38,745 bases of DNA from Kiritimatiellia bacterium (GTDB taxonomy: Bacteria > Verrucomicrobiota > Kiritimatiellia > RFP12 > UBA3636). Shown here piece by piece: positions 1 to 38,745 of the stretch (positions are counted from its first letter, which is position 1; every line of letters starts with the position of its first letter). Below the pieces are notes generated by a model, which saw only the letters and a program-made list of their open reading frames with translations, did not search any database and had not been told where the DNA came from. A program made the position numbers and the translations under genes. Location of the stretch: contig JAFPBK010000083.1 in NCBI GenBank assembly GCA_017424105.1, positions 1 through 38,745 on the forward strand, written 5' to 3'.

Positions 1-350
1 GCCTACTTGCTAGGTCCGTTCTGTAAGTCACGCTCAACTTAACGTTTCGTTTTTTGTGGCGCAACGGGGAATAATTTAGCAAAAAACGGATTTGAAAGTC
101 AACACCTTTTTTAAAAATTTTTTATTTTTTTTTGCGAAATTCTCTGAACCCCCTTATTTTACTAGGGGTTCAGCAAAATAAAATTTTAAAAAAATTGTAA
201 AAAAATCAAAAAAATGAAAAAATATTTTTTTAGAATTTCCCGAAATTTGCGATTTTTGAGAGATTTTTTGAAAGAAAAAATGAAAAAAAGTGAAATTTTG
301 GGAAATTTTGGGAAAAAGGTGGTAAAAGGGACGGCTAAAGGACGGCTAAA
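1..350. other. AT-rich low-complexity intergenic spacer
   Basis: No convincing gene is seen here. From about 100 to 320 the sequence is dominated by A and T runs, with an 11-base motif GAAATTTTGGG repeated back to back near 291-312. A hairpin with arms TGAACCCC and GGGGTTCA lies at 145-172. It has no clear T tract on either strand, so terminator function is uncertain. At 330-350 the motif GGACGGCTAAA occurs twice in a row and leads into the 43-bp tandem repeat. Open frames of about 70 codons on both strands are lysine/phenylalanine-rich translations of the A/T runs and are not called. Confidence 0.5.
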
Positions 351-466
351 GCCGCCCGCTCCGATGTCTTTAAGGAGAAGGCTAATTAAAAATGCCGCCA
401 ACTACGATGTCTTTAAGGAGGAGGCAAATTAAGAATGCCGCCAACTCCGATGTGCTTAATGTGAAA
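351..466. repeat. 43-bp tandem repeat, two full units and one decayed unit
   Basis: Units begin at 351, 394 and 437, each with GCCGCC followed by CGATGT 11 bases later; the period is 43 bases. Units 1 and 2 share CGATGTCTTTAAGGAG and a GGC...AATGCCGCC arrangement that can pair imperfectly across the unit boundary. The third unit decays after CGATGTGCTTAA. The array lies just beyond the terminator of the kinase gene. It resembles the dispersed element elsewhere in this window only in style (GC-rich short stems in an AT-rich spacer), not in sequence. Confidence 0.8.
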
Positions 467-470
467 TTAA

Positions 471-508
471 AAAACCTCACACTGCTCAATGTTGCGGTGT
501 GAGGTTTT
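471..508 (-). terminator. Intrinsic terminator after the receiver-kinase gene
   Basis: Perfect 12-bp arms AAAACCTCACAC (471-482) and GTGTGAGGTTTT (497-508) enclose a 14-base loop. Read on the minus strand, the stem ends in a T run. It lies 12 bases past the stop of the gene ending at 521. The A/T symmetry means it could also work in the other direction. Confidence 0.85.
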
Positions 509-520
509 TAGCGCGCTTGC

Positions 521-1795
521 TTAACCAAGGCTATAATTGCATGCAGTTGCTAAGGCCTTAACAAAATCTGTTACTGTTTGATAACGATTATCAATATCAA
601 CATCAGTTGCCTTTTCTAACACTGCTGCTATTTCTGAATTTACTCCAGTAAATGATGGACGTAATCCATTAAAGAAATCTTCAAGTTTTGTTCCAACAGG
701 GAATGGGAAACATCCTGTGAACATCATGTATGCAATAACACCTATCGCATATATATCACCTTGAGGGCCCACTATGTCGCCCCTCAATTGCTCAGGGCTC
801 ATAAATTCTGGAGTACCCACAATTACATCATTTTCATGAATTTTATTATGAAGTGTTGCTGTTCCAAAATCAATAATTTTTACAGAACCACTTTCTGTGA
901 TAACAATGTTCTCTGGCTTCAAATCTTTGTGCACAACATTATGGCTATGCACATAATCCATTGGTCTTGCTACCTGAAGCAAAATTTGAAGAATTGTCTC
1001 TACATCCATAGGACCATTGCTTGCTAAAACATCTCGCAATGAATTACCATGTATCACTTCCATGACCATGTAATAACATCCATTGTATGTGTTGAAATTA
1101 TAAAAGCGTAAAATTCCTGTATGGCTGAGCTGCATTGTAATGCGTGCCTCATCTTTGAATGATGCCATAACTGCTGGATCTAATAGCAAATCAGGATTGA
1201 TTACCTTAATGGCAACATCCATCTCAAGAAATTTATCGCGAGCTAAAAATACACTACCGGTTCCACCTGTACCAATGAGATTCAACAACGTATAGCGAGA
1301 AGGATCTGGACCTAACATATCCTTACCTAGCTTTACAGTTTCGTCACCATATGCCTCAACCTGTTGATTCTCTTCTCGAGCTGGTTTCAAAGTAAGTTTC
1401 TTCTCACCTGAATTATTGGTTGAGTCTAAATAATTTTGAATTTCATCGCTTACTGCTTTTTTAATTTCAGCAGGCTGCCATGGACGAGGCACGAAGCAAG
1501 AACCACGACCTGCAGAAATCAAATTCTGTGCACGAAGAGCGGCGCCCTTTGGCCCTGTAAACACAACTCTAAGCATAGGGTTGGTACAATTTGCAATAGC
1601 AAGAATTGATTTAAAATCCATACCTGGTGTTGTAATATCACAAATCCATACACCTACTAGCATTGTCTGAAGAGCATGACGAGCAAGCGAAGGTGATTTT
1701 ACTGATACCACTACCCTGTCTGGTCCGCCTATTAACTGTCTCAAATTTGAGACAGGCTGCGGATCAAGAACTAAAATTGTTATTGGAGCTGCCAT
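521..1795 (-). CDS. Receiver-like domain fused to Hanks-type Ser/Thr protein kinase
   Basis: Residues 1-120 look like a response-regulator receiver domain: an acidic residue at D11, a candidate phospho-acceptor in CDITTPG (D53), and RP where the conserved Lys-Pro normally lies (R104-P105). After a linker, residues 167-424 form a complete Hanks kinase: glycine loop GTGGTGSVF (175-183), VAIK lysine K197, helix-C Glu E216, HKDLKPEN (D291), DFG (309-311) and an SPEQ activation segment. No membrane segment or signal peptide is visible, so it is probably cytoplasmic and soluble, unlike PASTA kinases. The ATG overlaps the coaC stop as TAATG and follows AAGGAG, so it should be translationally coupled to coaC. 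It is the last gene of gmk-coaC-kinase. Substrate unknown; the missing Lys leaves phosphorylation of D53 in doubt. Confidence 0.9.
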   Translation of the reverse strand: MAAPITILVLDPQPVSNLRQLIGGPDRVVVSVKSPSLARHALQTMLVGVWICDITTPGMDFKSILAIANCTNPMLRVVFTGPKGAALRAQNLISAGRGSCFVPRPWQPAEIKKAVSDEIQNYLDSTNNSGEKKLTLKPAREENQQVEAYGDETVKLGKDMLGPDPSRYTLLNLIGTGGTGSVFLARDKFLEMDVAIKVINPDLLLDPAVMASFKDEARITMQLSHTGILRFYNFNTYNGCYYMVMEVIHGNSLRDVLASNGPMDVETILQILLQVARPMDYVHSHNVVHKDLKPENIVITESGSVKIIDFGTATLHNKIHENDVIVGTPEFMSPEQLRGDIVGPQGDIYAIGVIAYMMFTGCFPFPVGTKLEDFFNGLRPSFTGVNSEIAAVLEKATDVDIDNRYQTVTDFVKALATACNYSLG

Positions 1796-2346
1796 TATTT
1801 GCTCTCCTTACTTTTCTGAGCAATTGCAATTGCTGCTGCAGCAATTGCTGATGGAGCAGGAAGCTTACCCTTGGCATTGACACCACAAGCTAAATCACCA
1901 GAATCTGGATCAATAAAATTTATACCACGCTGCTCAAGCAATGAAACATTTGCTTGCGTTGCTGAATTCTCCCACATATTAACATTCATGGAAGGAGCAA
2001 TAAGCACTGGAGCCTTATTAGCAAGGAATGTTGCTGTTAATGCATCGTCTGCAATTCCATGAGCCAACTTTCCTAAAACATTTGCTGTACATGGTGCAAT
2101 TACAAAAGCATCGGCAAAGTTTGCAAGCTCTATATGTGCAGGCATCCAATTCTCTGCGTTTTGTTCAAAAAGTGTTACTGCTACTGGATTTTTTGAAAGT
2201 GTACGAAAGGTCAAAGGAGTAACAAATTCACATGCAGATTTTGTCATTACAACTCGAACTTCATGACCAGCTTTTACAAATTCACGAACTAACTCGCATG
2301 CCTTGTAAGCTGCAATTGAACCCGTAACACCAACTACAAAATTCAT
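1795..2346 (-). CDS. coaC: Phosphopantothenoylcysteine decarboxylase (stand-alone CoaC)
   Basis: This flavoprotein decarboxylates 4'-phosphopantothenoylcysteine to 4'-phosphopantetheine in CoA synthesis. Family signatures are visible: GVTGSIAAYKA for FMN binding near the N terminus, the active-site His in PAHIELANFAD, the SMNVNMW clamp motif, and the conserved Cys in GDLACGVNAKG. At 183 residues it corresponds to the CoaC half of the usual CoaBC fusion; the CoaB synthetase half is absent, so it must be encoded elsewhere. I chose the ATG at 2344-2346 over an upstream in-frame start because it follows GGAGG by eight bases and overlaps the gmk stop as ATGA. It is coupled on both sides, to gmk before and the kinase after. 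Confidence 0.9.
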   Translation of the reverse strand: MNFVVGVTGSIAAYKACELVREFVKAGHEVRVVMTKSACEFVTPLTFRTLSKNPVAVTLFEQNAENWMPAHIELANFADAFVIAPCTANVLGKLAHGIADDALTATFLANKAPVLIAPSMNVNMWENSATQANVSLLEQRGINFIDPDSGDLACGVNAKGKLPAPSAIAAAAIAIAQKSKESK

Positions 2347-2939
2347 TTTGAAGCCTCCGCAAGTATACTGCACAAATTTGTATATGCGCACTCTAAATCA
2401 TCATTAACAACAATGTGCTGATATTCATTTGCACGAGCAATTTCGCCCTTTGCATTATTCAAGCGCTTTTGAATAACATCCGGAGCATCCTCTCCACGCT
2501 TATTTAAACGAGCCTCTAGCTCTTCTATTGATGGAACTGTAATAAAAATATCTATAAAAGAATTGCGAATAAGATCATCCTCTGGAAGTCCGTTAATTAT
2601 ATCGCGAACTTGAGCGGCACCAGCAACATCAATATCCATAATGATAGATTTACCTTGATTTAATGCTTGCTCAACTGTGCTACGGAGGGTGCCATATCGA
2701 TTACCATGTACTATAGCATTCTCAAGGAAATCACCATTTTCAATTCTTTTAACAAATTCCTCTTCTGTAAGAAAATGATATGCTACTCCATCTTTTTCTT
2801 GTCCACGAGGTTTGCGAGTAGTACAAGAGATAGAGTAAACCAAGCTTTCAGACTCAGCCAAAAGTTTATTGCAAAGGGTTGATTTACCAGCTCCGGATGG
2901 AGCGGAAACAACTATTAGTAATGGTCTATTGAAATTCAT
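2343..2939 (-). CDS. gmk: Guanylate kinase
   Basis: It phosphorylates GMP to GDP with ATP, in the cytoplasm. At 198 residues it has the normal family length. The P-loop SAPSGAGKST lies near residues 12-21, followed by the GMP-binding stretch SCTTRKPRGQEKDGVAYHF and the lid region with KRGEDAPD. It is the first gene of the operon and is driven by a perfect promoter at 2990-3018. The only Shine-Dalgarno-like sequence, AAGGAT, is rather far (about 12 bases) from the ATG. In many bacteria gmk lies next to rpoZ and coaBC; here no rpoZ is seen between gmk and coaC. Confidence 0.95.
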   Translation of the reverse strand: MNFNRPLLIVVSAPSGAGKSTLCNKLLAESESLVYSISCTTRKPRGQEKDGVAYHFLTEEEFVKRIENGDFLENAIVHGNRYGTLRSTVEQALNQGKSIIMDIDVAGAAQVRDIINGLPEDDLIRNSFIDIFITVPSIEELEARLNKRGEDAPDVIQKRLNNAKGEIARANEYQHIVVNDDLECAYTNLCSILAEASK

Positions 2940-2989
2940 TTTGCTTATAAATCCTTAATCTACAAAAAATAAGATTTAATTTCATTGTA

Positions 2990-3018
2990 ATTATAAGGGT
3001 TTTGGCTTATTGTGTCAA
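2990..3018 (-). promoter_or_regulatory. Consensus sigma-70-type promoter of gmk operon
   Basis: On the minus strand, TTGACA (3013-3018) and TATAAT (2990-2995) are separated by exactly 17 bases. Both boxes match the housekeeping consensus perfectly, and the box is about 50 bases upstream of the gmk ATG. It sits in the short gap between the yhcC-like stop and gmk. Confidence 0.85.
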
Positions 3019-3077
3019 GTGAATGGCAAAGTTACCTGCTCCAAATTGGCTTTAAATTCATGAATGAAATACCAAAT

Positions 3078-4007
3078 TTAGGTATCCCAGGCCATATCAC
3101 CTTGATAAATGTCATTTATTTGCAAATACTTATCTATATCTGCCAAAACCTGAAGTTTATTAAGGCTCCACTTTGGAGCAATCAAACGCTGATGGGAGCC
3201 ATCGCCTGTGATGCGTTCTATCACCACATCTGACGAGAAAAATCGCAATTGCTCACAAACGATTCTAACATATTCCTCTTGGCTTAATGCTTCAAACTCA
3301 CCCCGTTGATATTGCTCTGCCAAGGCAGTTCCTTCCATGACATGCAAAAGATGAAGCTTTACAGCACTCGGTGCTTGTTTGGCAACAAATTGAGCAGTTG
3401 CTAGCATATCTGACTCTGTTTCGCCTGGTAATCCATTTATCAAATGTACACAGGTGCGTACACCATGTGCTTTAAGCTGCTGATGTGCCTCACAAAAGCA
3501 CTCTACTGTATGCCCGCGATTTATTCGAGCAAGCGTTGTATTATGTGATGACTGCAGGCCTAACTCAACAGTCAAATATGTACGCTTTGCCAACTCCCCC
3601 AAATATGGATATAGCTCTTGCGAAATGCAATCGGGTCTTGTGGCAATACTTAATCCAACTACTCCATCACAACTAAGTGCTTCCTCATAAAGCTGCTTTA
3701 ATTTTTCAAAATCGGCATTTGTATTAGTACCAGCTTGGAAGTATGCAATCAGCCCTACTTCACCATATTTAGAAAATATTCGCTCACGTTCGAGCTTGAG
3801 TTGCTCTGTAATTGATAACGAACTTGAATGAGAAAATTCGCTTCCATTTTCTACACAATATGTGCAGCCTCCTGTAATTGCATGAGGGCAATTCAGCCCG
3901 GCATCAATTACAGCCTTAAACACCCTGCCACAAAATGTCTTTTTCAAATGATAACTGAGCGTGTGATAACGCTTATTATCGTCAGAATATGGGAAAGGCG
4001 AACTCAT
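3078..4007 (-). CDS. Radical SAM protein, YhcC/TIGR01212 family
   Basis: A 309-residue radical SAM protein of the YhcC family, whose biochemical role I do not claim. The cluster motif is the atypical widely spaced form of this family, C40-X7-C48-X2-C51, within LNCPHAITGGCTYC. Other family-typical stretches are YFQAGTNT, GLSIATRPDC, TVELGLQSS and HLINGLPGET. Translation likely starts at the ATG at 4005-4007, because AGGTGGA lies just upstream, only 14 bases after the stop of the solute-binding protein gene. It therefore ends a transcription unit with that gene and the GHL10-type gene. No obvious functional link to carbohydrate use is visible. Confidence 0.85.
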   Translation of the reverse strand: MSSPFPYSDDNKRYHTLSYHLKKTFCGRVFKAVIDAGLNCPHAITGGCTYCVENGSEFSHSSSLSITEQLKLERERIFSKYGEVGLIAYFQAGTNTNADFEKLKQLYEEALSCDGVVGLSIATRPDCISQELYPYLGELAKRTYLTVELGLQSSHNTTLARINRGHTVECFCEAHQQLKAHGVRTCVHLINGLPGETESDMLATAQFVAKQAPSAVKLHLLHVMEGTALAEQYQRGEFEALSQEEYVRIVCEQLRFFSSDVVIERITGDGSHQRLIAPKWSLNKLQVLADIDKYLQINDIYQGDMAWDT

Positions 4008-4021
4008 ATATATGTTTCCAC

Positions 4022-5809
4022 CTAATTTTCAACAAATGGAAGTGGTAACACAGCACCATTTAGCTGTGCTTGCTCTAAGGCCTCTGCCCTATCCTCATCA
4101 TACCACCAATAAGCAATCGCATCATCTTCACTGCCATATTTTGAAAGAATTTTCTCTGGAACGCCAAATTTATTCCACCAAAGAAGACGTGTACTTGCTG
4201 TATTCCATAAGAGGATGTATGGACACTCATTTGCTACAATCCCATCAATTTCTCTGCAAATTTCATTACGACGAGCCAAATCAAAGCATGTTTTCTGCTC
4301 TTCAATCAATTCATCTACTCTTGCATTAGCAAAGCCTGTTATATTCACACCGCCATTTATTGCAGCATGCTTTGATGACCACATACCCTCTGGGTCTTTA
4401 AATAGTCCAGCACCCCAAGCACACCATGACATCTCAAAGTTGTAGGAATCCATATCTCGTGACCATGCAGACCAATCCTTACGCTCAATCTTAAGTTGGA
4501 TACCAACCTTTTCTAAATCAGAGCGATATAGAGCGATAAATTTATCTGTTGTACCTGAGTCATTTGAAAGAAATGTAATTACAAATTGCTTACCATTCTT
4601 TTCTAACCAGCCTGTATTTGGATTGATTTTCCAGCCGGCCTCATTCAACAACTGGATTGCCTTTTCAGGATTGTAATCATAGCCTGAATTTGGGCAAGGT
4701 GTATTCTCATCATACAAATCCTCATAATATGACTTATGAAGGAAATATTGTCCATACATCATTGTTGAATTCATTGTAGGACGATCTAAAAGATGTGCCA
4801 ATGCCTTGCGAACCTTAACATCGTTATATGGCTCTCGGCGCATATTCATTGCAAAACCCTGAAAACCGATTGGCTTATTGTTGTTTATTGCTTTAGCAAC
4901 AATCCAATTTTTATCAAAACGCTCACCCTTGATTTCTTGCACCCAAATTCGTGCAGAATATATTGGATATAAATCAAAGCCTCCCTTTCTAAATACCTCC
5001 CATGCATTCTCTCTATCTGTATGGAAACGATATTCAATAAAATCAAAATTAAAGAGATTCTTATTGGCAGGGCGATTACTTTGCCACCAATCGTCACGAC
5101 GCTTCATCGTGAGCGAAATATTCTCCTTCATACCTGCGAGTTGGTAAGGGCCAGACACTACAGGAAAATCAAAATTTATTTTATTAAAATCTTTTCCTTC
5201 AAAGCAATGCTTAGGAAGGATTGGGAAACCACCGATAGCGCCAAGATTTCTCCAATGAGATTCTGCCGCTGTAAATTTGATTGTGCGCTCATCTAACACA
5301 ACTGGTGGTGTTTCCAAAAATGTAGCAAGACCTATTTTATATGGACCAGTGAGATGCTTTGGGTCCATTATTGCGTTAAAGCTCCAAAGTACATCGTGAG
5401 CAGTAATTGTTGTACCATCACTCCACTTGGCTGCTGGGTCAATTTTAAATATAAAGGCATTGCCACAGCATGGAGAAACACACCACTCGCTTGCTACATT
5501 TGGAGCATAATCAGCCGTGATTGGATCACGTCCAAGCAAGGTTTCATACATCATATAAAACACTTGGCTTGAAAAAGAATTATTATCCAAAAGTGCATTT
5601 AGACTTTTAGGTACTGCACTGCCCCATATCGCGAGTTTTCCTCCGCGCTTTGCATAAGGTGAAGAATATGGACTTGGTTTCTCAACCCACTCTTTTTTAG
5701 GAAACCATTCGTGACGACATTCTGGCTTTGGTGGCTTAATAGCTTCATTAGACTCTGCCACAAGCATTCCGCTTAACGCCATTAAAAATGCAAATACTTT
5801 TAGCTTCAT
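4022..5809 (-). CDS. Extracellular solute-binding protein, family 5 (oligopeptide type)
   Basis: A 595-residue secreted binding protein of the ABC-transporter family 5 (DppA/OppA/YejA-like). Residues 1-18 form a typical signal peptide (MKLK, hydrophobic core, LVA before ES). There is no lipobox cysteine, so a soluble periplasmic protein is expected. Family features include the core that follows KRGGKLAIWG, the AKWSDGTTITAHDVLWSF segment and the VRKALAHLLDR segment. Oligopeptides are the usual ligands, but family 5 proteins also bind nickel, haem or sugars, so the ligand is not assigned. No permease or ATPase gene is in the window. It starts six bases after the GHL10-type gene, which suggests joint transcription. 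Confidence 0.88.
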   Translation of the reverse strand: MKLKVFAFLMALSGMLVAESNEAIKPPKPECRHEWFPKKEWVEKPSPYSSPYAKRGGKLAIWGSAVPKSLNALLDNNSFSSQVFYMMYETLLGRDPITADYAPNVASEWCVSPCCGNAFIFKIDPAAKWSDGTTITAHDVLWSFNAIMDPKHLTGPYKIGLATFLETPPVVLDERTIKFTAAESHWRNLGAIGGFPILPKHCFEGKDFNKINFDFPVVSGPYQLAGMKENISLTMKRRDDWWQSNRPANKNLFNFDFIEYRFHTDRENAWEVFRKGGFDLYPIYSARIWVQEIKGERFDKNWIVAKAINNNKPIGFQGFAMNMRREPYNDVKVRKALAHLLDRPTMNSTMMYGQYFLHKSYYEDLYDENTPCPNSGYDYNPEKAIQLLNEAGWKINPNTGWLEKNGKQFVITFLSNDSGTTDKFIALYRSDLEKVGIQLKIERKDWSAWSRDMDSYNFEMSWCAWGAGLFKDPEGMWSSKHAAINGGVNITGFANARVDELIEEQKTCFDLARRNEICREIDGIVANECPYILLWNTASTRLLWWNKFGVPEKILSKYGSEDDAIAYWWYDEDRAEALEQAQLNGAVLPLPFVEN

Positions 5810-5815
5810 ACCTAC

Positions 5816-6742
5816 TTATTTTTTCTTTGAATCATTGATTAGTTCCAAGGCTGGGAGCACCTCTAAATCAAGATACTCTTCGAGGCTATAAAAAGATACG
5901 CCTCTAAGCTTCTTAAATCCTGCAAAACGGAGCTGATGAAATACCTGAGTTACATTTAACAACCCCTCAAACGAATTAACACCAATTCCTGAAACAACTC
6001 TATCGCGATACTTTGGATTTGATTGCACACTTACCAATTCGCGATAATAATTCATATCTGTTGTATAGTTCATAGGAACAACAAAATCAACGAGTCCTTC
6101 ATCTAGCCACGTATACCAATCCTGACCAACGGTATTGACGCACTTTGGGTGCTCTCCAAAAACAGCAGTTGAAAAAGTAACATTTGGCACTGCTTTTTTA
6201 AGCGATGTACCTACTGAGCGGACAAACCCTGCCACATTTTTGCTACGCCACTTATCATATTGCTGGCGATATTTTCCATCAATCGCAATATCCTTTGACC
6301 AATCAATTTGCTTGAGTTTTGCATACTGCATAAATTTAGCTTTATCGCTAACAGACTTCAAATCATTTGCAGGAAAATCTGGATAGCGGACATAATCTAA
6401 ATGAACACCATCAAAACCATAAGTCTTTACTAAATAAATTGCTGTATCGCTAACGATTTTCGCGACATCTGGATGGCTTGGATTAAGCCAACGGATAGTT
6501 GTTTTTTCAGATTCGCCCTCAATTGTCATTCCACGCTTTTTATATATATCCCAGTTCGCTTGAGGCATATATTCTCCGCTAAGCGAATATATCCATGCAT
6601 GGGTGCGAATACCTGCGGCCTTGTAAAGAGCAATCATTTCACGCAAATCCTTTTCAATTGACTTATCCTTAGGCAATGGAAGATTTGGCAAAGAAACACG
6701 CCCCCAACCAGGTGCTGCCATTTCCATATACACATCTGTCAC
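5816..6742 (-). CDS. GHL10-type glycosidase, C-terminal fragment (frameshifted)
   Basis: This is the catalytic-barrel part of a GHL10 (DUF187, YngK-like) glycosyl-hydrolase-like protein. Visible motifs are THAWIYSLSGEY, NPSHPDV and GFDGVHLDYVRYP, the hallmark of the family, with D116 (fragment numbering) as a likely key acid. The apparent GTG start is artificial: the frame stays open upstream and reads KKAAVEKLKATG, the natural continuation of the preceding fragment. Together the two halves would make about 658 residues. They are separated by one missing base in a T5 run (A5 on the coding strand) at 6774-6778. Family members probably act on cell-wall or extracellular glycans; the substrate here is unknown. 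Confidence 0.85.
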   Translation of the reverse strand: MTDVYMEMAAPGWGRVSLPNLPLPKDKSIEKDLREMIALYKAAGIRTHAWIYSLSGEYMPQANWDIYKKRGMTIEGESEKTTIRWLNPSHPDVAKIVSDTAIYLVKTYGFDGVHLDYVRYPDFPANDLKSVSDKAKFMQYAKLKQIDWSKDIAIDGKYRQQYDKWRSKNVAGFVRSVGTSLKKAVPNVTFSTAVFGEHPKCVNTVGQDWYTWLDEGLVDFVVPMNYTTDMNYYRELVSVQSNPKYRDRVVSGIGVNSFEGLLNVTQVFHQLRFAGFKKLRGVSFYSLEEYLDLEVLPALELINDSKKK

Positions 6743-6762
6743 ACCAGTTGCCTTAAGCTTTT

Positions 6763-7791
6763 CTACTGCAGCCTTTTTGTTTTGGCATGAGCAAGAACAG
6801 TTGATTTATCCCACGCTGCCACAACCTTTAGCTTTACAGGTCCATCAAGAAGTGCTTGCGTAATATCCAATTCCTTACGTAGCTTACAAAGCTCTGGCAC
6901 TGCTTTTGCAAAAAGTCCTTTAGAAAAGCATACATCTATCTCTGAATTTATATTTCGCAAAATATCCAGCTTTTGCTTTACCTTTGGATATGGTGTATAC
7001 TTATATTTCTCATAAAGAGCTGGAACAGATTTCTGAGGGATTGACTCATTTATTTCTTTACGCAAATTTTGAGCAGCAGAACGCCATAGCGATTTATCTT
7101 TCCCGCAGACAATAGAGGCGACAAAATATGTATAATCTGACTGATTTGCATATTCGCTAGGAAGAAAGCCTACCCAAAAACCATTAGACACCTCAATTAC
7201 AGCAGCAGGACCTTTTGTTTTAGAAGAGCTCTCCCAATTACCAAGCACCTTGCCACCTTTTTGTGGTGTTACCTGCAACACAGATGTTAATTTATGAGAA
7301 TAGCTTTCAGGCATATGAACTGGGCGAGGCCATGTAGAGACGATGCGCTCCCACCACTCTTCCTTGCCATCAAGCTTAACAAATTTATCTATCTGAATCC
7401 CCATTGTCTGTGCTAAAGCAGGAGAATCTGAATAAAAAACGCAAACCTTTCCGCCTCGACCAACAAAACTGTTTATTCCTGCCAAAAATTCCTTACTTGG
7501 ATTTTGGCACATAATAAGACTGGCGGTCTTGCAATCTTTTGATAAAGCATCCTTAAAATTCTTATCTGAAAAGACCTCTGCAGTCACACCAACACGCTGT
7601 AGGTGTCGGCTCATCCCTTTAGCTCTGCGAGCAACAAATGAAACCTCTTTTTTATTTCTTAAAGAATCCTCGCCATAAATAATAGCAACCTCAGCGGTGC
7701 GCAATAATGGCATCGCTAAAAAGAGGAAAATAAAAAAGAATAGAAGCTTACGTAGCATTGGGAACAAAAAATACAGAGGTCTTAAAAGCAT
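6763..7791 (-). CDS. GHL10-type glycosidase, N-terminal fragment with signal peptide (frameshifted)
   Basis: This is the first half of the gene continued at 5816-6742. It starts with a long hydrophobic signal (LRKLLFFFIFLFLAMPLL, then RTAEVAIIYG), so export is expected. The following 300 residues resemble a Rossmann-like or glutamine-amidotransferase-like accessory domain (EVAIIYGED, GGKVCVFYSDS), an assignment I make only tentatively. The frame ends at a TAG at 6763-6765, right after the A5 run; restoring one A would join it in frame with the catalytic part. I chose the ATG at 7789-7791 because AGGA lies five bases upstream. A GTG at 7815 is in the loop of a hairpin and is less likely. Confidence 0.7.
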   Translation of the reverse strand: MLLRPLYFLFPMLRKLLFFFIFLFLAMPLLRTAEVAIIYGEDSLRNKKEVSFVARRAKGMSRHLQRVGVTAEVFSDKNFKDALSKDCKTASLIMCQNPSKEFLAGINSFVGRGGKVCVFYSDSPALAQTMGIQIDKFVKLDGKEEWWERIVSTWPRPVHMPESYSHKLTSVLQVTPQKGGKVLGNWESSSKTKGPAAVIEVSNGFWVGFLPSEYANQSDYTYFVASIVCGKDKSLWRSAAQNLRKEINESIPQKSVPALYEKYKYTPYPKVKQKLDILRNINSEIDVCFSKGLFAKAVPELCKLRKELDITQALLDGPVKLKVVAAWDKSTVLAHAKTKRLQ

Positions 7792-7832
7792 TTGTCCTAA
7801 ACGGCGGCAATGCACCGTCGATTAGGACAAAT
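7790..7832 (-). promoter_or_regulatory. Hairpin covering ribosome-binding site and start of GHL10-type gene
   Basis: Arms ATTTGTCCTAA (7790-7800) and TTAGGACAAAT (7822-7832) are perfect complements, with an inner ACGG/CCGT extension. In the minus-strand mRNA the 3' arm contains both the AGGA and the AU of the chosen AUG. Folding would hide the translation start, so the structure could control translation or act as a leader hairpin between araA and this gene. Confidence 0.55.
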
Positions 7833-7889
7833 ATTTAGTTTGCCTAGTGGCAAAATTGTGTAGCAACAATAATACTACATTGCTATGCA

Positions 7890-8966
7890 TTAGAATGAAG
7901 CATCATTCCAGCGTAGCTCATTGCGGAAGTTACGAATTGTTGTAGCTTCATCAATGTATACGCACTCAATACCCATAGCAGCAGCCCAATCACCCATCTG
8001 CTCTGCTGTCAGGTCATAAGAGAATGCAGTATGGTGAGCACCGCCAGCAAGAATCCAAGCCTCAGCACCTGTGATTAGGTTTGGCATTGGCTTCCACAAT
8101 GCTGTAGCTACAGGAAGCTTAGGCATTGGTGTATCCTGAGGCAAGCATTCTACCTCGTTTACAATCAAGCGGAAACGATGGCCAAGATCAACAAGTGAGC
8201 AAGCAACGCCACGACCTGGCTTTGATGTAAATACTAGACGTGCTGGATCCTCACGCTGACCCATAGATAGGAACTGAACCTTCATTACAGGCTTTTCAGC
8301 TGCAACTGTTGGGCAGATTTCAAGCATGTGAGACTGAAGAATTGCCTCATTACCTGCTGGTAGATGATATGTGTAATCCTCAAAGAATGAAGTACCCTTA
8401 GCATTCTTGATACCAGTTGTCATAATCTTCATCAGACGAACCATTGCAGCTGTCTTCCAGTCACCCTCTGCACCAAAGCCATAGCCCTCAGCCATTAGGC
8501 GCTGAATTGCCAAGCCTGGTAGCTGCTTCAAGCCACCTAGCATCTGGAAGTTAGTTACGATTGCATGGTAGTTATGCTCTTCAAGGAAGCGGCGGAAACC
8601 AATTTCAATTCCTGCCTGCACCTCAACATGCTTACGAAACTCAGCTGGCTTGCGGCCTTCTAGCACTACGCCATACTGCTCATAGTAAAGGTCTGTCAAA
8701 TCATTGATTTCTGACTTCTTTACAGCATCAACATACTCAGCAATATCTGTTACATTGTAAGCATCAATTTCCCAGCCAAACTTAATTTCAGCCTCAACCT
8801 TATCACCTTCTGTAACAGCTACATCACGCATATTATCACCAATACGTAGAACACGAATATGGCTGCTTTCCATAACACCGATAGCTGTACGCATCCATGA
8901 AGCAATGCGCTCTTGAACATTTGCATCACTCCAATGGCCAACGATAATCTTGCGCTCAATGCCCAT
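7890..8966 (-). CDS. araA: L-arabinose isomerase, C-terminal fragment (frameshifted)
   Basis: This is the larger part of an L-arabinose isomerase, which converts L-arabinose to L-ribulose with a Mn2+ ion. Counterparts of the E. coli metal and catalytic residues are visible: GAEGDWKTA (E306 equivalent), FFEDYTYHL (E333), QSHMLEICPT (H350) and GGAHHTAFS (H450). The ATG at 8964-8966 is internal; the frame remains open upstream and reads DREFGHIVSRM, which is exactly what should follow the N-terminal fragment. The whole gene would be 7890-9382, 497 residues, matching the family's roughly 500. araB and araD are not in the window. Confidence 0.93.
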   Translation of the reverse strand: MGIERKIIVGHWSDANVQERIASWMRTAIGVMESSHIRVLRIGDNMRDVAVTEGDKVEAEIKFGWEIDAYNVTDIAEYVDAVKKSEINDLTDLYYEQYGVVLEGRKPAEFRKHVEVQAGIEIGFRRFLEEHNYHAIVTNFQMLGGLKQLPGLAIQRLMAEGYGFGAEGDWKTAAMVRLMKIMTTGIKNAKGTSFFEDYTYHLPAGNEAILQSHMLEICPTVAAEKPVMKVQFLSMGQREDPARLVFTSKPGRGVACSLVDLGHRFRLIVNEVECLPQDTPMPKLPVATALWKPMPNLITGAEAWILAGGAHHTAFSYDLTAEQMGDWAAAMGIECVYIDEATTIRNFRNELRWNDASF

Positions 8967-8971
8967 ACGGC

Positions 8972-9382
8972 TTACGATATGACCAAACTCGCGGTCCCAT
9001 GTGCTGACTGATTTGTATTCATGAAATCCATATCGATTGAATCATATGGAATTTCACGATTAAATTGTGTATGTAGGTGTAGCAATGGCTTACGATATTC
9101 CTGAAGGCCTAGAATCCACATCTTTGCAGGAGAGAATGTGTGCATCCAAGTAATAACACCTGCGCAATTTGGATCTGCATTTGCATCATTAAAGCACTTA
9201 CGAATAGATGCAGAGTCAATAAGTGTTGGCTTTAGCTCTACCTTAAATGGAAGCTTCTTAGAAGCGTTAAGTGCTTCTACGATAATTTGGGAATGCTTTG
9301 CTACTTCCTTAAGGCACTCATCACCATAAAGATCCTGAGAGCCAGTTGCAAACCAAAACTTATATTTCTTTGTCTTTAGCAT
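8972..9382 (-). CDS. araA: L-arabinose isomerase, N-terminal fragment (frameshifted)
   Basis: This is the first 135 or so residues of AraA, beginning MLKTKKYKFWFATGSQ and including DPNCAGVITWMHTFSPAKMW and the substrate-site HTQFNREIP and DSIDMDFMN motifs. After NTNQSAHG the frame goes wrong and stops at 8972-8974. One base is missing in the C3 run (G3 on the coding strand) at 8996-8998; adding one G restores HGDREFGHI. I use the ATG at 9380-9382, preceded by AAAGG at a distance of nine bases. The in-frame upstream extension has no family similarity. Confidence 0.93.
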   Translation of the reverse strand: MLKTKKYKFWFATGSQDLYGDECLKEVAKHSQIIVEALNASKKLPFKVELKPTLIDSASIRKCFNDANADPNCAGVITWMHTFSPAKMWILGLQEYRKPLLHLHTQFNREIPYDSIDMDFMNTNQSAHGTASLVIS

Positions 9383-9412
9383 AGGAAAAACCTTTCTTAC
9401 AAAATTATTTTT

Positions 9413-9430
9413 AATTTGATAAATCAAATT
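9413..9430. promoter_or_regulatory. Palindromic operator candidate in araA leader
   Basis: A perfect inverted repeat, AATTTGAT-AA-ATCAAATT, lies 31-48 bases before the araA ATG and directly downstream of the predicted -10 box. That is where a repressor would block initiation or elongation. No regulator gene is present in the window. Confidence 0.5.
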
Positions 9431-9437
9431 GTACCTA

Positions 9438-9443
9438 ATTATA
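9438..9443 (-). promoter_or_regulatory. Candidate -10 box of araA
   Basis: TATAAT on the minus strand, 55-60 bases upstream of the araA ATG. The -35 region is unclear (TTG-containing sequence at a spacing of only about 14-16), so an activator or a non-consensus box may be involved. Confidence 0.45.
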
Positions 9444-9480
9444 GAAAAAAAATCAATAAACAACGCATTACCAATTTATT

Positions 9481-9540
9481 CTAAATTCGTACTCGGATTC
9501 AGAAGAAGCAATGCAAGCGCTATGAAACATTGCTATGCAA
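9481..9540 (+). repeat. Decayed head fragment of the dispersed hairpin element
   Basis: CTAAATTCGTACTCGGATTC followed by AGAAGAAGCA matches, with a few changes, the head of the copies at 19.0 and 38.3 kb (CTAAATTCG, a short spacer, CCGAATTTAG, then ATGAAGCA). The hairpin core and tail are absent. It lies between the araA promoter region and the mraY terminator. Confidence 0.55.
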
Positions 9541-9598
9541 TATTTTTATAGAAATATCCTAAAATGGCAGTTGGAGTAAGAGCAATGACTAAAAACAC

Positions 9599-9634
9599 AA
9601 AAAAACGCAGTGCATACGCTGAATATGCACTGCG
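9599..9634 (-). terminator. Intrinsic terminator of mraY
   Basis: Perfect arms CGCAGTGCAT (9606-9615) and ATGCACTGCG (9625-9634), followed on the minus strand by a seven-T run at 9599-9605. It is 28 bases past the mraY stop. Confidence 0.9.
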
Positions 9635-9661
9635 CTTATGTGAAAATGTTATAGAATAATC

Positions 9662-10849
9662 CTAACGGACCTTTAGAATTAACAATAAAAGCATTGGCAT
9701 CAATATTATCTGGATAATCATAAATCTGATTACCACCTGAACAATGCTCCAACCCTTTTCCTTACGGAAGTGGTCATGCACAGGGCAACGGAAGATAAAT
9801 GCAAGTGCATGATACCAAGGAAGTGCTTTAAATTCTTCCTGAGTTGTTGGCACCTTCTTAACCCCCTTACCAATCTTTTTCAGACCTTTAAGATAGATAA
9901 TTTTCAACAAGCCACAAATTCCATCAAAAAGAACTACTGGCATGATAGCAAAAATAATAAAAGGATTTCCTGTTGCCATTATTGCAACACCCATAAGCAT
10001 TCCAAGTCCGCGAGAACCTGCATCACCCATCAAAACTGCACTAGGAGCCGCATTATACCAAAGATAAGCCAATGTTGCGCCAGTGAAAGTAGATGTCAAA
10101 ATTGCCCAATAAGCTCCATTTGGATTGTGTGGAACAAGCAAATATGCAGAAACAGTTTCATGACCTACAACGCCATAAAGGAATACAGTCAATATTAGTA
10201 ATGAAACGATTGTCTGAGTACCAAGTAATCCATCAATTCCATCAGAGCAATTTGTTGCATTCAAACTTATAACTATAACAGTAGCTGCAATAATTGTATA
10301 TGTCAACCAATGCACATCAAATGTAACTTTAGTGAATGGAATCCATAATGCCATATTTTGGAATTTGCAAAGAGCTAAACCAGCCAAAATAGAAACAGCT
10401 ATATCTAATACAAGCTTTTTGCCTCTGCCCCATGGCTTTGTTGCCTTATCATCAAAATACCCACAAAGCATTGCAAGATAGATACATCCGACGCATAACC
10501 ACTCACTGCTTAAAAGCATGCTAAAGCCGCGCCATGTAAACTCTCCATTTTCTGCAAAAAACGCCTGATGTGTTGCTGGTAAAATTGGCAAAGCTAAAAT
10601 CAGCACTGGCAAAGACAATAAAAAGAAAATTATTCCAGCACCAGTAGGCTTTCCTTCAGATTGTTTTCCGTCCGGTGTAAGACCTTTACCTCTGTCACGA
10701 GGCAAGCGATTCCACAATTTAGGAAGCAAGAAATAAGTAAGAAGCAATGCCAAAGCTGCACCAATACAAATTAAAACAAGGTGGGAGCCAAACATACGAA
10801 GCGGACCAAGTCCACTAATATTAGAAAGATTCTTTAATAGATATAGCAT
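9662..10849 (-). CDS. mraY: Phospho-N-acetylmuramoyl-pentapeptide-transferase
   Basis: This membrane enzyme transfers phospho-MurNAc-pentapeptide to undecaprenyl phosphate, making lipid I for peptidoglycan. About ten hydrophobic segments are visible. Signatures, counted from the chosen start: GYFDDK (D133-D134), NATNCSDGIDGLLG around 197-210, GDAGSRGLG (D276) and the histidine motif HDHF (358-361, usually HHHFE) before KGW. At 395 residues it exceeds the usual 360, partly from extra sequence in the loop before HDHF. The start at 10847-10849 (MLYLLKNLS) is chosen because MraY proteins typically begin this way; no Shine-Dalgarno sequence is visible at it or at the upstream in-frame ATG. It stands alone, away from any mur/fts cluster. 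Confidence 0.92.
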   Translation of the reverse strand: MLYLLKNLSNISGLGPLRMFGSHLVLICIGAALALLLTYFLLPKLWNRLPRDRGKGLTPDGKQSEGKPTGAGIIFFLLSLPVLILALPILPATHQAFFAENGEFTWRGFSMLLSSEWLCVGCIYLAMLCGYFDDKATKPWGRGKKLVLDIAVSILAGLALCKFQNMALWIPFTKVTFDVHWLTYTIIAATVIVISLNATNCSDGIDGLLGTQTIVSLLILTVFLYGVVGHETVSAYLLVPHNPNGAYWAILTSTFTGATLAYLWYNAAPSAVLMGDAGSRGLGMLMGVAIMATGNPFIIFAIMPVVLFDGICGLLKIIYLKGLKKIGKGVKKVPTTQEEFKALPWYHALAFIFRCPVHDHFRKEKGWSIVQVVIRFMIIQIILMPMLLLLILKVR

Positions 10850-10939
10850 AACAATATAAAATTGAAATAGTGGAGAATAAAAAAATATATGCAAAATATA
10901 TTTTTAATTTCAAATGCATATATTAAAAAGAGAAAAAAA

Positions 10940-11016
<77 letters not shown>

Positions 11017-11032
11017 GCAAATACGTCTTTAT

Positions 11033-11061
11033 ATATTATGGTTTTTTGAAAAATATCTCAA
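11033..11061 (-). promoter_or_regulatory. Promoter candidate of tRNA-Arg
   Basis: TTGAGA (11056-11061) and TAATAT (11033-11038) on the minus strand have a 17-base spacer and lie immediately upstream of the tRNA. Confidence 0.5.
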
Positions 11062-11204
11062 GAAAAAAAATCAACAATTATAAAGAATTCATTGATTTTT
11101 TTGGAAAAGGCAAGCAAAATTTGTGAAAATGCCGTCAAGCGTAGCAGTCTCACCTATAAAAAATCAACAAGTGAGAAAACTGCTCTGCACACAACAAAAA
11201 TGAG

Positions 11205-11822
11205 CTAGGAATTAAAAATTCTGTCGCCAGCATCACCTAATCCAGGAAGAATATACTTCTTCTCATTCAAGCATCTGTCAATCACAGCTGTATAGATATT
11301 TACATCTGGATGCTGTGTCTGCATATACTCTATTCCCTCTGGACAAGAAATTAAGCATGCCAAAATAATACGCTTGTAGCCCTTTGCTTTGATATTTGCT
11401 ACAGCAGCAGCTGAAGAACCACCTGTCGCAAGCATTGGGTCAATTACAATTGCAATAGAATCTGCCTCTGGCTCAGGAATATTGCTATAATACTCTATTG
11501 GCTGAGCGGTTTCATGGTCGCGACACATACCCAAAAAGCCTACTCGTGCTGTTGGCACCAGCTTTGTTGCTGCATCAAGCATACCTACGCCTGCTCGCAA
11601 AATTGGAATAAAGATAATTGGTGCGCCCAACTCTTCACACTCTGCCACCTCAAGAGGAGTTTCCACAGCAACCTTGCGTGTTGGCATTTCGCGTAATGCT
11701 TCAAAAACAACAAATTCAGCCAGCTCACTTGCCAATCTGCGAAACTCCTCTGATGGAGTTGCTTTATCACGTAGCTTTGCCAGTTTATGAGAAACTAATG
11801 GATGCTTTACCTCTTTATACAT
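11205..11822 (-). CDS. upp: Uracil phosphoribosyltransferase
   Basis: A pyrimidine-salvage enzyme that makes UMP from uracil and PRPP. It has the PRPP loop VIDPMLATGGSS, the ILRAGVGML segment and the C-terminal uracil-binding GDAGDR. The chosen ATG (11820-11822, MYKEVKHPL) follows GGAGG by eight bases; an upstream in-frame TTG would lie in the Shine-Dalgarno sequence itself. The protein is 205 residues, normal for Upp. It is the last gene of an apparent operon with the flavin reductase-like, BaiN-type and hydG genes. An imperfect hairpin near 11143-11191 follows, without a T tract. Confidence 0.95.
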   Translation of the reverse strand: MYKEVKHPLVSHKLAKLRDKATPSEEFRRLASELAEFVVFEALREMPTRKVAVETPLEVAECEELGAPIIFIPILRAGVGMLDAATKLVPTARVGFLGMCRDHETAQPIEYYSNIPEPEADSIAIVIDPMLATGGSSAAAVANIKAKGYKRIILACLISCPEGIEYMQTQHPDVNIYTAVIDRCLNEKKYILPGLGDAGDRIFNS

Positions 11823-11846
11823 AATTCTTTCCTCCAAAATTGCTTT

Positions 11847-12401
11847 TTATAGCTTGCTATTTGCAAATGCTTTGCCCACACACTCACCTATTGCATGGTA
11901 AGTGTGATTCATTGGATCGTATGTTATTGGATTAAGCTTTGCAATATCCAACTTTCCATCCTCATTAAAAACACGCTCATCTGCTGCTACATTTACAATG
12001 CGTCCTATCAAACGACAGCTAGGTGCATCATAAGAAATTACTTCGCACTCCAAAACCATTGGTAATTCAGCAAATATTGGAGCATCAACAAAGCTGCTCT
12101 TCTCTACTGTCCAGCCTGTCTTTTCTACCTTTGCGGAATCCTTGTTTCCTGAAACTATGCCAACAAAATCAGCTGCCTTCATATTGGCGACATCTGCAAT
12201 GCCTACAGTAAAGCCTTTGTGCACTTCAAGATTCTTTGCGGTCTTGTGTTCGTCACTAATACAAATTGTAATTTCTGTTTCTTCGCTAATGCCACCCCAT
12301 GCAGCTGTCATTGCATTAGCCACACCATTCTCATCATAAGTTCCAACAACCAATACTGGCATTGGATATAAAATTGCCTTTGCACCAAGATTCTTTTTCA
12401 T
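11847..12401 (-). CDS. Flavin reductase-like FMN-binding split-barrel protein
   Basis: About 184 residues of the flavoredoxin/flavin reductase-like family: NLGAKAILYPMPVLVVGTYDENGVANAMTAAW at the N terminus (the PMPVLVVG and AMTAAWGG segments are typical), followed by SDEHKTAKNLE and GIADVANMKAADFVG. Members bind FMN and pass electrons in anaerobes, but the partner is not known. It is cytoplasmic, with no signal peptide. The ATG at 12399-12401 follows GGAGGG by five bases. It is 21 bases downstream of the BaiN-type flavoprotein and 24 bases upstream of upp, so it is probably in the same transcript. Confidence 0.87.
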   Translation of the reverse strand: MKKNLGAKAILYPMPVLVVGTYDENGVANAMTAAWGGISEETEITICISDEHKTAKNLEVHKGFTVGIADVANMKAADFVGIVSGNKDSAKVEKTGWTVEKSSFVDAPIFAELPMVLECEVISYDAPSCRLIGRIVNVAADERVFNEDGKLDIAKLNPITYDPMNHTYHAIGECVGKAFANSKL

Positions 12402-12422
12402 GAACACCCTCCCCCTAAAAAA

Positions 12423-13631
12423 TTATTGTTCTGCAGCCAATTTACCTGAAGCTAATGCCCAAGTAATATTGTATCCACCACATGGAGCATCTACATCAAC
12501 TAATTCTCCTGTGATGTATAATCCTTTGATTGTCTTTGATTCAAGAGTAAATGGATCTAGCTCCTTGATTGATACACCACCATGAGTAACCATTGCACTC
12601 TCCCAATCACCTAGTCCAGTGATTGTAAGCTTAGTTCCACAGCAGAGCTCTGCAAGGCGCTCTGTCATTCCACGATTAAAATGAGCAACAATTGTATCTG
12701 ACTCAAGCCCTGCTTGTTTACACAATGCTTTAGCCAATGCTTTTGGCAAATATTTTGATAGCAAATTATTTACTTGGCTTGTACCATAAGGGCGGCGCCA
12801 AGAGTCAAACAAATCAATCCAATCCTGGAGCAGCATATCAGCAATGTATGAAAGCTTTAGGATATATGGCTCTTTTGACTTTGCAAAGCGTGAAGCAATT
12901 TGCCCTGAATAAGCAAGTGCAGCTGGGCCACTGACACCTGTATGAGTAAATAAAATTGCACCAGAAAGAGGCTCTACACCTTTTGCAGAAAGCAATGCAT
13001 TTGGACAAGAAATTCCTGATAGCTCTGCAAGCCATTTCTCTTTTATAAAAATAGGAGCCAATGCTGGCATCAATGGTGTAATTTTTATTCCGTGCTTAGA
13101 AAGCATTTCATAGGCGGCACCAGTAGAACCAAGTGCGCGGCGACACTTTCCGCCAGTACAAAAGATAACTTTATCTGCGTTAAACACCTTGCCACTGGCA
13201 GTCTTTACACCCACTACATGATTATCTTCAACAAGAAGCTCTGTAACTTCACAATCATATACGAAAGAGGCATTTTTCTCTGCTGCTGAATATAAAGCAC
13301 CAACAATATCTGTAGCCTTACCTGACTCTGGGAAGATGCATCCATCCTCCTCTACTATGGTTTGTACGCCATTTTGTGAGAGCAGCTCACAAATATCCTC
13401 AGGGGTAAATTGAGAAAGAGCAGGCTCTACAAAGCGATTTCGCTTGCCAAATGTAGCCATCAGCTCATCAATTGTGGCAGAGTGTGTCACATTGCAACGG
13501 CCACCACCTGTTGCAAGCAGCTTACGAGCTGGCTGTGAAAGCTGCTCCAAAACTAGCGTTCTGCCAGCCTTAGAGAAAATTGCTGCAGCTAAGCCTGCAG
13601 CACCAGCTCCCACAATCAGTGTTGTTCCCAT
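12423..13631 (-). CDS. BaiN/HI0933-family FAD-dependent flavoprotein
   Basis: A 402-residue NAD(P)/FAD-dependent oxidoreductase of the HI0933/BaiN family. The dinucleotide-binding motif GAGAAGLAAA lies at residues 8-17, ATGGGRCNVTHS follows near 41-52, FTHTGVSGPAAL lies in the middle, and the FAD C-terminal segment GELVDVDAPCGGYNITWALASG closes the protein. Family members include hydrogen-adding enzymes of anaerobes, but many have no known substrate; I assign none. It starts five bases after the hydG stop, strongly suggesting co-transcription with it. Confidence 0.9.
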   Translation of the reverse strand: MGTTLIVGAGAAGLAAAIFSKAGRTLVLEQLSQPARKLLATGGGRCNVTHSATIDELMATFGKRNRFVEPALSQFTPEDICELLSQNGVQTIVEEDGCIFPESGKATDIVGALYSAAEKNASFVYDCEVTELLVEDNHVVGVKTASGKVFNADKVIFCTGGKCRRALGSTGAAYEMLSKHGIKITPLMPALAPIFIKEKWLAELSGISCPNALLSAKGVEPLSGAILFTHTGVSGPAALAYSGQIASRFAKSKEPYILKLSYIADMLLQDWIDLFDSWRRPYGTSQVNNLLSKYLPKALAKALCKQAGLESDTIVAHFNRGMTERLAELCCGTKLTITGLGDWESAMVTHGGVSIKELDPFTLESKTIKGLYITGELVDVDAPCGGYNITWALASGKLAAEQ

Positions 13632-13636
13632 AACGA

Positions 13637-15127
13637 TTAGAAATAGAGATCACGCTCACCAGCGCAAATGCGGTTGTAGCGTTCTAATACATTTGGATAG
13701 AACAGAGGATATGTTTCCTCAATAGCCTTAAGCTCCTGCTGAATTACAGGCTCACAAATCTTAACGCTCTCAGGGGAAGCAAAATCATCCAACCACTCGC
13801 GATAAGTAAGCACAGCATTAATCTTGCAGAATGTGCCTTCCTTACCTGTCTTCAATGCATCCATAATGCAACCACCTGTGCGGCCACAACGATAGCCAGC
13901 AGTACAGAATGAAGTGATGATGCCCTTACGAGCCAAATCTACAATCATCTGCTCCAATGTGCGAGGATCGCCAAGCATAAACTGCTGCTCATCCATCTTC
14001 TGAGTTGTGTTGCGCTGTGAATAACCACCGATATCAATACGAGTAGATGCATCCATCTGAGTGATACCCAAATCTAAGCAGCGATCACGTAGCTCAGCTG
14101 TTTCACGTGCAGTAACAATAAGACCTGTATATGGCACAGATAGACGAAGCACTGTAACTGCGTGGATGAAATTATCATCTGTAAATGTGCTTGGTGAATT
14201 TGCTACATCTGAGCCACTGGCAGCATGCATACGTGGTACAGAGAATGTATGAGGGCCAATACCAACAAAACGCTCCAACTCGCGAGCATGTGTAATAAGC
14301 CCCATCACCTCAAAGCGCCAATCTGGCTGCAAGCCGAATAGTACACCCAAGCCAACATCATCAATGCCTGCATCAAAAGCACGATGCATACATGTCAAAC
14401 GCCAGCCATAATCACCCTTAACAGTATCTGCTGGGTGCATCTGAGCATAAACCTTGTGATTGTATGTCTCCTGGAACACCTGAAAAGTACCGATACCAGC
14501 CTGTTGAACAATCTTCAAATCATCAATAGAAAGCGGTGCAGCATTAACATTGATACGGCGAACATTGCTATTACCATGACGTGTCTTTACGTTAACTGAA
14601 TAGATTGCATCAAGGCTTTCTGCAATAAATTCTGCACCTGTCATTGGGTGCTCACCATAAACAGCCATCACGCGCTTATGACCATGTATACCTGTCATTG
14701 CCTCAGCTTCTGCCTTAATTTCATCCATTGTAAGGCAGCGGCGCTTCTGGTTTGGATTATCTGCACTAAAGCCACAGTAGCGGCAACGGTTAATGCAGTG
14801 GCTTGAGATATACATTGGAGCAAAGGTAACAATACGATTATCGTATACCTTGTGCTTAATTGCATTAGCTGTCTCTTCCATTTCCTTGCGAAGCTCTGGG
14901 TCTGTCACATAAAGCAATGCAGCAGTTTCCTCTGGCTCCAGTGTTTCAACAGCTAAAGACTTTGCTAAAATATCGCGAATGCGAGCTGGATCTGTATTCT
15001 TCTTACCAGCCTCTAGCTGGCGCATAATTAGCTCGTCATCAATAAAGTCGCGACCATTTGTGTAGTAGCGCGTAATTTCATCGCGCTTAATCATTTTATC
15101 TAATAAATTTTGCTTTGATGTATCCAT
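13637..15127 (-). CDS. hydG: HydG-type radical SAM maturase with altered C-terminal cluster motif
   Basis: HydG cleaves tyrosine to supply CO and cyanide for the [FeFe]-hydrogenase H-cluster. This protein (496 residues) has the radical SAM motif C111-X3-C115-X2-C118, and HydG-specific stretches such as FQVFQETYNHKVYAQMHP, GIDDVGLGVLFGL and GIGPHTFSVPR, which set it apart from ThiH. HydG normally has C-X2-C-X22-C near the C terminus, binding the auxiliary cluster and its extra iron. Here the spacing is kept, but the second position is glycine: C408, G411, C434. Extra cysteines C414 and C420 lie nearby. hydE, hydF and the hydrogenase are not in the window. It starts after AAGGAG and heads an operon with a BaiN-type protein, a flavin reductase-like protein and upp. 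It could be a HydG paralogue with another task. Confidence 0.85.
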   Translation of the reverse strand: MDTSKQNLLDKMIKRDEITRYYTNGRDFIDDELIMRQLEAGKKNTDPARIRDILAKSLAVETLEPEETAALLYVTDPELRKEMEETANAIKHKVYDNRIVTFAPMYISSHCINRCRYCGFSADNPNQKRRCLTMDEIKAEAEAMTGIHGHKRVMAVYGEHPMTGAEFIAESLDAIYSVNVKTRHGNSNVRRINVNAAPLSIDDLKIVQQAGIGTFQVFQETYNHKVYAQMHPADTVKGDYGWRLTCMHRAFDAGIDDVGLGVLFGLQPDWRFEVMGLITHARELERFVGIGPHTFSVPRMHAASGSDVANSPSTFTDDNFIHAVTVLRLSVPYTGLIVTARETAELRDRCLDLGITQMDASTRIDIGGYSQRNTTQKMDEQQFMLGDPRTLEQMIVDLARKGIITSFCTAGYRCGRTGGCIMDALKTGKEGTFCKINAVLTYREWLDDFASPESVKICEPVIQQELKAIEETYPLFYPNVLERYNRICAGERDLYF

Positions 15128-15176
15128 AATTCACTCCTTGGGTTCAGAACATTCCTTACCTCAGAAAATTTGAAAT

Positions 15177-15206
15177 ATTATACCATATAATGCGCGTAAG
15201 AAACAA
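15177..15206 (-). promoter_or_regulatory. Promoter candidate of the hydG operon
   Basis: On the minus strand, TTGTTT (15201-15206) and TATAAT (15177-15182) are 18 bases apart, and the -10 box carries an extended TGG before it. It is about 50 bases upstream of the hydG ATG. Confidence 0.6.
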
Positions 15207-15292
15207 GTACGTATGCAAAACGAACAAGATTTATATTGGATTTATTTAATTAACCTGATATGTGAATTGTTTTTTTAATTAAAGTTTTTTTA

Positions 15293-15320
15293 TTGTTGAT
15301 ATTAGAAGTTGAAATATGAT
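15293..15320 (+). promoter_or_regulatory. Promoter candidate of tRNA-Ser/tRNA-Leu
   Basis: TTGTTG (15293-15298) and TATGAT (15315-15320) are 16 bases apart on the plus strand, about 45 bases before tRNA-Ser. This promoter diverges from that of hydG. Confidence 0.5.
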
Positions 15321-15365
15321 AACATATGCGCATTCAAGAAACAAATATAGTTTGTTTTGTTTGTT

Positions 15366-15454
15366 GGAGAGGTGTCCGAGTGGTCGAAGGAGCAGCACTG
15401 GAAATGCTGTGTACCCCCCGGGTACCGAGGGTTCAAATCCCTCCCTCTCCGCCA
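15366..15454 (+). tRNA. tRNA-Ser (anticodon GGA)
   Basis: The acceptor arms GGAGAGG and CCTCTCC pair, followed by G and an encoded CCA. The anticodon loop CTGGAAA sits in an AGCA-type stem, and there is a long variable arm (GTACC...GGTAC), as expected for a class II tRNA. T loop TTCAAAT. Confidence 0.95.
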
Positions 15455-15466
15455 TTGAAACCTAAT

Positions 15467-15553
15467 GCCTAGGTGGCGAAATCGGCAGACGCAAGGGACT
15501 TAAAATCCCTTGGTGGAAACACCGTATGGGTTCAAGTCCCATCCTAGGCACCA
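15467..15553 (+). tRNA. tRNA-Leu (anticodon UAA)
   Basis: Acceptor arms GCCTAGG and CCTAGGC, discriminator A and an encoded CCA. The anticodon loop CTTAAAA is framed by GGGA/TCCC, and the variable arm TGGTGGAAACACCG is long. It lies 12 bases after tRNA-Ser, most likely in the same transcript. Confidence 0.95.
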
Positions 15554-15564
15554 TTTACAAAATA

Positions 15565-15607
15565 TGCTGAACCATTGGTATTTATTACGGGTTCGGCATT
15601 TTTTTGT
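15565..15607 (+). terminator. Intrinsic terminator of the tRNA pair
   Basis: TGCTGAACC (15565-15573) pairs with GGTTCGGCA (one G-T pair) ending at 15598 and is followed by a run of Ts. It is 11 bases after tRNA-Leu. Confidence 0.85.
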
Positions 15608-15639
15608 TTTAGACGAGTTGTTCACACACATCTGTGTAA

Positions 15640-15690
15640 CTTGTGTATGGGAGCGTACGTAAGCGTGATGGCTAAACGTGCGAAAATAAA
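15640..15690 (-). repeat. Tail fragment of the dispersed hairpin element
   Basis: GTATGGGAGCGTACGTAAGC and the following GTGATGGCTAAACGTGCG match, in reverse complement, tail pieces of other copies: the 'TACGCTCCCATAC' stretch at 19.29 and 38.62 kb, and the AGCCATCACGCTTACGTACGC stretch at 25.96-25.98 kb. No hairpin core is present. Confidence 0.55.
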
Positions 15691-15733
15691 ATAGGATGTC
15701 AAAATTTAGCAATATCGCTGAATTTTGACATCC
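15683..15733 (-). terminator. Probable terminator of the esterase/GH39-like operon
   Basis: Perfect 13-bp arms GGATGTCAAAATT (15694-15706) and AATTTTGACATCC (15721-15733). On the minus strand the stem is followed by TATTTTATTTTC, which is T-rich but interrupted. It lies about 70 bases past the stop of the GH39-like gene. Confidence 0.6.
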
Positions 15734-15803
15734 CTTGTACACGTTGCGTGTGATTCTTTATCTCGGGGCGCTTAAGTTTAGCCCTGGCTGAGCACAGATA
15801 GAT

Positions 15804-17213
15804 TTAGCAATCAAAGATTAAGAATAAAGGATAATCTCGCAAAGGAATATGCTTTAAAAGAAACACCTTCTCATTCTCACGCTCTACCATAGAATCTGAC
15901 AACTCATATATAACACCTGTCATTGGGTCAACTAATTTTGGAGCATTTTTATATCCACCAAAACAAATTGTTATTGTTTCTTCTATTGAACAATTTATTA
16001 AATCAGTTGGTTTCCAATAGGTAAACAATTCTCTGCCATCTGACAACTTAAAGCCACCTGCTACGATGTCCTTAAAGCTTGCCTCTTGCTTCCAGCCCAT
16101 AAGCTGTGAAGAATTTGGCAAAATATTGTAGACAATATTATTGAGAACCTTTGGTTCTTCCTTAAATAATGAACCTAATACCTGCAATGCCTTAAATGAT
16201 ATTTTTGGTTTATATTCTCCAGTTGATTTTCCATCCTCATCAAAGGTTGCTGAAAGCACCCCGAAATAACCATAATCCAGATAGGTTGACTTATCTCCTA
16301 CCTTGCCATTTAATGCCTCAATCATATCCATTGTTGAGAAAAATGACATAAATTCTACATCACAAAGAAAATCAGATACTGTATGACGAAGTAATTGCTT
16401 TGCTTGCTTTTCCTCTGTCCAAGCCATGCCATTTAATGCTCCCGCACCATCTGGGCGTGACTGAGAACCAGACTCGCCTTGGATAATCTTTATTTCAGGA
16501 TTATACTTTTTCAATGCCGCTGAATACATACGCATACGATCAGGATTTTCTGATTCATCTGCAGAATAACAGTGATAAGTAAAGCCCCATGCTTTATCTA
16601 AACACCCTGTTTCAAGCATATCATAAAGCCAACCTAATTGATGCATACAGACAGAACCCACTATCACTTTTCCATTAGGATTTGCCTTATGTATAGCATC
16701 TGCTGTATGAATTACAAATTCGCCATACTCTTTTCCTGATTGACCATGCTTCCAGCACCATATTCCGTCAGGTTCATTCCACACTTCAAAGCGCTCTACC
16801 CCACGCTCCTTATATCGTGATACTAATGCATACACATAATTGTACCATGCATCCCTTTGTTCCTGAGTCTTTACAGGAGGAATACCAACGGCTCCAAAAA
16901 TCTTTGCTGCTTCTTCGTCGTACAACCCATTGCCATAGCAAAGACAAATCCAAGGCATGGTACCAATCTTTAACAGATTATCGACAATAGAATCAAGCCA
17001 CGCAAAATCGTATTCTCCCTTAACCTTCTCAGTACGAGCCCATCCCGACTGTATACGAATCCATTTTGCACCAGTCTGTGCTACATATGGATAAGCCTTT
17101 TCAGGATCAAACACATCACGATCCAGCTTTTCAAAGCCAAGCCCTAATTTTGATTTTTTTACATCTTTACCGGCAACTGGCTCTACTTCTCCAATTTTCT
17201 TTAATCTGAACAT
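15804..17213 (-). CDS. Clan GH-A glycoside hydrolase, GH39-like
   Basis: A 469-residue TIM-barrel glycosidase resembling the GH39 xylosidase/iduronidase group; the exact family is uncertain. The acid/base glutamate is in FEVWNEPDG (E147) and the likely nucleophile in IIQGESGSQ (E247). Supporting motifs are WIRIQSGWARTE and YHCYSADESENPD. The C-terminal 130 residues look like a small beta domain. There is no signal peptide, so it likely acts inside the cell on oligosaccharides after uptake. It begins 12 bases after the acetyl xylan esterase gene, a pairing that suggests use of acetylated xylan or similar hemicellulose fragments. Confidence 0.8.
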   Translation of the reverse strand: MFRLKKIGEVEPVAGKDVKKSKLGLGFEKLDRDVFDPEKAYPYVAQTGAKWIRIQSGWARTEKVKGEYDFAWLDSIVDNLLKIGTMPWICLCYGNGLYDEEAAKIFGAVGIPPVKTQEQRDAWYNYVYALVSRYKERGVERFEVWNEPDGIWCWKHGQSGKEYGEFVIHTADAIHKANPNGKVIVGSVCMHQLGWLYDMLETGCLDKAWGFTYHCYSADESENPDRMRMYSAALKKYNPEIKIIQGESGSQSRPDGAGALNGMAWTEEKQAKQLLRHTVSDFLCDVEFMSFFSTMDMIEALNGKVGDKSTYLDYGYFGVLSATFDEDGKSTGEYKPKISFKALQVLGSLFKEEPKVLNNIVYNILPNSSQLMGWKQEASFKDIVAGGFKLSDGRELFTYWKPTDLINCSIEETITICFGGYKNAPKLVDPMTGVIYELSDSMVERENEKVFLLKHIPLRDYPLFLIFDC

Positions 17214-17225
17214 AAGATATTGCCT

Positions 17226-18557
17226 TTAATCTCTTGAAGTTTCAAATTTCTCTGCCCATGGGGAAACATAACCATGATCAGAGCCACTATACCAAGTTGC
17301 CTTTACTGGCACCTGTAATGCATTATATAAAACAGCATTACTACGTGGAGAGCAAGTATAATCACCTAAACCAATTCGATCAAATTCCACAGGAACAGAG
17401 ATGCGCTTTGCATGATTTACAGCATCGTAATAACCAAGAGCATCTACCCAACCAGGATGCCATGAACGCAAAAGCTTATCATTTGTCTGGCTTCCAATAT
17501 CGCAGCACCATACAATACCAATTCGACACTTTGTAACATCATAATCGTGAGCTGCAGCCCATACAGATTGCAAACCGCCTTGACTACCTCCAGCAACTGT
17601 TAAATTTTTACCATCCCATTGAGGCAGACTCTTTACATATTGCAATGCACGAAGCACACGCAATAGCATATCATGAAAATAAGCTGTATCAGGATTACTA
17701 TTCTGATTTGGATCCATAGCATAGCTATGACCATTGCTTCTGATATTCTTATCATACTCTGAATAATATGCATTATCCTTACCTAATTCATAGCCATGTG
17801 CATTGATTTGGAAATATATATCATCTGTAGCATATCCTAGTGGATATTGCTTACTGCAACCATAACCCATAAATTCAACTGTTGCTGACTGAGTACCTGG
17901 CTTAGCATTTGGATCCATCACAATATAACCTGTCACTGGTTGTTTTGTTGGTGAGCTTACCTTTACAGCATAGACACACTTGCCATTCAAATTTGTATTT
18001 ACACAATTTAACTCAGCTTCAACTGGGACATCCTCAAGCTTAGAAATTTCTTTAGCCCAATATGCATCAAAATCTGCGGGCTCTGCTACTGTCTGCTTCA
18101 ACTCAGAAATTGCTGCACCTGCACCCATCATTGCACAAATATCGTACTTATGCTTGCCTCCCCAAAATTGAACAGTGTGCTTTAGGCGAGCTTTTGCTTC
18201 GTTCTCTATATGCGCACGCACATCAACAAAACCAGGAATTGAAATTGATGTTGTATAATCAACTGTTTCTCCAACCTTTATTGGGAAGCGCTTTGTTACA
18301 GAAACACCATCATCTCCGCGGCGGCGCACTACCAAATCAAATTTGTTTGTCACATCACCCTCTTTGCATTGCAAAGTAAAAGAAAATGTCATAGGCTCAT
18401 TAAGAGCAAATTCTACTGCATTTTTATTTGTTTTACCAACAAGTTCAAGAGACTCACTACTCTTTAGTGCCAAAGATTGTTCGTCTGCAAACGAAGAAGT
18501 AGCATTAAAAATAAATGCGCTTAATAATCCAACTGATAAGATTGATTTTTTATTCAT
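17226..18557 (-). CDS. Secreted acetyl xylan esterase (AXE1 family)
   Basis: A carbohydrate deacetylase of the AXE1/cephalosporin-C deacetylase type. From the chosen ATG (18555-18557, after GAGG) the protein has 443 residues with a signal peptide (MNKKSILSVG..., cut probable after SSFA). About 140 residues of a beta-rich N-terminal region precede the alpha/beta-hydrolase fold, whose triad is visible: S325 in AGGSQGG, D399 in GLGDYTCSP and H428 in SGSDHGY. It should act in the periplasm or outside, removing acetyl groups from xylan or related sugars. It is followed closely by the GH39-like glycosidase. An upstream in-frame start exists, but adds charged residues before the signal peptide. Confidence 0.88.
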   Translation of the reverse strand: MNKKSILSVGLLSAFIFNATSSFADEQSLALKSSESLELVGKTNKNAVEFALNEPMTFSFTLQCKEGDVTNKFDLVVRRRGDDGVSVTKRFPIKVGETVDYTTSISIPGFVDVRAHIENEAKARLKHTVQFWGGKHKYDICAMMGAGAAISELKQTVAEPADFDAYWAKEISKLEDVPVEAELNCVNTNLNGKCVYAVKVSSPTKQPVTGYIVMDPNAKPGTQSATVEFMGYGCSKQYPLGYATDDIYFQINAHGYELGKDNAYYSEYDKNIRSNGHSYAMDPNQNSNPDTAYFHDMLLRVLRALQYVKSLPQWDGKNLTVAGGSQGGLQSVWAAAHDYDVTKCRIGIVWCCDIGSQTNDKLLRSWHPGWVDALGYYDAVNHAKRISVPVEFDRIGLGDYTCSPRSNAVLYNALQVPVKATWYSGSDHGYVSPWAEKFETSRD

Positions 18558-18606
18558 ATTTTCCTCTTTTAAATTTATTATTTTCAAAAATCTTTTTACT
18601 TATTCT

Positions 18607-18957
18607 CTAACCTTGCAACTCAAATGCTGTTGCATCACAGCCATCCATTGCTGCTGGTTTTTCCACATAGACGCGTACCCATCCCACTTTAGGCAGAGCT
18701 TTGATTTCTGTAAAGATATCATAAGCAAAGCTCTCAATTAGTTTATATTCTTTTGATGCAGCAAATTTATTTACTATTTCAAGAGCTAATTCATAATTAA
18801 AAGTGTCATTAAGATCATCACTTGTTAAAGCACGTTCTATACCTAATGGGCTTAGTTCAATATCTACTACAGCAGGGCGAGGAGCTATTCTCTCCTCAGG
18901 ATAGTGCCCTAGTATTAGGTTAACCTTTATCCTTTTTACAAAAATCTTTGCTTCCAT
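18607..18957 (-). CDS. folB: Dihydroneopterin aldolase
   Basis: This folate-pathway enzyme converts 7,8-dihydroneopterin to 6-hydroxymethyl-dihydropterin. It is 116 residues, the normal size, with the family pattern: GHYPEERIAPRPAVVDIELS near the N terminus, the KLIESFAYDI helix, and the C-terminal V-Y-V-E-KP motif. The Shine-Dalgarno match (GAG) is weak. A TATAAT box lies about 40-45 bases upstream on the minus strand. It precedes the esterase gene by 49 bases, so co-transcription is possible but not required. No other folate gene is next to it. Confidence 0.9.
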   Translation of the reverse strand: MEAKIFVKRIKVNLILGHYPEERIAPRPAVVDIELSPLGIERALTSDDLNDTFNYELALEIVNKFAASKEYKLIESFAYDIFTEIKALPKVGWVRVYVEKPAAMDGCDATAFELQG

Positions 18958-19042
18958 AAAATCTCACATATATAAATTCATTTTGATTTTTTATAAAATT
19001 ATACACTATGATGTAATCTTTTTCCATAAAAAACCATACCTT

Positions 19043-19497
19043 AGCCTAAATTCGTAGCCGAATTTAGATGAAGCAGCACTGCGGCATATGAAGCATTGCG
19101 AAGCACTATATGCGATGGAATTATTTAAAGTTTCAGCAAGGCGAGGACGCCATGCCGCCCAGTTATTCTGTAAGACGGGGACGTCTTACAGCCCAGTTAA
19201 CGTGTAGGACGGGGACGTCCTACACCCCAGTTAAGCACACACAAAAAAATATTTTACCTAATCTATTCGTTATTCACTATTCACTAATTCTGCGTACTTA
19301 CGCTCCCATACTCAATTATCTTGTGGGCCGCACACGCTAGCGATTGGTAGTTGGCGTTATCTTGGAGCGGCTAGGCGTCGCCCTAGCCTCCAACAACAAG
19401 CGCTGGCGTATCATCCGGAACCACCACGCAAGCCCCCACACAAGCTCAGCGCACCTCAGCGCCCTTTGCGCTCTCTGCGTCCCTTCCCTTCGCACGC
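19043..19497 (+). repeat. Dispersed hairpin-array element, copy A
   Basis: Head: CTAAATTCG/CCGAATTTAG inverted repeat, then ATGAAGCA. Core (19118-19230): hairpin 1 at 19140-19151 (GGCG-AGGA-CGCC, extended outward by GCA/TGC), hairpin 2 at 19169-19190 (TGTAAGACG, loop GGGA, CGTCTTACA) and hairpin 3 at 19202-19225 (GTGTAGGACG, GGGA, CGTCCTACAC), each followed by CCCAG. Tail of type 1, with a GGCTAGG/CCTAGCC hairpin at 19369-19388. The tail continues through CTGCGTCCCTTCCCTTCGCAC, about 60 bases short of the rbsK stop. No gene is seen in the 600-base gap it occupies. Confidence 0.9.
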
Positions 19498-19557
19498 TAG
19501 CCGTCTTACTTGAATTCTACTGCAATTCAAGGACTAACAGTGCTTGTGCTGCTTAAT

Positions 19558-20439
19558 TTAAATTCTAGGGATTGATGGTGCAGCACCTGCTTTGCTGACA
19601 CAAATTGCAGAAGCACGTGTAGCTAACTGCATTGCTGATTGCACTGTGGCTCCAGATGCAATCTGTGCAAGAAAATATCCTATGAATGTATCGCCTGCTG
19701 CTGTTGTATCAACAGCCACAACCTTCTGTGCAGGCTCAAAATGCTGAGTACCATCAACACCAGCATATACACTGCCACGAGAGCCAAGTGTTAATAAAAT
19801 ATTTGTTGTCGGATAGCTCTGCTTTAGCTTTGCTAATAGTGGCTCATAATCATCGCTGTCACTGGCACCAACTAATTCTGCTGCCTCAACCTCATTAACA
19901 ACCAAAACATCTATTGATTGCAAATCTAATTTACAAATTGATTTATCCATCGGTGCAGGATTAAAAACGACCTTTAACCCCTTCTCTGCTGCAAGAGCAA
20001 TTATCTCAGCGATTGCTGATGTTTCATTCTGCAAAAGCAAATAATCCCCTGGTTCAAAGCCCAAATCTGATATAGCGGCAGCCACATCGCTGGCAGTAAC
20101 ACAACGATTTGCACCACCCTCAATCAAGATGCAATTCTGCCCTTCTGTATTAACCTGAATAATTGCATGGCCTGTAGGTCCATCTACTTGCGTAAGATGA
20201 GAAATTCCAGCACTTTCATTTGCCAAAAAATCAACAAGCCATGTTCCATCTGCACCTACATGTCCGACATGATGTACCGTTGCACCTGCACGTGCTAATG
20301 CAATGCTCTGATTAAGTCCCTTGCCACCAGGATAACGAGCATAGCCAGTAGAAGATAATGTTTCACCTGGCTGCACAAAGTGTGGTACTTGATAAACATA
20401 ATCAATATTCAGAGAACCAACGTTAAGTATCTTTTTCAT
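19558..20439 (-). CDS. rbsK: Ribokinase-like PfkB sugar kinase
   Basis: A 293-residue PfkB-family kinase most like ribokinase, which phosphorylates D-ribose at O5. It has the N-terminal GSLNIDYVYQV segment, the sugar-binding YPGGKGLNQSIALARAG (typical of ribokinase), and the ATP/anion-hole motif DTTAAGDTF with the catalytic base D250. It is cytoplasmic. It starts 26 bases after the RlmI-type gene and probably ends a transcript of DJ-1/PfpI, gspF-like, RlmI-type and rbsK genes. Substrate within the ribokinase group (ribose, deoxyribose, nucleoside) cannot be fixed by eye. Confidence 0.85.
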   Translation of the reverse strand: MKKILNVGSLNIDYVYQVPHFVQPGETLSSTGYARYPGGKGLNQSIALARAGATVHHVGHVGADGTWLVDFLANESAGISHLTQVDGPTGHAIIQVNTEGQNCILIEGGANRCVTASDVAAAISDLGFEPGDYLLLQNETSAIAEIIALAAEKGLKVVFNPAPMDKSICKLDLQSIDVLVVNEVEAAELVGASDSDDYEPLLAKLKQSYPTTNILLTLGSRGSVYAGVDGTQHFEPAQKVVAVDTTAAGDTFIGYFLAQIASGATVQSAMQLATRASAICVSKAGAAPSIPRI

Positions 20440-20465
20440 TATCGGACTTTTCTCTTTGCTAATGG

Positions 20466-21650
20466 TTATTCAACGTGGCAGAGTACACCCTTCAAATATA
20501 GTCCCTCAGGGAAGGACATTGCCACAGGGTGATCAGGTGCCTGCATAAATCTGCGCTCCATACGCACTACACGCTTTGAATCAAGTGCTGCATCAGCCAC
20601 AACCTTTTGGAAAAGCTCTGGCATTACACTGCCTGAGCAAGAATATGTGGCAAGGTAGCCTCCTGGACGGAGAAGCTTAAATGCAAGTAAATTGATATCT
20701 TTATAAGCTCTGCATGCACGCTCAACATGCCCCTTGGAGTCTGCAAACTTTGGTGGATCGAGAATTATTATATCGAAGGTGCGTCTTGAATCGCGGAATT
20801 TTCTCAATGCAGCAAACACATCCGCACACTGCACTTCAAGCTTTGCTTCATCAAAGCCATTAAGAGCAACATTTCTCTTAACATTTTCAATTGCTTCCTC
20901 AGAGGAATCAATTGAGCAAATTGATTTTGCACCACCCTTTAATGCATAGAGAGTAAAGCCTCCATTATAACAGAAAGTATCTAATACATCGGCACCATTA
21001 CAAATTGCACCGACCTCCTGCCAATTATCTACCTGATCAAGATAGCAGCCAGTTTTTTGTCCTTTTTCAACATCAACTAACCAGCGTACTCCATCAACAG
21101 AAACCTCAACTAATGGAGAATTGAAATTTTGTGTCAGAGGACCTGTGCGCTCCTCTAAGCCTTCTAATGCACGGGTAGGAGTATCTGAGCGCTCATATAA
21201 GCTACATTCAGGGAAAAGCTCTTGAAATGCTTCTGTTAATTCCTTGCGCATTGCTTCAAAGCCAGCGGAAAGAATCTGAATAGAAATAACATTAACAAAA
21301 CGATCTGCAATCAAACCTGGCAAACCATCTGACTCACCATGAAGGATACGCACAGCATTATGTGTGGCAGAGTCCCAACGATTAGCACGCATTGCCCATG
21401 CAGCAGAAATACGATTTTTCAAAAATGTTTTATCTATTGTCTCTGCCTTATCAAAGGTAAGAATGCGCACTACCAATTGAGCATTAGGAGAATAGAAGCC
21501 ACGACCTAGAAATTCACCTGTACTTGTAACTACATCTACCACAGTACCGGCAGCTACTCCTTGTGGAAAGCGAGCTACAGCTCCGGAAAACACCCATGGA
21601 TGCTTACGAAGCAATGATTTTTCTTTACCCTTTTTAAGTACAATATTCAT
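20466..21650 (-). CDS. RlmI-type class I rRNA methyltransferase
   Basis: A 394-residue SAM-dependent methyltransferase of the RlmI/RlmK family that makes 5-methylcytosine in 23S rRNA in E. coli. The N-terminal PUA-like domain is seen in LRKHPWVFSGAVARFP and LGRGFYSPNAQLVVRILT. The Rossmann domain has DVLDTFCYNGGFTLYA (SAM site), ICSIDSSEEAIE and the catalytic-region motif ILDPPKFA. No Shine-Dalgarno sequence is visible in front of the ATG. The protein is of normal length. It lies between the gspF-like and rbsK genes. Confidence 0.87.
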   Translation of the reverse strand: MNIVLKKGKEKSLLRKHPWVFSGAVARFPQGVAAGTVVDVVTSTGEFLGRGFYSPNAQLVVRILTFDKAETIDKTFLKNRISAAWAMRANRWDSATHNAVRILHGESDGLPGLIADRFVNVISIQILSAGFEAMRKELTEAFQELFPECSLYERSDTPTRALEGLEERTGPLTQNFNSPLVEVSVDGVRWLVDVEKGQKTGCYLDQVDNWQEVGAICNGADVLDTFCYNGGFTLYALKGGAKSICSIDSSEEAIENVKRNVALNGFDEAKLEVQCADVFAALRKFRDSRRTFDIIILDPPKFADSKGHVERACRAYKDINLLAFKLLRPGGYLATYSCSGSVMPELFQKVVADAALDSKRVVRMERRFMQAPDHPVAMSFPEGLYLKGVLCHVE

Positions 21651-21697
21651 AGTAATAAATCAAATTTTAAAGATTAAACGCAGCAGACTCATTTACA

Positions 21698-22879
21698 TTA
21701 AAAGCCAAATCCCTTTGTCATTTGCAACAATGGCAACAATACAGCAATTGCAATCAGGAATACAAAGCCGCCAATTGCGACGAGCATAATTGGTTCAAGT
21801 AACGCAAGTCTTACAGACATATATTTTTCCCACATACGGCGAGCCTTGCTTGCTGCAACCTCCAGCATCTGTGGAAGACAGCCACCTGTCTCACCGACAC
21901 GAGCCCAGCCAGTGAGCTCTGTACGTAGTACAGGCACAGCATCAATTGCATCGGACACAGCAACACCATTACGAACACGCTCTGTCTGCTCTAAAACCAG
22001 CTTTTTGAGCCAACGATTACCTGTACCTTCACCAGCAATAGGCAAAGCATTAACGATTGGCATACCTGCCTCAGAAAGCACAGAAAGAATTGAAGCAAAG
22101 CGCATACTTACAAGACCTGCCATTGCTGCTCCTCCTAAGTGAAGCAACACAAATCTATCAAATCGCTCTGCAAATTCTAAATTATTCTTAGCATAAGCTT
22201 TAGCAGAGAACCATGCCACAAGTGCACCAACAAATAGTGATGCAGAACCAATCACAAGAACCTTTGCCAGCACAATCACTACTTTGCTTAGCATTGGAAG
22301 TTCTGCTCCGGAATTTGAAAGCATATTAAGGGTGTGAGGAACAACAAAACCAAGCATCACTACACCGATAATAAAACCAAGTGCTAAAACAAAGCTTGGA
22401 TAAATCAAAGCTGAGCGAAGTTTATCTCGCACTGCCTCCATCGCCTCAATAAATTCAGCTGCCTTTGAACAAAGCTCAGGAAGCTTTCCAGCCTTTTCTG
22501 CAGCTGATAGTGCAGCCAATTCAAAACTGGAGACACTGCCACAATATTCACCTATGGCAGCAGATAAATCAACGCCCTCGCGAACTCGTTGTAGCACACC
22601 TGTAAGAAGCTTTGCTGCAGATGCACCTTCTGATTTAATTAAAAGTTCAAGAGCAGCATCTAGCTGTATACCTGCAGAAAGAAGAGCGCTCAGCTCGCGA
22701 TAAATTGCAGCACGTGCAGCTGGAGAAAGCTGACCTGTAAGCTTTGCAGTGCTCACTTGCTCAGCAACAATACCCTTCTCCATCAATAAACGAAGTGCAT
22801 GCTTTTCTGAGCTTGCATCAATTGACCCAGAGCAAGCTTCGCCTGTAGCAGTATACCCCTTATATTCGTACATTGGCAT
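21698..22879 (-). CDS. Type II secretion/type IV pilus inner-membrane protein (GspF/PilC family)
   Basis: A 393-residue platform protein of the GspF/PilC family. The N-terminal YEYKGYTATGEACSGSIDASS stretch is the usual beta-rich start. Two repeated cytoplasmic four-helix domains follow (LSALLSAGIQLDAALELL and FASILSVLSEAGMPIVNAL). Three membrane segments are seen: around YPSFVLALGFIIGVVMLGFV, VLIVLAKVLVIG-like residues after it, and the C-terminal LLEPIMLVAIGGFVFLIAIA. The ATG follows GGGGGA by five bases. No ATPase, secretin or prepilin gene is near, so it is an orphan in this window; its partners must be elsewhere. Confidence 0.9.
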   Translation of the reverse strand: MPMYEYKGYTATGEACSGSIDASSEKHALRLLMEKGIVAEQVSTAKLTGQLSPAARAAIYRELSALLSAGIQLDAALELLIKSEGASAAKLLTGVLQRVREGVDLSAAIGEYCGSVSSFELAALSAAEKAGKLPELCSKAAEFIEAMEAVRDKLRSALIYPSFVLALGFIIGVVMLGFVVPHTLNMLSNSGAELPMLSKVVIVLAKVLVIGSASLFVGALVAWFSAKAYAKNNLEFAERFDRFVLLHLGGAAMAGLVSMRFASILSVLSEAGMPIVNALPIAGEGTGNRWLKKLVLEQTERVRNGVAVSDAIDAVPVLRTELTGWARVGETGGCLPQMLEVAASKARRMWEKYMSVRLALLEPIMLVAIGGFVFLIAIAVLLPLLQMTKGFGF

Positions 22880-22912
22880 CGCTTCCCCCAGAATAAGATT
22901 TTACAAAAATGC

Positions 22913-23470
22913 TTAGCAAATAAGCATTCCTTCTGCTACTGCACTAGCGACCTTATGGCCCTGCAATAGTTCAAGAATTAAAATAGCAAACATAAGTGCT
23001 GTAGCTGGACCTTGAGATGTAATGATATTTCCATCTACAAGTACTTTATCTACAGAAGAATACTTTGCCTCTGGCATTCTTTCCTCTAAGCCAGGATAGC
23101 AAGTAACACGCTTACCATTCAATACACCAGCCTCATATAAAGCAACTGGTGAAGCACAAATTGCTGCAACAAATTTATTTTTATTTGAAGCAAAGCGAGA
23201 AATTGTATTTTGTACGCGCATATCCTCGCAAAATGCTTCCATACCACCCATTCCACCTGGAAGAATAATTATGTCAGCATCCTCAACTGCTTCCTCGTTC
23301 CACATTTCGTCAGCGACAAGACCAACGCCACGAGAGCCCTCTACGTCAAGTCCTGCATCTTCATCAATAGATAGAGCAATTACCTCTACTCCGCCACGGC
23401 GAAGCACATCAATAATTGTTACTGTTTCTAGCTCTTCTACACCGCTTACTACTGGAACAATTGCTTTCAT
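22913..23470 (-). CDS. DJ-1/PfpI family protein
   Basis: A 185-residue protein of the DJ-1/YajL/PfpI superfamily. It has the early glutamate in GVEELETVTIIDVLRR, the IILPGGMGG loop and the nucleophile elbow AAICASP with C105. It is closest to the DJ-1 group, described as glyoxalase, deglycase-like or stress proteins; the activity here is not assigned. It is cytoplasmic, with AAAGGA before the ATG and its own promoter at 23497-23523. It heads the run DJ-1, gspF-like, RlmI-type, rbsK. Confidence 0.88.
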   Translation of the reverse strand: MKAIVPVVSGVEELETVTIIDVLRRGGVEVIALSIDEDAGLDVEGSRGVGLVADEMWNEEAVEDADIIILPGGMGGMEAFCEDMRVQNTISRFASNKNKFVAAICASPVALYEAGVLNGKRVTCYPGLEERMPEAKYSSVDKVLVDGNIITSQGPATALMFAILILELLQGHKVASAVAEGMLIC

Positions 23471-23496
23471 AAATTTTCCTTTGCAAAAATGATTTT

Positions 23497-23523
23497 ATTA
23501 TAGCACACCTACTCGCCATGCAA
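23497..23523 (-). promoter_or_regulatory. Promoter of the DJ-1/PfpI gene
   Basis: On the minus strand TTGCAT (23518-23523) and TATAAT (23497-23502) are 15 bases apart. The -10 box is preceded by TGC, an extended -10 element that can compensate for the short spacer. It is about 27 bases upstream of the ATG. Confidence 0.65.
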
Positions 23524-23565
23524 GTTTTATACTAATTTAACCAAGGTATGCTATTACAAAATATA

Positions 23566-24231
23566 TTATTTAGAAATTCCTAATAAATCAAGAAGCTTTG
23601 AATCTAGATTATATAATTTTGTTCCACGAAGGATGGAACGTGGGCTTCTGGAATATGTAAACACAAATTTTGTTTCAGGAGGAACGCGTCCATTAAGGTT
23701 GATATCAAAATAAACCTTTTCTCCCTTTTCAAATTCACGTGATAAAAGCTCGCGCTTAATCGCTTCATCAGTGAATGAAGTAGGTTTGATATCGCATTCA
23801 ACTTCAAAATTTGTTGTCAAATTAACATTATCTACACCATAGCGAGTATTAACACGATTAAGTGATTTAGCAATGTTTGTTTGAAGCTTAAAGTTGAAAG
23901 ATTTTCCTGGCAAATTATTTTTGTACTCTTCTTCTGTGCGTACTGTAAATACGCCAGTAATACGATTAGCAATAGCATTTGCCTCAACCTCTGTAAGTTC
24001 TGAGCAACGCATTCTTACGGACATACCTTCAGAACGGAAACGAACCTCATTAAACAAACGTTGATTTGACCCCTCGTGAACACCAGCACTGGTTGTAATA
24101 ATTGCATTAGGACGAGTCATTGCATTATATTGGCTGTCATAGAAATTTATCATCCACTCGATAATAAATGGAATGAGAGCCAATACAACAATATAAATTA
24201 ATATTTTTAATATTAGTTTAATAATTCTCAC
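23566..24231 (-). CDS. Uncharacterised single-pass membrane protein
   Basis: I do not recognise this 221-residue protein. Residues 6-28 form one hydrophobic segment (IKLILKILIYIVVLALIPFI), so an N-in membrane anchor with the rest outside the cytoplasm is likely. The remainder is polar and beta-rich in look, with basic patches (FTYSRSPRSILRG) and no cysteine motif beyond two scattered Cys. Its ATG overlaps the stop of the KdgK-type gene by four bases (ATGA), so it is translationally coupled to it. That suggests a shared transcript, not necessarily a shared function. Confidence 0.75.
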   Translation of the reverse strand: MRIIKLILKILIYIVVLALIPFIIEWMINFYDSQYNAMTRPNAIITTSAGVHEGSNQRLFNEVRFRSEGMSVRMRCSELTEVEANAIANRITGVFTVRTEEEYKNNLPGKSFNFKLQTNIAKSLNRVNTRYGVDNVNLTTNFEVECDIKPTSFTDEAIKRELLSREFEKGEKVYFDINLNGRVPPETKFVFTYSRSPRSILRGTKLYNLDSKLLDLLGISK

Positions 24232-25334
24232 CGCATCACCCTACCAGAAGCATTGCCATTCATAAGAGAAGTTACCTCGCTAACAGAAACGCGGTTATAA
24301 TCACCATAAATTGAATGCTTTAAGCAGCTTGCTGCAACAGCAAATGCGAGGGCTTTTTGTGGCTCAGAATACTCTGTTGTATTCAGTGCATAAATCAAGC
24401 CAGCAGAGAAAGAGTCGCCACCACCAATTCTATCAAGAATATTTTCAATTCTGTATGAGCAATAGCTGCCATCTGGAGCAAGCGGTGCTAGGTATGATTT
24501 TGCTTCAGCAACATCATATAGCATTGCGCCCCAATTATTGTGATCAGCAGAATAGCTTTCACGTAGAGTGATAGCAATCTTAGATGCTTTAGGGAAGCGA
24601 GCTGCCAAAGCCTGAGCAACCTCTGTATAAGCTGCAATATTTAGCTGACCTGCCTCAACAGAAGTACCGCTTGCTGAAATACCAAACACATCAGAAGCAT
24701 CCTCTTCATTACCTACAATCACATCTACATAAGGAACAATCTGTCCCATGCATTCAGCTGCAAGAGCCTTTGGAGCAGTACCCTCACGCCACTTCCAAAG
24801 CTTTTTGCGGAAGTTCAAATCGCATGAGATTTTAATACCCTTCTCAGCTGCAAGCTTTGTTATAGCCAAAGTTGATTTGAAAGCAGCCTCTGAAAGAGAT
24901 GGTGTGATACCTGTAATATGTAACCAAGTTACGCCAGCAAGCATTGCTTCAAAGTCATAATCCTCTGGCTCTGCTAATGAAATTGATGAATAAGCGCGAT
25001 CATAAACAACTGATGAACCACGCTGATTTGCACCTGTCTCAGCAAAATAAATACCTAGGCGGCCTTTAGATGTTTTAAGGATTTTTGTGGTATCAACGCC
25101 TAGTCCACGCATTTCGCATAGCATTGCATCAACAATAGCATTTGAAGGGAGTGCTGTGAGGTATCTAGTTTGCAAACCAAACTGAGCAATACTTGCACAA
25201 ACATTTGCTTCACCGCCACCGAAAATAGCTTGTAGAGTTCCTGGCATAGCCTGAGCAAAGCGTAGGCTACCAGACGGAGATAAACGAAGCATTACTTCAC
25301 CAAAACCAGCAATACAAATTGGAGCTTTATCCAT
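24228..25334 (-). CDS. kdgK: PfkB-family kinase, 2-keto-3-deoxygluconate kinase-like
   Basis: A 368-residue sugar kinase close to KdgK, which phosphorylates 2-keto-3-deoxygluconate in uronate breakdown. Features: GFGEVMLRLSPSG at the start, FGGGEANVCASIAQFG for sugar binding, CDLNFRKKLWKW, and the DRIGGGDSFSAGL motif with catalytic D307. The extra residues around 260-295 make it longer than the usual 310-340. The ATG follows AAAGG. Uronate catabolism would fit the xylan-type enzymes elsewhere in the window, but no uronate isomerase or aldolase gene is present, so fructose or another acid sugar is possible. Confidence 0.82.
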   Translation of the reverse strand: MDKAPICIAGFGEVMLRLSPSGSLRFAQAMPGTLQAIFGGGEANVCASIAQFGLQTRYLTALPSNAIVDAMLCEMRGLGVDTTKILKTSKGRLGIYFAETGANQRGSSVVYDRAYSSISLAEPEDYDFEAMLAGVTWLHITGITPSLSEAAFKSTLAITKLAAEKGIKISCDLNFRKKLWKWREGTAPKALAAECMGQIVPYVDVIVGNEEDASDVFGISASGTSVEAGQLNIAAYTEVAQALAARFPKASKIAITLRESYSADHNNWGAMLYDVAEAKSYLAPLAPDGSYCSYRIENILDRIGGGDSFSAGLIYALNTTEYSEPQKALAFAVAASCLKHSIYGDYNRVSVSEVTSLMNGNASGRVMR

Positions 25335-25369
25335 ATGCGATACCTTTCACTGCACTACTACAAAAAAAA

Positions 25370-25461
25370 TGGCGGAGAGGGGGGGATTTGAACCCCCGGT
25401 ACAGAATTAACTGTACGACGAATTAGCAATCCGCTGCCTTCAGCCACTCAGCCACCTCTCC
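25370..25461 (-). tRNA. tRNA-Ser (anticodon GCU)
   Basis: On the minus strand, GGAGAGG (5') pairs with CCTCTCC, followed by G and an encoded CCA. The anticodon loop is TTGCTAA (GCT), with a long variable arm built on GTACAGTTAA...CTGTAC. T loop TTCAAAT. Length 92. Confidence 0.95.
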
Positions 25462-25499
25462 GCAAAGCATAATCTTTTATATGCATTTGATATTTGCGT

Positions 25500-25528
25500 A
25501 TAATACCTTATTATTTGCTCAGATTCAA
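25500..25528 (-). promoter_or_regulatory. Promoter candidate of tRNA-Ser(GCU)
   Basis: TTGAAT (25523-25528) and TATTAT (25500-25505) on the minus strand with a 17-base spacer, about 38 bases upstream of the tRNA. Confidence 0.5.
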
Positions 25529-25605
25529 GCAAAAAAACACAAATTTCGCTTAATTTTCCTTAAAATGTTGCTTTCCATTTTAAATAAAGCTATTGAAGTT
25601 AGCGT

Positions 25606-25990
25606 GCCTAAGGCATATGAAGCATTGCAAAGCAATATATGTGGTGAGATTAAATAAAGTTTCAGCAAGGCGAGGACGCCATGCTGCCCAGTTATTCTGT
25701 AAGACGGAGACGTCTTACAGCCCAGTTAACGTGTAGGACGGGGACGTCCTACACCCCAGAACTATGCGCTACCTAATACAGGTTAATCCTGAAAAATCAT
25801 CTTGGTGCACAGCCAGGACGACGCCTGGCTGCTCCGAGATAATTGAATCACGAACACCACACATGCACAGCACCTAGCCATCACGCAAACCACCACACGC
25901 ACGCAACATCCGACAAAATCAAAACAAAATTATTGTCATTCCTGTCAAAAAATTCGCACTTTTAGCCATCACGCTTACGTACGCAAGACA
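25606..25990 (+). repeat. Dispersed hairpin-array element, copy B
   Basis: The CTAAATTCG head is missing; the copy starts near GGCATATGAAGCATTGC. Core (25648-25759): hairpin 1 at 25669-25680; hairpin 2, same stem as copy A but with loop GAGA instead of GGGA; hairpin 3 identical to copy A. Tail of type 2: TTAATCCTGA, then a CAGCCAGG/CCTGGCTG hairpin at 25810-25831, CTCCGAGATAATTGAATCA, and CA-rich sequence reaching close to the radC stop at 25998. The 660-base gap between the KdgK-type and radC genes holds only the tRNA, its promoter and this element. Confidence 0.9.
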
Positions 25991-25997
25991 GCGTGCA

Positions 25998-26912
25998 CTA
26001 GAATGATATTATGTTTTCGCGGTGCATACTATAAAAGCCCGGCGAATATACCTCTGGATCACCTACAACCACATGATCGATTACTGGAATTGACAATTGC
26101 AATCCAGCAGCAACAAGCTCTTTGGTTATCTCTATATCCTTGCGGGATGGACGTGCATCGCCAGAAGGATGATTGTGTGCCAAAATTACTAATGCTGCAG
26201 AATAACGTATTGCCTCACGAAATACCTCGCGAGGATGTACAAGTGACGAATCAAGAGTTCCAGAAGAAATCTCAATCGGCTGCTGTGTGCAGAGTCGGCA
26301 TCGCTTATCTAATGGAAAAACAAAAAAGCTCTCCGTTTGCGATAATGCTTTGATTCGTCTCACCTTTTGCGCGACAAGCTCCGGATCGTCAAATACACTG
26401 CGCTTATCTACATCACCTAGCATGACGCGTCGCGACAACTCAAGCATAGCAGCAAGCTCTATTGCCTTTACCTGCCCTATACCTCCATAGCTTTTGAGCT
26501 CCTCTACTCCGGCATTCATCAGCTGTGGGAGCGAACCAAATGAATCTAACAGTTGGTGAGCAAGCATAAGCACATTCTTTCCTTGCGAACCTGTGCGCAG
26601 CATTATTGCAAGGAGCTCTTCATCTAACAGAGCTTTTGCGCCAAATTTTGCCAAGCGCTCGCGTGGACGAAAATTCTCTGGCAGCGTTGATAGTGCTTGC
26701 GATTTTTCTTGATTGTCATCCACACAATTTTCTACACCATAAACTGCATTTTCTGTAGCATCCGCAACAGTCTTAACAGAACTGGACGCTGCCACAAATG
26801 GTGCTTCTCGTTTAACTAATTGGTGGGATTTTCTTGAATGGGGAGCAATATCACAAATGGATACTTTTTGCTCACAACCATCATACTTTAACCTCAGCTG
26901 GGCCATATTCAT
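25998..26912 (-). CDS. radC: RadC-family JAB-domain protein
   Basis: A RadC protein of 304 residues. After an unusual 75-residue N-terminal extension, the helix-hairpin-helix-like part begins at RPRERLAKFGAKALLDEELLAI and includes LKSYGGIGQVKA. The C-terminal JAB/MPN+ domain carries the metal motif HNHPSGDARPSRKD (HxH, Ser, Asp), preceded by SSLVHPREVF. The historical repair role of RadC is doubtful; its activity is unknown. The ATG at 26910-26912 is preferred because GGAGG lies just upstream, inside miaA, so the two genes overlap by 32 bases. Operon order: HAD, miaA, radC. Confidence 0.9.
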   Translation of the reverse strand: MNMAQLRLKYDGCEQKVSICDIAPHSRKSHQLVKREAPFVAASSSVKTVADATENAVYGVENCVDDNQEKSQALSTLPENFRPRERLAKFGAKALLDEELLAIMLRTGSQGKNVLMLAHQLLDSFGSLPQLMNAGVEELKSYGGIGQVKAIELAAMLELSRRVMLGDVDKRSVFDDPELVAQKVRRIKALSQTESFFVFPLDKRCRLCTQQPIEISSGTLDSSLVHPREVFREAIRYSAALVILAHNHPSGDARPSRKDIEITKELVAAGLQLSIPVIDHVVVGDPEVYSPGFYSMHRENIISF

Positions 26913-27843
26913 TCCAAACCTCCATGATCTTATCTGCAACTCTACTTACTTCTATAGCCGTATTGGGCGCTGACACCCATTTTACATTATTCTGATTACG
27001 GAACCACGTACGCTGACGCTTTGCCAGCTGACGAGTTCTTACAATTGTTCGCTCAATTGCTTCCTCTACTGAGCACTTTCCATCAAGAGCATCCTGTGCT
27101 TCTTGATAGCCAATGCCTGAGCCTGCAGTAGAAGAAAAATTCGGATATTGCTCGCGGAGGAGCTTTACTTCATCAAGCAAACCGCCTGTAAACATTTCGC
27201 GGGCACGCTTTTCAATGCGTAATTTTAAGAGCTCTGGCTCCGCCCAGAGTCCTGCAATTGCTGGTTGATTGTTTGCTGTCAGCTTTTCCTCAGAGGCAAG
27301 ATGCGCTGCATAGCTACGCACAGCATCCACTCCTTTTGCTTCAAGCATTTCAATCATACGAATCACGCGGCGAGGATTCTCTTTGTCTGCCATTGCTTCC
27401 AAAACCTCAGGCACAGCAGAAAGACGCTGCCACAAGACCTCAATTCCTCCAGCAGCATATTCTGCATTCAGTTTTGCCCGAAGTTCCTCATTCTCTGCAC
27501 CGGGTGCATCAATACCTTTAAGTAATGCGCTGATATATAAGCCTGTGCCACCAGCAACAATTACACTGCGCCCCTGTGCCTCTGCCTCAGCAAAGGCTGC
27601 TCGTGCTGCATCTAACCATTTTCCTGTGCTAAATGGAGCATCTGGAGCAACTATATCGGCACCACGAAAATCAATTCCAACAAGCTCTTCAGCTGTTGGT
27701 TTTGCTGTGCCTATATTCATTCCTTTATAGACAAGCATGGAATCAGCTGATATGAGTATGCTGCCTGTGCGGCGAGCTAGCTCATTAGCTGTAGCAGTTT
27801 TTCCTGTTGCGGTAGGACCGACTAATATCCATGCTTTTGCCAT
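26881..27843 (-). CDS. miaA: tRNA dimethylallyltransferase
   Basis: MiaA adds a dimethylallyl group to N6 of A37 in tRNAs reading UNN codons. The tRNA-Ser and tRNA-Leu in this window have an A after the anticodon and are plausible substrates. The protein has 320 residues: P-loop GPTATGKT near 9-16, SADSMLVYKGMNIGTAKPT, VAGGTGLYISALLKG, and the C-terminal TRQLAKRQRTWFRNQ. It begins two bases after the HAD gene stop and overlaps radC at its end. Confidence 0.95.
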   Translation of the reverse strand: MAKAWILVGPTATGKTATANELARRTGSILISADSMLVYKGMNIGTAKPTAEELVGIDFRGADIVAPDAPFSTGKWLDAARAAFAEAEAQGRSVIVAGGTGLYISALLKGIDAPGAENEELRAKLNAEYAAGGIEVLWQRLSAVPEVLEAMADKENPRRVIRMIEMLEAKGVDAVRSYAAHLASEEKLTANNQPAIAGLWAEPELLKLRIEKRAREMFTGGLLDEVKLLREQYPNFSSTAGSGIGYQEAQDALDGKCSVEEAIERTIVRTRQLAKRQRTWFRNQNNVKWVSAPNTAIEVSRVADKIMEVWNEYGPAEVKV

Positions 27844-27845
27844 AA

Positions 27846-28487
27846 TTATAAACTCTCGTCTGTATATTTTGATAAATCATCCAGTACAACATCTGCCAAA
27901 GAAACATCATGCTTGGGGTGATTTGGCAGAACGATTGCGACACAACGCATTCCTGCACGCTTTGCAGCTGTTACGCCTGGACAAGAATCCTCAAAAACAA
28001 CACAATCCTCAGGAGGGAGCCCCAGCTTTTCTGCAGCTAAAAGAAATGCGCTTGGATCTGGTTTACCAACTGGGTAATCCTCACAGCCAACATAAAATGA
28101 AACACAATCCTCAATACCCATATATTCAAGGCCTGCAGCAATTGTTGCACGAGGAGAACCCGACGCAATACATACTGGTGCTGTCTTTGACAAGCGCTTT
28201 AATAGTTCAATTGAACCATGAATACGGATATCGCTACTTTGCTTGATTTCATCAAAATACTTACGTGCCTCAGAATATAGAGCAGGTATAGCATCCTCAC
28301 TTACATTCAGATGCGCTGCAATATCTTGATATACCTCAATTGTTGAGCGCCCGCAAGCCAGTTCAACAGCAGCCTCGTGCGAAATAGGTGCGCCATGAAC
28401 ACTGAGTAGCTTCTCTGTTACTTCTACCCATACAAGCTCTGTGTCAAGTAGCGTTCCATCTAAATCAAATATATATCCTTTTGCCAT
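27846..28487 (-). CDS. HAD-superfamily sugar-phosphate phosphatase/mutase-like
   Basis: A 213-residue HAD protein of the beta-phosphoglucomutase/phosphatase subgroup. Motif I is FDLDGTLLDTE (D8 nucleophile, D10), motif II is IASGSPR, the motif III lysine is in GKPDPSAF and motif IV is VVFEDSCPGV. The helical cap lies between residues 16 and 85. Such proteins act on small phosphorylated sugars or nucleotides; I cannot name the substrate. It directly precedes miaA (two-base gap), probably as the first gene of that operon. Confidence 0.88.
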   Translation of the reverse strand: MAKGYIFDLDGTLLDTELVWVEVTEKLLSVHGAPISHEAAVELACGRSTIEVYQDIAAHLNVSEDAIPALYSEARKYFDEIKQSSDIRIHGSIELLKRLSKTAPVCIASGSPRATIAAGLEYMGIEDCVSFYVGCEDYPVGKPDPSAFLLAAEKLGLPPEDCVVFEDSCPGVTAAKRAGMRCVAIVLPNHPKHDVSLADVVLDDLSKYTDESL

Positions 28488-28557
28488 TCTTTCAACTTTC
28501 TAAATCTATGTGTAAAAATCAACTCTCTAAAATAACTTGGTAGGAATATCAAAGCAA

Positions 28558-30837
28558 TTATTTATTTGTTTTCTGAACTGTTTTCTTAACTACCTTTACA
28601 GAACTGAATATCTCTTTAATTTCTGTTGTACGAGGATTCTCACGAGTACCAGCATAATGTATTCTTACTGTAATTGGCATTGGCTTTGGCTGCTTAAATT
28701 TCTGCATTTGAGCATCAGTAAATACAATATAGCTTGGCTCTGAAACACCTTTTATCTCAATTATATCAACGCCTTCAGACTTCTTCTTCCAGTAATCTGC
28801 ATCGCCAGCCTTCATGCGCTCATCTTCTGATGTAAATTCACGAGGAACTTCCTTGAGATATAGCTCAACAAGCTTATTCATTGCAATAGCATCACCTAAC
28901 TCAGCTGCACGCTCATACCAGTGATATGCAGCTTCGTTAGATTGATTTGCATATCCCAAGAGGAACATTGTTCCCAAATTAACCATTGCATCTGCACGAA
29001 GTACATAATGTACTCTTGTATTATTAGCAATGCGACGATACCATTTTACCGCATTTGAATAATCCTTCTGCACATATCGTCCTTCATAATTTAGTCGAGC
29101 AAGAACTAACTGAGAAGGAACATGATCTGCTCCTGCAAAACGCTCTATTGCGTTGAAAAGAATAGGATATTCCTTTTCCTTTGGCATGCCACGTCCTTCA
29201 GACACAAAGTAAAGAATTCTATTCATTGCTTGAACAGAGCGTGGATTAAAGCCATATTCTGCTTTAATTGTAAGACGCCAATAGTTCATTGCTCTTGCAT
29301 CATTATCCTTACTCTCACCTGTTGTCTTTTGTGCATATAAATCACCAAGCAACAAGCTAGCCTTTGGCATATTGCCATTTGCAAGTTTATCAAGAATAGT
29401 CTCTGCCTCTATGCGCTGTGGCTCATAGCCAACACCTGCAAGCATCAAATAAGCACGCCAAAATTCAATCTCTGTATCGTACTTATACTGCTCGTCATAA
29501 TAGCTCTTATATCTTTCTACAAGCTCTACAGCCTCTTCACGATTCTTCTCTACGCCATTCTGACCAAACCATAGCATAATGGAATAACGTGCTGCAGCAA
29601 GTGGATTTATCAGCTTATTTGAAATCAATTGCTCTACAGTATATTCTTCCACAAGTGCAGGAAGACGACTCTTGTCATTATTATTCTCATCCTCGCCAAT
29701 AATAGAAATTGCGGAATAAGCAGACTCCTCTTTCATTGTCTGATTGATAAGAGAATCTTGCTCATGTTGATACAAGAAATAAGCAATACCTGCGCAACAA
29801 CCAACTAAGAAAAGCATCAAAAGCACAAACTTTGAATTGCGCATCATTTGACGATTTACTGCATCATGGTTTTTATGGGAAGAGTGTCTGCGCTGCTTGC
29901 TAAATGCACTCTTATGTCTATGCTTATGAGAATGAATCTTCTTTGCATTTGCTGATACTTCTGGCTTATTTTCTGTATTATCCTCAGAAGCATCTTCTTC
30001 TCCATGTGTATTATTATTGTTCAAAGATGGAATAAAATCCTCAACAGAACAGCGTTGATAGTATTTAATACCATTCTTTGAAAAGATGTCAAGAACATCA
30101 AGATATAATTGGCAAACAGCATCATAGCCATCCAAATTCTTTGCCTTTGAAGCCAGTTCTAAAAGAGCTGGTTTTGCATTAGCCCAATTACGATTATTTG
30201 GACTTGCTGCATTAGCAACCTTTTCTATTAAACGGCCTGCCTCAACAATATCAAGTGCAATTCCTTTATATGCCTCTGCTTGCTCTGGCCACATTGCACA
30301 AGGCACACGTGTAACTACACCTACAGGATTCAATTGTTTATCAAGCAAAGGATTTGAAAATGCACTTCCAACATACAAATCATAAGCATGTAAATTGGAT
30401 ACTGTTTCTAAAACATCGTAAAGTACTAATGAGCAATCATCACCAGCAAGTCCACCAGTTGTGGTACTTTCCGCAATCAATGAATCTAAATCAAAAACAA
30501 GCTTATTATTCTTTTCTTCAGATGTTTGGCAATTTATATCTGTAAAAAGATGAATCTGCTTTAAACCTGTAGGTCTTTCAGTACGAATCCAGCGAACACC
30601 ATCAGACTCTCCTGCTGCAAAGCACTTGATAATACAAGGGCTTTGCAGCTTGCGAACCTTCTTAATGTGCTCATTCAAAGCGTCTACTGTAACATTACTG
30701 TCTTCAGGAATAATATGAAGAGCATATTTTCTATTTGTAGATCCAAAAATTACAGAATAAGCTTCGCCAAATGCGCTGGTCCCAATATATTCAATGACCT
30801 TATGTTGTCCGACCTTTTGTCCATGAATTAGTTGCAT
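28558..30837 (-). CDS. Membrane pseudokinase with C-terminal Sel1-like repeats
   Basis: A 759-residue protein. The N-terminal 270 residues follow a Hanks-kinase pattern (YIGTSAFGEAYSV like a glycine loop), but the VAIK lysine is replaced (YALHI), the catalytic loop reads HAYDLYVGSAFSNPLL without Asp, and DFG is absent. This is a pseudokinase. A His/Lys-rich linker (HSHKHRHKSAF) precedes a single membrane segment near 336-356 (FVLLMLFLVGCCAGIAYFLY), so the kinase-like part should be inside. The outer part, about 470-700, has Sel1-like repeats (AVKWYRRIANN, AYHWYERAAELGDAIAMNKL). The ATG follows AGGAG. It starts 27 bases after secA, with which it is probably co-transcribed. Likely a signalling or scaffold protein; partner unknown. 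Confidence 0.82.
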   Translation of the reverse strand: MQLIHGQKVGQHKVIEYIGTSAFGEAYSVIFGSTNRKYALHIIPEDSNVTVDALNEHIKKVRKLQSPCIIKCFAAGESDGVRWIRTERPTGLKQIHLFTDINCQTSEEKNNKLVFDLDSLIAESTTTGGLAGDDCSLVLYDVLETVSNLHAYDLYVGSAFSNPLLDKQLNPVGVVTRVPCAMWPEQAEAYKGIALDIVEAGRLIEKVANAASPNNRNWANAKPALLELASKAKNLDGYDAVCQLYLDVLDIFSKNGIKYYQRCSVEDFIPSLNNNNTHGEEDASEDNTENKPEVSANAKKIHSHKHRHKSAFSKQRRHSSHKNHDAVNRQMMRNSKFVLLMLFLVGCCAGIAYFLYQHEQDSLINQTMKEESAYSAISIIGEDENNNDKSRLPALVEEYTVEQLISNKLINPLAAARYSIMLWFGQNGVEKNREEAVELVERYKSYYDEQYKYDTEIEFWRAYLMLAGVGYEPQRIEAETILDKLANGNMPKASLLLGDLYAQKTTGESKDNDARAMNYWRLTIKAEYGFNPRSVQAMNRILYFVSEGRGMPKEKEYPILFNAIERFAGADHVPSQLVLARLNYEGRYVQKDYSNAVKWYRRIANNTRVHYVLRADAMVNLGTMFLLGYANQSNEAAYHWYERAAELGDAIAMNKLVELYLKEVPREFTSEDERMKAGDADYWKKKSEGVDIIEIKGVSEPSYIVFTDAQMQKFKQPKPMPITVRIHYAGTRENPRTTEIKEIFSSVKVVKKTVQKTNK

Positions 30838-30864
30838 ATTTTTTGCTCCTAAGCTCACAAGATT

Positions 30865-33800
30865 TTACGAATTTGCCCCGCAGCACTTCTTATATTTTTT
30901 ACCACTTCCACATGGGCAAGGATCATTACGTCCAACTGAAACAGCAGCCTTGACAGGACCACGTGCAGCACCATTCTCTGCTGCTGCGCGAGCTGCTTGT
31001 GCTTTCTCAGCCATTGCAAGAGCCTTGTCAAAAGCATCTGAGCTTACGCTGCTTGCTGCTGGAGCAGAAGTAACACGGCTAGCCTGAGCTGCTCTTGCTG
31101 CCTGCTGATTTACACCAGAAGCTGCAGCTGTTGCTTGAGCTAATACAGAAGCCTGTTCCTCAGGATTATTTGTCTTAACACGGCGTGACATTGCCATACG
31201 TGTCATAAAGCCTTGCATTGCCTCTAGTGAGGTTGCAGAACGGAATGCTGCTGTGCAAACATTAAGCTTAATGCGCTCCATCAAATCGTAGAACATGATT
31301 GAAGCCTCACGCTTATACTCAACTAGAGGATCGCGCTGTGCATAAGAGCGAAGACGTACATCACCGCGCAAATCATCCATTGAACGCAAATATGTTTGCC
31401 ACTCTGTATCAACACTGCGAAGCATTACATAGCGCTCCAAATCCATTAGGCGATCTGGTGTTTCCATTGAGCACTTTAGCTGATATGCTTCCTCAACCAA
31501 ATTCATAATAAACTTAGCTGCTTCCTCTGCCTTACCCTTGAATTGAACAAGATCTGCTTCTGCCAGCGGAATTGGGAATACGCTGTTTGCCCACTCAACA
31601 AGCTCACCTAAACGAGAGTCCTTTTCTGAAATGATAAACTTCTCGCATTGAGTCATGATAATATCATTGAAAATATCAAGAATTAAATCATGAACATTTT
31701 CGCTTGATAGTGCATCTGAACGGAAGCCATAAATCACCTCGCGCTGACGATTCATAACATCATCATATTCAAGTGTACGCTTACGAATTGAGAAGTTACG
31801 CTGCTCAACCTTGCGCTGAGCTGTTTCAATTGAGCGATTCAACAGACCTGCTTGAATTGGCTCGCCTTCCTTATAGCCCATGCGAGCCATCATTCCTGCA
31901 ATGCGGTCAGAACCAAACAGACGCATTAGAGGATCCTCAAGAGAAACGTAGAAACGTGAAGAACCTGGATCACCCTGACGAGCACAGCGACCACGTAGCT
32001 GGCGGTCAATACGGCGAGACTCGTGTCTCTCAGAGCCAATCACACGCAAACCGCAAGGGCGCTCTTCAAGAAGCTCGCGTAATGTCTTTGGATAACCCTG
32101 TGGCTTATCATCAAGACTTGTTTGTGACTGTATCAACTCACGAGGTGTCCAAACGACGCCCTCTCCAAGCTTAATATCAGTACCACGACCAGCCATATTT
32201 GTTGCAATTGTTACTGCTCCTGGCTGACCTGCAAGTGCAACAATCTCTGCCTCGCGTGCATGGTTCTTTGCATTCAACACATTGTGTGGAATACCAGCCT
32301 GCTTGAATAAGCGAGAAAGAATTTCTGATGTTTCAACTGCAACAGTACCAAGAAGCACTGGCTGCCCATTTCTATGACACTCCTTTACCTCGTCAATAAT
32401 TGCATTGAATTTCTCACGCTGTGTGCGATACATCAAGTCATTGCTGTCAACACGACGAATTGGGCGATTTGTTGGAATTACAACCACATCAAGGCGATAA
32501 ATCTCATTAAATTCTGAAGCTTCTGTTTCTGCTGTACCTGTCATACCAGCAAGCTTCTTATACATACGGAAGTAGTTCTGAATTGTAATTGTTGCAAGAG
32601 TCTGAGTCTCGCGCTCAATCTTTACGCCTTCCTTAGCTTCAACTGCTTGGTGAAGACCATCTGACCAACGGCGGCCTGGAAGGATACGTCCTGTAAATTC
32701 ATCAACGATAAGAACCTTGTTGTCCATAACAACATAATCTGTATCCTTTTCGTACAAGCAATAAGCCTTTAGAAGCTGGTCAATTGTATGGATACGCTCG
32801 CTTCTCTCTGCAAAATCTGCTTGAGCTGCCTGACGCTTCATCTGGCGCTCTTCATTTGACAAGCCTTCTGCATCAATTGCTGACATAATTGCAACAATAT
32901 CAGGAAGCACGAACATTTCATGATCTGCAGGATTTAATTCTGTGCAACCATTATCTGTCAAAATTGCTTCACGAGTACGCTCATCAATTGTGAAGTATAG
33001 CTCCTCTCTGAATCTGCGGGAGTCTTCCTTATGCATCTCTGTAAGCATCATGTTCTCAACATCCTCATGAAGCTTACGGATAGATGGCTCTTCAAACATC
33101 TGTAGCAAGCGAGGGTGCTTTGGCATTGCATGATAAATCTGATACATATACTTCAAAGAAGCATCACGATTCTCTTCCTTGATTGCTGCTTCAACCTTTG
33201 TAAATAACTGATCTACCAGCTGTAGCTGCTTACGATACAAGCGCTCAACCTTTGGCTGCAATAAAGAGTACTGCTGATTTGTTTGAGGTGCAGGACCAGA
33301 AATAATAAGTGGTGTACGAGCCTCATCAATAAGAATTGAGTCCACCTCGTCGATAATAGCAAAGCTATATCCACGCTGTACTTGCTCCTGAGCAGAGGTT
33401 GCCATACCATTATCACGCAAATAGTCAAAACCGAACTCAGAGTTTGTTCCATAAGTAACATCACAAGCATATTGCTCGCGGCGCTGCATTGGATTCATTG
33501 TATTTTGAATACAACCAACTGTCAGACCAAGCCACTTAAATACCTGACCAACCCACTGAGAGTCACGTAATGCCAAATAATCGTTAACAGTAACAAGATG
33601 AACATTATTTCCTGTAAGTGCATTTAGGTACAAAGGAAGTGTTGCAACAAGTGTTTTACCTTCACCAGTCTGCATTTCTGCAATCTTACCTTGGTGTAGA
33701 ACAATACCACCCATTAGCTGAACGTCAAATGGCACCATTTCCCATCTTAGAGTATGACCGCAAACCTCGTATTCATTACCGCACATTCTGCGACAAGCAT

Positions 33801-34011
33801 TCTTTACGACAGCAAATGCCTCACACATAATGTCATCAAGAGTTTCACCATTCTTTAGACGCTCTTTAAATTCAGGTGTCTTTGCACGTAGTTCATCATC
33901 TGAAAGTGATTTATACTGCTCATCAAAGCGATTGATAGCCTCTACATATGGACGCAATTTCTTTACATCGCGAGCACGCTTTGTTCCAAAAATTTTAGCA
34001 AAAAGATTCAT
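30865..34011 (-). CDS. secA: Protein translocase ATPase SecA
   Basis: The motor of Sec protein export. Nucleotide-binding motifs are clear: MQTGEGKTLVATLPLYLNA (Walker A), IDEVDSILIDEARTPLIISG, and GRGTDIKLGEG. The C terminus carries the metal-binding SEC-C motif NDPCPCGSGKKYKKCC after an Ala-rich linker. At 1048 residues it is longer than E. coli SecA (901) because of an insertion after LLQPKVERLYRK, of the kind I associate with SecA of the FCB/PVC lineages. The ATG follows AAGGA. Its leader contains a hairpin and a nested palindrome (separate entries). secD/F/Y are not near. Confidence 0.97.
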   Translation of the reverse strand: MNLFAKIFGTKRARDVKKLRPYVEAINRFDEQYKSLSDDELRAKTPEFKERLKNGETLDDIMCEAFAVVKNACRRMCGNEYEVCGHTLRWEMVPFDVQLMGGIVLHQGKIAEMQTGEGKTLVATLPLYLNALTGNNVHLVTVNDYLALRDSQWVGQVFKWLGLTVGCIQNTMNPMQRREQYACDVTYGTNSEFGFDYLRDNGMATSAQEQVQRGYSFAIIDEVDSILIDEARTPLIISGPAPQTNQQYSLLQPKVERLYRKQLQLVDQLFTKVEAAIKEENRDASLKYMYQIYHAMPKHPRLLQMFEEPSIRKLHEDVENMMLTEMHKEDSRRFREELYFTIDERTREAILTDNGCTELNPADHEMFVLPDIVAIMSAIDAEGLSNEERQMKRQAAQADFAERSERIHTIDQLLKAYCLYEKDTDYVVMDNKVLIVDEFTGRILPGRRWSDGLHQAVEAKEGVKIERETQTLATITIQNYFRMYKKLAGMTGTAETEASEFNEIYRLDVVVIPTNRPIRRVDSNDLMYRTQREKFNAIIDEVKECHRNGQPVLLGTVAVETSEILSRLFKQAGIPHNVLNAKNHAREAEIVALAGQPGAVTIATNMAGRGTDIKLGEGVVWTPRELIQSQTSLDDKPQGYPKTLRELLEERPCGLRVIGSERHESRRIDRQLRGRCARQGDPGSSRFYVSLEDPLMRLFGSDRIAGMMARMGYKEGEPIQAGLLNRSIETAQRKVEQRNFSIRKRTLEYDDVMNRQREVIYGFRSDALSSENVHDLILDIFNDIIMTQCEKFIISEKDSRLGELVEWANSVFPIPLAEADLVQFKGKAEEAAKFIMNLVEEAYQLKCSMETPDRLMDLERYVMLRSVDTEWQTYLRSMDDLRGDVRLRSYAQRDPLVEYKREASIMFYDLMERIKLNVCTAAFRSATSLEAMQGFMTRMAMSRRVKTNNPEEQASVLAQATAAASGVNQQAARAAQASRVTSAPAASSVSSDAFDKALAMAEKAQAARAAAENGAARGPVKAAVSVGRNDPCPCGSGKKYKKCCGANS

Positions 34012-34039
34012 TTTTATTCCTTAAAATCAAATATATAAA

Positions 34040-34060
34040 TTTGGCATAAAAAATGCCAAA
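34040..34060 (-). promoter_or_regulatory. Hairpin in secA leader
   Basis: Arms TTTGGCAT (34040-34047) and ATGCCAAA (34053-34060) around a five-base loop, A on the plus strand (U in the mRNA). It lies 29-49 bases before the secA ATG, within the 5' untranslated region predicted from the promoter. There is no T run directly after the stem, so it may affect mRNA stability or translation instead of ending transcription. Confidence 0.5.
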
Positions 34061-34080
34061 AAACTTTCATCACGAATTAA

Positions 34081-34129
34081 ACATATAAATATTAACAAAT
34101 TGTTAAAATAAAAGCAATTATTTATATGT
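34081..34129 (-). promoter_or_regulatory. secA promoter with nested inverted repeats
   Basis: On the minus strand TTGCTT (34112-34117) and TAATAT (34089-34094) are 17 bases apart. Between and over them lies the palindrome TTAACAA-A-TTGTTAA (34092-34106). A second pair of arms, ACATATAAAT (34081-34090) and ATTTATATGT (34120-34129), frames the whole promoter. The symmetry suggests a binding site for a dimeric regulator. Confidence 0.5.
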
Positions 34130-34185
34130 GAAAGAACCCCTAAAAAACACATAATTTCGGCTATTTTTTGATAGCTCATTGACAA

Positions 34186-34590
34186 AATGAAGCAACGCGA
34201 ACGCTATGAAGCGATATAGCGCAATTTATGCGATGGAATTATTTAAAGTTTCAGCAAGGCGAGGACGCCATGCCGCCCAGTTATTCTGTAAGACGGGACG
34301 TCTTACAGCCCAGTTAACGTGTAGGACGGGGACGTCCTACACCCCAGAAAAACCGCGATAGCCAATACACGTTAATCCTGAGAAATCATCTTGGTGCACA
34401 GCCAGGGCGACGCCTGGCTGCTCCGAGATAATTGAATCATGCACACCACGCGCACACAGCACCTAGCCACCACACTCACGCAGCACCTAGAAATCCTGCC
34501 ATCCTGCGCAATCCCGTAATCCTGCGTCCCTTCCCTTCGCACTTTTAGAAACCACTCTTTGTGCAAGACGAGACGGCAAAATACCCCAGA
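34186..34590 (+). repeat. Dispersed hairpin-array element, copy C
   Basis: Head reduced to AAATGAAGCAACGCGAACGC. Core (34235-34347): hairpin 1 at 34258-34269; hairpin 2 at 34287-34307, stem intact but loop shortened to GGA; hairpin 3 at 34319-34342, as in the other copies. Tail of type 2 as in copy B, with a CAGCCAGG/CCTGGCTG hairpin at 34399-34420 and CTCCGAGATAATTGAATCA, then CTGCGTCCCTTCCCTTCGCAC, which copy A also has. A decayed extra unit lies at 34567-34589. The element fills most of the 615-base gap between secA and rsmE. Confidence 0.9.
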
Positions 34591-34626
34591 AAAACAGACC
34601 CAATGAGCGTTCTGCGATAAAATAAC

Positions 34627-35355
34627 TTAAAGTGCTTGTACTGCCTCTGTTGCAACAGAAACAGCATACAATGCAGCTGTTTCAACACGCAAAATATTAT
34701 TGCCTAAGGTCACTGGTATTGCTCCCACAGCAATTGCTTGCTCTAATTCTGATGAAGACAAATCTCCCTCAGGACCAATTATTATGCCAAGCTTCTTTAT
34801 TGGCTGTGAAAGCTCGCGTATTGCAGTTGTGCAAGTGCGACTCTTCTCTCGCAAATCAGTAAGCAAAGTAGGTTGCTCAGAAAATTTTGCAACAGCATTT
34901 TTCCAACTGCATGCTGCCTCAATTTTCATCAAATAAGGACTGCTGCATTGCGTTACAGCTGCCTCAGCAATGCGTACCCATCGCTCCACACTGCTATCCT
35001 TTGGTTTTATCTGTACAAATTCAGAAACAATAGGAACAAGCCTATGCACCCCTAACTCTTGTGCCTTCTCTACAAGCCAATCCATGCGAGCAGGCTTAGC
35101 TATACACTGAAACAGTGTCAACTCCACTGCAGGTGGTGGCACAGTGATTACTTCACCAGTAAAATTTATTGATGCACTACGTTTTGCAAGCTGCGAAATA
35201 ACAGCTTCACGCTTATGCCCTTCTCCATCTGTTAAATCAAGCTTATCTCCAAGCTTAGCACGAAGCACAGTCACCACATGGTGCATCTGTGCTTCTGGCA
35301 ATACTTGCTCGCCGTCTGCTAACAATATTTCAGATGGAAGAAGTAATGTATGCAT
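34627..35355 (-). CDS. rsmE: 16S rRNA (uracil-1498-N3)-methyltransferase
   Basis: A 242-residue SPOUT-class enzyme methylating U1498 of 16S rRNA. The N-terminal PUA-like part has HHVVTVLRAKLGDKLDLTDGEG. The SPOUT part has KPARMDWLVEKAQELGVHRLVPI, the knot segment IIGPEGDLSSSELE and the C-terminal LGNNILRVETAALYAVS, which binds SAM. It starts six bases after the dnaJ stop, as is common for grpE-dnaJ-rsmE clusters. Confidence 0.94.
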   Translation of the reverse strand: MHTLLLPSEILLADGEQVLPEAQMHHVVTVLRAKLGDKLDLTDGEGHKREAVISQLAKRSASINFTGEVITVPPPAVELTLFQCIAKPARMDWLVEKAQELGVHRLVPIVSEFVQIKPKDSSVERWVRIAEAAVTQCSSPYLMKIEAACSWKNAVAKFSEQPTLLTDLREKSRTCTTAIRELSQPIKKLGIIIGPEGDLSSSELEQAIAVGAIPVTLGNNILRVETAALYAVSVATEAVQAL

Positions 35356-35361
35356 AATAAA

Positions 35362-36540
35362 TTACTTACTTAGCTTTTCGCGTTCTGCAGCAAACTTTTC
35401 AGCATACTCTTCGAACTTGCGTGCTTCAGGATAAGAAGATTTATCAAAGGCATCACGGAATGCCTCAAGAGCTGCTTTTTGTTTTGAATTTAACTTATGA
35501 GGTGTTTCAACAACAACCTGTACGCGTAAATCACCAAAATGACGAGCATTCAGAATTGGGCATCCCTTATCGCGCAAGCGGAACATTGTTCCAGACTGTG
35601 TACCAGCTGGAATCTTCAGTTTTGCCATACCATCAAGAGCAGGAACTGTTACCTCGCCACCTAATGCTGCTACATCTGGTGTAACAGGTACTGTGCAAAT
35701 CAAATCATCACCATCACGCTCGAACAATGGATGACTCATCACATCAATCACGACATGCAAATCACCGCTTGGTCCGCCACGTAAGCCGCCCTCGCCTTTA
35801 CCTGCCATACGTAGACGTATGCCTGTATCTACACCACGAGGAATCTTAAGGCTTATTGTAGATTTTCCTTTTACGCGACCTGCACCACGGCAAGTACGGC
35901 AAGGTGTGCGAACCACACTGCCTGTTCCCTTACATACAGGGCAAGGAGATTGGACCTTAAAGAATGCGGCACCACTGACAACATAGCCGGAGCCACCACA
36001 TTGCTTACATGTTTCTCTGCTTGTACCAGCAGCAGCACCTGTTCCCTTACAATCAGGACAATCATGCTCATGAGGTATTGAAAGCTCTTTGGTTGTGCCA
36101 AATAGTGCTTCCTCTAGTGTAATTCTTAAATCATAACGTAAATCTGCGCCCTTTTGAGGAGCATTTGGATTTGCTGAACGCTTTGAACGGCCTCCACCAA
36201 AGAGAGTATCAAAAATGCTTCCGCCGCCTTCTCCACCAAATAGACCTTCAAAAAGATCTCCAAAATCACCTGCATGAGAAAAATCACGACCAAAATCAAA
36301 GCCACCAGGACCAAACTTTGTTCCCTCATGACCAAAACGGTCATAATTTGCGCGCTTATTTTCGTCACTTAAAATCTCATAAGCTTCAGAAACTTCTTTA
36401 AATTTCTCTTCAGCGGCTTTATCTCCAGGATTTCTATCCGGATGATATTTCATAGCGAGCTTACGATATGCCTTCTTAATTTCATCAGCAGTGGCAGTTT
36501 TAGAAACACCTAAAAGCTCATAATAATCTTGCTTAGCCAT
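35362..36540 (-). CDS. dnaJ: Chaperone protein DnaJ
   Basis: The Hsp40 co-chaperone that delivers substrates to DnaK and stimulates its ATPase. Its 392 residues hold the J domain with the HPD motif ([10 protein letters not shown]), a Gly/Phe-rich region ([12 protein letters not shown]), four zinc-binding repeats ([32 protein letters not shown]) and two C-terminal substrate-binding domains. AGGA precedes the ATG. It is 32 bases downstream of grpE. dnaK is not in the window, and no CIRCE element was found upstream of grpE. Confidence 0.97.
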
Positions 36541-36572
36541 AACTTGTTTTCCTAAACTCAGTATAAATTAAA

Positions 36573-37319
36573 TTATTCTACAGGTACTGAAACAATAACC
36601 TGAGCTGCACGAAGCACCTTTCCATTAAGAGTATAGCCCTTACGAACCTCAAATAGAACATGCTCTGGAGGAACGCTATCTGTAGGCATCTTTGAAAGTG
36701 CTTCATGATATTCTACATCAAAAGGCTTACCAAGAGACTCAACTGGCTTTAATCCAAATTTATCAAGTCCGCGTAGCAGCTCATTTTGAATAAGCTTAAA
36801 GCCTTCAATATAAGGATTTGGCTCTGCTGGCTTTGCTTCTTCTCCTTCTGCAGGAGCTGGAGCAGCAACGGTCTTCTCAAGAGAAGCAAGAGCGCTATCA
36901 ATATGATCTAGAGCTGGTAGCATTGCTGAAAGAAGTTCTGCATTTGCACTTTTAATCATATCTGCTTTATCGCGAGCCATACGTTTACGATAATTATCAA
37001 AATCAGCCTGAAGGCGCATTAAGCGTTCACGATAAATATCTGCCTCTGACTGTGCAGGAGCTTCTTCTGCTGGCTCCACCTCTGGTTCTTCTGCAGCAGC
37101 AGCAGCTTCCTCTGTTGATTCAGTTGCAGCCTCTTCTGCAGGAGCTTCCTCTGCTGTTGTCTCTTCTACAGGTGTCTCTTCTGTAGGAGCAGCTGGAGTC
37201 TCCTCCTCAACTGCAGGCTCTGCAGCTACAGTATTTTCTATTGTTTGCTCTTCAACAACTACATTTTCAGTTGTTGTTGTGTCATCTGCAGATACATTTT
37301 TCAAATCATCGCTATTCAT
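36573..37319 (-). CDS. grpE: Nucleotide exchange factor GrpE
   Basis: GrpE promotes ADP release from DnaK. The conserved part begins near residue 95 with the coiled-coil (LMRLQADFDNYRKRMARDK) and ends with the beta domain (HEALSKMPTDSVPPEHVLFEVRKGYTLNGKVLRAAQVIVS). The first 90 residues are an acidic, Glu/Ala/Pro/Thr-rich low-complexity arm, longer than usual. The ATG at 37317-37319 (MNSDDLKN) is preferred over an in-frame TTG upstream; AAGGA lies about 12 bases before it, a rather long distance. No sigma-32-like or CIRCE heat-shock signal is recognisable in the 227-base gap before it. Confidence 0.95.
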   Translation of the reverse strand: MNSDDLKNVSADDTTTTENVVVEEQTIENTVAAEPAVEEETPAAPTEETPVEETTAEEAPAEEAATESTEEAAAAAEEPEVEPAEEAPAQSEADIYRERLMRLQADFDNYRKRMARDKADMIKSANAELLSAMLPALDHIDSALASLEKTVAAPAPAEGEEAKPAEPNPYIEGFKLIQNELLRGLDKFGLKPVESLGKPFDVEYHEALSKMPTDSVPPEHVLFEVRKGYTLNGKVLRAAQVIVSVPVE

Positions 37320-37485
37320 AATAAACAAGTTCCTTCTAAATCAAATGGGTGTATAAAAACAAATTTATCAAAATACAAAACACCCAAAATCAGTATTAAA
37401 AAACATTTAAATTAAAAAAATATAGTTAAAAATTTTATCATTTTTTTGCTCTTTTGTAAACCAGAAATCAAAATCCACAAGAGAG

Positions 37486-37521
37486 AAAAATTCGCTGGCA
37501 AAACTCTAAAAAGCCAGCGAA
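37486..37521 (-). terminator. Intrinsic terminator of the YkvA-like gene
   Basis: Perfect arms TTCGCTGGC (37491-37499) and GCCAGCGAA (37513-37521), followed on the minus strand by a T run. It is 25 bases past the stop at 37546 and separates this gene from grpE. Confidence 0.85.
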
Positions 37522-37545
37522 ATTTTAAATTAAAAACAGATAGAG

Positions 37546-37959
37546 CTATTTCTTAAAAATATCCTTTTCCATAATCACCTCTTCAGGCTCAACATCAATA
37601 ACTATACCAAGTTCTTTCTTTGTCTTCTCTTGTTCCAACTTATCCATCTTTGAGAGAACATACTTTAAAGCAAATGATGCTACTCCAAGGTCATCCAACC
37701 ATCCGATCAAAGGTATATAATCAGGAACAAAATCTAAAGGAGCAATGATATATAGCAAAGCTGCTCCGACTAGAATTTTTTCCTTCGCGCTAATTTTCGG
37801 AGAAACAAAGAAATTATACAGTTGCTTTGCTTTTTCTATTATACCTAGATTTTTAACTTTTTTTGACCAATCCACAAACATAGTTTTAATTTTCTCGTGA
37901 TTTTTTGGATCAGTAGCCTGCTTATACCATTTTGATTGAAAAAAATCTTTACCCTTCAT
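37546..37959 (-). CDS. YkvA/DUF1232-family protein
   Basis: A 137-residue protein with the DUF1232 core: KILVGAALLYIIAPLDFVPDYIPLIGWLDDLGV (residues about 60-92), a hydrophobic stretch that may associate with the membrane. The N-terminal part is basic, and a short acidic C-terminal tail (DVEPEEVIMEKD) follows. Function is unknown in this family. The ATG follows GGAGGAG by seven bases. It has its own terminator and an inverted repeat upstream (37996-38018), so it is probably a single-gene unit with its own control. Confidence 0.88.
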   Translation of the reverse strand: MKGKDFFQSKWYKQATDPKNHEKIKTMFVDWSKKVKNLGIIEKAKQLYNFFVSPKISAKEKILVGAALLYIIAPLDFVPDYIPLIGWLDDLGVASFALKYVLSKMDKLEQEKTKKELGIVIDVEPEEVIMEKDIFKK

Positions 37960-37995
37960 GAGTTAACTCCTCCGATGTATTTATTTAAGTAACTA

Positions 37996-38018
37996 ATGTA
38001 AATTCAGTTAATTTACAT
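37996..38018 (-). promoter_or_regulatory. Inverted repeat upstream of the YkvA-like gene
   Basis: Perfect arms ATGTAAAT (37996-38003) and ATTTACAT (38011-38018), seven bases apart, 37-59 bases before the start codon. TTGCTC and TACATT boxes 18 bases apart on the minus strand flank it, so it could be an operator in the promoter spacer. Confidence 0.4.
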
Positions 38019-38128
38019 GAGCAAAAAGTATGCCAACAACTTTTTACATCAAAAACTCACACTTTTACTAATAAACCCGCTACTTTTTGTCACACTTCGC
38101 CCAATGATTGATGTCACATAATGCGACA

Positions 38129-38184
38129 AACAACAAGGGTGCGTTTGCATCTTTTACGATGTAGCGCACCACTGTTGTTGTTTT
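38129..38184 (+). terminator. Long hairpin with plus-strand T-rich tail
   Basis: AACAACA and GGTGCG arms pair with CGCACC and TGTTGTT (13 of 15 positions), with an inner GCATC/GATGT stem. GTTTTA follows on the plus strand. It looks like a terminator for a plus-strand transcript, but no solid plus-strand gene lies upstream; only a 34-codon frame (38017-38121) without a ribosome-binding site precedes it. It could also be a small RNA. Confidence 0.45.
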
Positions 38185-38345
38185 ATGCAAATGCTTCCGT
38201 CATAGCGCTTAATAAATTTGTCCCCAAGGTCCCCTAAGCGCTAAACTGACTGTACAATCGTCAAATCGTCTTTATGAAATAAGAGTTTTGCGCAATGCGT
38301 GCGTGCAAAGCACGCTAGGCCCGTTTTGAGTACAAGGCGGGATAA
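38185..38345. other. Intergenic stretch before repeat copy D
   Basis: No gene seen. It contains a small hairpin GCGTGC-AAA-GCACGC (38301-38315) followed by TAGGCCCGTTTTGAG. The latter resembles GCTAGGTCCGTTCTG near the left edge of the window (10-25), possibly an outlying part of the same repeat family. Confidence 0.35.
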
Positions 38346-38745
38346 AGCCTAAATTCGTGTCCGAATTTAGATGAAGCAGCACTGCGTGCTATGAAGCGGT
38401 GCAAGCACCATGAAGCATGCCTTCGGCATATGAAGCATTGCGAAACAATATATGCGGTGGAATTATTTAAAGTTTCAGCAAGGCGAGGACGCCATGCCGC
38501 CCAGTTATTCTGTAAGACGGGGACGTCTTACAACCCAGTTACCGTGTAGGACGGGGACGTCCTACACCCCAGTTAAGCACACACTTTAAATATTTTAACC
38601 TTATCTATTCACTAATTCTGCGTACGCTCCCATACTCAATGATCTTGTGGGCCGTACACGCTAGCGATTGGCAGTTGGCGTTATCTCGGAGCGGCTAGGC
38701 GTCGCCCTAGCCTCCAACAACAAGCGCTGGCGTATCACCCAGAAC
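38346..38745 (+). repeat. Dispersed hairpin-array element, copy D (cut by window end)
   Basis: The most complete head: CTAAATTCG/CCGAATTTAG, ATGAAGCAGCACTGCG and several ATGAAGC repeats. Core (38459-38572): hairpins at 38482-38493, 38511-38532 and 38544-38567, the last two with GGGA loops. Tail of type 1, nearly identical to copy A (GCGTACGCTCCCATACTCAA, CTAGCGATTGG, GGCTAGG/CCTAGCC hairpin at 38693-38712). It runs off the right edge. Confidence 0.9.

Follow-up and report, generated by a model that had tools for sequence, protein, structure and literature searches.

Architecture of the composite repeat

The stretch of DNA analyzed here (the window, 38,745 bases) is a whole contig, C50, of a ruminant-gut Kiritimatiellae MAG (G000; 1.78 Mb in 141 contigs, 78.6% complete), and its right edge is the contig end. 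Four copies of a modular repeat lie in it, at the places given in the initial annotation, and the last one, which begins at ~38346, is cut off by the contig end. Three modules were distinguished: array A, five hairpins with ATGAAGC joints; module B, three hairpins with CCCAG joints; and module C, a tail hairpin bearing the tag TTATCTCGGRGY.

In the last copy, array A occupies 38349..38449 on the plus strand. Its hairpins (38349-38370, 38378-38390, 38398-38409, 38417-38429, and 38437-38449) are split by (G)ATGAAGC, and its left end is sharp (CTAAATTCG...CGAATTTAG). This Gut-1-like array was delimited by sequence, 53 genome matches, covariation, and a match to positions 1-77/77 of RF01706 at 20.2 bits. 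The A-B junction, ATATGCGGTGGAATTATTTAAAG (38450..38472), is A+T-rich and variable among copies. Module B follows at 38473..38572 on the minus strand, with hairpins at 38478-38497, 38511-38532, and 38544-38567 defined by sequence and 46 matches. The tag CTGGG(G) precedes each hairpin on the minus strand, which equals CCCAG after each hairpin on the plus strand, and CCCAG is 51-fold enriched beside hairpins. The linker and tail phrases TTAAGCACACAC..., TATTCACTAATTC, and CGCTAGCGATTGGCAG... (38573..38680) are common to type-1 copies. Module C, at 38681..38712 on the plus strand, is a REP hairpin with the 5' tag TTATCTCGGAGC and the stem GGCTAGG/CCTAGCC.

The other three copies, all on the plus strand, contain a partial array A. 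The copy at 19043..19421 has its B at 19131-19230 and a type-1 tail. Those at 25601..25884 and 34186..34473 have B at 25660-25759 and 34249-34347, with C hairpins on the minus strand at 25819-25840 and 34408-34429, respectively. The tails are of at least two kinds, and hairpin family C is present in both. Three B hairpins, each followed by CCCAG as annotated, were found in every copy, and units 2 and 3 do differ by the compensated change from A-T to G-C (TGTAAGACG..CGTCTTACA vs TGTAGGACG..CGTCCTACA). The ~113-base core of the initial annotation is shared by the copies, but they extend beyond it on both sides, into an array of up to five more hairpins with ATGAAGC joints on the 5' side and a tail with another hairpin family on the 3' side.

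Copy number and placement in the genome

Profile searches of 0.84 Mb of G000, a portion partly picked for holding copies, gave 53 A and 46 B matches. A 278-kb subset, made up of the window and the contigs not picked for copies, contained 16 A, 15 B, and 10 C. The genome contains 216 ATGAAGC-hairpin-ATGAAGC units and 58 C hairpins; in all, about a hundred copies of this patchwork repeat lie between its genes. ORFs are avoided by B, 44 of its 46 copies being intergenic, and convergent spacers are enriched for copies (9/25 vs 23/162, p = 0.018). An enrichment between convergent genes has also been reported for REPs (PMC3733652). The genome search proposed with the initial annotation yielded many copies, far beyond four, and these support a dispersed, intergenic, hairpin-built element. 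The repeat is far beyond chance, and the observation was confirmed and extended.

The modules are separable: we observed A without B, B without A, lone B hairpins, and tandem A-B pairs. Hairpin units have been gained or lost within tandem arrays (L009, C65, and C84). In many copies, unrelated flanks adjoin the sharp left end. Some intergenic spacers are filled by long runs of phrases like GACGATTAGACGGTTAGACG and TATTCACTAATTC (L195 18500-19400 in the congener G002; L042), and such phrase mosaics differ between sister species.

Distribution and synteny in related genomes

Two congeners were compared with G000, namely Kiritimatiellae bacterium RGIG9845 from yak rectum (G002) and RGIG4692 from roe deer (G001). 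SecA of G000 is 99% and 93% identical to those of the two congeners, indicating that they are close relatives. In the genomes searched, A and B were limited to the genus, and A was genus-wide. Module B is expanded in the species of G000 and near-absent in G002, which has one full copy. Module C was species-specific in the genomes searched, one lone match apart. The distributions of A, B, and C indicate successive bursts like those of REP systems.

Between G000 and G002, none of the 14 informative repeat sites kept its synteny, compared with breaks at 18 of 29 long control spacers and 38 of 119 short ones (p = 0.008 vs long controls and 1.5e-5 vs all controls), and MAG misassembly at repeats may account for this excess. 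Many such breakpoints carry no copy in the other species of the pair. With synteny broken at all 14 informative sites, no clean empty site was resolvable between the two species. In one syntenic spacer, the two species carry different repeat phrases. Two further candidates were set aside. A viral origin was rejected, as two patterns had no match in IMG/VR, and a match of one A hairpin in a Legionella MAG was a lone unit outside any array and was taken as chance.

Comparison with REP/BIME systems and the resident RAYT

We compared the repeat with REP/BIME and RAYT (TnpA-REP) systems (PMC2817692, PMC3733652, PMC6006769). As in these, the units are short palindromes (20-40 nt) that carry a constant unpaired tag on one end, and they are high in copy number, extragenic, often clustered, and amplified in species-specific bursts; one unit with an identical tag (C) adjoins a Y1 transposase gene. 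The tags differ: ATCTCGG, CTGGGG, and TGAAGC here, in contrast to GTAG or CGTC in known REPs. Neither GTAG nor GTGG, one of which stands at one foot of GTAG-superfamily REPs, was found; the flanks are CCCAG/CTGGG, ATCTCGG, and TGAAGC. REPs of the CGTC superfamily have an unpaired CGTC at one end and a stem of 8-9 bp (PMC3733652). The present units resemble them in being palindromic and clustered with no dedicated transposase known, whereas CGTC sits inside the B stems here and is not an unpaired end tag. Other differences from REP/BIME systems are that the RAYT gene has a hairpin on a single flank, that the element is a composite of three unlike unit families, and that the RAYT has an extra C-terminal domain. 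The repeat is a dense REP/BIME-like system of Kiritimatiellae whose tags belong to neither of the two described classes, GTAG and CGTC.

G000 has a single intact Y1 gene (C36:3052-4185, L066; minus strand, 377 aa). Its product matched Pfam Y1_Tnp (PF01797) above the cut-off, and its best NCBIfam model was REP_Tyr_transpos (NF047646) at 49.9 bits, below the cut-off of 80. Five Y1 proteins of the genus, when aligned, all had the HxH motif (H96, H98) and Y167, and TnpA-REP (4ER8) was the top PDB match of a Y1 protein from the sister species. Directly downstream of the gene lies a C copy, TTATCTCGGGGTGCGGGGGCGTCGTCCCCCGC (C36:2993-3014). The pattern ATCTCGGRGYN5GGCGTYG covers this hairpin and the C hairpins in one register. 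It occurred 58 times in G000 and never in G001 or G002, and the remaining 159 genomes of the order gave a single match; the reversed pattern, used as a control, gave no match in G000. The similarity of C to the RAYT-side hairpin was significant against genome 37-mers (p ~0.0004) and against shuffles (p = 0.0014). By contrast, the minus-strand B tag, AACTGGGGTG, showed a weak resemblance to the RAYT-side ATCTCGGGGTG (p 0.02 to 0.13). A REPtron has the cognate REP on both sides of its RAYT gene; here one C-type hairpin was found downstream of the gene and none upstream, and tag repeats lie inside the ORF. Among the RAYT genes of the genus examined, none was bordered by A or B. In a comparison of just three congeneric genomes, C and the C36 RAYT were each found in G000 alone. 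The RAYT genes of relatives (G001:C18, G020, G010, and G024) are flanked by hairpin arrays of their own. By these sequence comparisons, C appears to be linked to the resident RAYT, and B is possibly, if weakly, linked to it.

The candidate cognate transposase has an unusual C-terminal domain. This extra domain (STFTSPQER...NEYV...) was seen in several RAYT-like proteins (L066 3052-4185; L139, L140, and L141), joined on through a variable linker, and matched no Pfam or NCBIfam model. The linker DNA of some of these genes contains REP-like hairpins. The RAYT gene of G001:C18 (L142 1970-2710) has GGAGAAGCGACTT.CAGTCGCTTTAAAGCGGCAGGATGCCGCTTCTCC on both sides and resembles a textbook REPtron. G000 also retains a decayed relic of a second RAYT, of the G001:C4 type, with 77 residues (L231 2466-2681).

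Relationship of array A to Gut-1

The initial annotation recognized no described family. This holds only in part, as the architecture is that of REP/BIME elements and array A resembles Gut-1. Rfam searches at the gathering threshold gave no match in the repeat region; with the threshold relaxed one family, Gut-1 (RF01706), was reported, always on array A. The alignments spanned the full model (1-77/77), taking in all three hairpins and the UGAA linkers, and scored 20.2 to 27.3 bits, below the gathering threshold of 50. Gut-1 was put forward as a non-coding RNA from human gut sequences only (PMC2864571), and our literature search found no other paper naming its accession. Array A and Gut-1 are alike in being arrays of short hairpins with UGAA-containing linkers, and the spacing agrees between the two. 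They differ in the linker (TGAAGC in array A vs TGAAAT in Gut-1), in the up to five hairpins of array A, and in the clearly multi-copy state of array A in this genome.

In G342, a genome of the same phylum, seven Gut-1 matches were detected, three of them above threshold and including an adjacent inverted pair (L238 1501-1581; L247 1501-1581; C39, C52, and C96). The stems at these loci vary from locus to locus around the fixed linkers AGTGATATT/AGTGAAATT. Since Gut-1 is itself multi-copy in this genome, it is probably a dispersed repeat too. Judged by the sub-threshold match and the shared architecture, array A and Gut-1 appear to belong together in a single class of hairpin arrays that are dispersed in genomes. 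The exact ATGAAGC linker with other stems was found in 162 units in G406, 31 in G321, and 26 in G324, and usually in 0 to 3 elsewhere.

Such ATGAAGC-linked arrays were observed in distant genomes of the same phylum, in families f36 and f42 (L239, L241-L246). Several adjoin tRNA genes, and some lie inside an outer stem, CTGAAAAGGC ... GCCTTTTCAG. In f36, Y1 genes were present in 7 of 17 array-rich and 2 of 9 array-poor genomes (p = 0.42). A RAYT was rejected as the agent of A: none of the RAYT genes examined in the genus has A beside it, and Y1 genes do not track the arrays in f36. Array A thus seems to be spread by something other than a resident RAYT. We tentatively raise the idea that the arrays linked by ATGAAGC or TGAAAT (array A, f36, f42, and Gut-1) might form a single phylum-wide, self-spreading class in which the linker stays constant while the stems change freely, and which is moved by something else than a resident Y1 transposase; Gut-1 would then be a mobile or dispersed DNA repeat and not a non-coding RNA. 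The findings on Gut-1 suggest a fresh look at this curated RNA family as a possible dispersed DNA repeat.

Nature of the element

The structure of the element, its abundance, its position between genes, its modular make-up, and its taxonomic limits (genus for A and B; species for C, one lone match apart) are shown by the results above. The region is probably a composite non-coding DNA repeat of the REP/BIME type, with C, and less surely B, spread by the resident RAYT. Units made of a tag plus a hairpin (ATCTCGG in C, CTGGGG in B, and TGAAGC in A) would have piled up head to tail between genes. We infer that C units, and less surely B units, were spread as single-stranded hairpins by this HUH/Y1 protein, beside whose gene stands a hairpin sharing the tag, register, and core of C. 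Gain and loss of units inside arrays may occur by replication slippage or by recombination between units, and array A would be part of the wider Gut-1-like class, with its fixed linker and freely varying stems. There is no need to assume a host function for the repeat.

The initial annotation instead read the element as a structured plus-strand RNA with GNRA tetraloops, and an RNA family whose fold is under selection, of this kind or of the Gut-1 type, has to be weighed. The loops do not bear out the GNRA claim: B1 loops were AGGA in 31 copies and GGGA in 10, B2 loops were GGGA in 31 plus odd ones, and B3 loops were AGGA and GGGA in 20 each, so that about half of the B loops are AGGA. The general form, RGGA, is kept on one strand with a single TCCC exception, which favors RNA, as do the full-length but sub-threshold Gut-1 match and the compensatory changes in array A. 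In the covariation check proposed with the annotation, array A had eight pairs with double changes and a covariation of 0.102 vs 0.061 after shuffling, a value reached in 0/500 shuffles. The B stems, however, are near-invariant between copies (9/396 deviating cells in B2 and 1/420 in B3) and hence yield almost no covariation. Selection on a plus-strand RNA would leave G-U more often than A-C in one-sided stem changes, yet 21 G-U and 16 A-C were counted (p = 0.5). By module, these were 20 vs 11 in A and 1 vs 5 in B, the latter leaving out nine inherited A-C cells in B1, where the alternative form is C.A on the plus strand and a wobble on the minus strand only. Copies are oriented both ways relative to flanking genes, although a gene within ~70 nt of the left end is nearly always upstream and co-directional, which is a point for RNA. 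Near-restriction to the genus is a further point against it. Covariation is also expected in palindromic DNA repeats if a single-stranded DNA transposase or template switching maintains the palindrome; DNA hairpin processing would likewise preserve it, and complementary mutations in REPs were remarked on by the RAYT authors (PMC2817692). Covariation alone therefore cannot tell RNA from mobile DNA hairpins, and we regard a selected RNA fold as unlikely.

A passive repeat, in which palindromes are copied and homogenized by recombination, gene conversion, or template switching alone without a transposase, would account for the gain and loss of hairpins in tandem units, the excess of synteny breaks over long control spacers, the syntenic spacer with different phrases, and the A arrays not tracked by Y1 genes. 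It would also fit the loops of hairpin 5 of A, which are flipped to the reverse complement (GAA/TTC). As such flipping was seen mainly in hairpin 5 and was absent from hairpins 3 and 4, general loop flipping was rejected as proof of DNA-level inversion and given minor weight. The sharp left end beside unrelated flanks and the species-specific bursts of B and C, however, resemble insertion, and the tag common to C and the RAYT-side hairpin points to a transposase; a wholly passive origin is improbable on this evidence. A MITE, which a classical DDE transposase would mobilize by its terminal inverted repeats and which would carry target-site duplications, would agree with the sharp left end and with about nine copies that are close to the full 400 nt and 85 to 92% identical. 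We noticed no inverted ends of the whole unit among the copies, however, while the right ends differ in kind and the modules are found separately, and this origin appears very improbable. The composite REP/BIME-type repeat remains the reading we favor.

Apart from the composite repeat, a 43-nt direct repeat was observed at 348-476 of the window, present in three copies whose identity falls from copy to copy.
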